Part shown: one piece after another, positions 1 through 64,000 of the stretch
How positions within the stretch are numbered: position 1 is the first letter of the stretch
Layout of the letters: every line of letters starts with the position of its first letter
Assembly: GCA_016223135.1 (NCBI GenBank)
Contig: JACRPQ010000017.1
Location: forward strand, 102,168-166,167
Reading direction: 5' to 3'
Source: Chloroflexota bacterium
Lineage (GTDB): Bacteria; Chloroflexota; Anaerolineae; Anaerolineales; Villigracilaceae
Length of the DNA stretch: 64,000 nucleotides
Made by a program: the position numbers and the translations under genes
The notes under the pieces: model-generated
Database searches by the model: none
Told to the model about the DNA's origin: nothing
What the model saw: only the letters and a program-made list of their open reading frames with translations

Positions 1-3
1 CGC

Positions 4-366
4 GTGGAAAACGCCCAAGTGGCGCTGACCTTTCTCTCCTCTCCGAACGTGCAAACCCTGCCCATCGAAAGCGAACAAGCCAGCGGCACACTTTTGCTCG
101 ACTGGGAAAACAATCAAGCCGTATTGGTCACCCGCAACCTTCCTCCTCTGCCCCCGGAACAAACCTACCAAATCTGGTTGGTACAGCCCGATAACGGAAG
201 AGTAAGCGCTGGAACCTTCCATCCCGAAAGCGGAGGAACTTACACCATCCAACCCCTTTCCCCCTCCCAGCCCTTTGCCAACTACCTCGGCATCGGCGTC
301 ACCATCGAGCCGGCCGGCGGAAGCGATGCCCCAACCGGAAAACGCGTCCTGAAAGTTGATTTTTGA
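4..366 (+). CDS. Anti-sigma-K factor RskA-like C-terminal domain protein (probably 5'-truncated by the window edge)
   Basis: ORF translation with 'YQIWLV...G.F....' RskA C-terminal-like pattern; starts at the window edge. Confidence 0.65.
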   Translation: MENAQVALTFLSSPNVQTLPIESEQASGTLLLDWENNQAVLVTRNLPPLPPEQTYQIWLVQPDNGRVSAGTFHPESGGTYTIQPLSPSQPFANYLGIGVTIEPAGGSDAPTGKRVLKVDF

Positions 367-384
367 CAACCCCTTTCCATTTGG

Positions 385-424
385 AGACACCCTGCATCTA
401 GTAATAGTTACAGGGTGTCTTTTT
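385..424 (+). terminator. Rho-independent terminator
   Basis: Perfect 10-bp inverted repeat AGACACCCTG (385-394)/CAGGGTGTCT (411-420) followed by TTTT, just after the stop at 366. Confidence 0.8.
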
Positions 425-449
425 GATTCATCGTCCCCGAAGGGGGTTC

Positions 450-500
450 ATGTCGCCTGAAAACGCGAGATAAATCTCGCGCTACCGCGTAACATAAGTC
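450..500. repeat. Dispersed palindromic repeat family A, copy 1 (core CGCGAGATAAATCTCGCG at 464-481)
   Basis: Same 'TGTCGCCTGAAAACGCGAGATAAATCTCGCGCTACCGCGTAACAT' block recurs at ~21.1, 21.2, 28.15 and 37.05 kb. Confidence 0.85.
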
Positions 501-697
501 ACTGGCTCTTCTGTGAATAACAGAAAAAAAACATTCGGGATAAACGTTCGCGTCCGAAAATTTACCGGCGAGGCGCTGAGTTCGCAGAGATTTTTTGGGG
601 ACTCCGCGTTCCCTGCGCCGTTGCGGTGAGAAAGCCGATTCACCTCATCCAACCCTTCCGCAGGAAACTGCATAACGAAATATAATCCACCCTGACC

Positions 698-1621
698 ATG
701 AAAACCTTCAAACTCATCTTTCGTCTCTTCGCCGATGCCTACCGAGAATGGTCGCATGACCGTGCGGCGCGGATTGGCGCGGCGTTGGCGTATTACGCCC
801 TCTTCTCCCTCGCCCCGCTCCTTGTCATCATGATCACCATTGCAGGAGCGGTGTATGGAGAGGCGGCGGCGGAGGGGAAGATTGTCGCAGCCATCACAGA
901 TCAAGTAGGTCCCGATACTGCGGCGTCCGTTGAACGCCTGCTGGCGGATGTTCACGCCGCCGGCTCGCGTCTGGTTTCCACAGTCGTCAGCAGTATCCTT
1001 CTCATCATCGGCGCGACCAATTTCTTCAGTCAGTTGCGCGATGCGCTCAACACCATGTGGAACGTGCGCCGCAAGCCGCGCAATCACTTCCTGGGCGGCG
1101 TCATCGAAATCGCCCATGACCGTCTGCTCGCCACCGTCATGGTGCTCAGCCTGGGCATCCTTCTCTTGGCGGCGCTCGCCATCAGCGCCAGCCTCACCGT
1201 GCTGAACGGGTGGCTGCAAACCATCATCACCCCCAACACATCTTTTCTCTTGAAAGGCGGAAACCTGCTGACAGGCTTGGGCTTGATGACCCTGCTCTTT
1301 GCCCTCACCTTCAAACTTCTGCCCGATGTGAAAATTGCCTGGCAGGTTGTGTGGGTGGGCGCGCTCGTCACCTCCGCGCTATTCAACCTGGGCGCGTTTC
1401 TAATCGGTCTCTATCTGGGCTATGGCAAGCCGCAAACCATCCTCGGCGCGGCAGGGTCGCTCGTCGTCCTGATGATCTGGATGGCATATACCGCGCAAAT
1501 CATTTTCTTCGGCGCAAAGTTTGCCCTGGTGTATGGCGCCGCCATCGGCAAGCCTATCGTACCCGCCGCAAATGCAGTCGCCATGAAACTCGCCGTCGCC
1601 GACGATTTGCTGGAAGAATAA
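698..1621 (+). CDS. YihY/BrkB family inner membrane protein
   Basis: 'DRAARIGAALAYYALFSLAPLLVI' and C-terminal 'LGAAGSLVVLMIWMAYTAQIIFFGAKFALVYG' typical of the YihY family. Confidence 0.9.
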   Translation: MKTFKLIFRLFADAYREWSHDRAARIGAALAYYALFSLAPLLVIMITIAGAVYGEAAAEGKIVAAITDQVGPDTAASVERLLADVHAAGSRLVSTVVSSILLIIGATNFFSQLRDALNTMWNVRRKPRNHFLGGVIEIAHDRLLATVMVLSLGILLLAALAISASLTVLNGWLQTIITPNTSFLLKGGNLLTGLGLMTLLFALTFKLLPDVKIAWQVVWVGALVTSALFNLGAFLIGLYLGYGKPQTILGAAGSLVVLMIWMAYTAQIIFFGAKFALVYGAAIGKPIVPAANAVAMKLAVADDLLEE

Positions 1622-1645
1622 AAAAAAACCGCCTCACGGGCGGTT
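1619..1645 (-). terminator. Rho-independent terminator on the minus strand, overlapping the stop codon of the methyltransferase gene
   Basis: Stem AACCGCC (1627-1633)/GGCGGTT (1639-1645) followed on the minus strand by a T-run (A-run 1621-1628 on +); the TGA stop (1634-1636) lies in the loop. Confidence 0.8.
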
Positions 1646-2545
1646 CAGCGGCGCACGAAAATCGTAGATGCCATCCCTCACCCCCCACTGCTTCTGACAA
1701 CTCGGACATTCGAGATAAGCGGATTCATCCTTCAAAGGCGACGTTCCACAATCGGGACATTTGAACAACTCTAAAAGGGACGTTATCCGCTTCGGACTCC
1801 CCCCAGCCTGATTCCCCAAAACAGCCTTCACAAACACTGACGGCGTCAACTGCCACCACGCCCCCGTCCACTGGAGCAGCGCGTCAAGAAAGACCAATAT
1901 CCTCGTGGGAACGAGACGCTTGAGGAGCCCCACGCGGAAATGAGAGAGGGTAAGCGTCCGCACGACGGTGAACCCCAACATCTCCAGCCACTGCCGAACA
2001 GCCTTGGGGTGAAAGTCGAAATTCAACTTCACAAACTCGACCGGCTCCCGCGTAAACGGACTCCACTTTTGCCTGCCGAGCAGGTAGCGAAAGATTGCCT
2101 TGAGATTCTGCTTGTTGGCGAATTCGAGGATGAAGGTCCCGCCGGAGGCGAGGGCGTTTTTTACCTGTGCCAGGGCGCGGGGAGCGTCTGCCATGTGATG
2201 CAGGACGCGAATCATGGTCGCCGCGTCGAACACCCCATCCACAAAGGGCAGACGGTAGGCGTCCGCCGCGACGTAGATATATTTGTCCGATGTGCCGAGG
2301 CGCGCCTGCGCCTGCTCCAGTTGGGTGCGCGAGTAATCGAGCAGGACAATGCGGTCGAAGCCGATGTAACGGGGGGTGTTTCGCCCGGCGCCCGCCCCGA
2401 GTTCGAGCAGGAGGCGTCCGCCCGCAGGCAGCAGGCGTTTGATGGCGATGGCTTCGACGCGGTCTTCGTATTCGCGCCCGCCCCGATCCCAAAAGGAGGT
2501 TTGGTAGTCGGAGCCTTCGTAGTTGCAAACGGGAGGGTGAGTCAT
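1634..2545 (-). CDS. Class I SAM-dependent methyltransferase with C-terminal Trm112-like zinc-binding segment
   Basis: 'LLELGAGAGRNT' motif I; C-terminal 'CPDCGTSPL...LECPSCQKQW'. Confidence 0.8.
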   Translation of the reverse strand: MTHPPVCNYEGSDYQTSFWDRGGREYEDRVEAIAIKRLLPAGGRLLLELGAGAGRNTPRYIGFDRIVLLDYSRTQLEQAQARLGTSDKYIYVAADAYRLPFVDGVFDAATMIRVLHHMADAPRALAQVKNALASGGTFILEFANKQNLKAIFRYLLGRQKWSPFTREPVEFVKLNFDFHPKAVRQWLEMLGFTVVRTLTLSHFRVGLLKRLVPTRILVFLDALLQWTGAWWQLTPSVFVKAVLGNQAGGSPKRITSLLELFKCPDCGTSPLKDESAYLECPSCQKQWGVRDGIYDFRAPLNRP

Positions 2546-2547
2546 GA

Positions 2548-2607
2548 GTCTGATAGTCGTTGGTGTGATAGTCTATGGTCTAATAGTCGCCGGTCTGATA
2601 GTTGCTG
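2548..2607. repeat. 15-bp tandem repeat, 4 degenerate copies (GTCTGATAGTCGTTG-like)
   Basis: gtctgatagtcgttg / gtgtgatagtctatg / gtctaatagtcgccg / gtctgatagttgctg read directly. Confidence 0.85.
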
Positions 2608-2696
2608 GTTTGAGCACAGCGACGGATGGTCATGAGGCAAAATAGAAACTCGGACGGCGGGATATTGTACCCCACCGCCCAAGTTTTTGCCTTTTT

Positions 2697-2766
2697 GACT
2701 ATTCGACTATTTGACTCTTTGCCTATTTGCCTACTTGCCTATTTGCCTATTTGACTCTTTGCCTCA
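2697..2766. repeat. 7-bp tandem repeat array (CTATTTG/CCTATTT-type), about 10 degenerate units
   Basis: gactatt cgactat ttgactc tttgcct atttgcc tacttgc ctatttg cctattt gactctt tgcctca. Confidence 0.8.
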
Positions 2767-4073
2767 CTCCCATTGAATCCGCGTCCGATGGCGCGATAGG
2801 TGAAGCCCAGTTCGCGCATGCGTGCCGGATCGTAGATGTTGCGTCCATCGTAGATGACGGGAGTTCTAAGCAGCGCCCTGACCTTTTCGAGGTCGAGTTG
2901 TTTGAATTCGTTCCAGGGGGTGACGACAATCAGCGCATCGCAGCCTTCCGCCATTTTGTACACATCATCGAAGATTTCGACGGCGGGCATGAGCGGAGCG
3001 GCGGTTCCTCGCGCCACCGGGTCGTAGCCGCGCACCTGGGCGCCCCCGGCAATGAGGGCGTTGGCGATGTCAACCGAGGGGGCGTCGCGCATGTCGTCGG
3101 TGTTTTCTTTGAATGCCAGCCCCAGCAAGCCAACGACTTTGCCTTTGAGACTGCCGCCAAGCATGGACTCTACTTGTTTGGAGACCTGTTTGCGGCGGTC
3201 ATAGTTGACGTTCATGACTTCGTTGAGGATGCGCGGGTTGAGTCCCCTTTCTTTTGCCATGTAAGCGAGCGCCTGCACGTCCTTGGGGAAGCACGAGCCG
3301 CCCCAGCCCAGACCGGCATCGAGGAAGTGCCGTCCAATGCGGGCGTCGTAGCCCATGCCGGCTGCCACCTCTTTCACGTCCGCGCCGACGCGTTCGCACA
3401 GGTCAGCCAGTTCGTTGATGAAGGAGATTTTGGTGGCAAGGAAGGCATTGCTGGCATATTTAATCATCTCTGCCGTGCGCAGATCGGTGATGACGATGGG
3501 GGCGCGCAGGGGCAGGTGCAGTTGGGCAACCTTGTTGGCGGCGTCTCTGTCGAGCGAGCCGATGACGTTGCGATGGGGATTCATGAAGTCGGCGATGGCG
3601 GAGCCTTCGCGCAGAAATTCGGGACAGGAGACAACCGCAAAGTCAATCGGTTTGGGCTGGGCGCTTTTCACAATGTCGGCGACCCAGTCGCCGGTGCCGA
3701 TGGGGACGGTGGATTTGTTGATGATGATGAGCGGCGCAGTCATGGCTTTGGCGATGGAACGCGCGGCGAGTTCCACGTATTGCAGGTCGGCGTTGCCGTC
3801 CACGCCGGAGGGAGTGCCTACGGCAATGAAGGCAAACTCCGTCCCTTTCAACGCATCATCGTAGGAGGTGGTGAAGGACAACCGACCGCCCTTCACGTTG
3901 CGTTTGACCAATTCTTCGAGCCCCGGCTCGTAGATGGGCATGATGCCCTTTTTGAGATTCTCAATGCGTTTTTCGTCCACATCCAAGGCGACAACGCGAT
4001 TTCCCAAGTCGGCAAAGCAGGCGGCGGTGACGAGACCGACATAACCCACGCCGACGACACAAATTTGTTTCAT
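2739..4073 (-). CDS. UDP-glucose/GDP-mannose dehydrogenase family protein
   Basis: '[34 protein letters not shown]', '[11 protein letters not shown]'. Confidence 0.95.
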
Positions 4074-4185
4074 GCTGATGGTCCTCTTTGTTTCTTGATG
4101 TTATGGGGCGTTAGAGAACGCCCATTGCACTTTATCTCAGCGCTGTAAAAAACGCCGATTACGAGACGGAAAAATCCCCGAATGG

Positions 4186-4602
4186 CTACACGTTTTGCTG
4201 CTCCCGTCCGGTCTCTCCTTTTTTGAGACGGGCGGCGAGCAGGGCTTGTTCCACAATTTCCAAAAACCCCTTCATGTGAATGGGTTTGGCGACATAGCCG
4301 TCGCAGCCCGCCAGGATGGCGCGTTTTCGTTCATGGGGAAGGGTGTGGGCGGTGAGGGCGTAGAGCGGGATGGCTTTGGTCTCTTCGCTGGACTTGAGCG
4401 CTTTTGCCGCTCCCCAGCCGTCTATTTCCGGCAATCCCATGTCCAACAGGATCAAATCGGGTTTTTGGGCGCGCGCCGCATTCACGCCGTCGCGTCCGTT
4501 CACGGCAAGGAACACATCGTAGCCGGCGCGTTCCAGCACAAGGCGCACGAGTTCGTAGTTATCCATATTATCTTCAACGATAAGAATGCGTCCCTTGCTC
4601 AT
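4186..4602 (-). CDS. Single-domain response regulator (receiver; CheY/DivK-like)
   Basis: 'MSKGRILIVEDNMDNYELVRLVLERAGYDVF...DLILLDMGLPEIDGW'; start reassigned from the over-extended ORF to ATG at 4602. Confidence 0.9.
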   Translation of the reverse strand: MSKGRILIVEDNMDNYELVRLVLERAGYDVFLAVNGRDGVNAARAQKPDLILLDMGLPEIDGWGAAKALKSSEETKAIPLYALTAHTLPHERKRAILAGCDGYVAKPIHMKGFLEIVEQALLAARLKKGETGREQQNV

Positions 4603-4656
4603 TGCCGCCAAATATACCGCGTCTCCCGCATACGGGCAATAACGTATAATCACGCT

Positions 4657-5808
4657 ATGCGCCTTCTTTTTGTTGTAGATGCCCGCTCCCCCATCGCCAT
4701 GAACTGGATTCGCCACTTCGTGGAACGCGGGGAGGATGAGGTGTTCATCGCCTCTACGTTTCCCGTTCAATTGGATATTGCTGTACGGCGGCTGGAAGTC
4801 ATCCCGGTTGCCTTTTCCTCGGTCAAAAAGGCGGGTCAGCGCCCCGGCGGCGCTTCGCGGACATTGAATCTGCGCACCGCTCTGCGGCATTGGCTCGGTC
4901 CGCTGACGGTGTATCGCGCGGCGAGAAAACTGCGCGCGTTCATCGAGGAGGTGAAACCGGACCTCGTCCACGCGATGCGGATTCCCTACGAGGGGATGCT
5001 CGCCGCCGACGCATATACAGGCATTCCGCTGGCGGTGTCCATTTGGGGCAATGACTTCACCCTGCATGCGCCGTCCACGCCGCTGATGCGTCACTACACG
5101 CGCTGGGCGATGCAGGTCGCCGATGCGCTGCACGCCGACTGCGCGCGCGATGTGCGGCTGGCGCACGAATGGGGATTCGGGGCGAGAAGACTTAGTTTGG
5201 TGGCGCCAGGCAACGGCGGAATCCGAAGCGAGGTCTTTTATCCGCCGGCAAAAGCGGTGGATGAGCCGGTCGTTTTGAATCCGCGCGGAATCCGTCCGTA
5301 TGTCCGCAACGATTGTTTTTTCAAGGCAATCCCGCTGGTGTTGAAGAAACACCCGAATGCGAAGTTTCTGTGCGCGGCGATGGCGGGCGATGGTCAGGCG
5401 CTGCAATGGATTCGGGAATTGGGCATCGGGCAGGCGGTGGAACTGCTTGCGCCCATGCCGCACATGGAGATGGCAAAGGTGTACCGCCGCGCGCAGGTTT
5501 TGGTCTCGCCGAGCATTCACGACGGAACGCCGAACACACTGCTGGAGGGCATGGCGTGCGGTTGTTTCCCTGCGGCGGGCGATTTGGAATCCATCCGCGA
5601 GTGGATTACGCCGGGAGAGAACGGTTTGCTGTTCGATTCGAACGACCCGCAATCCATCGCCGAGGCAATCATCCATGCCATCGAAAACGAAAGCCTGCGG
5701 GAAAAAGCCGCAGGCTTGAACGGGGAACTCATCGCCGCACGAGCAGAGTACAGGATGAACATGCAACGGGCGGAGGAGTTTTATAAATTGGTAATTGGTA
5801 AAAGGTAA
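4657..5808 (+). CDS. Glycosyltransferase family 4-like protein
   Basis: 'MRLLFVVDARSPIAMNWIRHFVERG...LLEGMACGCFPAAGDLESIREWI.PGENGLLF'; start reassigned to ATG at 4657. Confidence 0.88.
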   Translation: MRLLFVVDARSPIAMNWIRHFVERGEDEVFIASTFPVQLDIAVRRLEVIPVAFSSVKKAGQRPGGASRTLNLRTALRHWLGPLTVYRAARKLRAFIEEVKPDLVHAMRIPYEGMLAADAYTGIPLAVSIWGNDFTLHAPSTPLMRHYTRWAMQVADALHADCARDVRLAHEWGFGARRLSLVAPGNGGIRSEVFYPPAKAVDEPVVLNPRGIRPYVRNDCFFKAIPLVLKKHPNAKFLCAAMAGDGQALQWIRELGIGQAVELLAPMPHMEMAKVYRRAQVLVSPSIHDGTPNTLLEGMACGCFPAAGDLESIREWITPGENGLLFDSNDPQSIAEAIIHAIENESLREKAAGLNGELIAARAEYRMNMQRAEEFYKLVIGKR

Positions 5809-5812
5809 TTAC
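5786..5812. repeat. AATTGGT heptad array at the 3' end of the GT4 gene
   Basis: aattggt aattggt aaaaggt aatt; supplies the terminal residues and TAA stop. Confidence 0.65.
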
Positions 5813-5846
5813 CCATCAACAAAGGGGGTAGCGAAGTTGGGCAGAC

Positions 5847-6800
5847 TCACTTGACAATCCATGTGCCCGTCTCGCCTTTGAGAGCGCGCCCGATGTTTTC
5901 GGGGTTGGTGATGAGCGCCTCTTTGCCGCCATTTTCGAGGTACCAGATGATGGCTTGAATCTTCGGCGCCATCGAACCTTTGGCAAAGTGCGTGCCTTCG
6001 GCAAGGTAGGCTTTGGCTTCGTCGAGCGTGATGCGGTCCAGCCATTTCTGGTTGGGTTTTCCAAAGTTGATGGCGACCTTCTCCACGGCGGTGGAAATCA
6101 GGAACAAATCCGCCTTGAGCAAACGCGCCAGCAGGGAGGATGCGTAGTCTTTGTCAATGACCGCCGCAACGCCTTTGTACTCGTGATCGCCCACGTCAAT
6201 GACGGGAATGCCGCCGCCGCCCACAGTGATGACGACCGTGCCGGCATTCAACAGAGTCTTGACCGCATCCAGTTCGACCACTTCCTTGGGGAGCGGCGAG
6301 GCGACGACTCTGCGCCAGCCTCTGCCCGCATCTTCGACGACGCTCCAGCCCATTTCTTTCTGACGCCGCTTTGCTTCCGCCTCGTCCATGAACGAGCCGA
6401 TGGGCTTGGTGGGGTTCTTGAAGGCGGGATCGTCCTTGTCCACCAGCACCTGCGTCACGACGGTAGCGACAGGTTTCTTGATTCCGCGCCGATACAGTTC
6501 GTTTTGAAGATTCTGCTGGAGGGCATAACCGATGGCGCCTTGTGAATCCGCGCCGCACACATCGAGCGGGACTTCGTGCATGCCCTCGACTTTCGCGGCG
6601 ATTTCCGAGCGCCGCAAAATGAAACCAACCTGTGGTCCATTGCCGTGACCGATTGCCACGTCCCAACCCGCCTCGATCATATCCGCAATGTGATGGGTTG
6701 TTTCCTTTGCGGCTTGATATTGGTCTTCGACGGTCTTGTGCGCCTCATCTTTGATAAGGGAGTTGCCGCCAATGGCGACGACAGCAAGTTTGTTAGCCAT
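5847..6800 (-). CDS. Carbamate kinase (ArcC/YqeA-like)
   Basis: 'AVVAIGGNSLIKDE', 'AIGHGNGPQVGFI', 'VITVGGGGIPV', 'FAKGSMAPKIQA'. Confidence 0.95.
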   Translation of the reverse strand: MANKLAVVAIGGNSLIKDEAHKTVEDQYQAAKETTHHIADMIEAGWDVAIGHGNGPQVGFILRRSEIAAKVEGMHEVPLDVCGADSQGAIGYALQQNLQNELYRRGIKKPVATVVTQVLVDKDDPAFKNPTKPIGSFMDEAEAKRRQKEMGWSVVEDAGRGWRRVVASPLPKEVVELDAVKTLLNAGTVVITVGGGGIPVIDVGDHEYKGVAAVIDKDYASSLLARLLKADLFLISTAVEKVAINFGKPNQKWLDRITLDEAKAYLAEGTHFAKGSMAPKIQAIIWYLENGGKEALITNPENIGRALKGETGTWIVK

Positions 6801-6820
6801 AAAGTAAAGTCTCCTCTAAT

Positions 6821-6979
6821 GGTCGAATAGTTGTTAGTCTAATCAGTCTAATAGTCGTCAGTCTGATAGTCATTAGTCTGATAGTCATTAGTCTGATAGT
6901 CGGTAGTCTGATAGTCGAATGGTTAGAAGGGTAACCATAAAACTATCAGACTATGAGACTCGTTGACTATGAGACTAAC
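6821..6979. repeat. 15-bp (8+7) tandem repeat array AGTCTGATAGTCATT with a partial opposite-orientation tail (ACTATCAGACTATGAGAC...)
   Basis: Repeated agtctgat-agtcatt units at 6836-6924; opposite-orientation ACTATCAGACTATGAGACT...GACTATGAGACT at 6942-6977; fills the arcC-ygeW gap. Confidence 0.85.
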
Positions 6980-7969
6980 TTATGCCATCGTCAACGCCAT
7001 CACGGCTTTTTGCGCGTGCAGGCGGTTTTCGGCTTCGTCGAACACGACCGAGTTCGGACCATCCAGCACGGCGCTGGTGACTTCGATGTCGCGATCGGCG
7101 GGAAGCGGGTGCATGTAGATGGCGTCGGGCTTGGCGACTTTGAGTTTGGCGTCGTCCATGATCCAGTTTTTGAAGGAATCCTGGAGTTTCTTGCCCTCTG
7201 TCTTGTCGTTGGTGGTCAACAGCGGACCCCACGATTTGGCATAGATGACGTCGGCGTCTTTGCAGGCTTCAGTCATGCCATCCTTGTCTTCGATGATTTC
7301 AAAGGCGGTGCCGGCGAGGCGCGCCTGTTCCTTTGCCTGCTCCACGATGTCGGGCATGAGGTGGAAGCCGGGCGGGTAGGCAAGCGTCACGTCCATGCCG
7401 AAGCGGGGCATTTGCAGAATCAGGGATTGAGGAACAGAAATCGGTTTGAGGTAAGAGGCGGCGTATGCCCACGAGACGACAATCTTCTTGCGGCGCAGGT
7501 CGCGTCCCTTTTTCTCCATGATGGTCATCAGGTCGGCGAGGCATTGGAAGGGATGGTAAACGTCGCACTGCATGTTGAGGACGGGCGCGCGCGAGTGTTT
7601 GGCGACTTCGTTGAGGTACTTGTTGCCGTCGCCAAAGTCGCAGTGACGGATGGCGATGCCGTCGAAGTAGCGTCCGAAAATTTCACCGATTTCGACCGGC
7701 GTATCGCCGTGCGAGATCTGGGTGGTGTTGCTGTCAATGAACGCGGCATGACCGCCCAACTGCGCCATGCCCGCCTCGAACGATCCGCGCGTGCGGGTGG
7801 ATGAGAAGAAGAACAGCATCGCCAGCACTTTGTCGCGCAGGTAGGGATGCGGTTCGCCCAGGGCGCGTTTGCGCTTCAAATCCCAGGCTACCTCCAAAAC
7901 GGTTTCGACTTCCTCTTTGGTGAAGTCCAGGTCGCCGATGAAATCGCGACCGCGAAAGTTTGTTTGCAT
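6980..7969 (-). CDS. ygeW: Knotted carbamoyltransferase, YgeW-like
   Basis: 'FFFSSTRTRGSFEAGMAQLGGHAAFIDSNTTQISHGDTPVEIGEIFGRYFDGIAIRHCDFG', 'MHPLPADRDIEVTSAVLDGPNSVVFDEAENRLHAQKAVMAL'. Confidence 0.85.
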   Translation of the reverse strand: MQTNFRGRDFIGDLDFTKEEVETVLEVAWDLKRKRALGEPHPYLRDKVLAMLFFFSSTRTRGSFEAGMAQLGGHAAFIDSNTTQISHGDTPVEIGEIFGRYFDGIAIRHCDFGDGNKYLNEVAKHSRAPVLNMQCDVYHPFQCLADLMTIMEKKGRDLRRKKIVVSWAYAASYLKPISVPQSLILQMPRFGMDVTLAYPPGFHLMPDIVEQAKEQARLAGTAFEIIEDKDGMTEACKDADVIYAKSWGPLLTTNDKTEGKKLQDSFKNWIMDDAKLKVAKPDAIYMHPLPADRDIEVTSAVLDGPNSVVFDEAENRLHAQKAVMALTMA

Positions 7970-8142
7970 AATTTAGTCTCCTTTTGTCTTTTAGCCTTCG
8001 TTTGCATTCATTGATCAATTCAACGAAATGCTTATTTTTTTGATACGCGTAAAACTTCTCCGCGCACGAAACGACCGTCCTCCCAGAAGAGGCGCGCGCC
8101 TTCGCAGTAATCCACCGATCATATTTTCATGGAGCCGTTAAA

Positions 8143-9336
8143 TTATTTGATCAGACTCGGCAGGATTGCGTAGAATTCCGTCGCCTTGACCACGTCATCC
8201 AGCGATACAGAATCATTGACGGTATGAGCCGTCTCTTCATCGCCGGGACCAAACCCAATGGACGGAATGCCAGCCTTGCCCGCCCAATAGATTCCGTTCG
8301 TCGAAAAATTCCACTTGCCGGGTTTCGCCTCGGGCAGACCGATCAGTGCGCGGGCTTTCTGACCGGCAACAACCAAAGGATGCGATTCTTCATACGCCCA
8401 AGCCGGGAAGTATTTATCCACCGGGAAGACAAAGCCTGTATAAGAAGGCTCATCGTAGAAGAGTTCTTCGAGTTTGACCGTGTCCTTGAACTCGGCGGGG
8501 ATCAGATCTTCAACCTGTTTTCTGACCGCCTCCTTTGTCTCGCCGAAGGTCATGCGGCGGTCAATGTAAATGACCGCTTCATCGGGGACGGCGTTGATGG
8601 ATGGGGTCCTGACGCGCATATCGCTGACCGTGATCTTTCCATGACCGAGAAATTCATGGTCGCCCAGTTGCGGCTCGAGATCGCGGATGCCCGCAATGAC
8701 CGGCAGTAATTTGTAAATGGCATTGTCGCCGAGGTGGTTGCTCGCCGCATGAGCGGACTTGCCCTTCGCGGTTACTTTCATTTCAAGACGCCCCTTGTGT
8801 CCGCGATAGACCATCATCTTGGTCGGTTCGCCGATGACGACAAAATCGGGCTTCACCTTGGGGTCAACTTCCACAAAAGCGTTCGGGGCGATGCCGTCGC
8901 ACCACTCTTCCATATTCCCAAAATAATACGCCGTCCAGCCGTCGAGCAGACCGAGATCGCGCGCAATGGCAAGACCGTAGATCATGCCGGGCGTGCTGCC
9001 CTTTTCATCGCAGGCGCCGCGGGCATAAAGGATTCCGTTCTCGACCTTGCCCTGGAACGGATCCCATTGCCATGAGGCAGGATCGCCAATCCCCACCGTA
9101 TCAATATGCGAATCGAAGACGATGACCCTTTTGCCGTTGCCGATGCGCCCGATGGTGTTGCCCATCTTATCGTAGCGGATCTCGTCGTAGCCAAGCTTCT
9201 TCATCTCTTCCTGGATGCGTTTGCCGACCTCGCCAATCTGCGACTCCATCGAAGGGATGGCGACAATCTCGCGCAGGAAGTTGATGATGTTTTCGCGGTT
9301 TTCTTCCACTCGCTTTTTGATTTCTTGTACTGTCAT
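8143..9336 (-). CDS. ygeY: YgeY-family M20 peptidase-like hydrolase
   Basis: 'FDSHIDTVGIGDPASW', 'ARGACDEKGSTPGMIYG', 'GFGPGDEETAHTVNDSV'; start reassigned to 9336. Confidence 0.85.
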   Translation of the reverse strand: MTVQEIKKRVEENRENIINFLREIVAIPSMESQIGEVGKRIQEEMKKLGYDEIRYDKMGNTIGRIGNGKRVIVFDSHIDTVGIGDPASWQWDPFQGKVENGILYARGACDEKGSTPGMIYGLAIARDLGLLDGWTAYYFGNMEEWCDGIAPNAFVEVDPKVKPDFVVIGEPTKMMVYRGHKGRLEMKVTAKGKSAHAASNHLGDNAIYKLLPVIAGIRDLEPQLGDHEFLGHGKITVSDMRVRTPSINAVPDEAVIYIDRRMTFGETKEAVRKQVEDLIPAEFKDTVKLEELFYDEPSYTGFVFPVDKYFPAWAYEESHPLVVAGQKARALIGLPEAKPGKWNFSTNGIYWAGKAGIPSIGFGPGDEETAHTVNDSVSLDDVVKATEFYAILPSLIK

Positions 9337-9474
9337 ATTTACCTCGTTTATAAATGATTTACCACAAAGAGCGCCGAGAATCGGCAGATCACGAAAACTT
9401 TGCGTAGAATGCGCTCTTTGCTCAGCACGCAAAAGCGGTAGTAGAGACCGCCAATACGCGCTTTCGTGAAGTTC

Positions 9475-10218
9475 TCATTTGCTCTGTGATCTCTGTGGCA
9501 GATTATCCCCAATCCGCCGCACCACATGGAAGTGGAAATAGCCGGGGATGAAATAACTTATCGTATAGTCCACCACCTTGCCGCTCTCGTCGTAGAGTTG
9601 TGAGACAAATTGCAGCAGCACATCGCCGCGCTGAATTTCGAGCGCTTTCGCCACTTCGGCGGTCGCGTTGGCGGCGCTGATGGCGGCGCGGGAGACGGTC
9701 AGCCGGTCGCCGCGTCCCAGCATAAAGTCCAGAACAGAACCGTTGAATTTTTCCGGCAGTTCTTGCGGCTTGAGGCGGTCGGCGGGGAGAGTATCCACCA
9801 GGTAGGCAACCGGTCGCCCCTCGGCGCACATCACGCGGCGGATGCGCGTGAGAAGGGTCCTCTCTGGGACACCCAAACCTTCCGCCGTTCCCTTGTCCGC
9901 TTCCACCTGCTCGACGTGTAATTCTCCCAACGTGACTGCCAGGTTCATGCGCCGCGCCATGGTGTCGAGGCTTTCCAGCACTTCCAGCCCGGCGTCAATA
10001 ACCGGCACTTTGCCCACCACATACGTGCCAGACCCCTGCCGGCGGCGGATGAGACCCTGCGTCTCGAAGGCGCGCATTGCTTCGCGCAGGGTGGCGCGCG
10101 AAACGCCCAATTGCTTTGCCAGCTCGGGTTCCGAGGTCAGGCGTTGACCGGGCGGCGTACGCGCAATCAGATTCGCCAGGTCTGCCTGTAATCTTTGAAA
10201 CGGAAAGTGTGCCATCAT
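9475..10218 (-). CDS. GntR family transcriptional regulator (UTRA/HutC-type effector domain)
   Basis: 'LTSEPELAKQLGVSRATLREAMRAFETQGLIRRRQGSGTYV'. Confidence 0.92.
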   Translation of the reverse strand: MMAHFPFQRLQADLANLIARTPPGQRLTSEPELAKQLGVSRATLREAMRAFETQGLIRRRQGSGTYVVGKVPVIDAGLEVLESLDTMARRMNLAVTLGELHVEQVEADKGTAEGLGVPERTLLTRIRRVMCAEGRPVAYLVDTLPADRLKPQELPEKFNGSVLDFMLGRGDRLTVSRAAISAANATAEVAKALEIQRGDVLLQFVSQLYDESGKVVDYTISYFIPGYFHFHVVRRIGDNLPQRSQSK

Positions 10219-11999
10219 TTCTCCAGAACAGGGATAAATTTGAACTGAGTAACGTCCACCAGTCCCTTGTCGGAAATTCGCAATTCAGGGATGACCACCA
10301 GCGCCAGCAGGGATAACTGCATATTCGGATTATTGAGCCTGCAGCCGCACGCCCTGAAGCCCTGCAGGATGGTCTCCGCCTTGCGGGCAACCGCCTCCGC
10401 GCGTTCGGTGGACATCAGCCCCGCGATTTTCAACTCGACCTTGCCAATGACCTTGCCGTCCTTGACCACCACCTGCCCGCCCCCGCTTCGCGCCAGACTG
10501 TTGGCTGCCACTGCCATCGAAGCCTCATCCGTCCCGACAACGATCATGTGATGCGAGTCGTGCGCCACCGTGGAGGCGACGGCGCATTTTTCGGTAAAGC
10601 CAAAGCCGCTCACCAGCCCCACCGTGACGCCGCCCGTTCCCTTGTGCCGTTCGACCAGCGCAATCTTGGCAATGTCACGCGCAATGTCTGGCTTGATTTC
10701 TCCATTTTGGGGTTGAATGTCGAAGGTCAAATGCCGCGTGGGCGCCTGGTTCTCTATCACACCAATGACATTGGCTTTGACGTTTGATGTGTAACTTGTG
10801 ACGATCTTAAAGTCACTTGCCGTCAGGTTCTTCTTCAAATGCACTGAGTTCACCGCCCATGCGGGATAACTGAACTTCGGCAGGCTCACTTTCCATTTTC
10901 CCTGCTCGGCGATTACCTGCCCTTTGGCGATGACCAGATCGGCGTGAAAGTCCCGCAGGTCTTCGACAATCACCACATCTGCCCAGCGGCCGGGGGCAAT
11001 CATGCCCATCTCCTTTGCGACGCCGAAATGCTCAGCGGTGTTGATGGTCATCATTTGGATGGCAGTCATGGGCGGCAGCCCCTGCTCAATGGCGTGACGC
11101 AGGACGCGGTCCATGTGACCTTCGTGGGAGAGCGTCTGCGCGTGTGAGTCGTCAGTGACGAGGATGAAGTGACGCGGGTCGAGTCCCAGTTCTGTCACCG
11201 CCTTCACCTGCGAAGCCACGTCCAGCCAGGCGGAGCCATAACGGAGCATGGCTTTCATCCCCTGCCGCACGCGGGCAACGGCATCCTCGAGGCGCGTCCC
11301 TTCGTGGTCGTCCTCCGCGCCGCCGGCTGCGTAAGCATGGAAGGGAAGCCCGAGGTCCGGCGAGGCGTAATGCCCGCCGACCGTTTTGCCGTGCGCGTGA
11401 GTGACCGCCATCTCTTCGAGCATCTTTTTATCGCCCATGAACACGCCGGGGAAGTTCATCATCTCACCCAAGCCGATGACGCCCTTCCACTTCATGGCTT
11501 TGGCAACCTCCTTCGGTCCGATGGACGCGCCGGGCGTCTCCAGACCGGGCGCCGAGGGGACGCAGGAAGGCATCTGCACCCAGACGTGAATGGGCTGATT
11601 CTGCGCTTCGTCCACCATCAATTTGACGCCCTTCAAACCGAAGACATTGGCGATTTCATGCGGGTCAATGAATATGCCGGTCGTGCCGCGCACCGCCACC
11701 GCGCGCACGAATTCCGTCACCGTGACCATGCCCGATTCGACGTGCATGTGACCGTCGAGCAAGCCCGGCACGAGGTAACGTCCTTTGGCGTCAATGACCT
11801 TGGTCTTTTTACCGATGGTATGGCGCGCGCTTTCGCCCACATAGGCGACATGCCCGTCTTTGATGGCGATGTCGGTGGCGGGGATGATTTCGCCCGATTG
11901 AACACAGACCCACTGACCGTTCAGAATGACCGTGTCGGCGGGGAGGCGCCCCATGGCGGTATCTACGAGTGCACGGGTAAGTTTTGAGGATGCTGGCAT
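10215..11999 (-). CDS. ade: Adenine deaminase
   Basis: 'VPGLLDGHMHVESGMVTVTEFVRAVAVRGTTGIFIDPHEIANV', 'LVTDDSHAQTL', 'VVVKDGKVIGKVELKIAGLMS'; 4-bp overlap with the GntR gene. Confidence 0.93.
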   Translation of the reverse strand: MPASSKLTRALVDTAMGRLPADTVILNGQWVCVQSGEIIPATDIAIKDGHVAYVGESARHTIGKKTKVIDAKGRYLVPGLLDGHMHVESGMVTVTEFVRAVAVRGTTGIFIDPHEIANVFGLKGVKLMVDEAQNQPIHVWVQMPSCVPSAPGLETPGASIGPKEVAKAMKWKGVIGLGEMMNFPGVFMGDKKMLEEMAVTHAHGKTVGGHYASPDLGLPFHAYAAGGAEDDHEGTRLEDAVARVRQGMKAMLRYGSAWLDVASQVKAVTELGLDPRHFILVTDDSHAQTLSHEGHMDRVLRHAIEQGLPPMTAIQMMTINTAEHFGVAKEMGMIAPGRWADVVIVEDLRDFHADLVIAKGQVIAEQGKWKVSLPKFSYPAWAVNSVHLKKNLTASDFKIVTSYTSNVKANVIGVIENQAPTRHLTFDIQPQNGEIKPDIARDIAKIALVERHKGTGGVTVGLVSGFGFTEKCAVASTVAHDSHHMIVVGTDEASMAVAANSLARSGGGQVVVKDGKVIGKVELKIAGLMSTERAEAVARKAETILQGFRACGCRLNNPNMQLSLLALVVIPELRISDKGLVDVTQFKFIPVLEK

Positions 12000-12096
12000 A
12001 AAGGCTCCCTTCAACGGATTGAGAGTGACGGGTGAACGTGTCAACGAATGCAAACGAATGCGATGGAACAAAGCGGCGAGGCTCTGGCGCACTCCT

Positions 12097-12441
12097 CTAT
12101 TTTGGGAGGATGAGCGGGAATCTCACCACGTCAATGAAGCGCATGACCTCCGCGCCGGTGTTGTGGAACTGATGACTCTCATGCGGCGCAACGTACAGCA
12201 CCGCCCCTTCTGCAATGGGATGCACCCCATCATCCGATTCCACCTCGCCGCTGCCAGCCAGCACAAAAATCTCATGCTCGGTGTCGTGCTGGTGCATGGT
12301 GGAGGATTTGCCCGGCTCCAAATCGAGGATGCGCATGGCAAAGTTGCTTGCGCCCTGCGAGGCGTTGATTGCCCAACGCACGGTCAAGCCATCCACGCCG
12401 CTGGGTTCGAGAGGCAGGTCACGATAATCCTTGATATACAT
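12097..12441 (-). CDS. Cupin domain protein
   Basis: 'HQHDTEHEIFVLAGSGEVESDDG...L.YVAPHESHQFHN'. Confidence 0.9.
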   Translation of the reverse strand: MYIKDYRDLPLEPSGVDGLTVRWAINASQGASNFAMRILDLEPGKSSTMHQHDTEHEIFVLAGSGEVESDDGVHPIAEGAVLYVAPHESHQFHNTGAEVMRFIDVVRFPLILPK

Positions 12442-12488
12442 TGGGCTTCTCCTTTCGTTTGAATCAAAGCGGTTCGCAGACTGACAGA

Positions 12489-13871
12489 CTAACCTTCCAA
12501 CAGCCGTTTCGCAGACCGGTTGTGCTTCTCGATCAGGCTTCTCTCATCTACAGTCACAACGCGTCCTTCCTTGACGATAAACCTGCCGCCCACCACCGTA
12601 TAATCCACGCGGACGGGTTGACCGAACACGATGGCGGCGGCGGGGTCGTGCATGCCGCTGAATTCGATGCGGTTCAGGTTCACGGCGAAGAAGTCGGCGC
12701 ATTTGCCGGGTTCGAGCGAGCCGATGTCGGTGCGCCCCAGAACCGCTGCGCCGCCGCGCGTGCCAAGATATAGCGCCTCGCGTGCGGTCATCAGTTTTCG
12801 GTTTGGATCGTTCGAGAGGGAATAGCCTGTTAATCCCTCCTTCACTCGCGAGACCAGCATCGCATTGCGAACCTCCGCCAGCAGATGCGAGCCGTCGTTG
12901 GAGGCGGAGCCATCCACGCCCAAACCGACATTCACGCCCGCCTTGCGATATTCCTTGACCGGCGCAATGCCCGATGCCAGCCGCATGTTCGAGGTGGGAC
13001 AGTGCGCCACGCCGCAGTTGTGTTTGGCGAAGACTTGAATCTCCTCATCGTTGACCCAGACTGCATGAGCAAACCACACGTCGCCGCCCACCCAATCCAC
13101 TTCCTGCATGTAAGCGACGGGGCGGTGACCGAATTTTTGCAAACAAAATTGTTCTTCATCTTCGGTCTCGGCGAGGTGGGTGTGAAGATGCACGCCATAT
13201 TCGCGCGCCAGGCTGGCGGATTGTTTCATCAGTTCGCCCGTCACGCTGAAGGGGGAACACGGCGCAAGGACGATTTGCACCATCGAACCGGGCTTCGGAT
13301 CGTGATAACGCTGGATGAGCCGCTGGGAATCTTTGAGGATGTTCTCTTCCGTGTCCACCACGCTGTCGGGGGGCAGTCCGCCTTTCGATTCGCCCAGCGA
13401 CATCGAGCCGCGCGAGGCGTGGAGGCGGAGTCCCACTTCGGAGGCGGCGGCAATCTCATCGTCCAGTGTTGAACCGTTGGGGAAAAGATAGAGGTGGTCG
13501 GAGGCAGCGGTACATCCCGAAAGGGCAAGTTCGGTCAGAGCAGTCTGGGTCGAGATGAAGATGTCTTCCGGCTGGAGGCGCGCCCAGATGGGGTAGAGGG
13601 TCTTGAGCCAGTTGAAGAGATTGGCGTCCTGTGCGGCGGGGACGGCACGGGTGAGGGTTTGGTAGAAGTGATGATGGGTGTTAATCAACCCGGGTGCAAG
13701 GACATGCCCGCTGAGGTCAAGAACTTCGTCGGCATCTTTGTAGGGCAAGTCTGAGACTTGTCCTACCTGTTCGATGAAGCCGTCGCGGATAAAAAGACCA
13801 CCATCCGAAAATTCGGTTTGGCGGTCGTCCATGGTGAGGATGTGGGCGTGTTTGATGAGTAAAGTCGCCAT
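12489..13871 (-). CDS. Amidohydrolase of the SsnA/8-oxoguanine deaminase/ATZ-TRZ-like group
   Basis: 'APGLINTHHHFYQTLTRAVP', 'HLHTHLAETEDE', 'GVAHCPTSNMRLASGIAPV', 'GLGVDGSASND'; start reassigned to 13871. Confidence 0.88.
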   Translation of the reverse strand: MATLLIKHAHILTMDDRQTEFSDGGLFIRDGFIEQVGQVSDLPYKDADEVLDLSGHVLAPGLINTHHHFYQTLTRAVPAAQDANLFNWLKTLYPIWARLQPEDIFISTQTALTELALSGCTAASDHLYLFPNGSTLDDEIAAASEVGLRLHASRGSMSLGESKGGLPPDSVVDTEENILKDSQRLIQRYHDPKPGSMVQIVLAPCSPFSVTGELMKQSASLAREYGVHLHTHLAETEDEEQFCLQKFGHRPVAYMQEVDWVGGDVWFAHAVWVNDEEIQVFAKHNCGVAHCPTSNMRLASGIAPVKEYRKAGVNVGLGVDGSASNDGSHLLAEVRNAMLVSRVKEGLTGYSLSNDPNRKLMTAREALYLGTRGGAAVLGRTDIGSLEPGKCADFFAVNLNRIEFSGMHDPAAAIVFGQPVRVDYTVVGGRFIVKEGRVVTVDERSLIEKHNRSAKRLLEG

Positions 13872-14084
13872 GAGGTTAAATGAGGGGAATTTAGATAATC
13901 TGACTAGACTGCATTTGTCTGACAAATTTAGTGTAGCAGAAGAAAAGGAGGATGTCAAATCTTTGCGCCTTGCATTTGGCGGGTAACACAGTTTTGCGCT
14001 GTGTACAGCCTATTCCGAAGCGGAAAAGAAAATCGAAGCGGTGATATAATCGTTATACGATTTCTTGTTCGATAGGAGTTCCGT

Positions 14085-14294
14085 ATGGATGCCGTAACTG
14101 TTTCCCCAAAATATCAGGTTGTGATCCCCTTGAAAGTGCGCAAGCAGATGCGCGTCAAGCCCGGACAAAAAATGCACGTCATCGCCTACGACAACATGGT
14201 GGTGTTCATCCCCGTCCGCCCGATCAAACAGGCGCGCGGGACACTGAAGGGCATTGACACGAAAATCGAGCGCGACGAAGAGGATCGCGTATGA
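14085..14294 (+). CDS. AbrB/MazE-type antitoxin
   Basis: 'MDAVTVSPKYQVVIPLKVRKQMRVKPGQKMHVIAYD' swapped-hairpin AbrB motif. Confidence 0.9.
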   Translation: MDAVTVSPKYQVVIPLKVRKQMRVKPGQKMHVIAYDNMVVFIPVRPIKQARGTLKGIDTKIERDEEDRV

Positions 14295-14665
14295 ACGTCG
14301 TCGACTCTTCGGGCTGGCTGGAATACTTTGCCGATGGCGGTAACGCCGACTTTTTCGCTCCCGCCATCGAAGATACGAAAAGCCTGCTCGTGCCTGTTAT
14401 CTGCCTTTACGAAGTGTTCAAAAAGATTCTCCAGCAAAGCGGAATCAACGAAGCGCAAGTCCATGTCAGCGATATGAAACAGGGGAAGATCATCGAACTT
14501 GACGAATCGCTGGCTTTGAGCGCCGCAAAACTCTCCGCAGACCTGAAACTGCCAATGGCGGACAGTCTCATCCTTGCAACCGCCCGCGCCAATGATGCAG
14601 TTCTCTGGACGCAGGATGAACACTTCAAAGATTTGGATGGCGTGAAATATATCGAAAAAAAGTAG
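14291..14665 (+). CDS. PIN-domain (VapC-like) toxin
   Basis: 'MNVVDSSGWLEYF...DSLILATARANDAVLWTQDEHFKDLDGV'; 4-bp overlap with the antitoxin. Confidence 0.92.
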   Translation: MNVVDSSGWLEYFADGGNADFFAPAIEDTKSLLVPVICLYEVFKKILQQSGINEAQVHVSDMKQGKIIELDESLALSAAKLSADLKLPMADSLILATARANDAVLWTQDEHFKDLDGVKYIEKK

Positions 14666-14893
14666 AGAGGATTCGGTAATTTGTCCATAAACATCAAAAA
14701 TATGCGTAGGATGCGCTCTCTAGCGCAAACATGGCGTTACACCTGCCCTGCACCTGTCCCTGACGGGAAGGTGTCAGGGAGCGGGCGGTGCCAGGGGAAA
14801 ACGCCAATTACACGTCAATCGAGAGGCGCTGGACGTACTTTATGAATTACCGAATCCTCATATTGGGAGAATGGCAGGGATGAGGATGTATGC

Positions 14894-15730
14894 CTAGAGA
14901 TGGCGGTTCAGCCACTCGATCATCGTCTGGAACACGTCCGCCTGCTGGGGTTCGTTGTGGATTTCGTGATACAGCCCCTCCCAGATTTTCAGGGTGACAT
15001 CCTTGTTGGTTTCGCCTGCCAGTTTGGCAAAGTCTTCACTGCCGCTGGGATAGGTGATGCGGTCTGCGCCGCCGTGCATGATGAGAAGCGGCGGGCGGAA
15101 ATCTCTGGCGCGTGCAAAGCAAAATTCGATGGCATCCAGCCCGGCTTTGCCCAAGCCCAGGCTGACTTTGTCGTGGACGAGCGGGTCGTTGACGTATGCC
15201 TGCACCACCGCCGCGTCATGGGAAAGCCCGTTTACTTCCAGTTCGCTCTTCAGGGACAGGGTGGGAATGAGCGAACCAAGCGCCTTGACCAGCATGATTT
15301 TGGCTTTTTGTTCCTGCAAGGCAGAGCGCAAGCCGGCGCCCGTCACGATGACGCCCTGCAAGCCTTCGGGATGCCGGAGGGCATAGGTGAGGGTAAGCAG
15401 CCCTCCCAAGCTGTGACCGTAGAGGAATAACGGCAGGCGGGGGTGACTCTGCCGCTGAAAGTGGACGAAGTTGTGAATATCGTTGAGGACAGTTTCGAGC
15501 GAGGGGAAATGTCCGCGCGGACCGCCGCTTTGCCCGTGACCGCGCAGGTCGAAGCCGACGAGGGCATAGCCGGCGTCGTTGAGCGCTTTGCCCACATGGG
15601 CATAACGCCCGGTATGTTCGCCCAGCCCGTGCACAAGACAGACGATGGCTTTGGGAGTCCCTTGTGGTTCCCAGCCCTGCATGTAGAAGGTGATGTCATC
15701 GTTCATTTCGGAGGTGGATGAGGATGTCAT
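14894..15730 (-). CDS. Alpha/beta hydrolase, monoacylglycerol lipase-like (serine aminopeptidase S33)
   Basis: 'VCLVHGLGEHTGRYAHVGKALNDAGYALVGFDLRGHGQSGGPRGHF', 'LYGHSLGGLLTL'. Confidence 0.92.
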   Translation of the reverse strand: MTSSSTSEMNDDITFYMQGWEPQGTPKAIVCLVHGLGEHTGRYAHVGKALNDAGYALVGFDLRGHGQSGGPRGHFPSLETVLNDIHNFVHFQRQSHPRLPLFLYGHSLGGLLTLTYALRHPEGLQGVIVTGAGLRSALQEQKAKIMLVKALGSLIPTLSLKSELEVNGLSHDAAVVQAYVNDPLVHDKVSLGLGKAGLDAIEFCFARARDFRPPLLIMHGGADRITYPSGSEDFAKLAGETNKDVTLKIWEGLYHEIHNEPQQADVFQTMIEWLNRHL

Positions 15731-15772
15731 GGATGTTCTCGCTTTGTAACGACGGGCGCAGGAGACCGCCTC

Positions 15773-16381
15773 CTACACTTTCCCGCCGGTGATGGTGAAT
15801 TCGCAGGTCGGCTCGCCTGTGGCTTTACAGGAGGTTTCTTCCACGTCGAAGGTGTGACCGGTTGCCCAGCGCAGACTTTCGCGGATGAGTCCCTGGGTGA
15901 CGTAGCAAATCGGCGCGGAGGCGGATTGACCGTCAGCGGAGGGAGAGGCATGGTCGGCGAGGAGCAGGTCGAGGTCGAGGGTGTGAAGCGTCATGTCGCC
16001 GGGCGCCGCGCTGATGAGTTTGGCGAGCAGATCGAGGGTCGGTTTGCGGCGCGCGGCAAGGGGAAGTCGTTTGATGATAGCGGCATGCATCCTGCCGTTG
16101 AGGGAGGCGTCTTCCAGTAAACGCAGCCACAGGCTTTCGCCCACGCGAATGAGCGCGCCGCGTGCGCCGCGTCCGTAATAGGTGCGCAGCGCGGATTGCA
16201 AAGAGGCATAGATGCGGGCGGCTTCGTGCGGATCGCTTTTGATAAAGGTTTGCGGCAGCGCCCATTCGAGGGGCAATTTGGAAATGGACAGCATGGCATT
16301 GAACGACTCGCTGCCCAGTTCTTTGGCAACCGTCGCGACAAAGCAACGCAAGACCCGCGCAGGCAATTGGGGAAGGCTCAC
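15773..16381 (-). CDS. V4R-domain protein, paralog 2
   Basis: C-terminal 'ICYVTQGLIRESLRWATGHTFDVEETSCKATGEPTCEFTI' typical of V4R domains. Confidence 0.75.
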   Translation of the reverse strand: MSLPQLPARVLRCFVATVAKELGSESFNAMLSISKLPLEWALPQTFIKSDPHEAARIYASLQSALRTYYGRGARGALIRVGESLWLRLLEDASLNGRMHAAIIKRLPLAARRKPTLDLLAKLISAAPGDMTLHTLDLDLLLADHASPSADGQSASAPICYVTQGLIRESLRWATGHTFDVEETSCKATGEPTCEFTITGGKV

Positions 16382-16998
16382 TCGCGCACCTCGCCCACCT
16401 CGAAGCGGCAGAACTCATCGCCTTTGGCAGTGCAGTGCGTTTCGACGATTTCGTATTCTTTGCCGGTTGCCCACTGCACCGCTTCGGCGATGGAGCCGAT
16501 GTAGAGGTAACAAATGGGATGATCGCTGTGACGCCCGTGACAGATGGCGCAGGTGGCGTCCACATAGGCGAGGCGGCTGCCGCCCTCATCCACCCAGGCG
16601 TTGACCTGCGGGTTGCTCTTTTTGAGGGCATCTGCCATGCTGTTCAAGATGAATTTGATGCGCTGGCGTTCGGGGAGGAGTTTCAAGGCGACGCCGGCAA
16701 CGCCCAATAATGCGGCTTGTTCGCGCACGGCATACTGAAAGGAAGCCTTGCCGATGCGGCGTAGCATGCCTCGTCCGCCGCGCCCGTAGAAATCCTCGAT
16801 GGCTTGATTCAACTGGGCATATTGCGAGGTCTTGATGGCGGGTTCCAGGTTGTTGGGCGGGAAGTTGTTCACGAACCTTTCCAGTCCGCACGATTTGAGC
16901 ACGGCGTTCAAGCCGTTATCTCCCATCACTTCCTGCATCGAGACCAGCGCCTGGCGCACCAGCGAATTGATGATGACGGCATCGTCTCTGGTTGTCAT
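16378..16998 (-). CDS. V4R-domain protein, paralog 1, with extra 'CAICHGR' cysteine motif
   Basis: 'CAICHGRHSDHPICYLYIGSIAEAVQWATGKEYEIVETHCTAKGDEFCRFEV'; 4-bp overlap with paralog 2. Confidence 0.75.
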   Translation of the reverse strand: MTTRDDAVIINSLVRQALVSMQEVMGDNGLNAVLKSCGLERFVNNFPPNNLEPAIKTSQYAQLNQAIEDFYGRGGRGMLRRIGKASFQYAVREQAALLGVAGVALKLLPERQRIKFILNSMADALKKSNPQVNAWVDEGGSRLAYVDATCAICHGRHSDHPICYLYIGSIAEAVQWATGKEYEIVETHCTAKGDEFCRFEVGEVRE

Positions 16999-17052
16999 AC
17001 CTGCCTCCTTTGATTGGCTGGAAACATACGCGGCAAGCCACTTTCTGCCGGG

Positions 17053-17904
17053 CTAGATGCCCTGCACACGAAAAGTATACACGGGATACGCTTCACCCGT
17101 GCGCTGAAAGCCCATCCGTTGGTATAGCGCCAGCGACGTTCGATTGTCGCTTTGGGTGTTGACCGTCAGTTTGAGATACCCATTTTGCACGAGCCGCCCA
17201 AACAGGTCGCCCAGCAGCGCCCTGCCCACGCCACGTCCTTGCATAACGGGATGCACCGCCAGGCGCGCCAGATGCGCCCGCGTTCCCGTGCCGGTTGTGA
17301 TTTGATAGCCGACCACCCCATCACGACTCTCCGCCACCCTTGCAAAGAGGGACTGCGCCAGCGCGCGGCGCAGCGTCTCCTGCGAATTGTGCCATAGCGG
17401 ATCGAACGCTGCGCCGTCCACCGCAGTGACGGCGGGCAGGTCCGCCTCGGTCATTGTGCGGATGCGGACGCCCGCCGCTTCGCTCCCCGCCCAGGGCTGA
17501 TACGTCCACTCGAGCATCACAATACTCTGACGGCTCTCAAATTCGTGCCACTCCAGCACCCTTTGAAACCACGTGTGCTGGACAATGGCGGCGACGGTGG
17601 CTCCGCCGGCGAGGGCAATGTCCCTGCGTGCGGCAGACCACAACACCGCCCAGGCATTCTCCGCCGACCAATATCCCGTATGAACAAACAACCGCACCCA
17701 GGCAATCCCTTTGGTTTCCTCGGGGCATGCCAGTGCGGCTGTGAGTTGCGAGCCTTCCTCGATCGTCCAGAAGAACCGGTCGCCCAGCCATTCGAGGGGC
17801 GAACGCCAGTCCAAGTGGCGGTGGGAACGGGTCTCGAAGAAGATGAGGTTCGACAGGCGCTGATGATCGCTGGGTTCTGCTATACGAGCGTGTGTGGTAA
17901 TCAC
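17053..17904 (-). CDS. GNAT family N-acetyltransferase
   Basis: 'LARLAVHPVMQGRGVGRALLGDLFGRLVQNGYLKLTVNTQSDNRTSLALYQRMGF'. Confidence 0.92.
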   Translation of the reverse strand: MITTHARIAEPSDHQRLSNLIFFETRSHRHLDWRSPLEWLGDRFFWTIEEGSQLTAALACPEETKGIAWVRLFVHTGYWSAENAWAVLWSAARRDIALAGGATVAAIVQHTWFQRVLEWHEFESRQSIVMLEWTYQPWAGSEAAGVRIRTMTEADLPAVTAVDGAAFDPLWHNSQETLRRALAQSLFARVAESRDGVVGYQITTGTGTRAHLARLAVHPVMQGRGVGRALLGDLFGRLVQNGYLKLTVNTQSDNRTSLALYQRMGFQRTGEAYPVYTFRVQGI

Positions 17905-18434
17905 TACTTGATAAATCCAATGCGTCTAAAAAACTTCAAAATCCGCTGGGTGAGATTGGGCTTTTCGACGAGGCGCAGCGAGTCGTACACGTCCATTTGG
18001 GCGGCGGTGATGCGTCCGCGTTTGAGATTGAGGTTGGCGGCGGCTTTGCGGACGATGGAGTGCATATCGCCTTCGCCCGCCTGTTCGAGCAGTTGAGCGG
18101 CGCGTTCATATTCTGCCAGAGCCTCGTCCACCTTTTTGAGCGCTTCCAAAGCGGCGGCGCGGTTGCTCACCGCAATGCCCTGCCGTTTCAAATCGCCCGC
18201 TTTTTGGAAAATGCTTTCCGTTCCGTCGGTGGCTTCGAGCGCTTCTTGTGCTTTGCCCGCCTGTAAAAGCGCCACGCTCTGATTGTTCTTCATCTCTGCC
18301 GCGTTCAATTCATCCTGCACGCTGGCATACACCTGTGCGGCTTGGGCAAAGAGGCGCGCTGCCGTATCGTAATTTCCCTTGCCATATTCCTCTTTACCTT
18401 GTTCAGCCAATTGAAGGGGAGAAGCGCTTTCCAT
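17904..18434 (-). CDS. TPR-repeat protein
   Basis: 'ESASPLQLAEQGKEEYGKGNYDTAARLFAQAAQVYASVQDELNAAEMKNN'; start reassigned to 18434. Confidence 0.75.
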   Translation of the reverse strand: MESASPLQLAEQGKEEYGKGNYDTAARLFAQAAQVYASVQDELNAAEMKNNQSVALLQAGKAQEALEATDGTESIFQKAGDLKRQGIAVSNRAAALEALKKVDEALAEYERAAQLLEQAGEGDMHSIVRKAAANLNLKRGRITAAQMDVYDSLRLVEKPNLTQRILKFFRRIGFIK

Positions 18435-18442
18435 GTCCGCAC

Positions 18443-19120
18443 CTATAGCGTAATATCCAGGAGGTCTTCCGCCACCGAGCGCAGTTTTTCCTTGGACATG
18501 CCGCTCAATTTCTTCGCCAGTTCCAAATAAGGTCGATTGACCGGAAGCGCCACAAACTGACGCAGTTCTTCCGGCAGTTCGAGGAAATTTTGGATGGCTT
18601 CTTCGTTGATCAGCCACTGCCCGATGGGTCCGCTGCGGTCAAAGAAGGATTCGATGCGCCCGCCGAGGGTGGAGACGAGCGCCTCCAGTTCCGGCAATGG
18701 GATGGGGCGTTCCCCCAGTTCATACGCCTTGATGCGCGCGCCGGAGATGCCGGTTTCAAGCGCCAGGCTGCGAATGGAGATGCTGGCATTTGTGCGTTCC
18801 TGCCGCAGCAGCGCGCCGATTTTTCGCTGGCGGACAGCCATGAGTTTGGGCAGGTCGAGGCTCTCAATGGGCTGAGGCGCATTCGATTTGGTTTGTTTAC
18901 CCCAAAAGTGGTCCATGGGCAAATCAAGATAGTAAACGAGCGCTTCCAGCTCGGGCAGAGAGGGGGCTTTGCGTCCCTCCTCGTAGGCGCGGAAGGTTGC
19001 GCTCTTGACGCCGACTGCTTTGGCGCATTCGCCAATGCTGCGGCGGGCAGCAAGGCGGGCATCGCGGATCAAGACACCCAACTTTTTTGCGCGGATGGTA
19101 ATTTGGGTCTTTTTGTCCAT
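18443..19120 (-). CDS. XRE-family helix-turn-helix regulator with two HTH segments
   Basis: 'LGVLIRDARLAARRSIGECAKAVGVKSATFRAYEEGRKAPSLPELEALVYYLDL' and a second copy 'IGALLRQERTNASISIRSLALETGISGARIKAYELGERPIPLPELEALV'. Confidence 0.85.
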   Translation of the reverse strand: MDKKTQITIRAKKLGVLIRDARLAARRSIGECAKAVGVKSATFRAYEEGRKAPSLPELEALVYYLDLPMDHFWGKQTKSNAPQPIESLDLPKLMAVRQRKIGALLRQERTNASISIRSLALETGISGARIKAYELGERPIPLPELEALVSTLGGRIESFFDRSGPIGQWLINEEAIQNFLELPEELRQFVALPVNRPYLELAKKLSGMSKEKLRSVAEDLLDITL

Positions 19121-19158
19121 GGGTCCTCAATGCCCGATTATAGCAGAGGCAGGCGGTT

Positions 19159-20472
19159 TTACCTTTTTCCTCCAATGCCTCCGGGCGGCATGAAGACGTC
19201 GCCGCTGAGTTTGAAGCCAGCCGCCTCCAACCGCGGAGTGAAGATGGGACGGATGCCGGTGGCTTTCAATTCGCCCAACACTTTGCCGTCGGCGGTGGTG
19301 CCGGTTTGTTCGAATTTAAAGATGTCGGTCAGCACCACGATTTCACCTTCCATGCCCGCCACCTCGGTGATGGCAGTGACTTTGCGCGCGCCGTCTTTCA
19401 GACGCGTCTGCTGGATGATGAGGTCAATGGCAGAGGAGATTTGCTGCCGCACCACTTTGAGGGGCAGGTCCATACCTGCCATCAAGACCATGGTTTCCAT
19501 ACGGGAGATGGCGTCGCGCGGGGAGTTGGCGTGCAAGGTGGTAAGCGAGCCGTCATGACCGGTGTTCATGGCTTGGAGCATGTCCAGCGTCTCGCCGCCG
19601 CGGCACTCACCCACCACGATGCGGTCGGGGCGCATGCGCAGGGCGTTGCGGACGAGGTCGCGGATGGTGACCGCGCCTTTGCCGTCTATGTTTGGCGCTT
19701 TTGTTTCCAGGCGGAGGACATGTTCCTGCTGAAGCTGCAGTTCCGCCGCGTCTTCGATGGTGATGATGCGTTCGTTTTCAGGGATGAAACTGGAGAGGAC
19801 GTTGAGAAGCGTCGTTTTGCCTGAGCCGGTGCCGCCCGAAACGACGATGTTGAGGTGGGCATGCACACAAGCACGCAGGAACTCCGCCATGTTTTTGGTG
19901 AGCGAGCCGAATTCAATCAACTTTTCGATGGAGAGTTTATCCTTTTTGAATTTGCGGATGGTGATGCAGGGACCGTCAATGGCGACGGGACGGATCACAG
20001 CGTTGACGCGGGAACCGTCGGGCAGACGCGCGTCCACGGTGGGACTGTCGGCGTCCACGCGGCGACCGAGGGGCAGGATGATGCGGTCAATGATGCGCAT
20101 GACATGGTCGTCATCGTCGAAGGTGACGCCGCTCTTCGTCAACTTGCCGTTCTTTTCGATAAAGACCTTCTTGGGTCCGTTGACCATGATTTCGCTGACT
20201 TCGGGGTCATCGAGCAGGGGCTGAATGGGACCAAAGCCGGTGAACTCGTCCACGATTTCGTGGAAGAGATGCTTGCGCATGTCTTCGGGCAGGTTGACGC
20301 GGGTCTGGGCGTAGATTTCGGTCAACCGCTGGCGCACCAGTTCGGCACGGTCACCCAGCTGCAGAGGCTCGCCCTCCAGCGAACGGCTGACGCTTTCGAC
20401 CAGATAGCGTTTGAATTTGAGCAGGTCGGCGGATGTGAGGCGGTTTGGGTTGGAAGAGATGGGTGTCGTCAT
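19159..20472 (-). CDS. cpaF: CpaF/TadA-type secretion/pilus ATPase
   Basis: '[40 protein letters not shown]', '[44 protein letters not shown]'. Confidence 0.95.
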
Positions 20473-20759
20473 TTGCTCATTCCCCCTTGCGTATCAGGCA
20501 TGACCCAAACGATCTGGTCGCGGCGGACAGCAAGGAACGGCGCATGGAACAGGGTCTGCCCATCGGGACCCTGCACCTGCACATCGGTAAGCGCCAGAAA
20601 TTTTTCATCCTGGTCGAGTTCGTCTTTGACACGCTGGTCGCGGCGCACGTGCATGTGTCCGCGCATGAGATGGGTGGTGGTCTGAAGAGTTACGAAGACA
20701 GGTACCTTCGTAACAATGTCGGTAAAGATTTTTCCCTTTTCGTCGTATTCGATTGTCAT
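20469..20759 (-). CDS. Small conserved hypothetical protein, 4-bp overlap with cpaF
   Basis: 96-aa ORF 'MTIEYDEKGKIFTDIVTKVPVFVTLQTTTHLMRGHMHVRRDQRVKDELDQ...' translationally coupled to cpaF. Confidence 0.7.
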   Translation of the reverse strand: MTIEYDEKGKIFTDIVTKVPVFVTLQTTTHLMRGHMHVRRDQRVKDELDQDEKFLALTDVQVQGPDGQTLFHAPFLAVRRDQIVWVMPDTQGGMSK

Positions 20760-20783
20760 GGCAACCTCTTGTTATCCTGAGAC

Positions 20784-20934
20784 GTAACTATTCAGGCATC
20801 TCTGGAATCGAGACCCTAAAGGTTTTCTGTGCAATCCAGCGCGCATTTCAAACAGGATTTCTCTGCAAAAGGTCAGCTCAATTTGCCGGGAAAACCTTTA
20901 GGGTCTGCCTTTGCAAGGATGGCTGAATAGTTAC
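20784..20934. mobile_element. MITE-like non-coding element, 151 bp, nested perfect inverted repeats
   Basis: Outer GTAACTATTCAG (20784-20795)/CTGAATAGTTAC (20923-20934); inner AGACCCTAAAGGTTTTC (20811-20827)/GAAAACCTTTAGGGTCT (20890-20906). Confidence 0.6.
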
Positions 20935-21057
20935 TCTGAGAGAATACACCGCACCGTCCGGCAAGGAAGCGGTTCAAACAGAAGCGGTGTTGTTTCCTGG
21001 GGGTGTACTGGATAACTGAAGTGTAGCCGAATTAAGTGGCAAATTGCTTTGCATTTT

Positions 21058-21151
21058 AATTAACTCACCTTACGCAGTTCCTTCGTAGGGCGACATTTAT
21101 GTCGCCCGAAAACGCGAGATAAATCTCGCGCTACCGCGTAACATCAGTAAT
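21058..21151. repeat. Dispersed palindromic repeat family A, copy 2 (core 21113-21130)
   Basis: TTAACTCACCTTACGCAGTTCCTTCGTAGGGCGACATTTATGTCGCCCGAAAACGCGAGATAAATCTCGCGCTACCGCGTAACATCAG. Confidence 0.88.
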
Positions 21152-21256
21152 TAACTCACCTTACGCAGTTTTTTCGCAGCGCGACACATCGTCTCCGAAG
21201 AGGGGCATGTCGCCCGAAAACGCGAGATAAATCTCGCGCTACTGCGTAACATCAAT
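21152..21256. repeat. Dispersed palindromic repeat family A, copy 3 (core 21221-21238), tandem to copy 2
   Basis: Direct read; begins again TTAACTCACCTTACGCAGTT. Confidence 0.88.
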
Positions 21257-22439
21257 TAAGCCCGGCGCGGGCGCGTAATTGGCGGGCAAGTTTGACCATC
21301 TCTTCGGCGGTGGTTTTGAAGACGATGGCAGCAGTGTCTTTAGGATACTTGGTAATGATGGGCTGGTTGAGGTTGTTTGCCAGCGTAAAATTACTGCCCA
21401 TATAGGGCAGGGTGGTCTTGATGGGAAAGCCGATGATTTGCTCCGCCTCGGCTTTGGTCAAGCCTTCCAGCCCCACGGCGCGGTTCAGGATGCCATATAC
21501 GTTTGGCGCGTCTATGCCTTGTTCGCTCAAATATTCCCATACGGTTTTGGTCAGGCGCACGGTGCTGAGGTCGGTGGCGACGATGAGAGGGATGAGGTCG
21601 GCTTGTTGGATGAGGGGCAGGCTGATGCGCGAGAGAGAACGTCCGAGGTCGAGGATGACGAAGTCGAAGGAGGCGCGGAGGATGTCCACAATGGGACCGA
21701 TGCGTTCGACTCGCAAATTTCCCGCCTGGTGAGGGTCGTAGGAACCCGCCAGCAGGTGGAACTTCCACAACTCAGGCTGGGGCAGGTTTTTGATCAAGTA
21801 GTCTCCGCTCAGCTCGCGGGCAGACAGGTTCGCCACGGCGACAATGTTTTGTTCCCCTTCATAGCCCACAATTTGCGCAATGGAGCCAATTGGCAGGACG
21901 AGGTCAACCACAACCACGCGCGCCTCGGGATGCTGTTCCTGGATGGTCATGGCGATGTTAGCGCACAGGGATGATGTGCCGGTACCGCCTTTGGCGCTCA
22001 AAAAAGTAAACAGTAAGCCTTTGCCGCGGCTGCTACCACCTTGGGGACTTTCTCCTGCGGGCGCTTCTCCGCCAAATATGCGCTCGAGCGCTTGATTCAG
22101 GCGCAAGATTGCGCCGGAGGCTTTGACAATGTACTCGTTGGCGCCGGCGTTCAGGCAGGCTTCGCGGCGGGCAGGCGAAGGGTCGCTGGCGAAGGCGATG
22201 AGGGGAGTCTTTTCGGTGCGGGCATTCTGACGCAGTTTGTGAATGAACTCCAGTTCGGAAAGGTCTGAAAAGTTGGGATCAAACAGGATGAGGTCCGGTT
22301 GGTCGCGCCAGGCGGAGATGAGAGCCTCTTTGCCCGACCCCGCTTCAAGGATGTCGAAGAGCCGCTCGCGCAATATGTTTGCAAGATAGGCGCGCGTCGC
22401 TTGATTCTCGTCCACAATCAGAACGGTTTTGCCAGACAT
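21252..22439 (-). CDS. CpaE-like protein: receiver domain plus MinD/ParA-type ATPase
   Basis: 'MSGKTVLIVDENQATRAYLANILRERLFDILEAGSGKEALI' then 'LLFTFLSAKGGTGTSSLCANIAMTI'. Confidence 0.88.
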   Translation of the reverse strand: MSGKTVLIVDENQATRAYLANILRERLFDILEAGSGKEALISAWRDQPDLILFDPNFSDLSELEFIHKLRQNARTEKTPLIAFASDPSPARREACLNAGANEYIVKASGAILRLNQALERIFGGEAPAGESPQGGSSRGKGLLFTFLSAKGGTGTSSLCANIAMTIQEQHPEARVVVVDLVLPIGSIAQIVGYEGEQNIVAVANLSARELSGDYLIKNLPQPELWKFHLLAGSYDPHQAGNLRVERIGPIVDILRASFDFVILDLGRSLSRISLPLIQQADLIPLIVATDLSTVRLTKTVWEYLSEQGIDAPNVYGILNRAVGLEGLTKAEAEQIIGFPIKTTLPYMGSNFTLANNLNQPIITKYPKDTAAIVFKTTAEEMVKLARQLRARAGLN

Positions 22440-22596
22440 GGTTTCTCCTTGAAAAAAGGCTTCTTGCAGCACAAGGCGTCGCAGCGGCGAGGCTTTGCAG
22501 CGTGAGTTGGGGACGTTGGAAAACGCCCATTACGCCTTTTATGGAAATTACGCCCTTCAAAGCAAGCAGGCGCTTTGAGGCGGTTGTATCCTTCGT

Positions 22597-23295
22597 TTAT
22601 TCCTCGATGGGCGGCATGAGGTATCCCAGCCCTGAGCGGGTCACGATATGCTCGGGTCTGTGCGCGTCGTCTTCGAGTTTTTGCCTCAAGCGGGCGATGC
22701 TCACCCACAGGATTTCCTTGTCGTTGCGGTATTCAGGACCCCAGACGCTGGTGAGCAGGTCTTCTGACGACATTACCTTGCCAACGTGATGGGCAAATTG
22801 GAGCAGCAAGCGGTATTCGGTTGCCGAGAGCGAGACGGGGACCTCGCCTTTCCAGACCTCAGCGCGGGCAAAATCTATTTTCAGGTTGCCGTGGGTAAAG
22901 AAACGAGCCTGCCCTCCCACCTCGGGAGTAGGTTGGGCGCGGCGCAAAACGGCGCGAACGCGCGCCAGCAATTCGGTGGCGGAAAACGGTTTGACAAGGT
23001 AATCGTCGGCGCCCAAGTCCAGCCCGCGCACACGATCCTGCTCGTCGCCTTTGGCGGTGAGGATGATGATGGGGGTGTTGGAAAACTCGCGGATGCGTTG
23101 TGTAGCGCCAAACCCGTCCAGTTTGGGCATCATCACATCCATGAGGACAAGGTCTATCGGCTGATTGGAAAAGACATCCACCGCCTGCACGCCGTCGGAG
23201 GCGGTGACCACTTCGTAGCCTTCGGTGCGCAGATTCGCTTCCAGCAGGCGCAGGTAGCGCGGTTCGTCATCCACAATGAGAATGCGTTTTGCCAT
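22597..23295 (-). CDS. OmpR/PhoB-type response regulator
   Basis: 'MAKRILIVDDEPRYLRLLEANLRTEGYEV', 'LVLMDVMMPKLDGF', winged-helix C-terminus. Confidence 0.95.
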   Translation of the reverse strand: MAKRILIVDDEPRYLRLLEANLRTEGYEVVTASDGVQAVDVFSNQPIDLVLMDVMMPKLDGFGATQRIREFSNTPIIILTAKGDEQDRVRGLDLGADDYLVKPFSATELLARVRAVLRRAQPTPEVGGQARFFTHGNLKIDFARAEVWKGEVPVSLSATEYRLLLQFAHHVGKVMSSEDLLTSVWGPEYRNDKEILWVSIARLRQKLEDDAHRPEHIVTRSGLGYLMPPIEE

Positions 23296-23305
23296 ACAGC
23301 CTCCT

Positions 23306-24496
23306 TCAGGTGATTGCGGTTTGGTTGACGGGCAGTTCGATGAAGAACGTGGTTCCCTGACCGGGCTTTGACTCTGCCCAAATCTTACCACGATGCGCCT
23401 CGATAATTTGTTTGCAAATGTAGAGTCCGAGGCCGGTGCCGGTGGCGTTTTCGGTGCGAAGGCGGTAGAAGCGCTCGAAAATCAACGGCAGGGATTCGGG
23501 CGGAATGCCGGGTCCGTAATCCGTAAAGGTAACGACCATGAGATGCCCCACCTGTTTCAATCCCACGATGATGGGGGAGCCGGGCGCGTACTTGATGGCA
23601 TTGTTGAACAGGTTCTCGAAGACTTGAGCGATACGCACGCCGTCTGCCTGGATGGTGGTGGAGGAGCGCAGGTCGAGGGTCACATCCAAATCTTTGTAGC
23701 GGGAGCGGACACGGGTGGAAACGTCGCGCAGGACGGCATCCAACCGCAGAGGCTGGAAGCGCAGAGGGAGCGTCTTGCTTTGCAGGCGCGCCGATTCAAG
23801 CACGTTCTCGATGAGCAGCGAGAGACGGTCGGCTTCCTCGTCAATGATGGTGAGGAATTCCTTCTGGGTTTCGGCGTCCCACGAGGTATCGTCGCGCAGC
23901 AGGCTGGTGCTGTAGCCTTTGATGAACCCCAGCGGGGTACGCAGTTCGTGTGAGATGGTGCTGACGAAATCTTCCTGCAGTTGGATTTGCTGTTTGAGTT
24001 TTCCCATCTCTTCGTTCATTTTACGCCAGGTGCGCCGTTCAAAAAGCAGCGAGAGCAGGCTGGCGCCCAACGCCGCCAGAGAGATATGCCCCGGCGCGTA
24101 GGCAGGACCTCCAAAACGGACAAAAACCAGCGCGCCGTTCACTACGCCTTCCGTATGGAGAGGCAGCCCCAGCAGGAACGGTTGATGGACGCGGTCATCA
24201 GAGGCGGAGAGGCTGGTAGGTTCTTGAAGCAGAAGTTGTTTGTTCGCCAACACCTGACTGGCGATTTCCTCGCCCCAGGCGGCGTCGGCTTCGGCGGTTT
24301 TGGCGCGTCCCACCGCTCGGGCATAGACGATTTCAAGCGCGCCGCTTTCGTTATCCTGCAGGTATGCTGCCACATTGTCGAAGACAAGTTCGTGGCGCAG
24401 CGCCGTCAGGAATCTTTCGATTACCAGACGCGTTTCATCCGCGCCGTTGATGATTTTGAGCAATTCGTTGACGTAGGAAACGGTTTGCGCGTCCAT
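23306..24496 (-). CDS. Sensor histidine kinase with N-terminal GAF-like region
   Basis: 'FVSTISHELRTPLGFIKGYSTSLLRDD', 'VFENLFNNAIKYAPG', 'FTDYGPGIP', 'ATGTGLGLYICKQIIEAHRGKIWAESKPGQGTTF'. Confidence 0.93.
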   Translation of the reverse strand: MDAQTVSYVNELLKIINGADETRLVIERFLTALRHELVFDNVAAYLQDNESGALEIVYARAVGRAKTAEADAAWGEEIASQVLANKQLLLQEPTSLSASDDRVHQPFLLGLPLHTEGVVNGALVFVRFGGPAYAPGHISLAALGASLLSLLFERRTWRKMNEEMGKLKQQIQLQEDFVSTISHELRTPLGFIKGYSTSLLRDDTSWDAETQKEFLTIIDEEADRLSLLIENVLESARLQSKTLPLRFQPLRLDAVLRDVSTRVRSRYKDLDVTLDLRSSTTIQADGVRIAQVFENLFNNAIKYAPGSPIIVGLKQVGHLMVVTFTDYGPGIPPESLPLIFERFYRLRTENATGTGLGLYICKQIIEAHRGKIWAESKPGQGTTFFIELPVNQTAIT

Positions 24497-24497
24497 G

Positions 24498-25517
24498 TTA
24501 TTTCGCCACCAGTAGAGGGAACTTGAAGGTACTGCCGCGTCCCTCCACCGAGTGCACTTCAATCATCGAGCCGTGCGCTTCGATGATTTGACGCACCAGA
24601 GAAAGCCCCAGCCCCGTGCCGCCGTAATGACGGGTTGGCGAACCGTCCAGTTGATGGAACGGTTCGAAGATTTCCTCGAGGCGGTGGGAGGGAATGCCGA
24701 TGCCGGTATCGGAGACGGAGACGATGACCAGGTTCTTGCCTTCACGGCGGACGCTGACCGTTACGCTTCCGCCCGCCGACGTGAACTTGATGCCGTTATC
24801 AATGAGCTGACTCAACACCCAGCCGATTTTCTGCGGGTCGCCCTGGACGAGAGGCACATCATCGTCAACGATGGCACGCAGAGTGATACCGCGCGTTTGC
24901 GCCTGCCCCATAAACGATTTGACCGCCAGGCTGGCGATGCGGCGGATGTCTATGTTCTCCATTTTGATGCTCAGTTCGCCGCGCGAGGCAAGCGCAACCA
25001 TGATGAGGTCTTCGATCAGTCCTTCGAGTTTGGAGGAGGACTGCTGGCTGATTTGAAGCGCATGGCGCTGCTCTTCGGTGAGCGGTCCGAGCGATTCGGA
25101 GATGAGCAGTTCGATGTAGCCTTTGATGTGGGTGAGGGGGGTGCGCAGTTCGTGGGAGATGTTGGCGATGAAGTTGGCTTTCAACTGGCTGAGCTCGGAG
25201 ACGCGCTGAAGTGCTTTTTCCAGTTCGGCGGTGCGCTCCTGCACGCGGCGTTCGAGGGTGCGGTTGGCGGCTTGCAGGGCGGAGCGCAATTGCAAAATCT
25301 GTTCGGTGACCGCCTGGTCGAGGTCGGTGCGGCTGAGAAAGCCCAAATCCACAAGCGCCTGCCCAAGCAGAACGGGAGTTCCTTTTGCGGTTTGTTCCTG
25401 TTGGTAGTCGAGAGCGGCTTTCAGGTGTTCAGGCGTGATGAGTCCTTTTTGGATGAGGTAATCCCCCATGCGCGGCACGAGCATTTCAGGCGAGAGGCGC
25501 GGCAGAGATTGCGTCAT
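24498..25517 (-). CDS. Histidine kinase with N-terminal MshEN/T2SSE_N-like domain
   Basis: 'RMGDYLIQKGLITPEHLKAALDYQQ...LLGQALVDLGFLSRTDLDQAVTEQ' then 'FIANISHELRTPLTHIKGYIELLI'. Confidence 0.85.
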   Translation of the reverse strand: MTQSLPRLSPEMLVPRMGDYLIQKGLITPEHLKAALDYQQEQTAKGTPVLLGQALVDLGFLSRTDLDQAVTEQILQLRSALQAANRTLERRVQERTAELEKALQRVSELSQLKANFIANISHELRTPLTHIKGYIELLISESLGPLTEEQRHALQISQQSSSKLEGLIEDLIMVALASRGELSIKMENIDIRRIASLAVKSFMGQAQTRGITLRAIVDDDVPLVQGDPQKIGWVLSQLIDNGIKFTSAGGSVTVSVRREGKNLVIVSVSDTGIGIPSHRLEEIFEPFHQLDGSPTRHYGGTGLGLSLVRQIIEAHGSMIEVHSVEGRGSTFKFPLLVAK

Positions 25518-27123
25518 GTCTGGTACACCCATTCTCCATTAACCATTGTAGCGGAAGAGTGCATGGCGAACAATTCATCTGCATGACAATCGAAGGGGTT
25601 CTTTTCGAGGACGATCAGGTCGGCGAGGCAGCCGGGGGCGAGCCGTCCGAGGCGGTTCTCCATATACGCCGCGTAGGCGGGAGCGAGGGTGTACGCCTCC
25701 CAGGCTTGGGCGAGGGTCAATTTTTGTTCGGGGTACCAGCCGTCGGCGGAGGGAGAACCGTCGGCGCGGCGGCGGGTGATGGCGGCGTGCAAACCCCAGA
25801 AGGGATTCGGCGATTCGACCGGCGCGTCTGAGCCAAAAGCGAGCCGCGCGCCGTTGTCCAGTTGGGTGCGCCAGGCGTAGGCGTAGCGGGAACGTTCGGC
25901 TCCCCAATAGTCGTCCGCCATTTTCATGTCGGAGATGGCATGGATGGGCTGCATGGAGGCGATGACGTTGAGTGCGCCGAGGCGGGAGAGGTCATCGGGG
26001 TGAAGCACTTGGACGTGTTCGATGCGGTGGCGCAAGGCAGGCAGGTGGTTTTCGGTTTCGTAGCGGCGGAGTTGTTCGTAGGCGTTGAGGACTTCGTGGT
26101 TGGCGCGGTCGCCGATGGCGTGGACGGTCATGCCCATGCCGAGGCTGGCGGCTTTGCGCCCGTGTTCGAAGAGTTCTTCGCTGTCCATGTTGAGGATACC
26201 GCGATTGTTTTCTTCGCCGAGATAAGGCTGAAACATGGCGGCGGTATGCGGACCGAGGGCGCCATCCATGAAGACTTTGACATTGCCGATGCGGAGCATA
26301 TCATCGCCAAAGCCGCCGCGCAGTCCAAGTTCGTGAGCATGGTCGAGCAGTTCAACAGGAAGATTTTTGAGGACGCGCAGTTTGAGTTTGCCCTGCGCGT
26401 GCAGTGTTTGCAATGCCATGAAGGCTTCGCGGCGGTCGAAGTCGTGGACGCCGGTCAGCCCCATGCGCCACAGGATGGGCTGCGCTCTTTCGATGGCTTC
26501 GGCAATCTGCTGGAGGCTGGGGGCGGGGATGACATCGCTGGCAAGCGACATGGCGGTTTCGAGCAGGATGCCGGTGGGATTGCCGTGCGCGTCGCGCTGG
26601 ATGCGCCCGTTGGGCGGGTCGGCGGTTTGGCTGGTGATGTTCGCCAGCCGCATGGCGGCGGTGTTGACCCAGCCGGCATGGAGCGATTTGGCGGTGAGGT
26701 AAACGGGGTTGTTCGGGGCGATGGCATCGAGGTGAGAGGCGTGGGGCACCCCCTCACCCGCAGCCCCTCTCCCGGCGGGAGAGGAGAGCCAAGTGTTCTG
26801 GTTCCAGCCGTGACCGAGGATCCATTCGCCGGGTTTGGCTTGTTTTACGCGCTCCGCCACACGGCGCAGGCATTCTTCCAGCGTGTCGGTTTCGCAGTCC
26901 ACTTTTTGCAGGCTGAGGGCGTAGTGCTGCAAGTGGATGTGCGCGTCGGTAAGTCCGGGAAAAATGAAACGCCCGCCCATGTTTTCCGGCTCGGCGCGGG
27001 TGAAGCGGTTGAACAGTTCGTCTGTGCCGCCGACGGCGATGATGCGGTCACGGTCAATGACGATGGCGGAGGCGGCTGGCTGTGCCGGGTTTTGGGTGTA
27101 GATGCGGGCGTTGTGGAGGAGTC

Positions 27124-27127
<4 letters not shown>
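25514..27127 (-). CDS. YtcJ-like metal-dependent amidohydrolase
   Basis: 'FIFPGLTDAHIHLQHYALSLQKVDCET', 'VHAIGDRANHEVLNAYEQL', 'LAFGSDAPVESPNPF'. Confidence 0.9.
26742..26787. repeat. Dispersed palindrome family B (CCTCTCCC...GGGAGAGG), in-frame inside amidohydrolase CDS
   Basis: CCCCCTCACCCGCAGCCCCTCTCCCGGCGGGAGAGGAG; arms 26766-26773/26777-26784; encodes SSPAGRGAAGEGV. Confidence 0.75.
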
Positions 27128-27972
<845 letters not shown>

Positions 27973-27996
27973 GACTACTCCTTTTCGCCTTGCGCA

Positions 27997-28083
27997 GTGC
28001 GTCGCACCATACGGGCAAATATACCCGCAAAAACAGTCCAAACGCCGCCAAGCACTTTCTTTGGCAGCGAAGGTGCGACGCAC
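27997..28083. repeat. Inverted-repeat element between parB and parA
   Basis: GTGCGTCGCACC (27997-28008) and GGTGCGACGCAC (28072-28083), perfect 12-bp inverted repeat. Confidence 0.6.
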
Positions 28084-28104
28084 CCTCTGCGTAACATCAA
28101 TGAG

Positions 28105-28200
28105 ATTAACTCACCTTACGCAATTTCTTCGTAGGGCGACTTTCATGTCGCCCGAAAACGCGAGATAAATCTCGCGCTACCGCGTAATATCAGTGATTAA
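28105..28200. repeat. Dispersed palindromic repeat family A, copy 4 (core 28159-28176)
   Basis: TTAACTCACCTTACGCAATTTCTTCGTAGGGCGACTTTCATGTCGCCCGAAAACGCGAGATAAATCTCGCGCTACCGCGTAATATCAGTGATTAA. Confidence 0.88.
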
Positions 28201-28976
28201 TTTATTTTTACTCCATCGCCTTTGAGCAGTTCCTTTGCCAGCGCTTCGTAGGCGGCGGCGCCCACAGAAGCCGGCGCGTAAGCAGAGATGGGCAGCCCGT
28301 AGGAGGGCGCTTCTGCCAGGCGGATGCTGCGCGGCACGACGCTTTTAAAGACCTGCCCCGGGAAGTGGTTGTTGACTTCCTTCACCACATCGTGGGCGAG
28401 GGTGGTGCGGGCGTCGTACATGGTCAGGATGACGCCGCGCACTTTCAGGTCCGGGAAGAGAAGCGATTGGACGCGCCCGATGGTTTGGGTAAGTTGACCA
28501 AGTCCTTCGAGGGCGAGGTATTCGCACTGCACGGGGACGAGCACGCCGTCTTTGGCGGCAACCAGCCCGTTGACGGTCAGGAGACCGAGGGAGGGCGGGC
28601 AGTCAATGAGGATGTAGTCGTATTTATGGTCGAGCGATTCGAGGGCGGTTTTGAGGCGGAATTCACGCCCGGGTTCGTCCACCAGTTCCACTTCGGCGCC
28701 TGCCAGCGCAGGGGAGGAGGGCAGGAGCGAGAGCCGCAGGCGTTCGTTGAAGAGGATGGAAGAGGACAACGCTTCGCCGTTGATGAGCGCCTCGTAGGTG
28801 CCTGCCTGCACGGTGTGTTTGTCCACGCCGAGGCTGGAGGTGGCGTTGGCTTGCGGGTCGAGGTCCACCACAAGGACGCGCTGTCCCAGTTGGGCGAGGT
28901 AGGCGGCGAGGTTGATGGCGGTGGTGGTTTTTCCCACTCCGCCTTTTTGGTTGACGAGGGTGTAGGTGCGAGTCAT
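28197..28976 (-). CDS. parA: ParA/Soj chromosome partitioning ATPase
   Basis: 'MTRTYTLVNQKGGVGKTTTAINLAAYLAQLGQRVLVVDLDPQANATSSLGV'. Confidence 0.97.
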   Translation of the reverse strand: MTRTYTLVNQKGGVGKTTTAINLAAYLAQLGQRVLVVDLDPQANATSSLGVDKHTVQAGTYEALINGEALSSSILFNERLRLSLLPSSPALAGAEVELVDEPGREFRLKTALESLDHKYDYILIDCPPSLGLLTVNGLVAAKDGVLVPVQCEYLALEGLGQLTQTIGRVQSLLFPDLKVRGVILTMYDARTTLAHDVVKEVNNHFPGQVFKSVVPRSIRLAEAPSYGLPISAYAPASVGAAAYEALAKELLKGDGVKIN

Positions 28977-28978
28977 TG

Positions 28979-29034
28979 GATTTGCGATTTACGATTTACG
29001 ATTGGCGATTTGCGATTGGCGATTTACGATTGGC
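28979..29034. repeat. GATT(T/G)(A/G)C heptad array, 8 units, immediately upstream of the parA start
   Basis: gatttgc gatttac gatttac gattggc gatttgc gattggc gatttac gattggc. Confidence 0.92.
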
Positions 29035-29142
29035 GTAAGAAAACGCCCGGTACGCTCTAATTACTTTTGAGAATCTATCACAAGCGCGAAGCTTCTGCAG
29101 CGCGACATTTATGCCGCCTTTGGTTGCGACTCGAAGGTCGCG

Positions 29143-29994
29143 TTACGGGATGACCACCATCATGCTTTGTTCGATTTCCTGCGGGGTGGGGATGCTGTTC
29201 AAGCCTTCGCGTTCGACGGAGTGGGAGGCGAGCAAGGTGGCAAAGCGGGCGGCTTCCCATGGGTCGCGGGTGGTCAGGTAGCGGAAGAAGAAGGCGGCGG
29301 CGAAGATGTCGCCTGCGCCGGTGGCATCCACCTCGCGGACGGACGGCGCGCGGAAGCGGCGGCGGTCGCCGTGCCAGTGAAGGACTGCGCCGGCTGCGCC
29401 TTCGGTCACGACGAGGATTTTGGTTTGTTCTGCCATGTGTTCGATGAGCAGGTCGTCGCCGTTCACGTCTTCGCGGCTGATGACCACCGCGTCTGCCCGC
29501 GCCAGGGCGGGCTCTGCATCTGTCCATGCGCAGGGGGAGACGCGTCCGCTTGAATCCCATTGGCGCATCCAGCCTTGCGGGGTGAGTCCAAACAGGGATG
29601 GGGAAAACCCTTCTGGCAGGATGGCGTCCACCTCATTGGCGATGGGGGCGAGGTGAAGGATGGGAGCGGAGCGCCAGGCAGCAGGCACGAGGTCCAGGGG
29701 GATGCGGTCGGCGCGGGCGCGCAGGTATTGGACGCGTCCGTCTGCGGTGTAGAGGTTTTCGTAAGTGGTGCTGGTCTGCGATGGAAGAGTGAGGATGGAA
29801 ATGCCGTTCAGCGGTTCGAGGGAAAGGTCTGCGCCTGCGGCGGTGACGATGCCCACACGCAAGCCGAGGGCGCGGGCGGTCAATGCGGCGTAGGCAACCG
29901 TTCCGCCCAGGCGTGCGCCGTGAGGGGTCAGGTCGCGCGCGGCGTGACCGATGACGAGGTAATCCACCGTTTCGCGCGGAACGAGGCTGTGCAT
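29143..29994 (-). CDS. PfkB-family sugar kinase
   Basis: 'ARLGGTVAYAALTARALGLRVGIVTAAG', 'EVDATGAGDIFAAAFFFRYL'. Confidence 0.9.
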   Translation of the reverse strand: MHSLVPRETVDYLVIGHAARDLTPHGARLGGTVAYAALTARALGLRVGIVTAAGADLSLEPLNGISILTLPSQTSTTYENLYTADGRVQYLRARADRIPLDLVPAAWRSAPILHLAPIANEVDAILPEGFSPSLFGLTPQGWMRQWDSSGRVSPCAWTDAEPALARADAVVISREDVNGDDLLIEHMAEQTKILVVTEGAAGAVLHWHGDRRRFRAPSVREVDATGAGDIFAAAFFFRYLTTRDPWEAARFATLLASHSVEREGLNSIPTPQEIEQSMMVVIP

Positions 29995-30039
29995 GGGTGA
30001 ATTATACCGTGAGAAGATTTGTCAAGCCCGTTAAAGAGC

Positions 30040-30089
30040 CTTTCCTCTTTTGTCTTTCGAGGCTGGCAAGGAAAGACAAAAGAGGAAAG
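30040..30089. repeat. Perfect 19-bp inverted repeat, 12-nt loop, between jag and the PfkB gene
   Basis: CTTTCCTCTTTTGTCTTTC (30040-30058)/GAAAGACAAAAGAGGAAAG (30071-30089). Confidence 0.85.
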
Positions 30090-30111
30090 AGATTACGAGC
30101 GAAGAGGGTGA

Positions 30112-30858
30112 TCAGTCTTCCTTCGGGTAAATCACCACTTTACGGTATGGTTCTTCGCCGGTGCTTTCGGTGGCGACAAAGGGATGGTCGCGCAGGGCAA
30201 GGTGAATGATGCGGCGTTCGGCGGAGGGCATGGGTTCGAGCGTTTGTTTGCGCTTGTTTTTGACGACCTGCTCTGCCATGCGTTTTGCCATTTGAATCAA
30301 TTGTCGTTCGCGGCGGCTGCGGTACCCTTCCACGTCCACGACGAGTTGTACGAACTGTTCCGCCGCTTTGCCGAGGAGGAGCGAGGCAACGTATTGGAAG
30401 GCGTTGAGCGTTTCGGAGCGGCGCCCGATCAGCACGCTCAGGTCGTCGCCGCGCACGTCCACGTTGATGACGCGGCGGTCGGAACGGTCGTTTTCGGCGT
30501 AGTGCGCCGAGACCTGCGCCTGCAGTCCCATCAGGTGCAGGAGTTTGGAGACAATGGATTCAGCCTGGTCGAGCAGGGGATCATGTTCCGGCTGCGATTC
30601 GGCTTCTCGGACGGGAACAGGCGTCGGTTCGGACTCAGAAGCGGCTGATGCGGTTTCGAGGGGAGGTTCCTCCGCCGGAGCATTGACCGTCAGGCGGACG
30701 CGCACTTGCGCTTTTCCAAATCCGAACAAGCCGCGGCTGCCGGCGTCCAGCACTTCCACGCGGACGGCATCGGCAGTGAGACCCAGTTGGGCAAGCCCTT
30801 GTGCAATGGCTTCTTCCACGGTCGGCGCGATGATTTCCAGAGTGGTGCGTGCGTTCAT
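30112..30858 (-). CDS. jag: Jag/SpoIIIJ-associated RNA-binding protein (KH and R3H)
   Basis: 'LEIIAPTVEEAIAQGLAQLGL', 'GDDLSVLIGRRSETLNAFQYVASLLLGK', 'RRIIHLALRDHPFVATESTGEEPYRKVVI'. Confidence 0.94.
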   Translation of the reverse strand: MNARTTLEIIAPTVEEAIAQGLAQLGLTADAVRVEVLDAGSRGLFGFGKAQVRVRLTVNAPAEEPPLETASAASESEPTPVPVREAESQPEHDPLLDQAESIVSKLLHLMGLQAQVSAHYAENDRSDRRVINVDVRGDDLSVLIGRRSETLNAFQYVASLLLGKAAEQFVQLVVDVEGYRSRRERQLIQMAKRMAEQVVKNKRKQTLEPMPSAERRIIHLALRDHPFVATESTGEEPYRKVVIYPKED

Positions 30859-30868
30859 GTCCGCCTCC

Positions 30869-31612
30869 TTATTCTTTTCTCATGCTCTTCGGCAGAAGAT
30901 TGCTCCAATTGGCTTTGCCCTGCGCCGCATATTGGATGATGCCGAGCAGGTTGCTGGTGATGAAATAGACCGACAAGCCTGAGGGAAAGGTGAGGGCAAA
31001 CCAGCCGAGCATGAGCGGCATGGTGATTGCCATGGACTGTCCCATGGCGGCGCTTTGGTCGTTGGGGTTGGTGGCAGGCGGCAGGGTGAGTTTGGATTGG
31101 ATGTAGGTGGTCGCCGCAACAATGATGGCGAGGATGTAATACGGTTCAGGCTGACCGAGGTTCATCCACAGGAATTTGCTGTTGAGCGGGATGAGGTTGG
31201 CGACATCGAGAAAGTTGGGGTTGATGCTCTGTGAGAGTTTGAGCAGGTCGAGCGGGGTGGCGGCGAGGGCGCGGATGATGCTCTGGTAGAGGGCGATGAG
31301 GATGGGGAACTGAATGAGGGTGGGCAGACAGGAACCGAAAGGATTGATGCCTCGTTCGCGGTAGATGCGCATTTGTTCCTGCGCCAGTTTTTCGCGGTCT
31401 TTGGCGTATTTCTTTTGAATTGCCTGCCATTCCTTGTCGTTTTGCAAATCCTGCATGGCTTTGGCGCCCTTCATTTGCTGGGCGTTGAGGGGCCAGGTGA
31501 CGATGCGAATCAGGATGGTGAAGAGGATGATGGCAACGCCAAAGTTCTGACCGATGATGTTGTAAATCCACAACAGGATGTTAATGAAAAGGGAAACGAA
31601 GAGATTCCACAT
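30869..31612 (-). CDS. yidC: YidC/Oxa1 membrane protein insertase
   Basis: 'GVAIILFTILIRIVTWPLNAQQMKGAKAMQDLQ', 'PTLIQFPILIALYQSI'; start reassigned to 31612. Confidence 0.95.
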   Translation of the reverse strand: MWNLFVSLFINILLWIYNIIGQNFGVAIILFTILIRIVTWPLNAQQMKGAKAMQDLQNDKEWQAIQKKYAKDREKLAQEQMRIYRERGINPFGSCLPTLIQFPILIALYQSIIRALAATPLDLLKLSQSINPNFLDVANLIPLNSKFLWMNLGQPEPYYILAIIVAATTYIQSKLTLPPATNPNDQSAAMGQSMAITMPLMLGWFALTFPSGLSVYFITSNLLGIIQYAAQGKANWSNLLPKSMRKE

Positions 31613-31619
31613 GGTGCCT

Positions 31620-32723
31620 CTATTTCTTCGGGGGGAAGGTCCATACCTGGCGGCCGTTGGAATCGAGCGCGGCGAGGTAGAAATCGGTTTCGAGCGGGGC
31701 AACCAGAATCAGGTCACCGGCGACGACCGGGGTGGTGTAAATCTTGCCGCCCACTGCTTCGAACCACAGGGTCTTTCCGTCCTTGCCAATGGCGTAGAGA
31801 TTGCCGGATTCGGTGGCAAGCAGGAGGTGGTCGTTTTGCAAGATGGCGTTGGCGGTGATGGCGCCATCGGGCTGGATGCTCCAGTTCAGTTTGTTGTTGG
31901 CGGCGTCGAAGGAGTAGAAGTTGCCTTTGAGGTCGCCAAAGTAGAGGGTGTCGCCGTCAAAGACGGGGGTGCTCCACAGCCAGTATTGTGCGTCGAGAAC
32001 AGATTGGTGCGCGCCGGTTTCGGGGTCGAATTGTTCGAGCTTCGAGGCGAGCGAGCCGACGTAGAGTCTGCCATCGGGACCAAGAGCGGGAGCGCCGGGG
32101 ATGGCGGCGGCAATGTCTGCCTGCCAAGCGATGGCATAATCGGCAAGGTTCACGGCATGGACGCGATGGTCAAGGGATGTGACGTAAATGCGTTCTCCGT
32201 CGGTGACGGGCTGCGCCCACAGCCGCCCGCCCAGTTCAATTGTGGCGATGGGCTGTTTTTGCGATTGTCCATCGCTCAAGTCGAGAACATAGAGGTTGCC
32301 GTCGGCGTTGGGGGCGAAGAGTTTGTCCTCTACAATCAAGGGGGCAGCCACCCAAGCACCGCCGGCGCCGGTGAAGGTCCATTTGACGGCGGGGTTTTTG
32401 AAGTCGCCGTTGGTGATGAGGTCATGCGGGTCGAGGGCGTAGAGAATGTGTTTGCTGCCGGCGCTACCAACGATAACAAGACCGTCAGAGGTGAGGACAG
32501 GGGTGGCGTAGAATTGCGCTTTGTTGTCGTTGGGGTCGGAGAAGCGCCAGACTTCGGCGCCGTCTTGGATGTTGATGCCGTACACGTGGGATAAGTCCGC
32601 CAGGTAAGCAGTGGTTTCGTCGGCGGCAAGACCGGGCCAGGTGGTGCCGCGCACGGTTCCGCCGCAGGCGCTCAGGAGGAGGGCGCCGAACAGAACCAGT
32701 GTCAGCAAAAGGATTTTCTTCAT
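31620..32723 (-). CDS. PQQ-binding-like beta-propeller lipoprotein
   Basis: Lipobox 'LFGALLLSACGG'; repeated 'GDTLYFGDLKGNFYSFDAANNKLNWS', 'LLLATESGNLYAIGKDGKTLWFE' blades. Confidence 0.88.
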   Translation of the reverse strand: MKKILLLTLVLFGALLLSACGGTVRGTTWPGLAADETTAYLADLSHVYGINIQDGAEVWRFSDPNDNKAQFYATPVLTSDGLVIVGSAGSKHILYALDPHDLITNGDFKNPAVKWTFTGAGGAWVAAPLIVEDKLFAPNADGNLYVLDLSDGQSQKQPIATIELGGRLWAQPVTDGERIYVTSLDHRVHAVNLADYAIAWQADIAAAIPGAPALGPDGRLYVGSLASKLEQFDPETGAHQSVLDAQYWLWSTPVFDGDTLYFGDLKGNFYSFDAANNKLNWSIQPDGAITANAILQNDHLLLATESGNLYAIGKDGKTLWFEAVGGKIYTTPVVAGDLILVAPLETDFYLAALDSNGRQVWTFPPKK

Positions 32724-32738
32724 TTGGATTTCGTACTC

Positions 32739-32975
32739 CTATGGAACGGGGTCGTAGCCCCCGGGATTGAACGGGTTACAGCGTAAAACGCGCCACGCCG
32801 CCATGAGCGAACCTTTGAGAACGCCATATTTATACACTGCCTGGTAGCCGTAGTGGGAACAGGAAGGGTAGAAGCGGCAGGTATTGGGAGGGAGTCCCTT
32901 CGAGATTGTCATTTGGTACAGGCGGATGAGCGCCAACAGGGCAATGCGCGGGAGATTTGTGAGGGTGCGCGGCAT
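32739..32975 (-). CDS. yidD: YidD membrane protein insertion efficiency factor
   Basis: '[63 protein letters not shown]'; start placed at 32975. Confidence 0.95.
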
Positions 32976-33018
32976 ATCGCGCAAGCGCGGCTCGCTGGAG
33001 TAATCGTGAAGGTGAAAT

Positions 33019-33369
33019 TCAGGATTCATGCGGCGGGGTGATGAGTCTGGCGCGCTGGAAGAGGTCAAGCAAAGCCCGGCGGGTTTCTTCGAAGGAGGCG
33101 CGGGCAAGGCTGGGGCGGGCAATCAAGATCAGGTCGAAGTGGGAGGCGATGTGGGGGATGAGGCTGCGCATCGCTTCCCGCAGGATTCGTTTTGCGCGGT
33201 TGCGTCGGATGGCAGTGCCTACGGTCTTACCGGCTGCTATTCCTACACGCAAGCGAGGCTGCTCGCTTTTTTGCACCATCAACACAACAAGCGGGTGGGC
33301 ATAAGACTTGCCGGAACGCCGCACCCGCTTGAAATCTTCGGACCGGGTCAGACGAAACCTTCTCTGCAC
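33019..33369 (-). CDS. rnpA: Ribonuclease P protein component
   Basis: '[27 protein letters not shown]', '[18 protein letters not shown]'. Confidence 0.94.
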
Positions 33370-33390
33370 CCGAGACTCGTTTACGCTGTT

Positions 33391-33561
33391 TTACCAGCGA
33401 ACCTTTTTGACGTGTTCGTTGGCAGTGACCGTCAATTGGTGACGCCCGCGCAGGCGGCGGCGTTTGAGAACGGCGCGCCCATCGGCGGTGGACATGCGTT
33501 TGCGGAAGCCGTGCACGCGCACGCGTCGGCGGATTTTCGGTTGGTACGTTCGTTTTGGCAT
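33391..33561 (-). CDS. rpmH: Ribosomal protein L34 (56 aa; absent from the supplied ORF track)
   Basis: Manual reverse translation: [56 protein letters not shown], directly upstream of rnpA. Confidence 0.96.
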
Positions 33562-33656
33562 TCTATCTTCCTCGTCTCAAAAATAATTGCTTTGGCATAC
33601 TGCCCGCTTTCTTGCAAGGCAAGGCATTATACCGTAAGGATTTCGAATCGGTCAAT

Positions 33657-34361
33657 TCATGCGGCGGACGGATTCTTCCCGTTTCGGACGGGGTAAACCG
33701 GAAAGGCAAGCAGGTCGGCGAGGCGTTTTACGCCTTCGGGGCTGGCAACAGCGATGATTTCGTCGTTTTCGCGCAAGGTGCTGTCGCCGCGCGGCAGCGT
33801 CATGACGCCGTCGCGGATGATGGCGGCAATGACGCAGTGTTCCGCCAGGTCCATGTCTTTGAGAGGAACGCCGATGGCTTTTGCGCCGGTTGGCACTTTT
33901 TCCTCCACCACGGCATAACGTCCACGGCGGATTTTGAAGAGGGTCATCATGTCGCCCAGCGACATTTCTTCCTGGATGAGGTGCGCCAACACATCGGCGG
34001 CGTTGAGCGCCACGTCCACTTTGAATTTGTCGTTGAACAACCAGGCGTTATTGGGGTTGTTGACGCGCGCGATGGTGCGGGGAACATGGAACAGGGTTTT
34101 GGCAAGGTAGCAAATTGCCAGGTTGGATGCGTCTTCGCTGGTAACAGCAGCAATGACATGCGCTTCGCGTGCGCCCGCCGCCTCCAGCACGCTGGGATTG
34201 ACGGGGTGTCCTTCGTAAATCACTTCGGTGGGAAGTTCCTGGTGTAAATGGGAAAGCAGGTCGCGGCGGTCTTCGACCAGGCACACTTTGTAATTCTGAT
34301 TGATTAACAAGTTGGCAAGACGCGCGCCTGTGCGTCCGCCGCCAGCAATGAGTACGAACAT
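33657..34361 (-). CDS. TrkA-type potassium channel/transport regulatory protein (RCK_N+RCK_C)
   Basis: 'MFVLIAGGGRTGARLANLLINQNYKVCLVEDR', C-terminal 'DEIIAVASPEGVKRLADLL'. Confidence 0.9.
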   Translation of the reverse strand: MFVLIAGGGRTGARLANLLINQNYKVCLVEDRRDLLSHLHQELPTEVIYEGHPVNPSVLEAAGAREAHVIAAVTSEDASNLAICYLAKTLFHVPRTIARVNNPNNAWLFNDKFKVDVALNAADVLAHLIQEEMSLGDMMTLFKIRRGRYAVVEEKVPTGAKAIGVPLKDMDLAEHCVIAAIIRDGVMTLPRGDSTLRENDEIIAVASPEGVKRLADLLAFPVYPVRNGKNPSAA

Positions 34362-34362
34362 A

Positions 34363-35025
34363 TTACGCCTCCGCCTTGCCTGAAATACAGGCTGTCAATT
34401 CGCCAATGCCTTTGAATGTGGAACTGACGTCGAGCAGGTCGCCTTCTTGCAGGACGGTATCCATTTCAGGCAGGAACGAGCGCCCTGCTCTGGTCAAAGC
34501 AACGGGGCGGCACTCGCGGATGTTTCCAAGCAACTCGCCCAATGTGCGCCCATTCCACAGTTCTGGAATGCGAACCTCGTAGATTTCCACTTCGCCGTTG
34601 CCGGCGGAATAGACGACTTTTTCGGACGGGTTGATGAGCAGTTCCTCGACGCGCTGCGCGCCCCACGTGGTGGAGCCGACGGTTTGCAACCCGAACGCTT
34701 CGATGACGCTGCGCAGGCTGGGGTCGTAGTTGCGGGCGACCACCACAGGGATATTGTAGAATTCGCGCGCCGCATGGCAAACCACAGCGTTGAGAGCGTC
34801 GGAGTTGGTGACCGCCGCCAGCCCGTCTGCCTCCTGGATGCCGGCGCGTTCCAGCACCGTTTCTGCCAGACCTTCGCCTTCCAGCGTGCGCCCGCGAAAA
34901 TCGGGATGCAGGCGGTTAAATGCCTGTTTGTTGACATCCACGACAACGACGCGATGCCCGCTTTTATATAGGTGGTAGGATAACTCCGCGCCCACGCGGC
35001 CGCATCCGATAATGATGAAATTCAT
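34363..35025 (-). CDS. TrkA-type potassium uptake regulatory protein
   Basis: 'MNFIIIGCGRVGAELSYHLYKSGHRVVVVDVN'. Confidence 0.9.
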   Translation of the reverse strand: MNFIIIGCGRVGAELSYHLYKSGHRVVVVDVNKQAFNRLHPDFRGRTLEGEGLAETVLERAGIQEADGLAAVTNSDALNAVVCHAAREFYNIPVVVARNYDPSLRSVIEAFGLQTVGSTTWGAQRVEELLINPSEKVVYSAGNGEVEIYEVRIPELWNGRTLGELLGNIRECRPVALTRAGRSFLPEMDTVLQEGDLLDVSSTFKGIGELTACISGKAEA

Positions 35026-35033
35026 GTCTTATC

Positions 35034-36992
35034 TTACTCCTTTTTTTCCTGACGCACGTGATAGGGAACGTCGGTGACAACGACGCCGTGCTTGTTCAAT
35101 AATTCCTGTCGCAGCACATCTGCTGTGCGCATGTGCAGGGCTTTATGCCAGCGCTTCGAGGGGATAAACTGCGGCACGACGATGGTGATGGCTTCGCCAG
35201 GCTGACGATGTTCAATAACCTCTGTCAAATAGTCAAGCAGCGGTTCGATCAGCAAACGGAAGGGGGAATCGAGGATGACCATGCGCGTGCCTTCGCCCCA
35301 GATTTTCCATTTCTTTTGCACCTTCTCCGTTTCCGCGGGGTCAATCGAAACGTGGACGGCGGTGACGTCATCCGAAAGCAGGCGCGCATAACGCAATGCT
35401 TCCAACGTTCCCTGATGCACGCCGCTCACCGCTAAAATGACGCGGTGGCGCGTCTGGCGGGAGGGCAGCCCATAAAATTTATCCAGAGAGAGGTGCGCCG
35501 CCAGGTCTTTGTAATGGTGGTGGATGGTAAAGAACAGCCAGACCAGTGTCGGGATGATAATCAACACGACCCAAGCCCCCTCGGTGAATTTTGTGACGGC
35601 AAAGATGATCATCACGATGAAGGTACACAAAGCGCCAAAGCCATTGATTATCATCTTTTGCAGCCAGTGTTTGTCGTATCGTAACACCGAACCTGGTTCG
35701 ACAACTTCCTTCCCTTCCGGAATGTGACCGATTTTCCACCAGCGCATCGCCATGCCGGTTTGCGAAAGGGTAAAGGAAAGAAAAACGCCAATGGCATAAA
35801 GCGGAATGAGCAAAGTGACGCTGGCATTGAAGAGAATGATCAGGAGGGATGCGATGACCGATAGCGTGGCAATGCCGTTCGAATACACGAGACGGCTCCC
35901 GCGGAACGTCAACTGGCGGGGGAGGTAACCGTCCTTTGCGACCAGCGCGCTCAGACGGGGAAAATCGGCAAAAGCGGTATTTGCCGCCATGATGAGGATG
36001 ACGGTGGTTGCCGTGATGATCATCAGGTACAAAATCCCGCGCCCGCCAAAGACGGTGCGTCCCAGTTGGGAGATGACGGTTTCCGTTTCGGAGGGTGTCG
36101 CGCCGATGTGAGTGACAAGGAAGGAAATGCCCAAGAACAACGTCGCCAGGATAAACGCCATCCAAATCAGAGTAATTCCTGCATTGCGGCTGCGCGGTTC
36201 CTTGAAAGCGGTGATGCCATTAGAGATGGCTTCAATGCCGGTCAGCGCAGCAGTGCCGCTCGAAAAGGCATGCAGGAGGAGAAAAGGCGTAATTGCTGTC
36301 AGCGCTCCTTCGATCTCGAGGTGAGGCGGGTCTATGACAACGCCCAGTGTGCCGGTGAAGTAGCGCACCAGTCCCGTCCCTACGGTAATGAACATCATCG
36401 CGACGAAGAAATAGGTGGGAATGGAAAAAGCGATGCCCGATTCCTTCACGCCCCGCAGGTTGATCAACATGATCAAGAAAACGGCAGCGACCGAGAGCCA
36501 AACGCGGTAGGGAAAGAGTTGCGGATATGCCGAAACGATTTGCGCCACCCCAGCCGAAATGGAGACAGCCACGGTCAGGATGTAATCGGTGAGCAGCGCC
36601 GCGCCCGCAATTTGAGCGGTCGCTTCGCCCAGGTTATCACGGGAAACGATGTATGCGCCGCCTCCGTCCGGATAGGCGTGAATGGTTTGCTCATAAGAGA
36701 AGGTGACGATTGCCATCAATACGACAATGGCAAGCGCAATCGGGAAAACGTACCCGAACGCCACCGTTCCCGCCGCCGCCAGGATGACCATGATTTCCTG
36801 CGTGGCATAGGCGGTGGACGATAACGCGTCGGAGGCGAAAACCGCCAGCCCAACGGCTTTGCCAATGGTCTGATGGGGCGCATCGGCGGTGGAGAGGGGA
36901 CGCCCGATGAACCAGTGAGTTAGGGAACGTGGCGGCTGGTAGTCGCTCTGCCGCCTCATAATCTCGGTGTGTTCGTGTTCGGAAATTGTCAT
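35034..36992 (-). CDS. APC-superfamily transporter, KimA (YdaO)-like K+ importer with C-terminal USP-like domain
   Basis: 'FASDALSSTAYATQEIMVILAAAG', 'YPDGGGAYIVSRDNLGE'; C-terminal 'RHRVILAVSGVHQGTLEALRYARLLSDDVTAVHVSID'. Confidence 0.82.
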   Translation of the reverse strand: MTISEHEHTEIMRRQSDYQPPRSLTHWFIGRPLSTADAPHQTIGKAVGLAVFASDALSSTAYATQEIMVILAAAGTVAFGYVFPIALAIVVLMAIVTFSYEQTIHAYPDGGGAYIVSRDNLGEATAQIAGAALLTDYILTVAVSISAGVAQIVSAYPQLFPYRVWLSVAAVFLIMLINLRGVKESGIAFSIPTYFFVAMMFITVGTGLVRYFTGTLGVVIDPPHLEIEGALTAITPFLLLHAFSSGTAALTGIEAISNGITAFKEPRSRNAGITLIWMAFILATLFLGISFLVTHIGATPSETETVISQLGRTVFGGRGILYLMIITATTVILIMAANTAFADFPRLSALVAKDGYLPRQLTFRGSRLVYSNGIATLSVIASLLIILFNASVTLLIPLYAIGVFLSFTLSQTGMAMRWWKIGHIPEGKEVVEPGSVLRYDKHWLQKMIINGFGALCTFIVMIIFAVTKFTEGAWVVLIIIPTLVWLFFTIHHHYKDLAAHLSLDKFYGLPSRQTRHRVILAVSGVHQGTLEALRYARLLSDDVTAVHVSIDPAETEKVQKKWKIWGEGTRMVILDSPFRLLIEPLLDYLTEVIEHRQPGEAITIVVPQFIPSKRWHKALHMRTADVLRQELLNKHGVVVTDVPYHVRQEKKE

Positions 36993-37008
36993 GATTTTTA
37001 TCTTAACT

Positions 37009-37100
37009 AACTGATGTTATGCAGCTTATTCATACCGCGACATTTATGTCGCCTGAAAACGCGAGATAAATCTCGCGCTACCGCGTAAGGTGAGTAACTA
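37009..37100. repeat. Dispersed palindromic repeat family A, copy 5 (core 37060-37077), flanks inverted relative to copies 2-4
   Basis: ACTGATGTTATGCAG...CGCGACATTTATGTCGCCTGAAAACGCGAGATAAATCTCGCGCTACCGCGTAAGGTGAGTAA. Confidence 0.85.
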
Positions 37101-37109
37101 AAATTGCCG

Positions 37110-39056
37110 TTATGGCACTTGGTAGGGTACTTCCGTAATCACTACGCCCGGCGTGGAAAGTAATTCACGGCGGAGCATTTCTGCAGTTTGCATGTGCAGG
37201 GCATTGTGAATTTTATGTTCCGGGACAAAATGTGGAACAACAATGGTAATCGTTTCATTGGGCTGCCGCACAGACAAAATATCCTTGATGTAATCCAACA
37301 GAGGTTCGAGGAATAGACGATAGGGCGAATCTACAATAACAAGACGCGTACCGCGTCCCCATGTTTCCCATTTTTTACGAACTTTCTCTGTATCATCCGG
37401 TTCCATCGAGATATGGACGGCTGTCACGTCATCCGATAACATCCGCGCATACCGGAGCGCAGCCAGCGTTCCCTGATGAACATTGCTGATGGGAACAATA
37501 ACGCGGTGACGGGTATCGTAAGGCGGAGGTTCGCCATAATTTTCCAGAGAAAGGCGGCTTGCCAATAAGGAGTAGTGGCGTTTGATCCATAGGAACATGC
37601 CAATCAGGAGCGGAGTGAGGATGAGCACGATCCATGCGCCATCTCGGAACTTGGTGATGGCAAATACAAACATGACAATCCCAGTACAGAGCGCCCCGAC
37701 GCCATTGCTTATCATCTTGATTGCCCAGCGCGGATCGTAGTGCAACATAGAGGTTGATGATTGCTGCGGCTGACCTTTGAGCCGCCCCGAACGCCACCAA
37801 CGGCGCGCCATGCCAGACTGAGCAAGGGTGAAGGAAAGGAAAACGCCAATAGCGTACAACGGAATGAGGCGGGTGACGCTTGCCTGAAAGACGATTATCA
37901 AAATAGAGGCAAGCGCCCCCAGCGAGACAATGCCATACGAATAGACCAGGCGGCTGCCGCGGAAAGTCAGTTGACGAGGCAGGAAGCCGTCGCTGGCAAG
38001 CATGGCGCCCAAGCGTGGAAATCCTGCAAAGGCGGTGTTGGCGGCGAGAATCAGGATGACGGTCGTTGCAATAATGACCAACAGATACAGCACACCCTGA
38101 CCGCCAAAAACCGTGCGCGCCAATTGCGAGATGACCGTCTCCGCTTCAGAAGGGACTGCTTGGATCTCGCGTGCCAGAAATGAAATACCCAAAAAGAGAA
38201 ACGCCAGAATGAAAGCCATCCAGATGAGCGTAATGGCGGCATTGCGGCTGCGCGGTTCCTTAAAAGCGGTGATACCGTTGGAGATGGCTTCCACGCCGGT
38301 CAAGGCAGCCGTGCCGCTGGAAAAAGCATGCAAGAGCAGGAACGTTGTCACAGTGGGAATCGCCTCGCCAAAATGTTCGATGGGAGGCGGATTGACCACT
38401 CTCGCCAAGTCGCCAGTGAATGTGCGAAAAAGTCCTGTGCTGATGGTTAAGAACATGATGAAAATGAAAAAGTAACTGGGAATGGCAAAGGCTATGCCCG
38501 ATTCCCTCACGCCGCGCAAGTTGACCAGCGTGATAAATGCCACGCAGGCGACCGAAATGGCAACGCGGTATTCGAACAGTTGCGGGTAAGCAGAGATGAT
38601 TTGCGCCACTCCAGAAGAAACCGAAACGGATACTGTCAGGATGTAATCTGTGAGCAACGCCGCCCCTGCCATCAGTGCAGGAAAACGCCCAAAATTGTCA
38701 TAGGCAACAATATAGGCGCCTCCGCCGTTGGGATAGGCGTGGATAATCTGTTCGTAGGAAATAACCACGATAGCCAGTAAGACAACGATGACAATCGAAA
38801 TGGGGAAGACATATCCAAAGGCAACCGTCCCTGCTGCAGCCAGGATGACGAGGATTTCCTGCGTAGCGTAGGCGTTGGAAGACAACGCATCGGAGGCAAA
38901 TACCGCCAGTCCGACTGCCTTGCCAATGGTTTCGTGAGGGGCATCTGCAGTTTGAAGCGGGCGTCCAACTAGAAGATGACGGATGCTTCGCGGGGGGGTG
39001 TATTCGGCGGCGCGGTGTATCAGAGATGTATCTTGGTTGGTCTCAGGGTTAATCAT
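37110..39056 (-). CDS. APC-superfamily transporter, KimA-like, paralog of 35034-36992
   Basis: 'FASDALSSNAYATQEILVILAAAGTVAFGYVFPISIVIVVLL', 'YPNGGGAYIVAYDNFG'; start reassigned to 39056. Confidence 0.82.
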   Translation of the reverse strand: MINPETNQDTSLIHRAAEYTPPRSIRHLLVGRPLQTADAPHETIGKAVGLAVFASDALSSNAYATQEILVILAAAGTVAFGYVFPISIVIVVLLAIVVISYEQIIHAYPNGGGAYIVAYDNFGRFPALMAGAALLTDYILTVSVSVSSGVAQIISAYPQLFEYRVAISVACVAFITLVNLRGVRESGIAFAIPSYFFIFIMFLTISTGLFRTFTGDLARVVNPPPIEHFGEAIPTVTTFLLLHAFSSGTAALTGVEAISNGITAFKEPRSRNAAITLIWMAFILAFLFLGISFLAREIQAVPSEAETVISQLARTVFGGQGVLYLLVIIATTVILILAANTAFAGFPRLGAMLASDGFLPRQLTFRGSRLVYSYGIVSLGALASILIIVFQASVTRLIPLYAIGVFLSFTLAQSGMARRWWRSGRLKGQPQQSSTSMLHYDPRWAIKMISNGVGALCTGIVMFVFAITKFRDGAWIVLILTPLLIGMFLWIKRHYSLLASRLSLENYGEPPPYDTRHRVIVPISNVHQGTLAALRYARMLSDDVTAVHISMEPDDTEKVRKKWETWGRGTRLVIVDSPYRLFLEPLLDYIKDILSVRQPNETITIVVPHFVPEHKIHNALHMQTAEMLRRELLSTPGVVITEVPYQVP

Positions 39057-39110
39057 GATTGATACAAGCATCCATCTGCGGCATGGATGACGCATTATTA
39101 TACGGTACTT

Positions 39111-42100
39111 TTAGCGAACTTCGCTTTTTCTGGTTTCTTTTGGCTGTGTCAATGGAATTTGCAGGAAGAAGGTGCTGCCCTTGCCCAGTTCGCTTTCCGC
39201 CCACACTTTGCCATGATGCCGCTCGGCAATGGATTTGACGATGGCAAGCCCCAGCCCGGTGCCGCGCTGTGCCAGCGCTTCACGGTGGGTGCCGCGAAAG
39301 AACTTCTCGAACAGGCGCTTCATGTCCTCCGGCTGAATGCCAATGCCGCTGTCGTGGATGGCAAAGGTCAGGGCGTCGGGCGCGGTCAGCAGGTTGACGG
39401 TCACTTCGCCGCCATCGGGGGTGTATTTGATGGCGTTTTCAACCAGATTATAGACCGCCTGATGCAAGAGCGCCGGGTCGGCTTCCACGGCGTGCGGCAT
39501 GTCGCGCGGGAGTTCCATCGAGAGCGCGATGTTTTTGCTGCGCGCCGCCATTTGCAGGTCAGCGGTGACACGCTCGAGGATATCCAGCACGGGGACATCT
39601 TCCACCTGCAAGCCGACGCCAAAGTCAATGCGCCCGAGGTCGAGCAGGTTGTTGACAAGCCGCGACATATTTTCCACGCCCTGCACAATCATGCGCACAT
39701 AGCTTTTTTGCTGTTCGTTCAAGTCACCGGAGGTTTCGAGCATGGTGGCATAACCGCGCATCAGCGTGAGGGGCGAGCGCAGGTCATGGCTCACGGTGGA
39801 GACGAATTCCGATTTGAGCGTGTCAATCTCCTTGAGCTGCGTCACGTCGCGCAGGATGCACACACGTCCCACCGTGCGCCCGTCGGCGGTCATGGCGGAG
39901 GCGGTGGCGAGGAAGGTCTTGCCGTCGGGCATTTTGATTTCGGCGGTGCGCTTCTCGGCGGACGCTTCCTGCAGCAGGTCGTAGAGCGGTTTGATTTGGA
40001 TGGTGCGCTGAAGGTCCTGACGTTCGCCGCGGCGGATGATGACGTTGAAGAGTTGACTTGCCGCCGGGTTAGCCAGGATGAGCCGGTTCGAGGCGTCGGT
40101 GACCAGCACCGGGTCGGGCGTGGAGTTGAGAATGGTTTCCAACTGACGACGGCTGGCATCCACCGCCAGGAAGAGGCGGATGTTGGCAACGGCAAGCGCC
40201 GCCTGGGATGCCAGCGTGGCGAGGAAGCGCAGGTCGGCATCGTTGAAGATTTTTTGTTTTTTGTATGCCGCCCACAACACGCCAAAGTAACGGTTTTCGT
40301 GCCGCAGGGCAACGGCAGAGAGGGATTCGGGGCGAGGCAGGTTGGGGTCGAGGTCCAGTCCGCGGGTCCGTGAGAGAGCCGCCATGACGAGCCGCTCCTG
40401 TCGTTCGGTCAGGTCGAGAATCGGTTGGTCGAGGTGGGCGTAGAGGTCTTTGTCGGGTCCGCTGGCGTAGCGGATGGGGATTTCCACGAGCCCGGGCATC
40501 ATCTCACGCACGAGGACGATGCGCGCCGCGCTGGCGCCGCTTTCGACCACCGCTTTGAGGATGGCGCTCAACGCTTCGTCCAGTTGCAGAGTGGAGGCGA
40601 CGCCCTGACTGGCGGCAAGCAGGCGGTTGAGTTCGTCGAGGCGTCCCTGCAGGCTGACGCGCATCTGCTCGAAGGCGCGGCGCAGTTCGCCCACTTCGTC
40701 CACACCGCCGGTCGCAAGGGGACGGTCGAGTTTGCCGGCGGCGATGTGTTTTGCCTCAACGGCGAGGCTCTGCAGAGAGCCGGTGACCGTCCGCAGGCTG
40801 AGCCGCAGGGAGATCAGTGCGAACAAGCCGAGCAAAACGATCATGACCGAGATAGGCAGGGCGATGTCAATGGCGATTTTTTGCGTTTCCTGCGCAGGGA
40901 CGGTCAGCACGATGGACCAGGGTGCGCCGGGGACGGGCTGGTAATAGACCAATTGCCGCGCGCCGTTGGGGGCAGTTTCCTGGTAGAAGCCGGCCTGCGG
41001 CGGGCGCCCGCCGGTGTAGGGAGTCATAATGCGCGAGGCGTGGGGGTGGTAGAGGATCATGCCCTGTTCGTCCACCAACATGCCGGCGCCGTTGAGGTCT
41101 TGCAGGCTGTTGAGGCTGTCTGCCAGGGAGCGCAGGTAGGGGTTGGTTTGCAGGTCGGTGCGGGCAATGAGCACGCGTCCGCTGCCGGGCAGGGCGGCAA
41201 GGAAGGCGATGCGCGCGCCGCCGGTTTCGCCGGGCGGGATGGCGTACATTTGGAAAGGCACGCCTTGCATTGCAATCGCTGTGCCCATTTCTTCCTGCAC
41301 TGTCGGTTGGGAGGAGACTTCGGGTGGATAACTGGCGAGGACGGCATTGGATGCAGCCTCGAGCAGAATCAGTTGATTGAAATAGGGGACGGAACGCATC
41401 TGTTCGCCCAGCAGGCTGGAGAGGTCGCCCGAGCCTTCGCTCAGGCGTGGATCGGAGGCAATCTGACTGGCGAGGTTCTGTCCAGCTTCGATGAACAGCG
41501 GCACGCTTTGGGAGGCGCTCTGCGCTGCGCTGGCGAGACGTCTTTCCAGCAGGTCGCGCGCGGCGCGTCCGGCGAGGAACCAATCTCCGAGCAGCAGGGT
41601 GACCAGCAGGAGGACGATGACGGTCCCTGCGCCGGAGAGGAAGCGCGTCTCAATGCTTCGTTCGGCAGGCGAGGGCTGGAGAGAGCCAACGCTTCCCCAG
41701 TGAACGGGGAACGCCGCCATTACGATTTGCGCGGCAAGACCGGCGAGGAGCATTTCGCCGCCAAACGCCAATGCCGCCAGCCCGGCGTTGCTTAGGACGT
41801 AATCCAGCCGCTCGGTGACCGGTGCGGAGGGAACAGCGAAGAACGCACCGACGATGAAAACGAGGACGTGGAAAGGTATCAGGCTGAGCGCTGCGGCAAG
41901 GGGTTGGCGCAGGAAGCGAAAAAACGGCGTGCGGTAATTTTGCCGCACAAAGACCGCAAACAAGCCTGCCATCAAAGCGAGGTCGAGAGTCGTGAAGGCG
42001 TTGTGGGTGTCCCAAAATCCGCGCAGGAAGCCGCTGAGGATTCCGAGCGCGGCGGCAGCCAACGGTCCGAGCCAGCCGCCGGCGAGCATCCACGGGAGGG

Positions 42101-42386
42101 CGGAAAGGAACATCAGCGTGGAGCCGGGCGGGTCGGCAGGCAGTCCCGGCATGGGCAGGGAGGCAGCGGAGAATTTCAAGCCAATCAACAGAGAGGCGGG
42201 AAGAGAGGCGGCGAACAGAGCAGCGAAGATGCCGCCTGTGCGGCGGTTCCATGCTGTTTGGTAGCCCCGCCAGTTGTAAAGCGCCAGTCCCAGCAAACCG
42301 GCAAGTCCAAGCCATACCAGCCAGCCCGCCGGCGGAATGGGGTTGAAATACGGCAGGCTGGTTAGCAGCGAGGCGATGAAACGCAT
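39111..42386 (-). CDS. Large multidomain membrane sensor histidine kinase (membrane region, Cache-like sensor, HAMP, GAF, PAS, HisKA/HATPase)
   Basis: 'FVSTVSHDLRSPLTLMRGYATMLE', 'GTGLGLAIVKSIAERHHGKVWAESELGKGSTFF'. Confidence 0.9.
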   Translation of the reverse strand: MRFIASLLTSLPYFNPIPPAGWLVWLGLAGLLGLALYNWRGYQTAWNRRTGGIFAALFAASLPASLLIGLKFSAASLPMPGLPADPPGSTLMFLSALPWMLAGGWLGPLAAAALGILSGFLRGFWDTHNAFTTLDLALMAGLFAVFVRQNYRTPFFRFLRQPLAAALSLIPFHVLVFIVGAFFAVPSAPVTERLDYVLSNAGLAALAFGGEMLLAGLAAQIVMAAFPVHWGSVGSLQPSPAERSIETRFLSGAGTVIVLLLVTLLLGDWFLAGRAARDLLERRLASAAQSASQSVPLFIEAGQNLASQIASDPRLSEGSGDLSSLLGEQMRSVPYFNQLILLEAASNAVLASYPPEVSSQPTVQEEMGTAIAMQGVPFQMYAIPPGETGGARIAFLAALPGSGRVLIARTDLQTNPYLRSLADSLNSLQDLNGAGMLVDEQGMILYHPHASRIMTPYTGGRPPQAGFYQETAPNGARQLVYYQPVPGAPWSIVLTVPAQETQKIAIDIALPISVMIVLLGLFALISLRLSLRTVTGSLQSLAVEAKHIAAGKLDRPLATGGVDEVGELRRAFEQMRVSLQGRLDELNRLLAASQGVASTLQLDEALSAILKAVVESGASAARIVLVREMMPGLVEIPIRYASGPDKDLYAHLDQPILDLTERQERLVMAALSRTRGLDLDPNLPRPESLSAVALRHENRYFGVLWAAYKKQKIFNDADLRFLATLASQAALAVANIRLFLAVDASRRQLETILNSTPDPVLVTDASNRLILANPAASQLFNVIIRRGERQDLQRTIQIKPLYDLLQEASAEKRTAEIKMPDGKTFLATASAMTADGRTVGRVCILRDVTQLKEIDTLKSEFVSTVSHDLRSPLTLMRGYATMLETSGDLNEQQKSYVRMIVQGVENMSRLVNNLLDLGRIDFGVGLQVEDVPVLDILERVTADLQMAARSKNIALSMELPRDMPHAVEADPALLHQAVYNLVENAIKYTPDGGEVTVNLLTAPDALTFAIHDSGIGIQPEDMKRLFEKFFRGTHREALAQRGTGLGLAIVKSIAERHHGKVWAESELGKGSTFFLQIPLTQPKETRKSEVR

Positions 42387-42430
42387 GGGGAAAATTATAG
42401 CCCTAAATTGCAGACCCTAACTAACCTGAA

Positions 42431-42517
42431 TTCGGGATAAGGCATTTGGACCGTCCCGAAGGCTCTTGAGACAGCGGTTTTAAGGGCAAAATCAGCCTTC
42501 GGGACGCTTATCCCGAA
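42431..42517. repeat. Nested inverted-repeat element (MITE-like or structured RNA)
   Basis: TTCGGGATAAG (42431-42441)/CTTATCCCGAA (42507-42517); CGTCCCGAAGGCT (42452-42464)/AGCCTTCGGGACG (42494-42506). Confidence 0.75.
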
Positions 42518-42634
42518 CTGACGTTAACTAAAGAGAGCGAGAGGATGCGGTAATTGTTTGCGTAGCGCAGGTTGCACCAGAGGCGCTTACATTATCCACG
42601 AAGTACACGAATTTTCACGAAAAAAGGTAACTGT

Positions 42635-42686
42635 CCACTCCCATCACCCCCAGTTCCTCTCCCGCTGGGAGATGGTTAGAGGGAGG
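42635..42686. repeat. Dispersed palindrome family B, intergenic degenerate copy
   Basis: CACTCCCATCACCCCCAGTTCCTCTCCCGCTGGGAGATGGTTAGAGGGAGG. Confidence 0.6.
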
Positions 42687-42775
42687 ATAGGTAGTTGCGA
42701 AAAAAGAGAAAAGTATTCACGCTTCTTCGTGAACTTCGTCGAGCAACGGCTTAACTTGACAAAGTCTGCTCTAAA

Positions 42776-43138
42776 CTACCCTCTTCTCAAGCGAATGCCT
42801 TTAGGAGTAGCAACCGTCGTTGCCCCGACAAGATCTTCCAGGCGGTAAGCATTTAAAACTTTTTGCAACAGTTCGACAATCGGGCGTATTCCGTCTTCAT
42901 CGGGGCGTAATAGCAGAACGCCATAATGGGTAGCAGGCGGATACATGCGAATATCGCCAAATCCTTTGTCGGCGGTGACAAAATATCTTCCTTCTTTTTG
43001 GATGACAAGCCATAACTGGTGATCTTTCCAACCGCCCATGCCCTGCTCAATAACACTTGCCGCATCATAGCCATGCTCCCGCAATAATTGCACAGCCTGA
43101 CGCGGCAAGTCCTCATCCACTGTGACTTTCAGCGCCAT
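42776..43138 (-). CDS. DUF5615-family PIN-like protein (putative toxin)
   Basis: 'MALKVTVDEDLPRQAVQLLREHGYDAASVIEQGMGGWKDHQLWLVIQKEGRYFVTADKGFGDIR'. Confidence 0.85.
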   Translation of the reverse strand: MALKVTVDEDLPRQAVQLLREHGYDAASVIEQGMGGWKDHQLWLVIQKEGRYFVTADKGFGDIRMYPPATHYGVLLLRPDEDGIRPIVELLQKVLNAYRLEDLVGATTVATPKGIRLRRG

Positions 43139-43141
43139 GTT

Positions 43142-43396
43142 CTATCCTGCCAGCGGGAGAAAAACTTCATGACGGATCACATCCGCGGCATACGCCAGCG
43201 CCGCCTGAACTGTTTCTTTCTGCAACTGGGGATAGGAGGCGATGATTTCATCAATTGTCATGCCATCGGCGATGCTTCCCACAATTATCGAAACGGGAAT
43301 GCGCGTGCCTTTGATGCACGGCTCGCCATGGTGAATTTCGGGATCAGCGGAGATATATTCCTGCCAATTGATACGCATAAAATGCTCCTCGAACAA
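43142..43396 (-). CDS. DUF433-family protein (putative antitoxin)
   Basis: 'ISADPEIHHGEPCIKGTRIPVSIIVGSIADGMTIDEIIASYPQLQKETVQAALAYAAD'. Confidence 0.92.
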   Translation of the reverse strand: MFEEHFMRINWQEYISADPEIHHGEPCIKGTRIPVSIIVGSIADGMTIDEIIASYPQLQKETVQAALAYAADVIRHEVFLPLAG

Positions 43397-43443
43397 AAAG
43401 AATTATACCGCGCCCGGAGGCGCTCGGATGCGTGTTCCTGCGT

Positions 43444-44166
43444 CTATTTGTGCGCATACGTTCCGCGATAGGATTCGGGGAGCAGTTCTGCCAGCGAGCG
43501 CATGATGCGCTGTGTTCCCTCTTGCAGCGATTGATGGTGATCGCCCGTCTCTTTCAGATAAAACGGCTTGCCCACCGTGAGCGTGACGGGCGCACGTTTG
43601 AAGCGGCGCATGTGACCATAGACGTTGTCGTTCTCTGTGCCGGTCAAAGCGACGGGGACAATCGGCGCGCCGGATTTGAGAGCCAGAAATGCCGCGCCTT
43701 CCGTTCCTTCCTCCAAGCCGCGAATGAGCGACTGCCGTCCTTCCGGCGCGAGGGCAACCAACCGTCCCTGAGATAAAGCCTCGAGGGCGGCGCGCACAGC
43801 CTTACGGTCCGGTTTGCCGCGGTGGACCCAGATGACGCCATAGGCGCGGAAGAGCGGTCCCACCAGCCAGTGGGCGTTCAGTTCGATTTTTCCCATCCCG
43901 TCCAAAAGCGCAGGGACGGCGGCGGCAAGCAGGACGACATCCGCATCGCCCAGGTGGTTGATGACGACCAGCGCCGGTCCGCGTGTGGGGAAGTTTTCCA
44001 CGCCGCGAATGACGGGTTTGAGAAAGAGGAAGGTGAGCAGTTTTGCCAGCCCGCGCGCAAGGATGCGAAACGCGCGGCGGGGCAGGGTGAGAGGAGGAAG
44101 GAAAACCAGTTCGGGGCGCCACCAATCGGTGACGGGCTTAGGCGGGGAAGATGGCTGAGTCTGCAT
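43444..44166 (-). CDS. 1-acyl-sn-glycerol-3-phosphate acyltransferase family protein (PlsC-like), second of tandem pair
   Basis: 'VVINHLGDADVVLL', 'LVALAPEGRQSLIRGLEEGTEGAAFLALKSGAPIVPVALTGTE'. Confidence 0.85.
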   Translation of the reverse strand: MQTQPSSPPKPVTDWWRPELVFLPPLTLPRRAFRILARGLAKLLTFLFLKPVIRGVENFPTRGPALVVINHLGDADVVLLAAAVPALLDGMGKIELNAHWLVGPLFRAYGVIWVHRGKPDRKAVRAALEALSQGRLVALAPEGRQSLIRGLEEGTEGAAFLALKSGAPIVPVALTGTENDNVYGHMRRFKRAPVTLTVGKPFYLKETGDHHQSLQEGTQRIMRSLAELLPESYRGTYAHK

Positions 44167-44833
44167 AGACGCCGCGGTATTCCTCGGGCAGCAGCCCGGC
44201 GAGATGCCGCATGACGAGGTCGGCATTCGCCTGTCGGATTTCATGTCGTTCCCTGCCTTTGGCGGTGTTTTCGGGCAGGAGGATGGGCTTGCCGATGCGC
44301 AGTTCGAGCGTCGGGCGTTCGCCGCGCCGGGCGCGCTGCCAGAAATCTTCGGTGGTGCCGACAATTGCCGCCGGCACAACGGGCACTTTGGTCTGCTCGA
44401 CGATGTAGGCGATGCCGGGCAGGGCGCGCCGCATGGCAGGGACGTGCGAACGTCCGCCCTCCGGCGCCATCAACAGCGGGAAGCCGGCTTGAAGCACGGC
44501 GATGATACGTTGAAACAAGGCGCGGTCATATTCGCCGCGATGGACCGGGATGACGCCGTAGGCGCGCAGCAACTGTCCCTGAGCGGGTTTGTCGAACACA
44601 TCGGACGCGCCGATGATTTCCAGCGGGCGGGTCCAGAATGCCGCTGCAAACGGCGGGTCGTAAATGGAAACATGATTCATGGCAGCCACATACGCCCCAT
44701 GGCGCGGAATGTTTTCTGTGCCGCTGATTTTTACATTGGCAAGAATATGAAAAATCCCCCGAAAGACCGCGCGCAGGAGCGGGCGGCTCAACCTGAACTT
44801 CAATGGGACACGGTATGCACCGTTCATTTGCAC
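44138..44833 (-). CDS. 1-acyl-sn-glycerol-3-phosphate acyltransferase (PlsC-like)
   Basis: 'VAAMNHVSIYDPPFAAAF', 'PLLMAPEGGRSHVPAMRRALPGIAYIVEQTKVPVVPAAIVGT'. Confidence 0.88.
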   Translation of the reverse strand: MQMNGAYRVPLKFRLSRPLLRAVFRGIFHILANVKISGTENIPRHGAYVAAMNHVSIYDPPFAAAFWTRPLEIIGASDVFDKPAQGQLLRAYGVIPVHRGEYDRALFQRIIAVLQAGFPLLMAPEGGRSHVPAMRRALPGIAYIVEQTKVPVVPAAIVGTTEDFWQRARRGERPTLELRIGKPILLPENTAKGRERHEIRQANADLVMRHLAGLLPEEYRGVYADSAIFPA

Positions 44834-45507
44834 AACGCCAGCACCTTTTCGAATACTTCGTCTATGCTCATTTTATCCGAGTCAATAATGATGGCATCGG
44901 GCGCGGCTTTGAGCGGAGCCACGTCGCGGGTCGAATCAATGCGGTCGCGTTCGATGACCTTCGCCAGAATATCCTCATACTTCACATTTGCGCCGCGCGC
45001 AATCAATTCGTTGTATCGCCGCCGCGCGCGTTCTTCGGCGGAGGCGTCGAGGTAAATCTTCAAATCCGCTTCGGGCAGGACAACCGTGCCGATGTCGCGC
45101 CCCACCATCACCACGCGCCCGCGCTGACCGATGCGCCGCTGTTGTTTGCTCAACGCCGCCCGCACGCCGGGATAAGCGGAGACAACCGAGACGTTGGCGT
45201 CCACGATGGGAAGACGCGTCTCCCAAGTGATGTCTTTGCCTCCCACGAGGACATCGCAAACGCGTCCATCGGACCTGGAGGCGGGCGCCACATCAATGGG
45301 CGTTCCCTCCGCCAAGGCTGTGATCTGCGCCTCGTCCCGCACGTCAATGTCACGGTCGAGGGCGAGCCAGGTGATGGCGCGGTACATGACGCCCGTATCG
45401 AAGAACAGGTAGCCGAGCGCTTGCGCCAGTTTCAACCCCAACGTGGATTTACCGGAGGCGGCAGGACCGTCAATGGCGATGATGGAGGGAGGATGGGTTT
45501 TGGTCAT
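44824..45507 (-). CDS. cmk: Cytidylate kinase
   Basis: 'IIAIDGPAASGKSTLGLKLAQALGYLFFDTGVMYRAITW', 'VVMVGRDIGTVVLPEADLKIYLDASAEERARRRY'; start reassigned to 45507. Confidence 0.95.
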   Translation of the reverse strand: MTKTHPPSIIAIDGPAASGKSTLGLKLAQALGYLFFDTGVMYRAITWLALDRDIDVRDEAQITALAEGTPIDVAPASRSDGRVCDVLVGGKDITWETRLPIVDANVSVVSAYPGVRAALSKQQRRIGQRGRVVMVGRDIGTVVLPEADLKIYLDASAEERARRRYNELIARGANVKYEDILAKVIERDRIDSTRDVAPLKAAPDAIIIDSDKMSIDEVFEKVLALCK

Positions 45508-45511
45508 GGAG

Positions 45512-47227
45512 TTAGGGTTGTCCGTTCTGGCGTGCATCGGGGAAGAGGTCGTCGCGTACCCAGAGAATGATGGCTTCGGTCTCACGCGGCAGCTGGCGAT
45601 AGACCAGCCAGCGGAACCAGTCGGGGCGCTGGATGTTTGCCCAGGCAATGGGCTGACGCCAGGTGAAGTCCTGTCCGCGATAGGCGGCGGATAGACTCGG
45701 CTCATCCACCAGCGGGGTAATGACGATGGGCGGCGGGTTCAACGGGTCGAGGGCGGTGACCACTTGCAGCGGATGATTTCGCAGTGCCCATTCGAGCGCC
45801 GTCGATTGAATGCCCACGACGGTGACGGGTTGTGTCGCGATGTTGCCGGTGCTGAGGAGAGAAGCCTGCTGAACGGAAGAGACGAGCAGGTTCTCATGAA
45901 CCGGCGGCTGGTCTGCCGACCATAGTTCGGCGCTGTTGGGAAGACGCACGCCGCTGGCGCCCCAGGCAGCAGCGAGGGTGTAAACGCCGAGGAACAACGA
46001 AAACGACCACGTCATTCCCAGCCTCGCCGTGCGCGGCGACCAGCCGAAAGCAACCAGGATCGTGCTGACGACCAGAATCAGCGCTGCGCCGAATAAAACC
46101 ACATATCGCGGTCCAAACGGCAGGGTGACGACCCTGCCCAAAAATGCGATGGACGTTGGCGTGAAGTGTTCGTAGGGGTTGAGCGCAATGTTGGCAATGT
46201 TGAACCAGATGTAGATGAGCAAAATCAGCATGGCACCGGCGACAACGCTGACCTCAATGCGTTCCTCGGGATACATGTCGAGAAGGCGGGCAAGTTCCTG
46301 CGCGGCAAGGATGAGCAGGGGAATGACCACCCAGACAAGTTCGCCCGGCTGGCGATAGAAGACGGCGAGCAAAAGGGAAACTCCCAACCAGACGCTCAAG
46401 CGGCTCACACGCAGACTGCCGAGGCGAAAGCCGCGGATCAATGCGAAAACTGCCAGGAAGATTCCCAGCGGTTCATACGCGAGGAATGTAAACAGCACAC
46501 GTCCCGGGCTGAAAACGGGCGGGACAACCCAACCCTGCAGGTAGGCAGGCAGGGAGGCGAAGAAGGCGCTCAGTCCGCTGGGGATGGTGAAGAAGAGGGT
46601 GCCGCCGAGGAGAAGAGTGGAGAGGAGGGAAAAGCCAGTATTGCGTAATTGGTAATTGGTAAGGGGGGCTTGGGAGAGGGTTCTGCGCTGGAGGAGGAGA
46701 AGGGGGAGGATCAGCATCAGGAAACCGGACCAGATTGAAGGTCCAGAGAGAAGCGCAAGCCCGGCGAAGATGCCGGACGGGATGGCGCGTCCGTTCCGCC
46801 AGTTTCCCCAAGCGAAGAGGAGGAAGGTCAGGGCGAATATCGTCCCGTTTGCCTGACGGGAGAGGGCGGCGAGGGCAGGGTCAAAGGCGAGGAGAAAGGC
46901 GAGCAGAAGCGCCGGGAGCGGTTTGAGGCGGTCGCGGAAGAGGCGGGGGGCAAGGACGAGGAGGCTTCCTGCGAGGGCGGGGAAAAGGCGCGCCGTGAAG
47001 TTGGTCGCTTGCGTGAGGAAGAACAGCAGGCTGGTGAAGAGGAGGTAGGCAGGTTGAGGGTCGAGGAGGGGGCGCTGCCCTTGTGCAAGGTGAAGGGCTT
47101 GCAGGGCAAGGCGGGCTTCGGAGTCGGTGAGGGGGCTGGCTCCCAGTTGAATGAGGCGAAAGCCAAGTGCAATCAGAAAAGCCAGTCCATACAGCCAGCC
47201 TTCGTATTTGGGTTGGTGGGAGGTCAT
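45512..47227 (-). CDS. Glycosyltransferase family 39-like integral membrane protein
   Basis: 'RLIQLGASPLTDSEARLALQALHLAQG...', many TM segments. Confidence 0.8.
   Translation of the reverse strand: MTSHQPKYEGWLYGLAFLIALGFRLIQLGASPLTDSEARLALQALHLAQGQRPLLDPQPAYLLFTSLLFFLTQATNFTARLFPALAGSLLVLAPRLFRDRLKPLPALLLAFLLAFDPALAALSRQANGTIFALTFLLFAWGNWRNGRAIPSGIFAGLALLSGPSIWSGFLMLILPLLLLQRRTLSQAPLTNYQLRNTGFSLLSTLLLGGTLFFTIPSGLSAFFASLPAYLQGWVVPPVFSPGRVLFTFLAYEPLGIFLAVFALIRGFRLGSLRVSRLSVWLGVSLLLAVFYRQPGELVWVVIPLLILAAQELARLLDMYPEERIEVSVVAGAMLILLIYIWFNIANIALNPYEHFTPTSIAFLGRVVTLPFGPRYVVLFGAALILVVSTILVAFGWSPRTARLGMTWSFSLFLGVYTLAAAWGASGVRLPNSAELWSADQPPVHENLLVSSVQQASLLSTGNIATQPVTVVGIQSTALEWALRNHPLQVVTALDPLNPPPIVITPLVDEPSLSAAYRGQDFTWRQPIAWANIQRPDWFRWLVYRQLPRETEAIILWVRDDLFPDARQNGQP
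46647..46662. repeat. AATTGGT heptads inside GT39 CDS (encodes PLTNYQLRNT)
   Basis: aattggt aattggt aa. Confidence 0.6.
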
Positions 47228-47297
47228 GGGATTATTTTACCTGTGTTTATTTCGTCAATGTGCCTGTAGGACAAGTCTATAGACTTGTCCTACAGGG

Positions 47298-49745
47298 TTA
47301 CGGAACTTCATAAATCGTAACGCTTCCCTGTTGGAAGACAGGCTGGAGGAAGTTATTGAATTTCGCCTCGTTGACGCGGTAGGCACTGCGTTCCAGCGTG
47401 CCGACAAAGACGTAACGGACGTTGTATTGCTGGAGGAGAGTTTGGGTGGTCTGCCAGTCGGGGGTGGTGTAGAGGGTTTCGATGTCACTTGTGCGCTGGG
47501 CAAGGATGCCTTGAAAATCGATTCCACGCCATTGACCTTCGTGGTTGCCCCAGCCGAGGATGGTCGGTAAACCGCTGTAGATGGAGATGCGCCCATAACT
47601 GGAGTAGGGGTTGCCGGTCGCTTCAAGGATAATTCCATCGGGGGCAGATTTCAGCCAGAGGATGGCGGCGGCTTCGTCGAGGTTTTCGCGCTGCAGGCGG
47701 TCGAAGTCGTCGAGGGTGAAGCCGAAGGGCGGCTGAAAGTTGTTTGCTTTGTTCGGAAATCCCAGCACGGGATAGGTCAGCCCGGCGAGCAGGACGAGGA
47801 GGAAGACGACACTGAAAACGGCATTCGCCGCGCCGCGTAAATTCTTCAGCAAAACAGCCGCTCCATAAGCAGCGGCGAGGCTGAGCAAAATCCATGCTTG
47901 GTAATAAAACTTGAAGACGGTGTTGATGCGGTAGCCGAAATTGTCCTGAAGGTAGAGGAAATCGGGACCGAGGATGAGGAGGCTGCCGAGGGCAATCAAT
48001 AAAAGGACGAAGGTTGAAGGATAAAGGATGAATGCCTGTTCATCCGTCGAATGGTCCCGCTTTGAGAACAAAAATGCCAGGGTGGGAATCAAAAGCCCAA
48101 GCAGGGTGAGCAGGCTTCCGATGTGGCGGAGGCGGCGCGTGAAACTGTCGGCGAGGAAGGTGGCGGCGTCGCGTCCCTGTCCCTGCAGGATGGGCAGGAC
48201 GAGTTCCGGGCGCAGGCGGTAGGCGAGAAGTCCCATCGCCAGCATGGTGAGGAGCAGCAGGAGGACGATGCCCAACGATGCGAAGATTCCACTACCCCAG
48301 TCGGCGGGTGTGTTAGTGCGCCAAAGATAAATGAGCCATGCCAAGAGCGGCACGAAGAGCGTCCCCCACATCACCCACAGATGCGCACCGCGCGTGACGT
48401 ACATGAAGTTCGGCACGATGCCGCCCGCCTGTGAATCGAAACCGATGAAGAACGGCAGATAGAGGACATAGGCGGCGACGAGAAGCGGGACGCCGAACAG
48501 CAGGATGTCCTCGATTCTTTCCCAGCCCCAGCCTGCTTCCCGCACCCGAGCCAGCGCATAACTGAAAACAATCGCCGCCGCGACGGGCAGAATGTCCCAC
48601 GTGTTGAGGAACGCCATGCCGCCGAGCAGAAACGCCGCCATGAGGAAGCCGCTCTTGCTGAGGTGCAATTCGCCAAAGTACACATTGAGCCGCCCGCGAA
48701 AGCCGCCGAGGAACAGGTTCAAGGCAAAGGCAATTGCCAGCAGGAAGAAGGGGATGGACAGCACATGCGGATGCAGATCGCCGAGCAGGAAGGAAAAGGC
48801 AGGGAATTCGTCAATGGCTTCGCGGAAGCCGCCGTTGAGGTCGTAGTCTTGCACCACGCGGGAGGCGCGCCACCACCACCAGAAGCGGTCGGGAATCCAC
48901 TGCGGGATTGGCGGCGGGGGATTGCGTAGTTCAGGGATGTCGAGCCAGGTCCAGAAGTTGGAGCCGTCGCGCCAGAAGAGTCCGCGCGCGTGGATGACTT
49001 CGAGGAAGCCTTCGAGATTGGAGACGAGCAGGAGGAAGAGAGGGGCGAGGAAAGAATTTGCGATTGCAGATTTACGATTTTCGATTTCGGATTGGTGATT
49101 GGTAATTGGTGATTGGTAATCCTTGAGAAGGTTATACAAAATTCCATACGCGCCGAGGGCAGCCAGACCGAAGATCAGCGCCAGCATGAGGTTGAACGCC
49201 GCCGTCGCCGGGACGCCGGTGAATTTTGCCAGCATGGCAGTCATCACGTAGCCGAAGTAGTAATAGGAGATGGAGTATCCCGAAAGCCACAGGTCGCGCG
49301 GAGGAAACGTCGGCGAGTTCATGATGCCGCTGATGAACATCAACTCCATCGGTTTTTCGGTGCCGAGGATTTCAGGGTTTGCCGAACGGAAGAACGCCAG
49401 GAAGCCGAAGGCAAGGAGGAAGAGAAGCTCGGAGGCAAGGATGAGTTTGGCGTTGTCTTTGAGCCAGGCGGTGAATGTGGTAATTGGAAATTGGTAATTG
49501 GTGAGGAATGCCCAAGTGCTCAAGGCGATGAGGACCGCCAACGCAAGCAGCAGTCCGCCCAGGTCGTTTTGGGAGATGCTCAGGTTGGCAAACAGCCAGA
49601 AGATGTAACCCCACAACATCAGCCCGAGGGCGCGGGAGAGGGTGTAGCCGCGGTCTGCCAGCGCGGGGAAGAGACGGTACGCCAGCGGGAAGGCGATCCA
49701 GCCAAGCAGGGTGATGAGGAGGTACCAGGAGAGGAAGGAGGGCAT
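47298..49745 (-). CDS. DUF2298 (Chlor_Arch_YYY-type) large membrane protein
   Basis: 'TEKPMELMFISGIMNSPTFPPRDLWLSGYSISYYYFGYVMTAML', 'GDLHPHVLSIPFFLLAIAFALNLFLGG'. Confidence 0.88.
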   Translation of the reverse strand: MPSFLSWYLLITLLGWIAFPLAYRLFPALADRGYTLSRALGLMLWGYIFWLFANLSISQNDLGGLLLALAVLIALSTWAFLTNYQFPITTFTAWLKDNAKLILASELLFLLAFGFLAFFRSANPEILGTEKPMELMFISGIMNSPTFPPRDLWLSGYSISYYYFGYVMTAMLAKFTGVPATAAFNLMLALIFGLAALGAYGILYNLLKDYQSPITNHQSEIENRKSAIANSFLAPLFLLLVSNLEGFLEVIHARGLFWRDGSNFWTWLDIPELRNPPPPIPQWIPDRFWWWWRASRVVQDYDLNGGFREAIDEFPAFSFLLGDLHPHVLSIPFFLLAIAFALNLFLGGFRGRLNVYFGELHLSKSGFLMAAFLLGGMAFLNTWDILPVAAAIVFSYALARVREAGWGWERIEDILLFGVPLLVAAYVLYLPFFIGFDSQAGGIVPNFMYVTRGAHLWVMWGTLFVPLLAWLIYLWRTNTPADWGSGIFASLGIVLLLLLTMLAMGLLAYRLRPELVLPILQGQGRDAATFLADSFTRRLRHIGSLLTLLGLLIPTLAFLFSKRDHSTDEQAFILYPSTFVLLLIALGSLLILGPDFLYLQDNFGYRINTVFKFYYQAWILLSLAAAYGAAVLLKNLRGAANAVFSVVFLLVLLAGLTYPVLGFPNKANNFQPPFGFTLDDFDRLQRENLDEAAAILWLKSAPDGIILEATGNPYSSYGRISIYSGLPTILGWGNHEGQWRGIDFQGILAQRTSDIETLYTTPDWQTTQTLLQQYNVRYVFVGTLERSAYRVNEAKFNNFLQPVFQQGSVTIYEVP
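49055..49117. repeat. Heptad array inside DUF2298 CDS (9 units, two sub-families)
   Basis: aatttgc gattgca gatttac gattttc gatttcg gattggt gattggt aattggt gattggt; encodes YQSPITNHQSEIENRKSAIAN. Confidence 0.88.
49482..49502. repeat. AATTGG(A/T) heptads inside DUF2298 CDS (encodes TNYQFPITT)
   Basis: aattgga aattggt aattggt. Confidence 0.8.
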
Positions 49746-49747
49746 TC

Positions 49748-49796
49748 GATTTACGATTTACGATTTGCGATTTGCGATTTTGGATTTGCGATTGAC
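49748..49796. repeat. GATTTAC heptad array, 7 units, directly upstream of the DUF2298 start
   Basis: gatttac gatttac gatttgc gatttgc gattttg gatttgc gattgac. Confidence 0.92.
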
Positions 49797-49894
49797 GGTT
49801 TGGATTTCAGATGGCTTTGTTGTGATTCATCCGAAATTCCGCGTAGTTTGCGCTCTCTTGCGCAAGTTTGTAATTGGTAATCAGTAAGTGGTTA

Positions 49895-50251
49895 TTAAAA
49901 ATTGGGCAGGGTGAAGGAGCCGGTGGAGTCGAAAACGAAGTCGAAGACATTGACGACGGCATTCAGGTTGATGGGTCCGTAGATGTGCGGGAAGAGGTCG
50001 CTTGCAGGGACGCCGGGGGGTGGAGTCCCGCCGGAGGGCGGCTCCCATTTCAAGGTCGAGGTGAGAAGCGAGGGGTCAATCATGAGCAGGAGGAGTCCGC
50101 TTTGTCCCTTGTAGAATTTTTCAGCCACCGGCAGGATTTGGGCGGCGGTGGAGCAGTGAATGAAGCCTTCGGTCTGCAGGCTGGGAGCGGTGTATTCGCC
50201 CTTTGCCTGCGCGGCTTCCCAATCTGTGCGGGAGGTGATGTGGAAGATCAT
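49895..50251 (-). CDS. DUF952 family protein
   Basis: 'MIFHITSRTDWEAAQAKGEYTAPSLQTEGFIHCSTAAQILPVAEKFYKGQSGLLLLMIDPSLL'. Confidence 0.9.
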   Translation of the reverse strand: MIFHITSRTDWEAAQAKGEYTAPSLQTEGFIHCSTAAQILPVAEKFYKGQSGLLLLMIDPSLLTSTLKWEPPSGGTPPPGVPASDLFPHIYGPINLNAVVNVFDFVFDSTGSFTLPNF

Positions 50252-50263
50252 GGCAGATCCTTG

Positions 50264-50313
50264 CCCTCATCCCCAGCCCTTCTCTCACAACGGGAGAAGG
50301 GTTGGGGTGAGAG
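50264..50313. repeat. Dispersed palindrome family B, near-complete 50-bp intergenic copy
   Basis: CCCTCATCCCCAGCCCTTCTCTCACAACGGGAGAAGGGTTGGGGTGAGAG. Confidence 0.8.
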
Positions 50314-50318
50314 AATAG

Positions 50319-53300
50319 TTAAGGTATCACTTCGTAGATGACCGTCTGCCCGTCGCGGTAGACGGAGCGCCAGAGCGTGCCATCGAATTGCTCGAATTTG
50401 GCGATACCTTCCGGTATATAGGCGGCGCGTTCGAGTTGACCGACGATGATGTATTGTACGCCGTATTTTTGCAGGAAACTGCGGGCATAGGCGGCGGTCA
50501 GGCTGTTGTAAAACTCGCCGACTTCGTTGACGCGGTCCTGCACCCAGTTGGCGGTATAGACGCGCTGTTGGCGCTGATGCCAATTCCAGCCGACAACGCC
50601 GGGCAAGCCGGTGTAGATGGTGAAGCGCGTACACCAGCGGTATTCGGGACAGTTTGCCTCCACGATGACGGGCGAGCCTTGCACGTTATCCTGCATCCAG
50701 CGGATGGCGCGGTAGTCTTCGCTCAGGTCGAGGCGCTGACCAAAGTCATCGTAGTGGGCGTATTGCATGAAGGTCATGGCGTCGAGCGTGCGAGGCGCTT
50801 CGGGAATCCAGCGGTCGCGGATTTTGCCGGAGGCGCCGGTGATGGTGAACAGCAGCGCGCCGGAGATGAGGAACATCATCATGCCCTGCCAGAAGGCGCG
50901 CCAGCCAGGCAGCCATTGAGGGATGGCGGGCAGGGTCCATGCCAGGGCGGCGCCGCAGGCGGCGGCAAGCATGAGCCAGGCTTGCAGGTAGAACTTGAAG
51001 ATGGTGTTTTGCCGTCCGATGTCGCCGCGCACCACGACTACTTCGACGATGACGGTGATGAACAACGCTGCGCCAATCAGGAAGAGGGCAAAGCGTTTCT
51101 CGTCGCTCAGGTGCGGGTTCAACAGCAGGACGCCCGCCCACGCCGCAAGCGGCACGGCAATCCAGCCGACGCTTGTGCCGTGATACTGAAGCGCAAGGAT
51201 AACGACGACCAGCGTCACCAGCACGCCTTCGATGAGCAGTTGATATGGCTTGAGTTTTTGCAGAGCAGAGAGCGGCGTCAGGCGCATCCATTCGCGCGTT
51301 TCCCACGCCATCCACGCCGCGGCGATGAACAGGAACACGCCCCACATCGTCAGGTACGAGGCGAATGGCGTGAACGGTCCGCGCCAGGGTTCGAGGGCGC
51401 TGTATGCCTGGCTGTACCAGACGCGATACGGTTCGTAGAGGAAACGCGCAAGCAGATAGAACGCGGCAACCGCTCCGAGCGTCAGCCCGAGACGTTTGTA
51501 GAGGTTCTCAACTTCGGAATAACGCAGGATGGAATATCCCAGCGCGATGATGCAGACAAGGAGATAGGTGTACGAGTCGGAGAGATTCGTAGGATACGCC
51601 GCGCCGGCGATGAGCGCGCCAACGACGATTCCCAACCCCGCCGACGCCTGATTCTTCCACCTCGCGCGCGCCGCCACCGCTGACAACGCCCAACTGAGCG
51701 CGAGCAGCGCGATGGGCATGACGAGCATGTGCGCGTGCAAGTCGCTGTAGAGGAAGGTGAAGAGCGGAAATTCGGTGATGGAGTTATCGGGTCCGGGCGG
51801 GACGACGCGGCTGGGGTTCCAGTACCAGTCTCCGGGTCCGATGGGAAGCGGGACGCCCTTGATGGTCATGAGGAATCCCTGTATCGCCCAAGCAGTGCGT
51901 TGAAAGAAGGGGGCGTTCCAGTCGAAGGTTCCCGCCGCGCCAAGCTGCTGCATCTTCTGATAGAGGAGTTGGAGCGTGCCGAGGTTGCCGAGCAGAATGG
52001 CGAGGGCGGAGGCGGAGAGACCGGAAATCAGTCGAAGGTCAAAGGTCGAACTTCCCTCGCCTGCGACGTTTGGCTTTCGACCTTCAACCATATTCCAGCC
52101 GAGAGAGAACGCGGAGATGCCGACGACGGCGAAGAGGGTGGGGAGGATGAAGTTGTAGGCGATGGAGGGAACAATGCCAAGCAGTTTGACCGGCGTGCCA
52201 ACAATGACAAAGCCGTAATAGTAGTAGTTGATGTAGCCGCCCGCGAACCAGGGGTCGTAAGGCGGAAAGAGCGTGCTTTTGATGACGGCGTTGAAGTAGG
52301 AGAAGTCCATGGGACGCTCGCCGCCTTTGAAGGGATGCCACATGTCGGGGTTGCCGAGGCGGATGAGCAGGTCGAACAGGAAGAAGGCGATGAAGAGACC
52401 TTCGACGGTCAGGAAGTAGCGGCGGCGGGTGCGCCATTCCTCGCGCAGTTCGGCGCGCTGCTGCCAGGCAAGCGCCGCGCCTGCAATGAGGAGCGCCCCG
52501 AAGACCAGCGCAATGAGCGCGCGCGTGTAGGGAATGCCGAGCGAGCCAGCCAGCCACGAGAAGTAGGCGAGGAGCACCAGCCCCAGCGCGCGGCTGAGGG
52601 GGTAGCCTTTATCTGCCAAGCCGGGCATGGCGAGACGAATGAGGGAATATGCCGCCAAGCCGAGAATGAAGACGAAGAGATACCAGATGACCAATCCGAC
52701 GACGGGGTATTTGTTTTGGAGCCAGTCGTAATCGAAGAGGTCGGACCACGTCCCGCCGGCGCGTTGAGCAGCAAGTCTTTGCGGAGGGAGGAGCAGGGTG
52801 GAGAATTCGTCGAATTGGCGCGGCGTGAGGCGGACGACTTTGCTCAGGTCAACGGTTTCAAGCGCGGCGCGGACTTGTTCGGGGTTGAAACCGGCGTTCT
52901 TTTTGAAGATGAAGACTTTGGGATGATCGTAGAAGGTGAAGGCTTCTTCGGCGTACTGGTCGTTGATTTCGATTTTGCCGAGCAGAGGCAGGTCGAGTTG
53001 AGGGAAGGTCTCGAAGACGGCGATGAGGTCAAAGCCGAGGCGTCCCTGGTAGTCGCCGGGGTGGGCTTCGTGGTAACAGGCGATGATGTCTGCGGCAGGA
53101 GGGCAGCCCATCAACTCGCGGTAGTAGAGCGTGGTGAGAGGGTAACGCTCCGGCAGGCGCGTGATTTGGGCGTATTGATGGTTGGTGGGGATGAAGATGT
53201 AATCGGCTTCGGCAAGGGTATTGACGAAGCGGTTGAGTTTGTCTTCGTTGTCGTCCCAATAGACCTGGAGGTTGAGATCGCCGCGGTAGATGCCGCCGAA

Positions 53301-55214
53301 GGCATCGTAGCCGTCAATGCGGAAGGGCAGACCGTAATCGTAGTCGGTTTCGTTGACGATGGCAGAGCCGTTGATGAGCAGGCGTCCCGAGTCGAGTTCG
53401 AAGCGGAGGAAGAATTGCTGTCCGCGTGAGGCGGGGATGGGTTTGTCGAGGGTGAGGGTGATGGAGCGTCCGCGCGGGTCGCTGGTGGGAGAGAGGTCGG
53501 CTGTCAGCGCGGCAGTGGCGAGTGTCTGTTCGGGGGTGGGAGCAGGCGTATTGGAGAGGAGCAGGCGAAGGGTCGAGGGAGAAGCGGATGTGTTGGCGGC
53601 GTATCCGAGCGTGATGGATTGAATCACGCCGTCGGCGTTGGCGACGAAGGAGGTGTCGTATGGAAACTGCGCGTCAATGAAGCCGCCGCTGGGGAAGGGG
53701 ATGGGTTGGTTGTAGAGACCGTCTGGCGTTTGGTATTGGATGTTGATGGGACCCGGCACGTTCTGGAAGATCCAGCGCGAGGCGGCGATGCGGGGTTCGT
53801 CGCGCAGGTAGATGCTTTGAAAGGCAAACGCCCAACCGGCAGTGAGGGTGATGACGACGATGGCGAGGAGGGAGCGGGTGAGGTGTGCGGTGCTTCGTAA
53901 ACGATAATTGGTGAATGGTAATGGTTCGAAGACGAACCATGCCGCCATCATGGCGAGGAGCGGGTAGATGGGCAGTTGGTAGCGCATGGTGGGGTTGAAC
54001 TGGAGCGACTGCCAGATGAAGTAGGCGGCAGTCCAGCCCCACAGCAGGGCGTGACGCCACTCGCCTTTGAGGATGCGCCAGCCCATGTAGAGGAATCCTG
54101 CCCAGGCGAGGATGCCAAGCGGAAGACCAAGCCCCCACAGGGTGAGGTTTTGGAACGAATACAAATGTGAACGCCGCGCCCATTGCAGGTTCCAGGGCAG
54201 GTCGGCGTCGCCTTTTGCCTGAACGCGCTGTTCCTGGATGTCGGCAATCCATTCCGGGTTGGGGAGCAGTCCGTCGAAGGCGTAGGGTTGGAAGATGCGG
54301 AAGGAGATCAGAGCGGCGAGTCCGCCGGCGATGAGGAATATAGTAATCAGGAACCAGTAGTCAGCGGTCAGTGAGCGTTTCTCCTCACCTTGTTCCTCTC
54401 CCTCAGGGAGAGGGGCTTCAAGAGCCTGACGGTCTGTAATGAAGTAACGCAGGATGAATGCGCCCGGCAGCAAAAGAGCCAGCGGGTAGATGTTGACTTT
54501 CGAAGCCATCGCCATGCCGAAGGCAAAGCCGAAGCCGAGGCTGAGGAGGAAGAGGGGATGGGAAAGTAGTGAGAAGTAACGGGCGGCTGGCGATTGGCGA
54601 TTGGTGATTGGTAATTGGTAATTGGAAGAGGGGGCGTCCAGAATCCGCACTGCAAAGTAGATGGCAAGGAAGGCGAAGGCGTTGACGAACAGGTCGGTGG
54701 TGAAGAAGTGCGACTGCTGGATTTGCATGACGGTCAGGGCGGAGAAGAGCGAGGCGAGAAGCCCCACCTTGCGCCCGTACATGCGCGAGACGAGCAGGTA
54801 GAGGAAAAAGATCGTGAACAAGTCTGCCAGCGCGGAGAACTGACGTCCCAATGTCTTCACGTCGAGCGCGCCGGTCACATCTGCCGCAATGCGCACGATG
54901 GTCATCGGCAGGTTGCCATAGACAAAGAAGTTGTAGCCGCGGTTGTAGGGATTGAGGGGCGAGGTTTTGCTGTCGAAGTATTCGCCGGGGGTGAGCCAAC
55001 GTTTCTGATCGGGGGGGCAGGCATCCACCGGGGTGACGCCATCCGTACAGACCTGGGCGCGCAGGCTGCCCAGCACGCCGGTCAGGAAGTTTTCGTCGGG
55101 GTGCTGGTGCTGTCCTTCGCCCCAGTTCACGCCGCTCAAACGCAAATAGCCTGCCAGCAAAAAGACCAGCACGAAGAGGAAGTCAAAAATCCAGGAATGT
55201 TTTTCGCGAGTCAT
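50319..55214 (-). CDS. Giant fused membrane protein: N-terminal GT39-like (GT-C) plus C-terminal DUF2298
   Basis: N-terminus 'GVNWGEGQHQHPDENFLTG'; C-terminal half 'GGERPMDFSYFNAVIKSTLFPPYDPWFAGGYINYYYYGFV'; start reassigned to 55214. Confidence 0.88.
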   Translation of the reverse strand: MTREKHSWIFDFLFVLVFLLAGYLRLSGVNWGEGQHQHPDENFLTGVLGSLRAQVCTDGVTPVDACPPDQKRWLTPGEYFDSKTSPLNPYNRGYNFFVYGNLPMTIVRIAADVTGALDVKTLGRQFSALADLFTIFFLYLLVSRMYGRKVGLLASLFSALTVMQIQQSHFFTTDLFVNAFAFLAIYFAVRILDAPSSNYQLPITNRQSPAARYFSLLSHPLFLLSLGFGFAFGMAMASKVNIYPLALLLPGAFILRYFITDRQALEAPLPEGEEQGEEKRSLTADYWFLITIFLIAGGLAALISFRIFQPYAFDGLLPNPEWIADIQEQRVQAKGDADLPWNLQWARRSHLYSFQNLTLWGLGLPLGILAWAGFLYMGWRILKGEWRHALLWGWTAAYFIWQSLQFNPTMRYQLPIYPLLAMMAAWFVFEPLPFTNYRLRSTAHLTRSLLAIVVITLTAGWAFAFQSIYLRDEPRIAASRWIFQNVPGPINIQYQTPDGLYNQPIPFPSGGFIDAQFPYDTSFVANADGVIQSITLGYAANTSASPSTLRLLLSNTPAPTPEQTLATAALTADLSPTSDPRGRSITLTLDKPIPASRGQQFFLRFELDSGRLLINGSAIVNETDYDYGLPFRIDGYDAFGGIYRGDLNLQVYWDDNEDKLNRFVNTLAEADYIFIPTNHQYAQITRLPERYPLTTLYYRELMGCPPAADIIACYHEAHPGDYQGRLGFDLIAVFETFPQLDLPLLGKIEINDQYAEEAFTFYDHPKVFIFKKNAGFNPEQVRAALETVDLSKVVRLTPRQFDEFSTLLLPPQRLAAQRAGGTWSDLFDYDWLQNKYPVVGLVIWYLFVFILGLAAYSLIRLAMPGLADKGYPLSRALGLVLLAYFSWLAGSLGIPYTRALIALVFGALLIAGAALAWQQRAELREEWRTRRRYFLTVEGLFIAFFLFDLLIRLGNPDMWHPFKGGERPMDFSYFNAVIKSTLFPPYDPWFAGGYINYYYYGFVIVGTPVKLLGIVPSIAYNFILPTLFAVVGISAFSLGWNMVEGRKPNVAGEGSSTFDLRLISGLSASALAILLGNLGTLQLLYQKMQQLGAAGTFDWNAPFFQRTAWAIQGFLMTIKGVPLPIGPGDWYWNPSRVVPPGPDNSITEFPLFTFLYSDLHAHMLVMPIALLALSWALSAVAARARWKNQASAGLGIVVGALIAGAAYPTNLSDSYTYLLVCIIALGYSILRYSEVENLYKRLGLTLGAVAAFYLLARFLYEPYRVWYSQAYSALEPWRGPFTPFASYLTMWGVFLFIAAAWMAWETREWMRLTPLSALQKLKPYQLLIEGVLVTLVVVILALQYHGTSVGWIAVPLAAWAGVLLLNPHLSDEKRFALFLIGAALFITVIVEVVVVRGDIGRQNTIFKFYLQAWLMLAAACGAALAWTLPAIPQWLPGWRAFWQGMMMFLISGALLFTITGASGKIRDRWIPEAPRTLDAMTFMQYAHYDDFGQRLDLSEDYRAIRWMQDNVQGSPVIVEANCPEYRWCTRFTIYTGLPGVVGWNWHQRQQRVYTANWVQDRVNEVGEFYNSLTAAYARSFLQKYGVQYIIVGQLERAAYIPEGIAKFEQFDGTLWRSVYRDGQTVIYEVIP
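54381..54419. repeat. Dispersed palindrome family B inside the giant CDS
   Basis: CCTCTCCCT (54395-54403)/AGGGAGAGG (54405-54413); encodes EAPLPEGEEQGEE. Confidence 0.75.
54585..54626. repeat. GATTGGT/AATTGGT heptad array inside the giant CDS (encodes SSNYQLPITNRQSPAAR)
   Basis: ggctggc gattggc gattggt gattggt aattggt aattgga. Confidence 0.88.
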
Positions 55215-55296
55215 AAATCTCTTTGTTACCGCAAAGCACGCGAAAGAGCGCAAATGAGGAAAAAGTCTTCGCGGCTTTCGCAAAGCGGGCGGTTCG

Positions 55297-57441
55297 TCAA
55301 TTCTCAGGCACAAAATAAATCCAAAAATCGTGACCGGGCACGTCCGAGTCGAACAGGCGCAGCTGCCCGTTTGGGTACAACGCTTTCAGCACGTTCAAGG
55401 TCTCTGTGTCGTTGAACTCCGCCGCTTCCACGTTTGCGCGCACCATGAACAACTTGGGTCCCGTCACTGCCAGCGTGGAGGGCAGGTTTTCGCGCCACAT
55501 CGCCATGTCGCGGTTGGGGATGCCCGCCCAGACCGCTGGCAGGCGCGTATCCACCCAATGCGGGTACGGCACGATCCAGACGGTGTCGGTGCGGCCGTAG
55601 TTCCGCTCGAACTCCTTGATGACCTGCCCCATGTCGGATGTGTTCCACGAACCCTGCCGGAACGAGTTGTAATATTGATTGAAGACCAGGTCATAATTTT
55701 GATAAGCAGAGACCGCCAACAGGATGCCTGCCACAATCCCGGCAAAGACCCTGCGCTTCTTTTCCACGCCGAAACCTGTCACCAGACCATCGAGCGCCAT
55801 CGCCCCGAGAATGAACGCCGGTATGTACGCCGCACCGGCGCGGTTGAGGGCTGGGTTCTCGGCGGGAAACGCCAGCGAGAGCGACGAAGGCAGTTGCAGC
55901 ATGGGAATGGAGAGCAGCAGGAACAAATCCAGCCAGTGACGGCGGCGGAGGTAGCGCACGAGAACCAGAATCACGCCCAGCGCAAACAACGCCGCGGAGA
56001 CCACGTCCAGCGCGGGGCGGTGGGTGACGGAATGCACCCAAATCTCGCCGTCGTCGAGGTTGAACATTTTGAGCGCGTTCCAGACGTTGCTGAAAAAGAT
56101 TTCGTAAGCGGGTCCCGGCAGTGGTTGTTCCGTTCCGCTCAGGCGCGAGAAGGCGCGGAAGCCGAACTCGGCGGGATGCTCGGTCCAGTAACGCAGGAGA
56201 GGCAGGAAGACGAACAACGAGGTGAACGCAAGCAGCGTCAGCCAGATGGGCAAATCCTTGCGAGCGCCTTTGGACTGGGGATGAAGCCAATAGAGGACGA
56301 AGGCAGCCACGACGACAAACGGCACGATGCGCATGGGGCTGTACCCGTGCAAGCCGAGTCCGAGGAAGAGACCAGCGAGGAGAAAGTCGTTGCGGCTGCG
56401 AGTCTGCAAGCCGCGGATGAGGAAGAGAAGCGTCGCCGCGGCGAAGAGGGGATAGAGCGGGAAGCGTAATCCCACGCGGCTGATGACGTTGGGCCAGTAG
56501 CCAATCCCTGTGAGGATGAAGGCAAAGAGTCCCACGCGCGCGCCGCCAATCTCTTTGCCCAACAGGTAAACGAACGGCAGAGTCAAAAAACCGAGGATGG
56601 CGGTGCCAAGTTTGAGGCTGAGGAACGACAGTCCGGTGCCGAAGAGTTTTGCGACGAGCAGCGTCCAGTACATTTGGAAGGCTTCGCGCCCGGTGTTGCG
56701 CGGGAAGAAGATGCGGGTCTGCCCTTGCGAAACGTCGTACACGTCGAGGATTTTTTCGGCGTGGTCGCTGAACGGTTCGGGTGGGACGCTGGAGGTTTGG
56801 TAGAAGCGGAAGAAGAAGATCAGCGCAGTGACGGCAATGAGGAGGAGCGTCCAACTGTTGAAGCGTAAGGGGGTGAGTGTCCGCGGCTGTTTCACCCAAA
56901 AGGCGAATACAAACAACGCCACCGCCGTCAACCAGACGATGAGATTGGTCGCCGTGAAAAGGTTGCCTTTGAAGAGCACAAACGCCGCAAATCCCAGCGG
57001 GATGCTAAACAGCAGGGCGAGACGCCGGTAGGTGAGGGGGTCGGTTCCTTCTCCCCCATTCCATCTCCCAGTGGGAGAGGAGCGCAGGGGTGAGGGAAGA
57101 TTCCATTCGCCGCGCTGGATTGCCCAGCCGAGCAGGGCAAAGGCGGCGAGGTAAAAGGCAATTCCCAACGGGGAGGCGGTGGAAGGCGGCTCGAAAGTGT
57201 TCTGCCCAATCAGCGCAAGGAACAGGGCGAGGAGGGAGCGCCAGGGGAAGGGAATTGATTGGTAATTGGCGATTGGTAATTGGGCTTCTTCCGATTTTTC
57301 GCCCAATGCCGACTGTCCCTCATCAACGGCTGCTGACTGCTCTTCCAGTTGAATCCGTTCGCCGCCGAATCGAAACAGGGATTTGACGTAATCGAGAACG
57401 CTGGGTTCTTGTGGTTCGGGCTGCTGTGTCTCGTTGCTCAT
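55297..57441 (-). CDS. Glycosyltransferase family 39-like membrane protein
   Basis: 'KILDVYDVSQGQTRIFFPRNTGREAFQMYWTLLVAKLFGTGLSFLSLKLGTAILGFLTLPFVYLLGKEIGG'. Confidence 0.85.
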   Translation of the reverse strand: MSNETQQPEPQEPSVLDYVKSLFRFGGERIQLEEQSAAVDEGQSALGEKSEEAQLPIANYQSIPFPWRSLLALFLALIGQNTFEPPSTASPLGIAFYLAAFALLGWAIQRGEWNLPSPLRSSPTGRWNGGEGTDPLTYRRLALLFSIPLGFAAFVLFKGNLFTATNLIVWLTAVALFVFAFWVKQPRTLTPLRFNSWTLLLIAVTALIFFFRFYQTSSVPPEPFSDHAEKILDVYDVSQGQTRIFFPRNTGREAFQMYWTLLVAKLFGTGLSFLSLKLGTAILGFLTLPFVYLLGKEIGGARVGLFAFILTGIGYWPNVISRVGLRFPLYPLFAAATLLFLIRGLQTRSRNDFLLAGLFLGLGLHGYSPMRIVPFVVVAAFVLYWLHPQSKGARKDLPIWLTLLAFTSLFVFLPLLRYWTEHPAEFGFRAFSRLSGTEQPLPGPAYEIFFSNVWNALKMFNLDDGEIWVHSVTHRPALDVVSAALFALGVILVLVRYLRRRHWLDLFLLLSIPMLQLPSSLSLAFPAENPALNRAGAAYIPAFILGAMALDGLVTGFGVEKKRRVFAGIVAGILLAVSAYQNYDLVFNQYYNSFRQGSWNTSDMGQVIKEFERNYGRTDTVWIVPYPHWVDTRLPAVWAGIPNRDMAMWRENLPSTLAVTGPKLFMVRANVEAAEFNDTETLNVLKALYPNGQLRLFDSDVPGHDFWIYFVPEN
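57047..57098. repeat. Dispersed palindrome family B inside the GT39 CDS
   Basis: CCTTCTCCCCCATTCCATCTCCCAGTGGGAGAGGAGCGCAGGGGTGAGGGA; encodes LPSPLRSSPTGRWNGGEG. Confidence 0.78.
57257..57284. repeat. GATTGGT/AATTGGC heptads inside the GT39 CDS (encodes AQLPIANYQSIP)
   Basis: gattggt aattggc gattggt aattggg. Confidence 0.82.
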
Positions 57442-57469
57442 TCTTCAACTGATTACTTGATTACTGAAT

Positions 57470-58183
57470 TTAGCGTTTTTTCGCAATCACAATGATGCTT
57501 TCCCCCCATCGGTAAGGAAGGAAAACCAAACCTGTCATCGCCTGAAATCCGCCAAGCGAACCGAAGAACAGTTTTTGAATCATGGGCGGCACAAAGCGGA
57601 TGTAGGGGACATCCCAGAAGCCATCGGCAAAGATGCGTTGAACGGCAAAACCTGCGTCTTCGATATAGGACATCCACTCGGCGGGACGTTTGAGGGAGAT
57701 GTGTGTCGGGTCCTGGTAGCCGATCCAGCGGTCGCCTTTCCATGGCTTGAGCAGGGAATCGAGGTTGGGGGTGGCGAGGATGAGCGTGCCGCCCGGCTCG
57801 GTCACACGCGCGATTTCTTGAATCGCCTTTTGGGGGTCGGGCAGGTGTTCCACAATGTGCTTGATGATAACGACGTTAAATGAGCGGTTGGTAAATGGCA
57901 ATTCCTGGGCGCTGGCAGTCTGCAAGCGGGAGGCGCTGACGACCTCTTTGGATTTTTTCACCGCCCAGTGATTGATGTCAACACCGTAGGTTTTGAAGGT
58001 GTCTTCGAGTTGAGCAACGAGATGCCCCATGCCTGACCCGACTTCGAGCAGGCGCGCGCCGCGCTTCCCATAACGCCGCGCCAGCATGGCATAGAAGCGG
58101 TTCGACCACCAGTACATGCTGTATTTGGCAAAGGAGACGTTGGCGTAGGTGTGGGAGGAAAAGTATGTTTCGTCGAAGGACAT
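57470..58183 (-). CDS. Class I SAM-dependent methyltransferase
   Basis: 'GARLLEVGSGMGHLVAQLEDTFKTYGVDIN', 'FNVVIIKHIVEHLPDPQKAIQEIARVTEPGGTLILATPN'. Confidence 0.92.
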   Translation of the reverse strand: MSFDETYFSSHTYANVSFAKYSMYWWSNRFYAMLARRYGKRGARLLEVGSGMGHLVAQLEDTFKTYGVDINHWAVKKSKEVVSASRLQTASAQELPFTNRSFNVVIIKHIVEHLPDPQKAIQEIARVTEPGGTLILATPNLDSLLKPWKGDRWIGYQDPTHISLKRPAEWMSYIEDAGFAVQRIFADGFWDVPYIRFVPPMIQKLFFGSLGGFQAMTGLVFLPYRWGESIIVIAKKR

Positions 58184-58192
58184 GGTTTAAGC

Positions 58193-58278
58193 GGACAGGT
58201 ACACAAGTAGACAGGTAGACAGGTAGACAAGTCGGTACGTGTTTACGTGTGTACCTGTGTACGTGTGTACGTGTTTAC
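58193..58278. repeat. 8-bp tandem repeat array (AGACAGGT / GTACGTGT), two oppositely oriented halves
   Basis: ggacaggt acacaagt agacaggt agacaggt agacaagt ... gtacgtgt ttacgtgt gtacctgt gtacgtgt gtacgtgt ttac. Confidence 0.88.
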
Positions 58279-59033
58279 TTTCTTCTCGCAATATAAAACG
58301 TGAACGTTCCATTCTCCAGCGGTTCGGGCGAGGCGTAGCGTTCCACGAATTTCCTCGTAAAAAACAAATTCCATCTCGTCCGCGAGAGGATCCATTTGCC
58401 TGCCAGGGCGCGCGCGAACAGCGATGGAACGCCGAAATAATGTCCCCATTCTAACACGCGCATCGAGGCGGGAGAGAAGTAATGCCACCAACGTACCAGT
58501 TCGAATCCTGCACGCTCGAGGCGTTCCTGCCAGACATCGGGATCATCCGCATGGTGGACGCGCGAGATTTTGCGAAACCATTCGGTGTAGCCTTTGCCCA
58601 ACAGGCGCGAGAGCGAGAGTTCGCTCAGGTAGCGCGGATTTGGCACACAGAAATAAAACGGCGCGCCGGGCTTCAGCACGCGGGCGGTTTCCTGAAGGAC
58701 GTTGTCAATATGCGGGATGTGTTCGAGGACCGAGTTGCTGAATCCGCTGGCGAAATAAGCATCAGGAAAAGGGACGCGGGAACCGTCCGCTTCGATGAGG
58801 GATGTGTAAGCGCCATAACGCTTCGCCTCGTGGATGGGAGCGTGCCAGGGGTCGAGCCCCACGTCAATTTTCTGTTCGAAGGTCAGCGAGGCAAAGTGAC
58901 CGTCGCCGCAGCCCACATCGAGGACGGGGGCAGGCAGGGGCAAATCCTGATAATACGAGCTTTCCACCGCGCGCAAAAAGGCGCGAAAGTAGGGCAAATC
59001 GCGCAGGTGTAAAAATAAAAAGTCTTTTTTCAA
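58275..59033 (-). CDS. Class I SAM-dependent methyltransferase
   Basis: 'PVLDVGCGDGHFASLTFEQKIDVGLDPW', 'FSNSVLEHIPHIDNVLQETARVLKPGAPFYFCVPN'. Confidence 0.9.
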   Translation of the reverse strand: MKKDFLFLHLRDLPYFRAFLRAVESSYYQDLPLPAPVLDVGCGDGHFASLTFEQKIDVGLDPWHAPIHEAKRYGAYTSLIEADGSRVPFPDAYFASGFSNSVLEHIPHIDNVLQETARVLKPGAPFYFCVPNPRYLSELSLSRLLGKGYTEWFRKISRVHHADDPDVWQERLERAGFELVRWWHYFSPASMRVLEWGHYFGVPSLFARALAGKWILSRTRWNLFFTRKFVERYASPEPLENGTFTFYIARRK

Positions 59034-59245
59034 TTCCTGGTCTCAGCAGTGGGTTTGACAATCCAGTACGCCAGGGCGCCCAAAATGGGGACAGCGCAGA
59101 TAAGAAGCGCCCAAATCGCCAGCGGCGCACCGCTCAACTTTTTCTTTGAAAGGTCAATCAGCGAAATAATTGGCAAGCCGATCAGCAAAATGATGGAGAG
59201 CAGCTGAACGAGCAGAAATCCGACATTGATTCCGACGACTTGCAT
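59030..59245 (-). CDS. Small PLDc_N-type two-TM protein
   Basis: 'LIGLPIISLIDLSKKKLSGAPLAIWALLICAVPILGALAYWIVKP'. Confidence 0.85.
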   Translation of the reverse strand: MQVVGINVGFLLVQLLSIILLIGLPIISLIDLSKKKLSGAPLAIWALLICAVPILGALAYWIVKPTAETRN

Positions 59246-59247
59246 GT

Positions 59248-60411
59248 TTACCTTCCTTTCTTTATCAAACGTTCGAATAGCTTTTCGTATTCTTGTGCAA
59301 TCGAATCAGGATTATACGTCTTCCTGATTGAATCCACATCGCCTTTGAATTTTTGCGGTTCATCCAGGACCTCGAGGATGGATTCCGCCAAACTGACCGC
59401 ATCCCCAATTTTGGCGACTCGTCCCATGCCGTGCATCATCACGGGCTGACGCACGCCCGGCAAAGCGGACGGGACGCACGGCACGCCGTTCATCATCGCT
59501 TCGATTTGCACGAGACCGAACGCCTCGGTGGAGTTGAGCGAAGGGACGGTCAGCACGTCGAGGTTGGGGTAGAACGCCGCCATTTGAACGGGGTCGAGGT
59601 TGCCGAGAAACGTCCAATGCCCCGCGATTTCGTATTCACGGATGCGCGGTATGAGGCGGTCGTAATATGCCTGTTCGCCCATCACGTTTTGGTACGTGCC
59701 GGCAAACAGCACCTGCGCCTGCGGGTATTTTTGCAGGATGATGGGCAAGGCATCGAGCAATACCTCCACGCCCTTTTCGGCGGCGAAGCGCGCCGCCATG
59801 CCGATGACGGGACGCCGTTCGCGGATGTGATGCTTCTGCGCGAACGCTTCTACCGCGCCGGGCAGCGGCGGCGGCAGTTCAACGGGAGGCAGGATCGGGG
59901 TCAGTTTGGAGGCGTAGCGCGAGAGATAGGGCGAGTTGTCCGCGTAGTCCTGGGTGTAGGTCACGATGTGATTCGCCAAAATCCCCGCCATGTTGTTTTG
60001 AAAGTCCACCACGGCGTTGACGAAGCGGTTAAAAAGTCCGCTGGGAAGTTGCAAGTCGCAGTGATAGGTGAGCACGGCGGGCTTGCCGAACAGTCGGGCG
60101 CGGAAGGCAACGCCGGGCGCATCGAACTGGGGGAGGTGCAACTGAACGACATCGTGCTGTGCCACGAGTTTGGTGGCTACAAAGCCGAACGTGGGAGCGA
60201 TGACGCCCTTGCTGATGCGCGCCGCAACAGGGACGCGGAGGACTTTGACGCCGCCCATGGTCTCTTCGAGCGGAAGGGATGGGTCGTATTGCGTGGTCAT
60301 CACGGTCACTTGATGTCCGCGTTGGGCGAAGGCGCGCGCCAGACGCTCGGCGTAGATGGTGAGACCCGATGTGTGCGGGCGGTAGTAGGTAAGTACGGTC
60401 AGAATTTTCAT
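59248..60411 (-). CDS. Glycosyltransferase family 4 protein
   Basis: 'MKILTVLTYYRPHTSGLTIYAERLARAFAQRGHQVTVMT', 'RFAAEKGVEVLLDALPIIL', 'EAFGLVQIEAMMNGVPCV'. Confidence 0.93.
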   Translation of the reverse strand: MKILTVLTYYRPHTSGLTIYAERLARAFAQRGHQVTVMTTQYDPSLPLEETMGGVKVLRVPVAARISKGVIAPTFGFVATKLVAQHDVVQLHLPQFDAPGVAFRARLFGKPAVLTYHCDLQLPSGLFNRFVNAVVDFQNNMAGILANHIVTYTQDYADNSPYLSRYASKLTPILPPVELPPPLPGAVEAFAQKHHIRERRPVIGMAARFAAEKGVEVLLDALPIILQKYPQAQVLFAGTYQNVMGEQAYYDRLIPRIREYEIAGHWTFLGNLDPVQMAAFYPNLDVLTVPSLNSTEAFGLVQIEAMMNGVPCVPSALPGVRQPVMMHGMGRVAKIGDAVSLAESILEVLDEPQKFKGDVDSIRKTYNPDSIAQEYEKLFERLIKKGR

Positions 60412-60533
60412 AAGCGCGGGGATTATAACAAGGTTACTGTTGTCATGCGTATTTGGCGGTCTCTATCGTCATCCCTCATCGGCGGCAGGCAAAATAATCT
60501 CCGTTTGATACAATCAATGCACCGAGGTCATCC

Positions 60534-60941
60534 ATGCAAAACAAAACTTTCCTTTGGTTCATCACAACATTGAAAGAAGCGGCTTGGGCGCCGCTGGCAG
60601 TCTTTGGATTTTACGTCTTTGGGTTGTTTACCCGCCTGTATGACTTGTTTCCCCCGCTGGATGTTCCCACGCATTTCATGGGCGGTGTGGTCATTACCTA
60701 TTTCTATCGCATTGCCATTCGCAATGCACAGCGGTTAGTTGGAGAGATTCCGCCGCCTATTCAGGTTGTCTTTGCTTTTACCTGCACAGGGACAACGACC
60801 GTCTTTTGGGAGTTCTACGAAAACTTCGCCGACCATTTCCTCGGCACGCACATGGTGCGCGGGTTGGAAGATACGATTGTGGATTTGATTTTGGGGGTTT
60901 CGGGGGCGCTGGTGTTATCGGTGTTGTATCGGAAGAAGTAA
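60534..60941 (+). CDS. Small integral membrane protein of unknown function
   Basis: 135-aa ORF with four predicted hydrophobic segments; 'FWEFYENFADHFLGTHMVRGLEDTIVDLILGVSGALV'. Confidence 0.7.
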   Translation: MQNKTFLWFITTLKEAAWAPLAVFGFYVFGLFTRLYDLFPPLDVPTHFMGGVVITYFYRIAIRNAQRLVGEIPPPIQVVFAFTCTGTTTVFWEFYENFADHFLGTHMVRGLEDTIVDLILGVSGALVLSVLYRKK

Positions 60942-60973
60942 ACGCAACTATGAATGGTATAGCAAAAAATGTG

Positions 60974-61741
60974 TCATTCCCTGATTGTTTTCAACAATGA
61001 CACAAATTCTTGATTGATCGCATCATATCCTGCAGTATTCAAGTGCAATTCATCGATCTGATACATATCACGCAGCCTTCCGTTTTCATCAGCCAAAATC
61101 GCAAAGGTGTCAAAGACAACGACTTTATCATCAGCAAGAGATTTGATGAATATATTGACATCTTTTATCGCCAATGGGATATCTTCAGACCAAAATATTC
61201 TTCTCTGGATTGGATATTCGCCAACAGGGAAAACTGTGGTTATGATTACCATTGCCCCTTGTTCACGCGCCAAACCAATTATTTGCTGAATGTTGTTTTT
61301 GCAATCCATGATGATGTCAGATTTCTTCTCTGGGAACAAAGGAATGGTCTTCAAGTCATTGATGCAGACCTGGATAACAAGTATATCTGGATATAAAGGC
61401 TGAACATGGGCGCTGTAGCGTTGAAGAACTTGTGTGGATGTTTGAGAGCCTATACCGCGATTGGTGAATTTGAACCCATCAAGAGAAGGCGATGGCCAAT
61501 TTGCGGCTCTGGAATCGCCAAAGAATACAACATGTGTGGTTTCAGAATTCAAGGTTTCTGTTTGTGGTTCCTCCATCGGAAAAAATTCAAGATTCAATGG
61601 ATCTAAGCGCAAATCATTAAGCTGAAAGTAATACAGCCGACTATAGTTAAACAAGGAAAAATTCAGCATCACTGAACCAGTCAGCAATGTCACCAGCAGT
61701 AAACAAATAATTCCTAATCGGCTGCCGATTTTCTTTTGCAT
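60974..61741 (-). CDS. SGNH/GDSL-type hydrolase with N-terminal membrane anchor
   Basis: 'HVVFFGDSRAANW', 'ILVIQVCINDLKTI', 'QIDELHLNTAGYDAINQEFV'. Confidence 0.82.
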   Translation of the reverse strand: MQKKIGSRLGIICLLLVTLLTGSVMLNFSLFNYSRLYYFQLNDLRLDPLNLEFFPMEEPQTETLNSETTHVVFFGDSRAANWPSPSLDGFKFTNRGIGSQTSTQVLQRYSAHVQPLYPDILVIQVCINDLKTIPLFPEKKSDIIMDCKNNIQQIIGLAREQGAMVIITTVFPVGEYPIQRRIFWSEDIPLAIKDVNIFIKSLADDKVVVFDTFAILADENGRLRDMYQIDELHLNTAGYDAINQEFVSLLKTIRE

Positions 61742-61763
61742 GTCATCATCCCAACCCAATCCC

Positions 61764-62789
61764 CTAAAACAACTCCCGATTCTCCTTCACCCAATTGAAC
61801 AACATCTCGATGCCCTCTTCCAAACCGATTTTCGGCTCCCAGCCTAATTCCTGTTTTGCCTTGCGCGTATCGGCGTAGAAGACCTTTTGGTCGCCGGGAC
61901 GCCAATCGGCGCGGGCGACTTCTATCTTTTTGCCGAGCAGGCGTTCCAGGATGGGACCGAACTCCGCCCAGATGGACATCACATTACGCGCGCCGCCGCC
62001 CATGTTGTAAATCTGCCCTTTAGCAACATCAATCCTTTCAATGGCAGCGTCATAGGCGTTCAGCAAATCTTCCACGTGTAGCACATCGCGCACCTGTTTG
62101 CCGTCGCCGTAGATGGTGATTTGACGTCCTGTCACCGCGGCGATGATCATCCATGCCAGCCAGCCCTGATCTTCGATGCCGAACTGCCGCGGTCCGTAAA
62201 TACAACTCTGACGGAAGACCACAGTCCGCAGACCGTAAATGCGCGCGTAATCGCGCACGTACTGGTCGCCCGCGCCCTTGCTGCACCCATAGGGCGAGTG
62301 AAAATCAATCGGCTGGCTTTCGGGACAGCCGTGTTCCAATTCCGCATAACGCCAACGCGTGGCTTCCTCGACAACCTTCACATCCTCCATCCCGCCATAC
62401 ACTTTGTTGGTGGATGCGTAAACGAAGATCGGATTGCGCCCCGAAAGCCGCGCGGCTTCGAGCGCGTTGAACGTGCCGAGCGCGTTCGCTTCGAAATCCT
62501 CTCTTGGATTTGTGACGGATGTCGTGACTGCCACCTGCCCCGCCAAATGGACGATGACATCCGCATCCTTTGCCGCTTCTGCAATCCGGTCGGCGCTTCG
62601 CACATCCCCGACGATGAGACGGAACGCGTCGTCCCCAAACTGACTCTTCAACCAGTCAATGTTCCGCGGAGCGCCCGCGCGGGAGAGGTTGTCGAAGATA
62701 GTGACATGCTCATTTCGTTGAATCAGCCTGCGGGCGTAGTTCGAACCGATGAATCCCGCCCCGCCTGTAATAAGATACTTCCTAGTCAT
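61764..62789 (-). CDS. NAD-dependent epimerase/dehydratase, CDP-paratose 2-epimerase-like
   Basis: 'YLITGGAGFIGSNYARRLIQRNEHVTIFDNLSRAGAPRNIDWL', 'PYGCSKGAGDQYVRDYARIYGLRTVVFRQSCIYGPRQFG'. Confidence 0.9.
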   Translation of the reverse strand: MTRKYLITGGAGFIGSNYARRLIQRNEHVTIFDNLSRAGAPRNIDWLKSQFGDDAFRLIVGDVRSADRIAEAAKDADVIVHLAGQVAVTTSVTNPREDFEANALGTFNALEAARLSGRNPIFVYASTNKVYGGMEDVKVVEEATRWRYAELEHGCPESQPIDFHSPYGCSKGAGDQYVRDYARIYGLRTVVFRQSCIYGPRQFGIEDQGWLAWMIIAAVTGRQITIYGDGKQVRDVLHVEDLLNAYDAAIERIDVAKGQIYNMGGGARNVMSIWAEFGPILERLLGKKIEVARADWRPGDQKVFYADTRKAKQELGWEPKIGLEEGIEMLFNWVKENRELF

Positions 62790-63777
62790 TGCTCTGTTTG
62801 TTCCTCAAGTTCATCAATTGTTGATAGACGCCGGAAAGGGTCTGCCCCTGAATGGACAGCCCGATGGCTCCCAGCGCCATGCTGTTGAGATAGTTGTAAA
62901 AGCGCGTGGTCAATGCCACGGCGAAGGAGGTCGACTCGTCGCCGGAGAGCACGGTCATGGCGTAGGTGTAAACGCCTTCGAAGGTGCCCACCGCGCCCGG
63001 CAGGGAGGGAATCGCGCCGCCGAACGCCGCCATCCCCAGCCCAAACATCGCCCAAATGACGGTTGCCTGCGGGAAGAACGAGGTGATGATGAAATAGTAC
63101 GAGACGATGGCTGTACCCCAGTTGACCGTCATCCAAAACAAAAAGCGCAGGAACAACCAGCCATCGGTGAGGACGCTCAAGCCGGCAAAAAACGATTCGA
63201 GAAATCTGCCGCCGGCGCGCTGAAGCGGGGTCCAGCGCGCGCTGAGTTTGTGAAAGAGGTCGAGCGCCCACTGGTGAGTGCGCGCCAAAATGTACATAAC
63301 GAGCAGTCCAATCACCACCACCGCGCCGACGATGTACGCCGCGCGGTCGGCGCCTTCCACGTTCACCACAAAGGGCAGAGCCGCCAGCAGGAGCGCCGCC
63401 GAGAAGCCGAGGTCCACCACCCGCTCGATGACCACGGTCGGCAGGATTTCCATGAATTTCAAATCGCTCCTGCGGCTGAGCAGAAAGGCGCGCCCCAGTT
63501 CGCCGAGGCGAAAGGGCAGGACGTTGTTGAGCAGGTAACCGGCGCTCAGCGACCAGAAGACATCCTTGAACGCTCCGCGATTGCGCAGGAGCGTCCACCA
63601 CACCATGCCGCGGATCGCCATCCAAACGAAGCCAATCGCCAGCCCGACGGAAAGACGCACGTAGTTGGCGTTGCGAATGGCTGCGACCATCGCCCGCAAG
63701 TCCACGACGGAAAGGATGGCGATAATCAAGCCAATGCTGATGACGGCTCCCGGGAGCCAGCGTTTCCAATCTTTCAT
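62782..63777 (-). CDS. Lysylphosphatidylglycerol synthase TM-region (flippase-like) family protein
   Basis: 'YLLNNVLPFRLGELGRAFLLSRRSDLKFMEILPTVVIERVVDL', 'PSLPGAVGTFEGVY'; start reassigned to 63777. Confidence 0.88.
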   Translation of the reverse strand: MKDWKRWLPGAVISIGLIIAILSVVDLRAMVAAIRNANYVRLSVGLAIGFVWMAIRGMVWWTLLRNRGAFKDVFWSLSAGYLLNNVLPFRLGELGRAFLLSRRSDLKFMEILPTVVIERVVDLGFSAALLLAALPFVVNVEGADRAAYIVGAVVVIGLLVMYILARTHQWALDLFHKLSARWTPLQRAGGRFLESFFAGLSVLTDGWLFLRFLFWMTVNWGTAIVSYYFIITSFFPQATVIWAMFGLGMAAFGGAIPSLPGAVGTFEGVYTYAMTVLSGDESTSFAVALTTRFYNYLNSMALGAIGLSIQGQTLSGVYQQLMNLRNKQSND

Positions 63778-63799
63778 GTTTGTTCCTTTGGGTGTGAAT

Positions 63800-63863
63800 G
63801 TGCACAAGTGGGCAGGCAGATACGTACACAGGTAGACAGGTAGACACGTAAACAGGTAGACAG
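63800..63863. repeat. 8-bp tandem repeat array GTAGACAG, 8 units, upstream of the flippase-like gene
   Basis: gtgcacaa gtgggcag gcagatac gtacacag gtagacag gtagacac gtaaacag gtagacag. Confidence 0.9.
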
Positions 63864-64000
63864 GTTGTAAGACCTGTTAAACTCGTACCCGTTCGAGAAT
63901 CTGGAAAAGTTGTAACAGGTTTGCACATTAACAATTTCATATCATAGATGCTGTCCCATAATCAGTGTGGGTCGTTTTCGCCACTGGAGCAGGAGGAGCG

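Follow-up and report, generated by a model that had tools for sequence, protein, structure and literature searches.

The eight heptads directly upstream of parA in the window, by which we mean the whole 64,000-nucleotide stretch of Chloroflexota DNA analysed here, probably form a translation leader that works independently of a Shine-Dalgarno (SD) sequence and is built of G-poor, unstructured repeat units. The array is not peculiar to parA; it is the local case of a genome-wide feature.

The array at the parA start

The array lies between a pfkB-family kinase gene and the chromosome segregation gene parA, all read on the minus strand:

29143 to 29994, minus strand: pfkB-family kinase gene, upstream of parA
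29035 to 29142, minus strand: remaining pfkB-parA intergenic DNA, subjected to a consensus scan for promoters
28979 to 29034, minus strand: eight-heptad array, (GYMAATC)8 on the mRNA strand, its final AATC at -6 relative to the parA ATG
28977 to 28978, minus strand: spacer of 2 nt between array and ATG, where AATC arrays usually have 2 or 3 nt
28197 to 28976, minus strand: parA (Pfam AAA_31), with its ATG at 28976, a start backed by orthologues
27124 to 27972, minus strand: parB (Pfam ParB_N, HTH_ParB, ParB_C), downstream of parA

Read on the plus strand, positions 28979 to 29034 consist without interruption of GATTTGC, GATTTAC, GATTTAC, GATTGGC, GATTTGC, GATTGGC, GATTTAC and GATTGGC, and TRF reports 8.1 copies of a 7-nt unit at 28979 to 29035. 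On the mRNA the leader therefore has the form (GYMAAUC)8-CA-AUG. An earlier, sequence-only reading of this DNA had described eight uninterrupted GATT(T/G)(A/G)C heptads beside the parA ATG, and the sequence agrees, with exactly 2 bases in between; both forms in its heading, GATTTAC and GATTGGC, are present, while the GATTTGC form, which makes up two of the eight heptads, had been left out of that heading.

The start codon of parA is correctly placed (MTRTYTLVNQKGGVGKTT). The N-terminus is the same in 15 ParA orthologues of the genus, M(T/S/P)R(T/I)YTLVNQKGGVGKTT, and where the sequence-only reading had allowed for a start elsewhere, the orthologues confirm the ATG at 28976. Bins of Chloroflexi, Thermoflexales and Anaerolineae are among the closest named matches to ParA, which points to class Anaerolineae of Chloroflexota as the probable source. 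None of AGGA, GGAG and GAGG occurs on the minus strand in the 60 nt before this ATG, which bears out the earlier statement that the array stretch holds no SD; parA does not fit canonical initiation, in which a purine-rich SD lies 5-10 nt ahead of the start codon. The consensus scan of 29035 to 29142 gave no sigma-70-like promoter, and Rfam gave no match within 28500-29500. The start region of parA (-40 to +35) has a predicted folding energy of -1.7 kcal/mol.

A genome-wide class of AATC heptad arrays

Is the array at parA an isolated case? We searched 1.26 Mb of the window's genome (G000), composed of contig C3 (1.06 Mb), the window and seven 20-kb stretches, for arrays of at least three AATC in 7-nt phase, and called genes with our own simple caller, whose hexamer model uses neither SD nor repeats (992 genes). 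There were 47 arrays, a total that is not that of a random sample because the seven 20-kb stretches were picked for holding arrays; the tests of orientation and gap are not directly affected by this choice. Contig C3 holds 34 arrays, whereas three first-order Markov sequences gave 0, 1 and 0. The three-unit pattern has 38 matches in the window's genome and matches in many relatives of the same family. The window itself contains a second array:

49748 to 49796, minus strand: seven AATC heptads in phase, separated by 2 nt from the ATG of the gene listed next
47298 to 49745, minus strand: the DUF2298 membrane protein gene behind this array

Twenty of the 47 arrays, all in mRNA sense, end no more than 20 nt before a called start; no antisense array does so. 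The modal gap to the start is 2-3 nt (2 nt in seven cases, 3 nt in four). Over the whole genome, sites where at least three heptads are followed by an ATG after 2-3 nt number 15 for the sense and 1 for the antisense orientation, and the sister genome G008 has 19 and 0. In more distant relatives belonging to other families, an ORF of 88 aa or more begins at the ATG behind sense AATC arrays in 16/21 sampled loci, whereas one begins behind antisense GATT arrays in 2/19 (Fisher p 3e-5). Taken together, the ORF and orientation counts show that the arrays are associated with genuine start codons and a single strand. The reversed arrays before an ATG in other families (GATTGGA units) were also considered as a mirror phenomenon, which we rejected since that ATG is seldom a real start.

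Strand bias alone is, however, no proof of a role in initiation. The AATC arrays inside genes are all in sense (13/13), and part of the bias is thus not specific to start codons. Within genes it presumably arises from the encoded peptides, polar linkers of the KSQIANR type in sense and hydrophobic DLRFAIY-like ones in antisense.

The genes behind arrays include parA, glyQS, murC, moeA, wecB, a sensor kinase, and ABC and MFS transporters, and they share no common theme. Many are common to G000 and G008, and the MoeA array is also found in another genus. Further arrays lie in other intergenic DNA and within genes as linkers.

Start type of the array genes

For the analysis of start type we used the 17 genes whose array lies at most 9 nt from the start codon, which is ATG in all 17. 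An SD precedes one of these 17 genes as against 443/969 other genes (p 8e-4), despite the normal anti-SD tail of the 16S rRNA gene in this genome (GGATCACCTCCTTTCT). The array sits at the position of the SD, and these counts speak for the SD-independent start that the sequence-only reading had offered as one option for parA. Across all 992 called genes about 45% have an SD.

The start regions of array genes are predicted to be weakly folded. Their mean folding energy between -40 and +35 is -4.7 kcal/mol, compared with -12.9 for non-SD genes (p 1e-7) and -12.7 for SD genes, and reverse-complementing the array leader takes the mean to -10.0 kcal/mol. Array genes thus display the weak folding expected where initiation proceeds without an SD through a local lack of structure, a mode with experimental support in E. 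coli (PMC3121790). Unfolded start regions with few SD-like letters upstream are known from Bacteroidetes and from other non-SD genes (PMC3121790; PMC5397173; PMC6847099); their leaders are not described as repetitive, unlike the leaders found here. Two Chloroflexi included in PMC5397173 gave no significant structure effect.

Could the array instead be promoter DNA of a leaderless gene, as the earlier note had also suggested, or could its copy number act as a contingency switch? We consider either very improbable. Leaderless-type genes do exist in this genome, with TANAAT at -14 to -12 and a TATAAT peak at -13/-12 from the start codon, and Chloroflexi have been reported to carry a few percent of leaderless genes (PMC3160421), with which array genes share the lack of an SD. 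Copy number also differs between species: at parA it ranges from about 2 to 9 among genus members (one genome per species; many of the genomes are fragmented drafts, and assembly may distort the number of repeat copies). Yet TANAAT at the leaderless position, present in 64/529 other non-SD genes, occurs in 0/17 array genes, which sets them apart from the leaderless class. The glyQS array is preceded by a conserved promoter, the consensus scan found none near parA, and in two relatives (G001 and G007) parA starts about 43 nt past the pfkB stop in an operon-like arrangement. The absent -10 signature, the promoter position at glyQS and the short distance to pfkB together make leaderless translation unlikely, and we rejected a leaderless promoter within the array. 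As for a switch, parA is an improbable gene to be turned on and off, and 7-nt copies placed before the ATG cannot shift the frame. The remaining option of the earlier note, that translation of parA depends on the repeat, is plausible, and copy number might conceivably tune expression, as that note also supposed.

Two further candidates were rejected. The 16S gene holds no 7-nt complement of the heptad variants tested, so that pairing of the unit with rRNA over that length is no alternative for these variants. The idea that arrays generally serve to provide stops in every frame fails because units such as GCAAATC and GCCAATC contain no stop codon and the parA units of G008 are almost all without TAA.

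Array and SD exclude one another at parA

Within the genus the position of the parA array is kept. The last AATC starts at -6/-7 in 12/15 members, and the copies upstream of it stay in 7-nt phase; the array is degenerate in G006 and G011 and absent from G009. This place is held while identity to the window's genome at 4-fold sites spans 0.81 down to 0.41, and the rest of the parA intergenic region is mostly alignable only in the nearest relatives.

Outside the genus, parA looks different. In 20/24 genomes from other genera of the family it has a GGAGG SD at SD distance within the last codons of pfkB and no array, and it starts on an ATG, GTG or TTG that overlaps or touches the pfkB end (loci L346-L370); the contrast between these genera and the array-bearing one agrees with an SD-independent start at parA of the window. 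In most other genera pfkB and parA are apparently a translationally coupled pair, which is uncoupled in the window's genus. The four remaining outside genomes lack an SD and all belong to one other genus; G019 and G380 have heptads, while G366 and G373 have neither heptads nor SD. Altogether, 14 parA genes have an array and no SD, none has both, 20 have an SD and no array, and 5 have neither. The exclusion gives a Fisher p of 8e-7 if genomes are taken as independent; the genomes are related and the value overstates the case, as do the other p values drawn from related genomes. Since the states cluster phylogenetically, they reflect few independent switches, in at least two lineages.

Different repeat families fill the leaders of glyQS and murC

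The glyQS array occupies the interval between a strongly conserved TATAAT and a conserved start codon, and its repeats differ between genomes; with the promoter on its upstream side, the array there is a transcribed leader. The interval is filled with AATC heptads in G000, G008, G005, G012 and G015, with ACTGATC-type heptads in G017, G014, G002 and G011, and with AATCTCC/CTCTACT-type heptads in G006, G007, G010, G013 and G016; the leader of G017 also contains TAACTGA. At murC, AATC heptads are present in G000 and G008 and AAACTAAC-like octads in G013, G012, G010 and G017, and about half of the set has no array. To judge from these sequences, place, G-poverty and a unit length of 7-8 nt persist at exchanged leaders, and the repeat sequence does not. 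Not every heptad family behaves like AATC, since the ACTG family shows no orientation bias at starts in the window's genome (5 vs 4); its variant ACTGATG itself contains ATG.

This exchange bears on a second explanation, in which the array is a sequence-specific element: a protein such as S1, a cold-shock protein or another RNA-binding regulator would bind the repeated AAUC(G) and control a regulon after transcription, as has been proposed for TAACTGA in Beggiatoaceae. The AAUC core and the 7-nt phase are indeed kept while flanking letters vary, and the positional parallel to TAACTGA is close (PMC4679880). But other repeat families, 8-nt ones included, occupy the same place in orthologues, and the array genes lack a common theme. 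As families swap at orthologous starts, an RNA-binding factor becomes less likely, and we regard this explanation as improbable.

The main rival to an SD-independent leader is that the arrays are tolerated filler. Slippage or local copying would expand heptads in the unconstrained leaders of genes whose start already lacks an SD, the array would add nothing, and the sense orientation would survive only because an array turned the other way would fold up or get in the way of the start. This fits the occurrence of arrays in other intergenic DNA and as linkers within genes, the freedom with which repeat families and copy numbers change at glyQS and murC, and two loci (C3 588217 and 565258) that show that an SD can sit between array and ATG. 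It fits less well with the orientation of 20 to 0. Conservation of the parA array at -6/-7 down to a 4-fold identity near saturation, where non-repeat intergenic DNA has mostly become unalignable, and, in at least two lineages, the change of parA from an SD to an array leader both argue against filler, which we therefore consider rather unlikely.

Other short tandem repeats

The genome carries further short repeats. Tandem 8-nt arrays of the ACACAGGT family occur in the window at 58194-58278 and 63813-63865 and on contig C3 of G000 at 390838-390929 (locus L127) and 625743-625950. Frequently their start lies 0-15 nt downstream of a stop codon, and frequently an octad array that is partly complementary to them comes next (the AAGTACAC family, as read from the opposite strand); such a pair could fold into a long intergenic hairpin with G-U pairs. 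Heptads of the ACTGATC family, which read GATCAGT on the mRNA, abut or span stop codons on C3, for example at 392838-392889, 734903-734946 and 920080-920127; GATCAGT includes a TGA and may itself provide the stop codon.

In conserved genes, tandem-repeat DNA encodes polar linkers, as at residues ~199-235 of the WecB-like L235 and ~298-333 of L198 (glyQS) (NSRESDSRESNSP...RLETIRLETIRPE; SDLRPSTSDLRPS). The WecB match breaks exactly at the linker in many genus members, which suggests from the sequence that the insert is absent there. In a survey of tandem repeats in G000, units of 7 nt (106 rows) and 8 nt (66) dominate over those of 6 nt (5) and 9 nt (9), and the process that makes the repeats seems to favour this unit length.

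Discussion

Dispersed heptads are familiar from cyanobacteria such as Nostoc and Anabaena, where short tandemly repeated repetitive (STRR) sequences are mostly intergenic and form several families per genome. The window's genome resembles them in pattern, with heptad arrays of more than one family scattered through its intergenic DNA. To our knowledge, no lock to start codons is known for STRR heptads. Our literature search found nothing on such heptad repeats in Chloroflexota.

The closest precedent is the TAACTGA repeat of Beggiatoaceae, with which the arrangement is common and the unit is not. These heptad direct repeats, also found in cyanobacteria and Bacteroidetes, are described as mostly intergenic, in mRNA sense and ending a few nt before starts, with SDs rare and some copies in ORFs; the genes are housekeeping ones without a clear functional theme, and a translational role has been proposed, as has, likewise only as a proposal, the binding of a regulator (MacGregor 2015, PMC4679880). 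The present arrays agree in being 7-nt direct repeats that end in mRNA sense just before the start, in the rarity of canonical SDs, in the missing functional theme and in their occasional location inside ORFs. They differ in phylum and in the unit, GYMAATC being degenerate and TAACTGA nearly exact. Beyond what we found in that study, our comparison of orthologues adds the conserved place, the exchange of repeat families and the exclusion of the SD at parA.

How might such a leader work? From the position, the missing SD and the predicted folding, we infer that the array promotes initiation, and a mode of 30S recruitment can be proposed. The G-poor heptads (consensus GYMAAUC), ending 2-3 nt from the AUG, would keep the start region unfolded, and the 30S subunit would load on this single-stranded tract and, needing no SD pairing, select the one AUG that is exposed. 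The source of the heptads would be families of short tandem repeats with rapid spread and turnover in the lineage, which would supply such leaders. Selection on the mRNA would then keep a G-poor array in mRNA sense at the start, leaving its sequence, copy number and repeat family free to change. At parA, the repeat leader would have replaced the SD-coupled start that most of the family retains. Orthologues without an array, namely parA of G009, G366 and G373 and about half of the murC set, weigh against this reading.

We further entertain, as a possibility and more tentatively, that the repeat is a replaceable ribosome-loading module. Genes losing their SD might be served by an invading tandem-repeat leader, families might replace one another at the same start, and their turnover might continually rebuild the SD-independent starts of core genes.

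How the ribosome finds the start in the large share of bacterial genes that lack an SD is an open question. In close relatives, parA shows both states, the overlapping SD-coupled start and the SD-less repeat leader, and thus offers a natural experiment on a repeat replacing an SD. Dispersed heptad repeats, usually seen as junk or as fingerprints, thereby gain a testable role.
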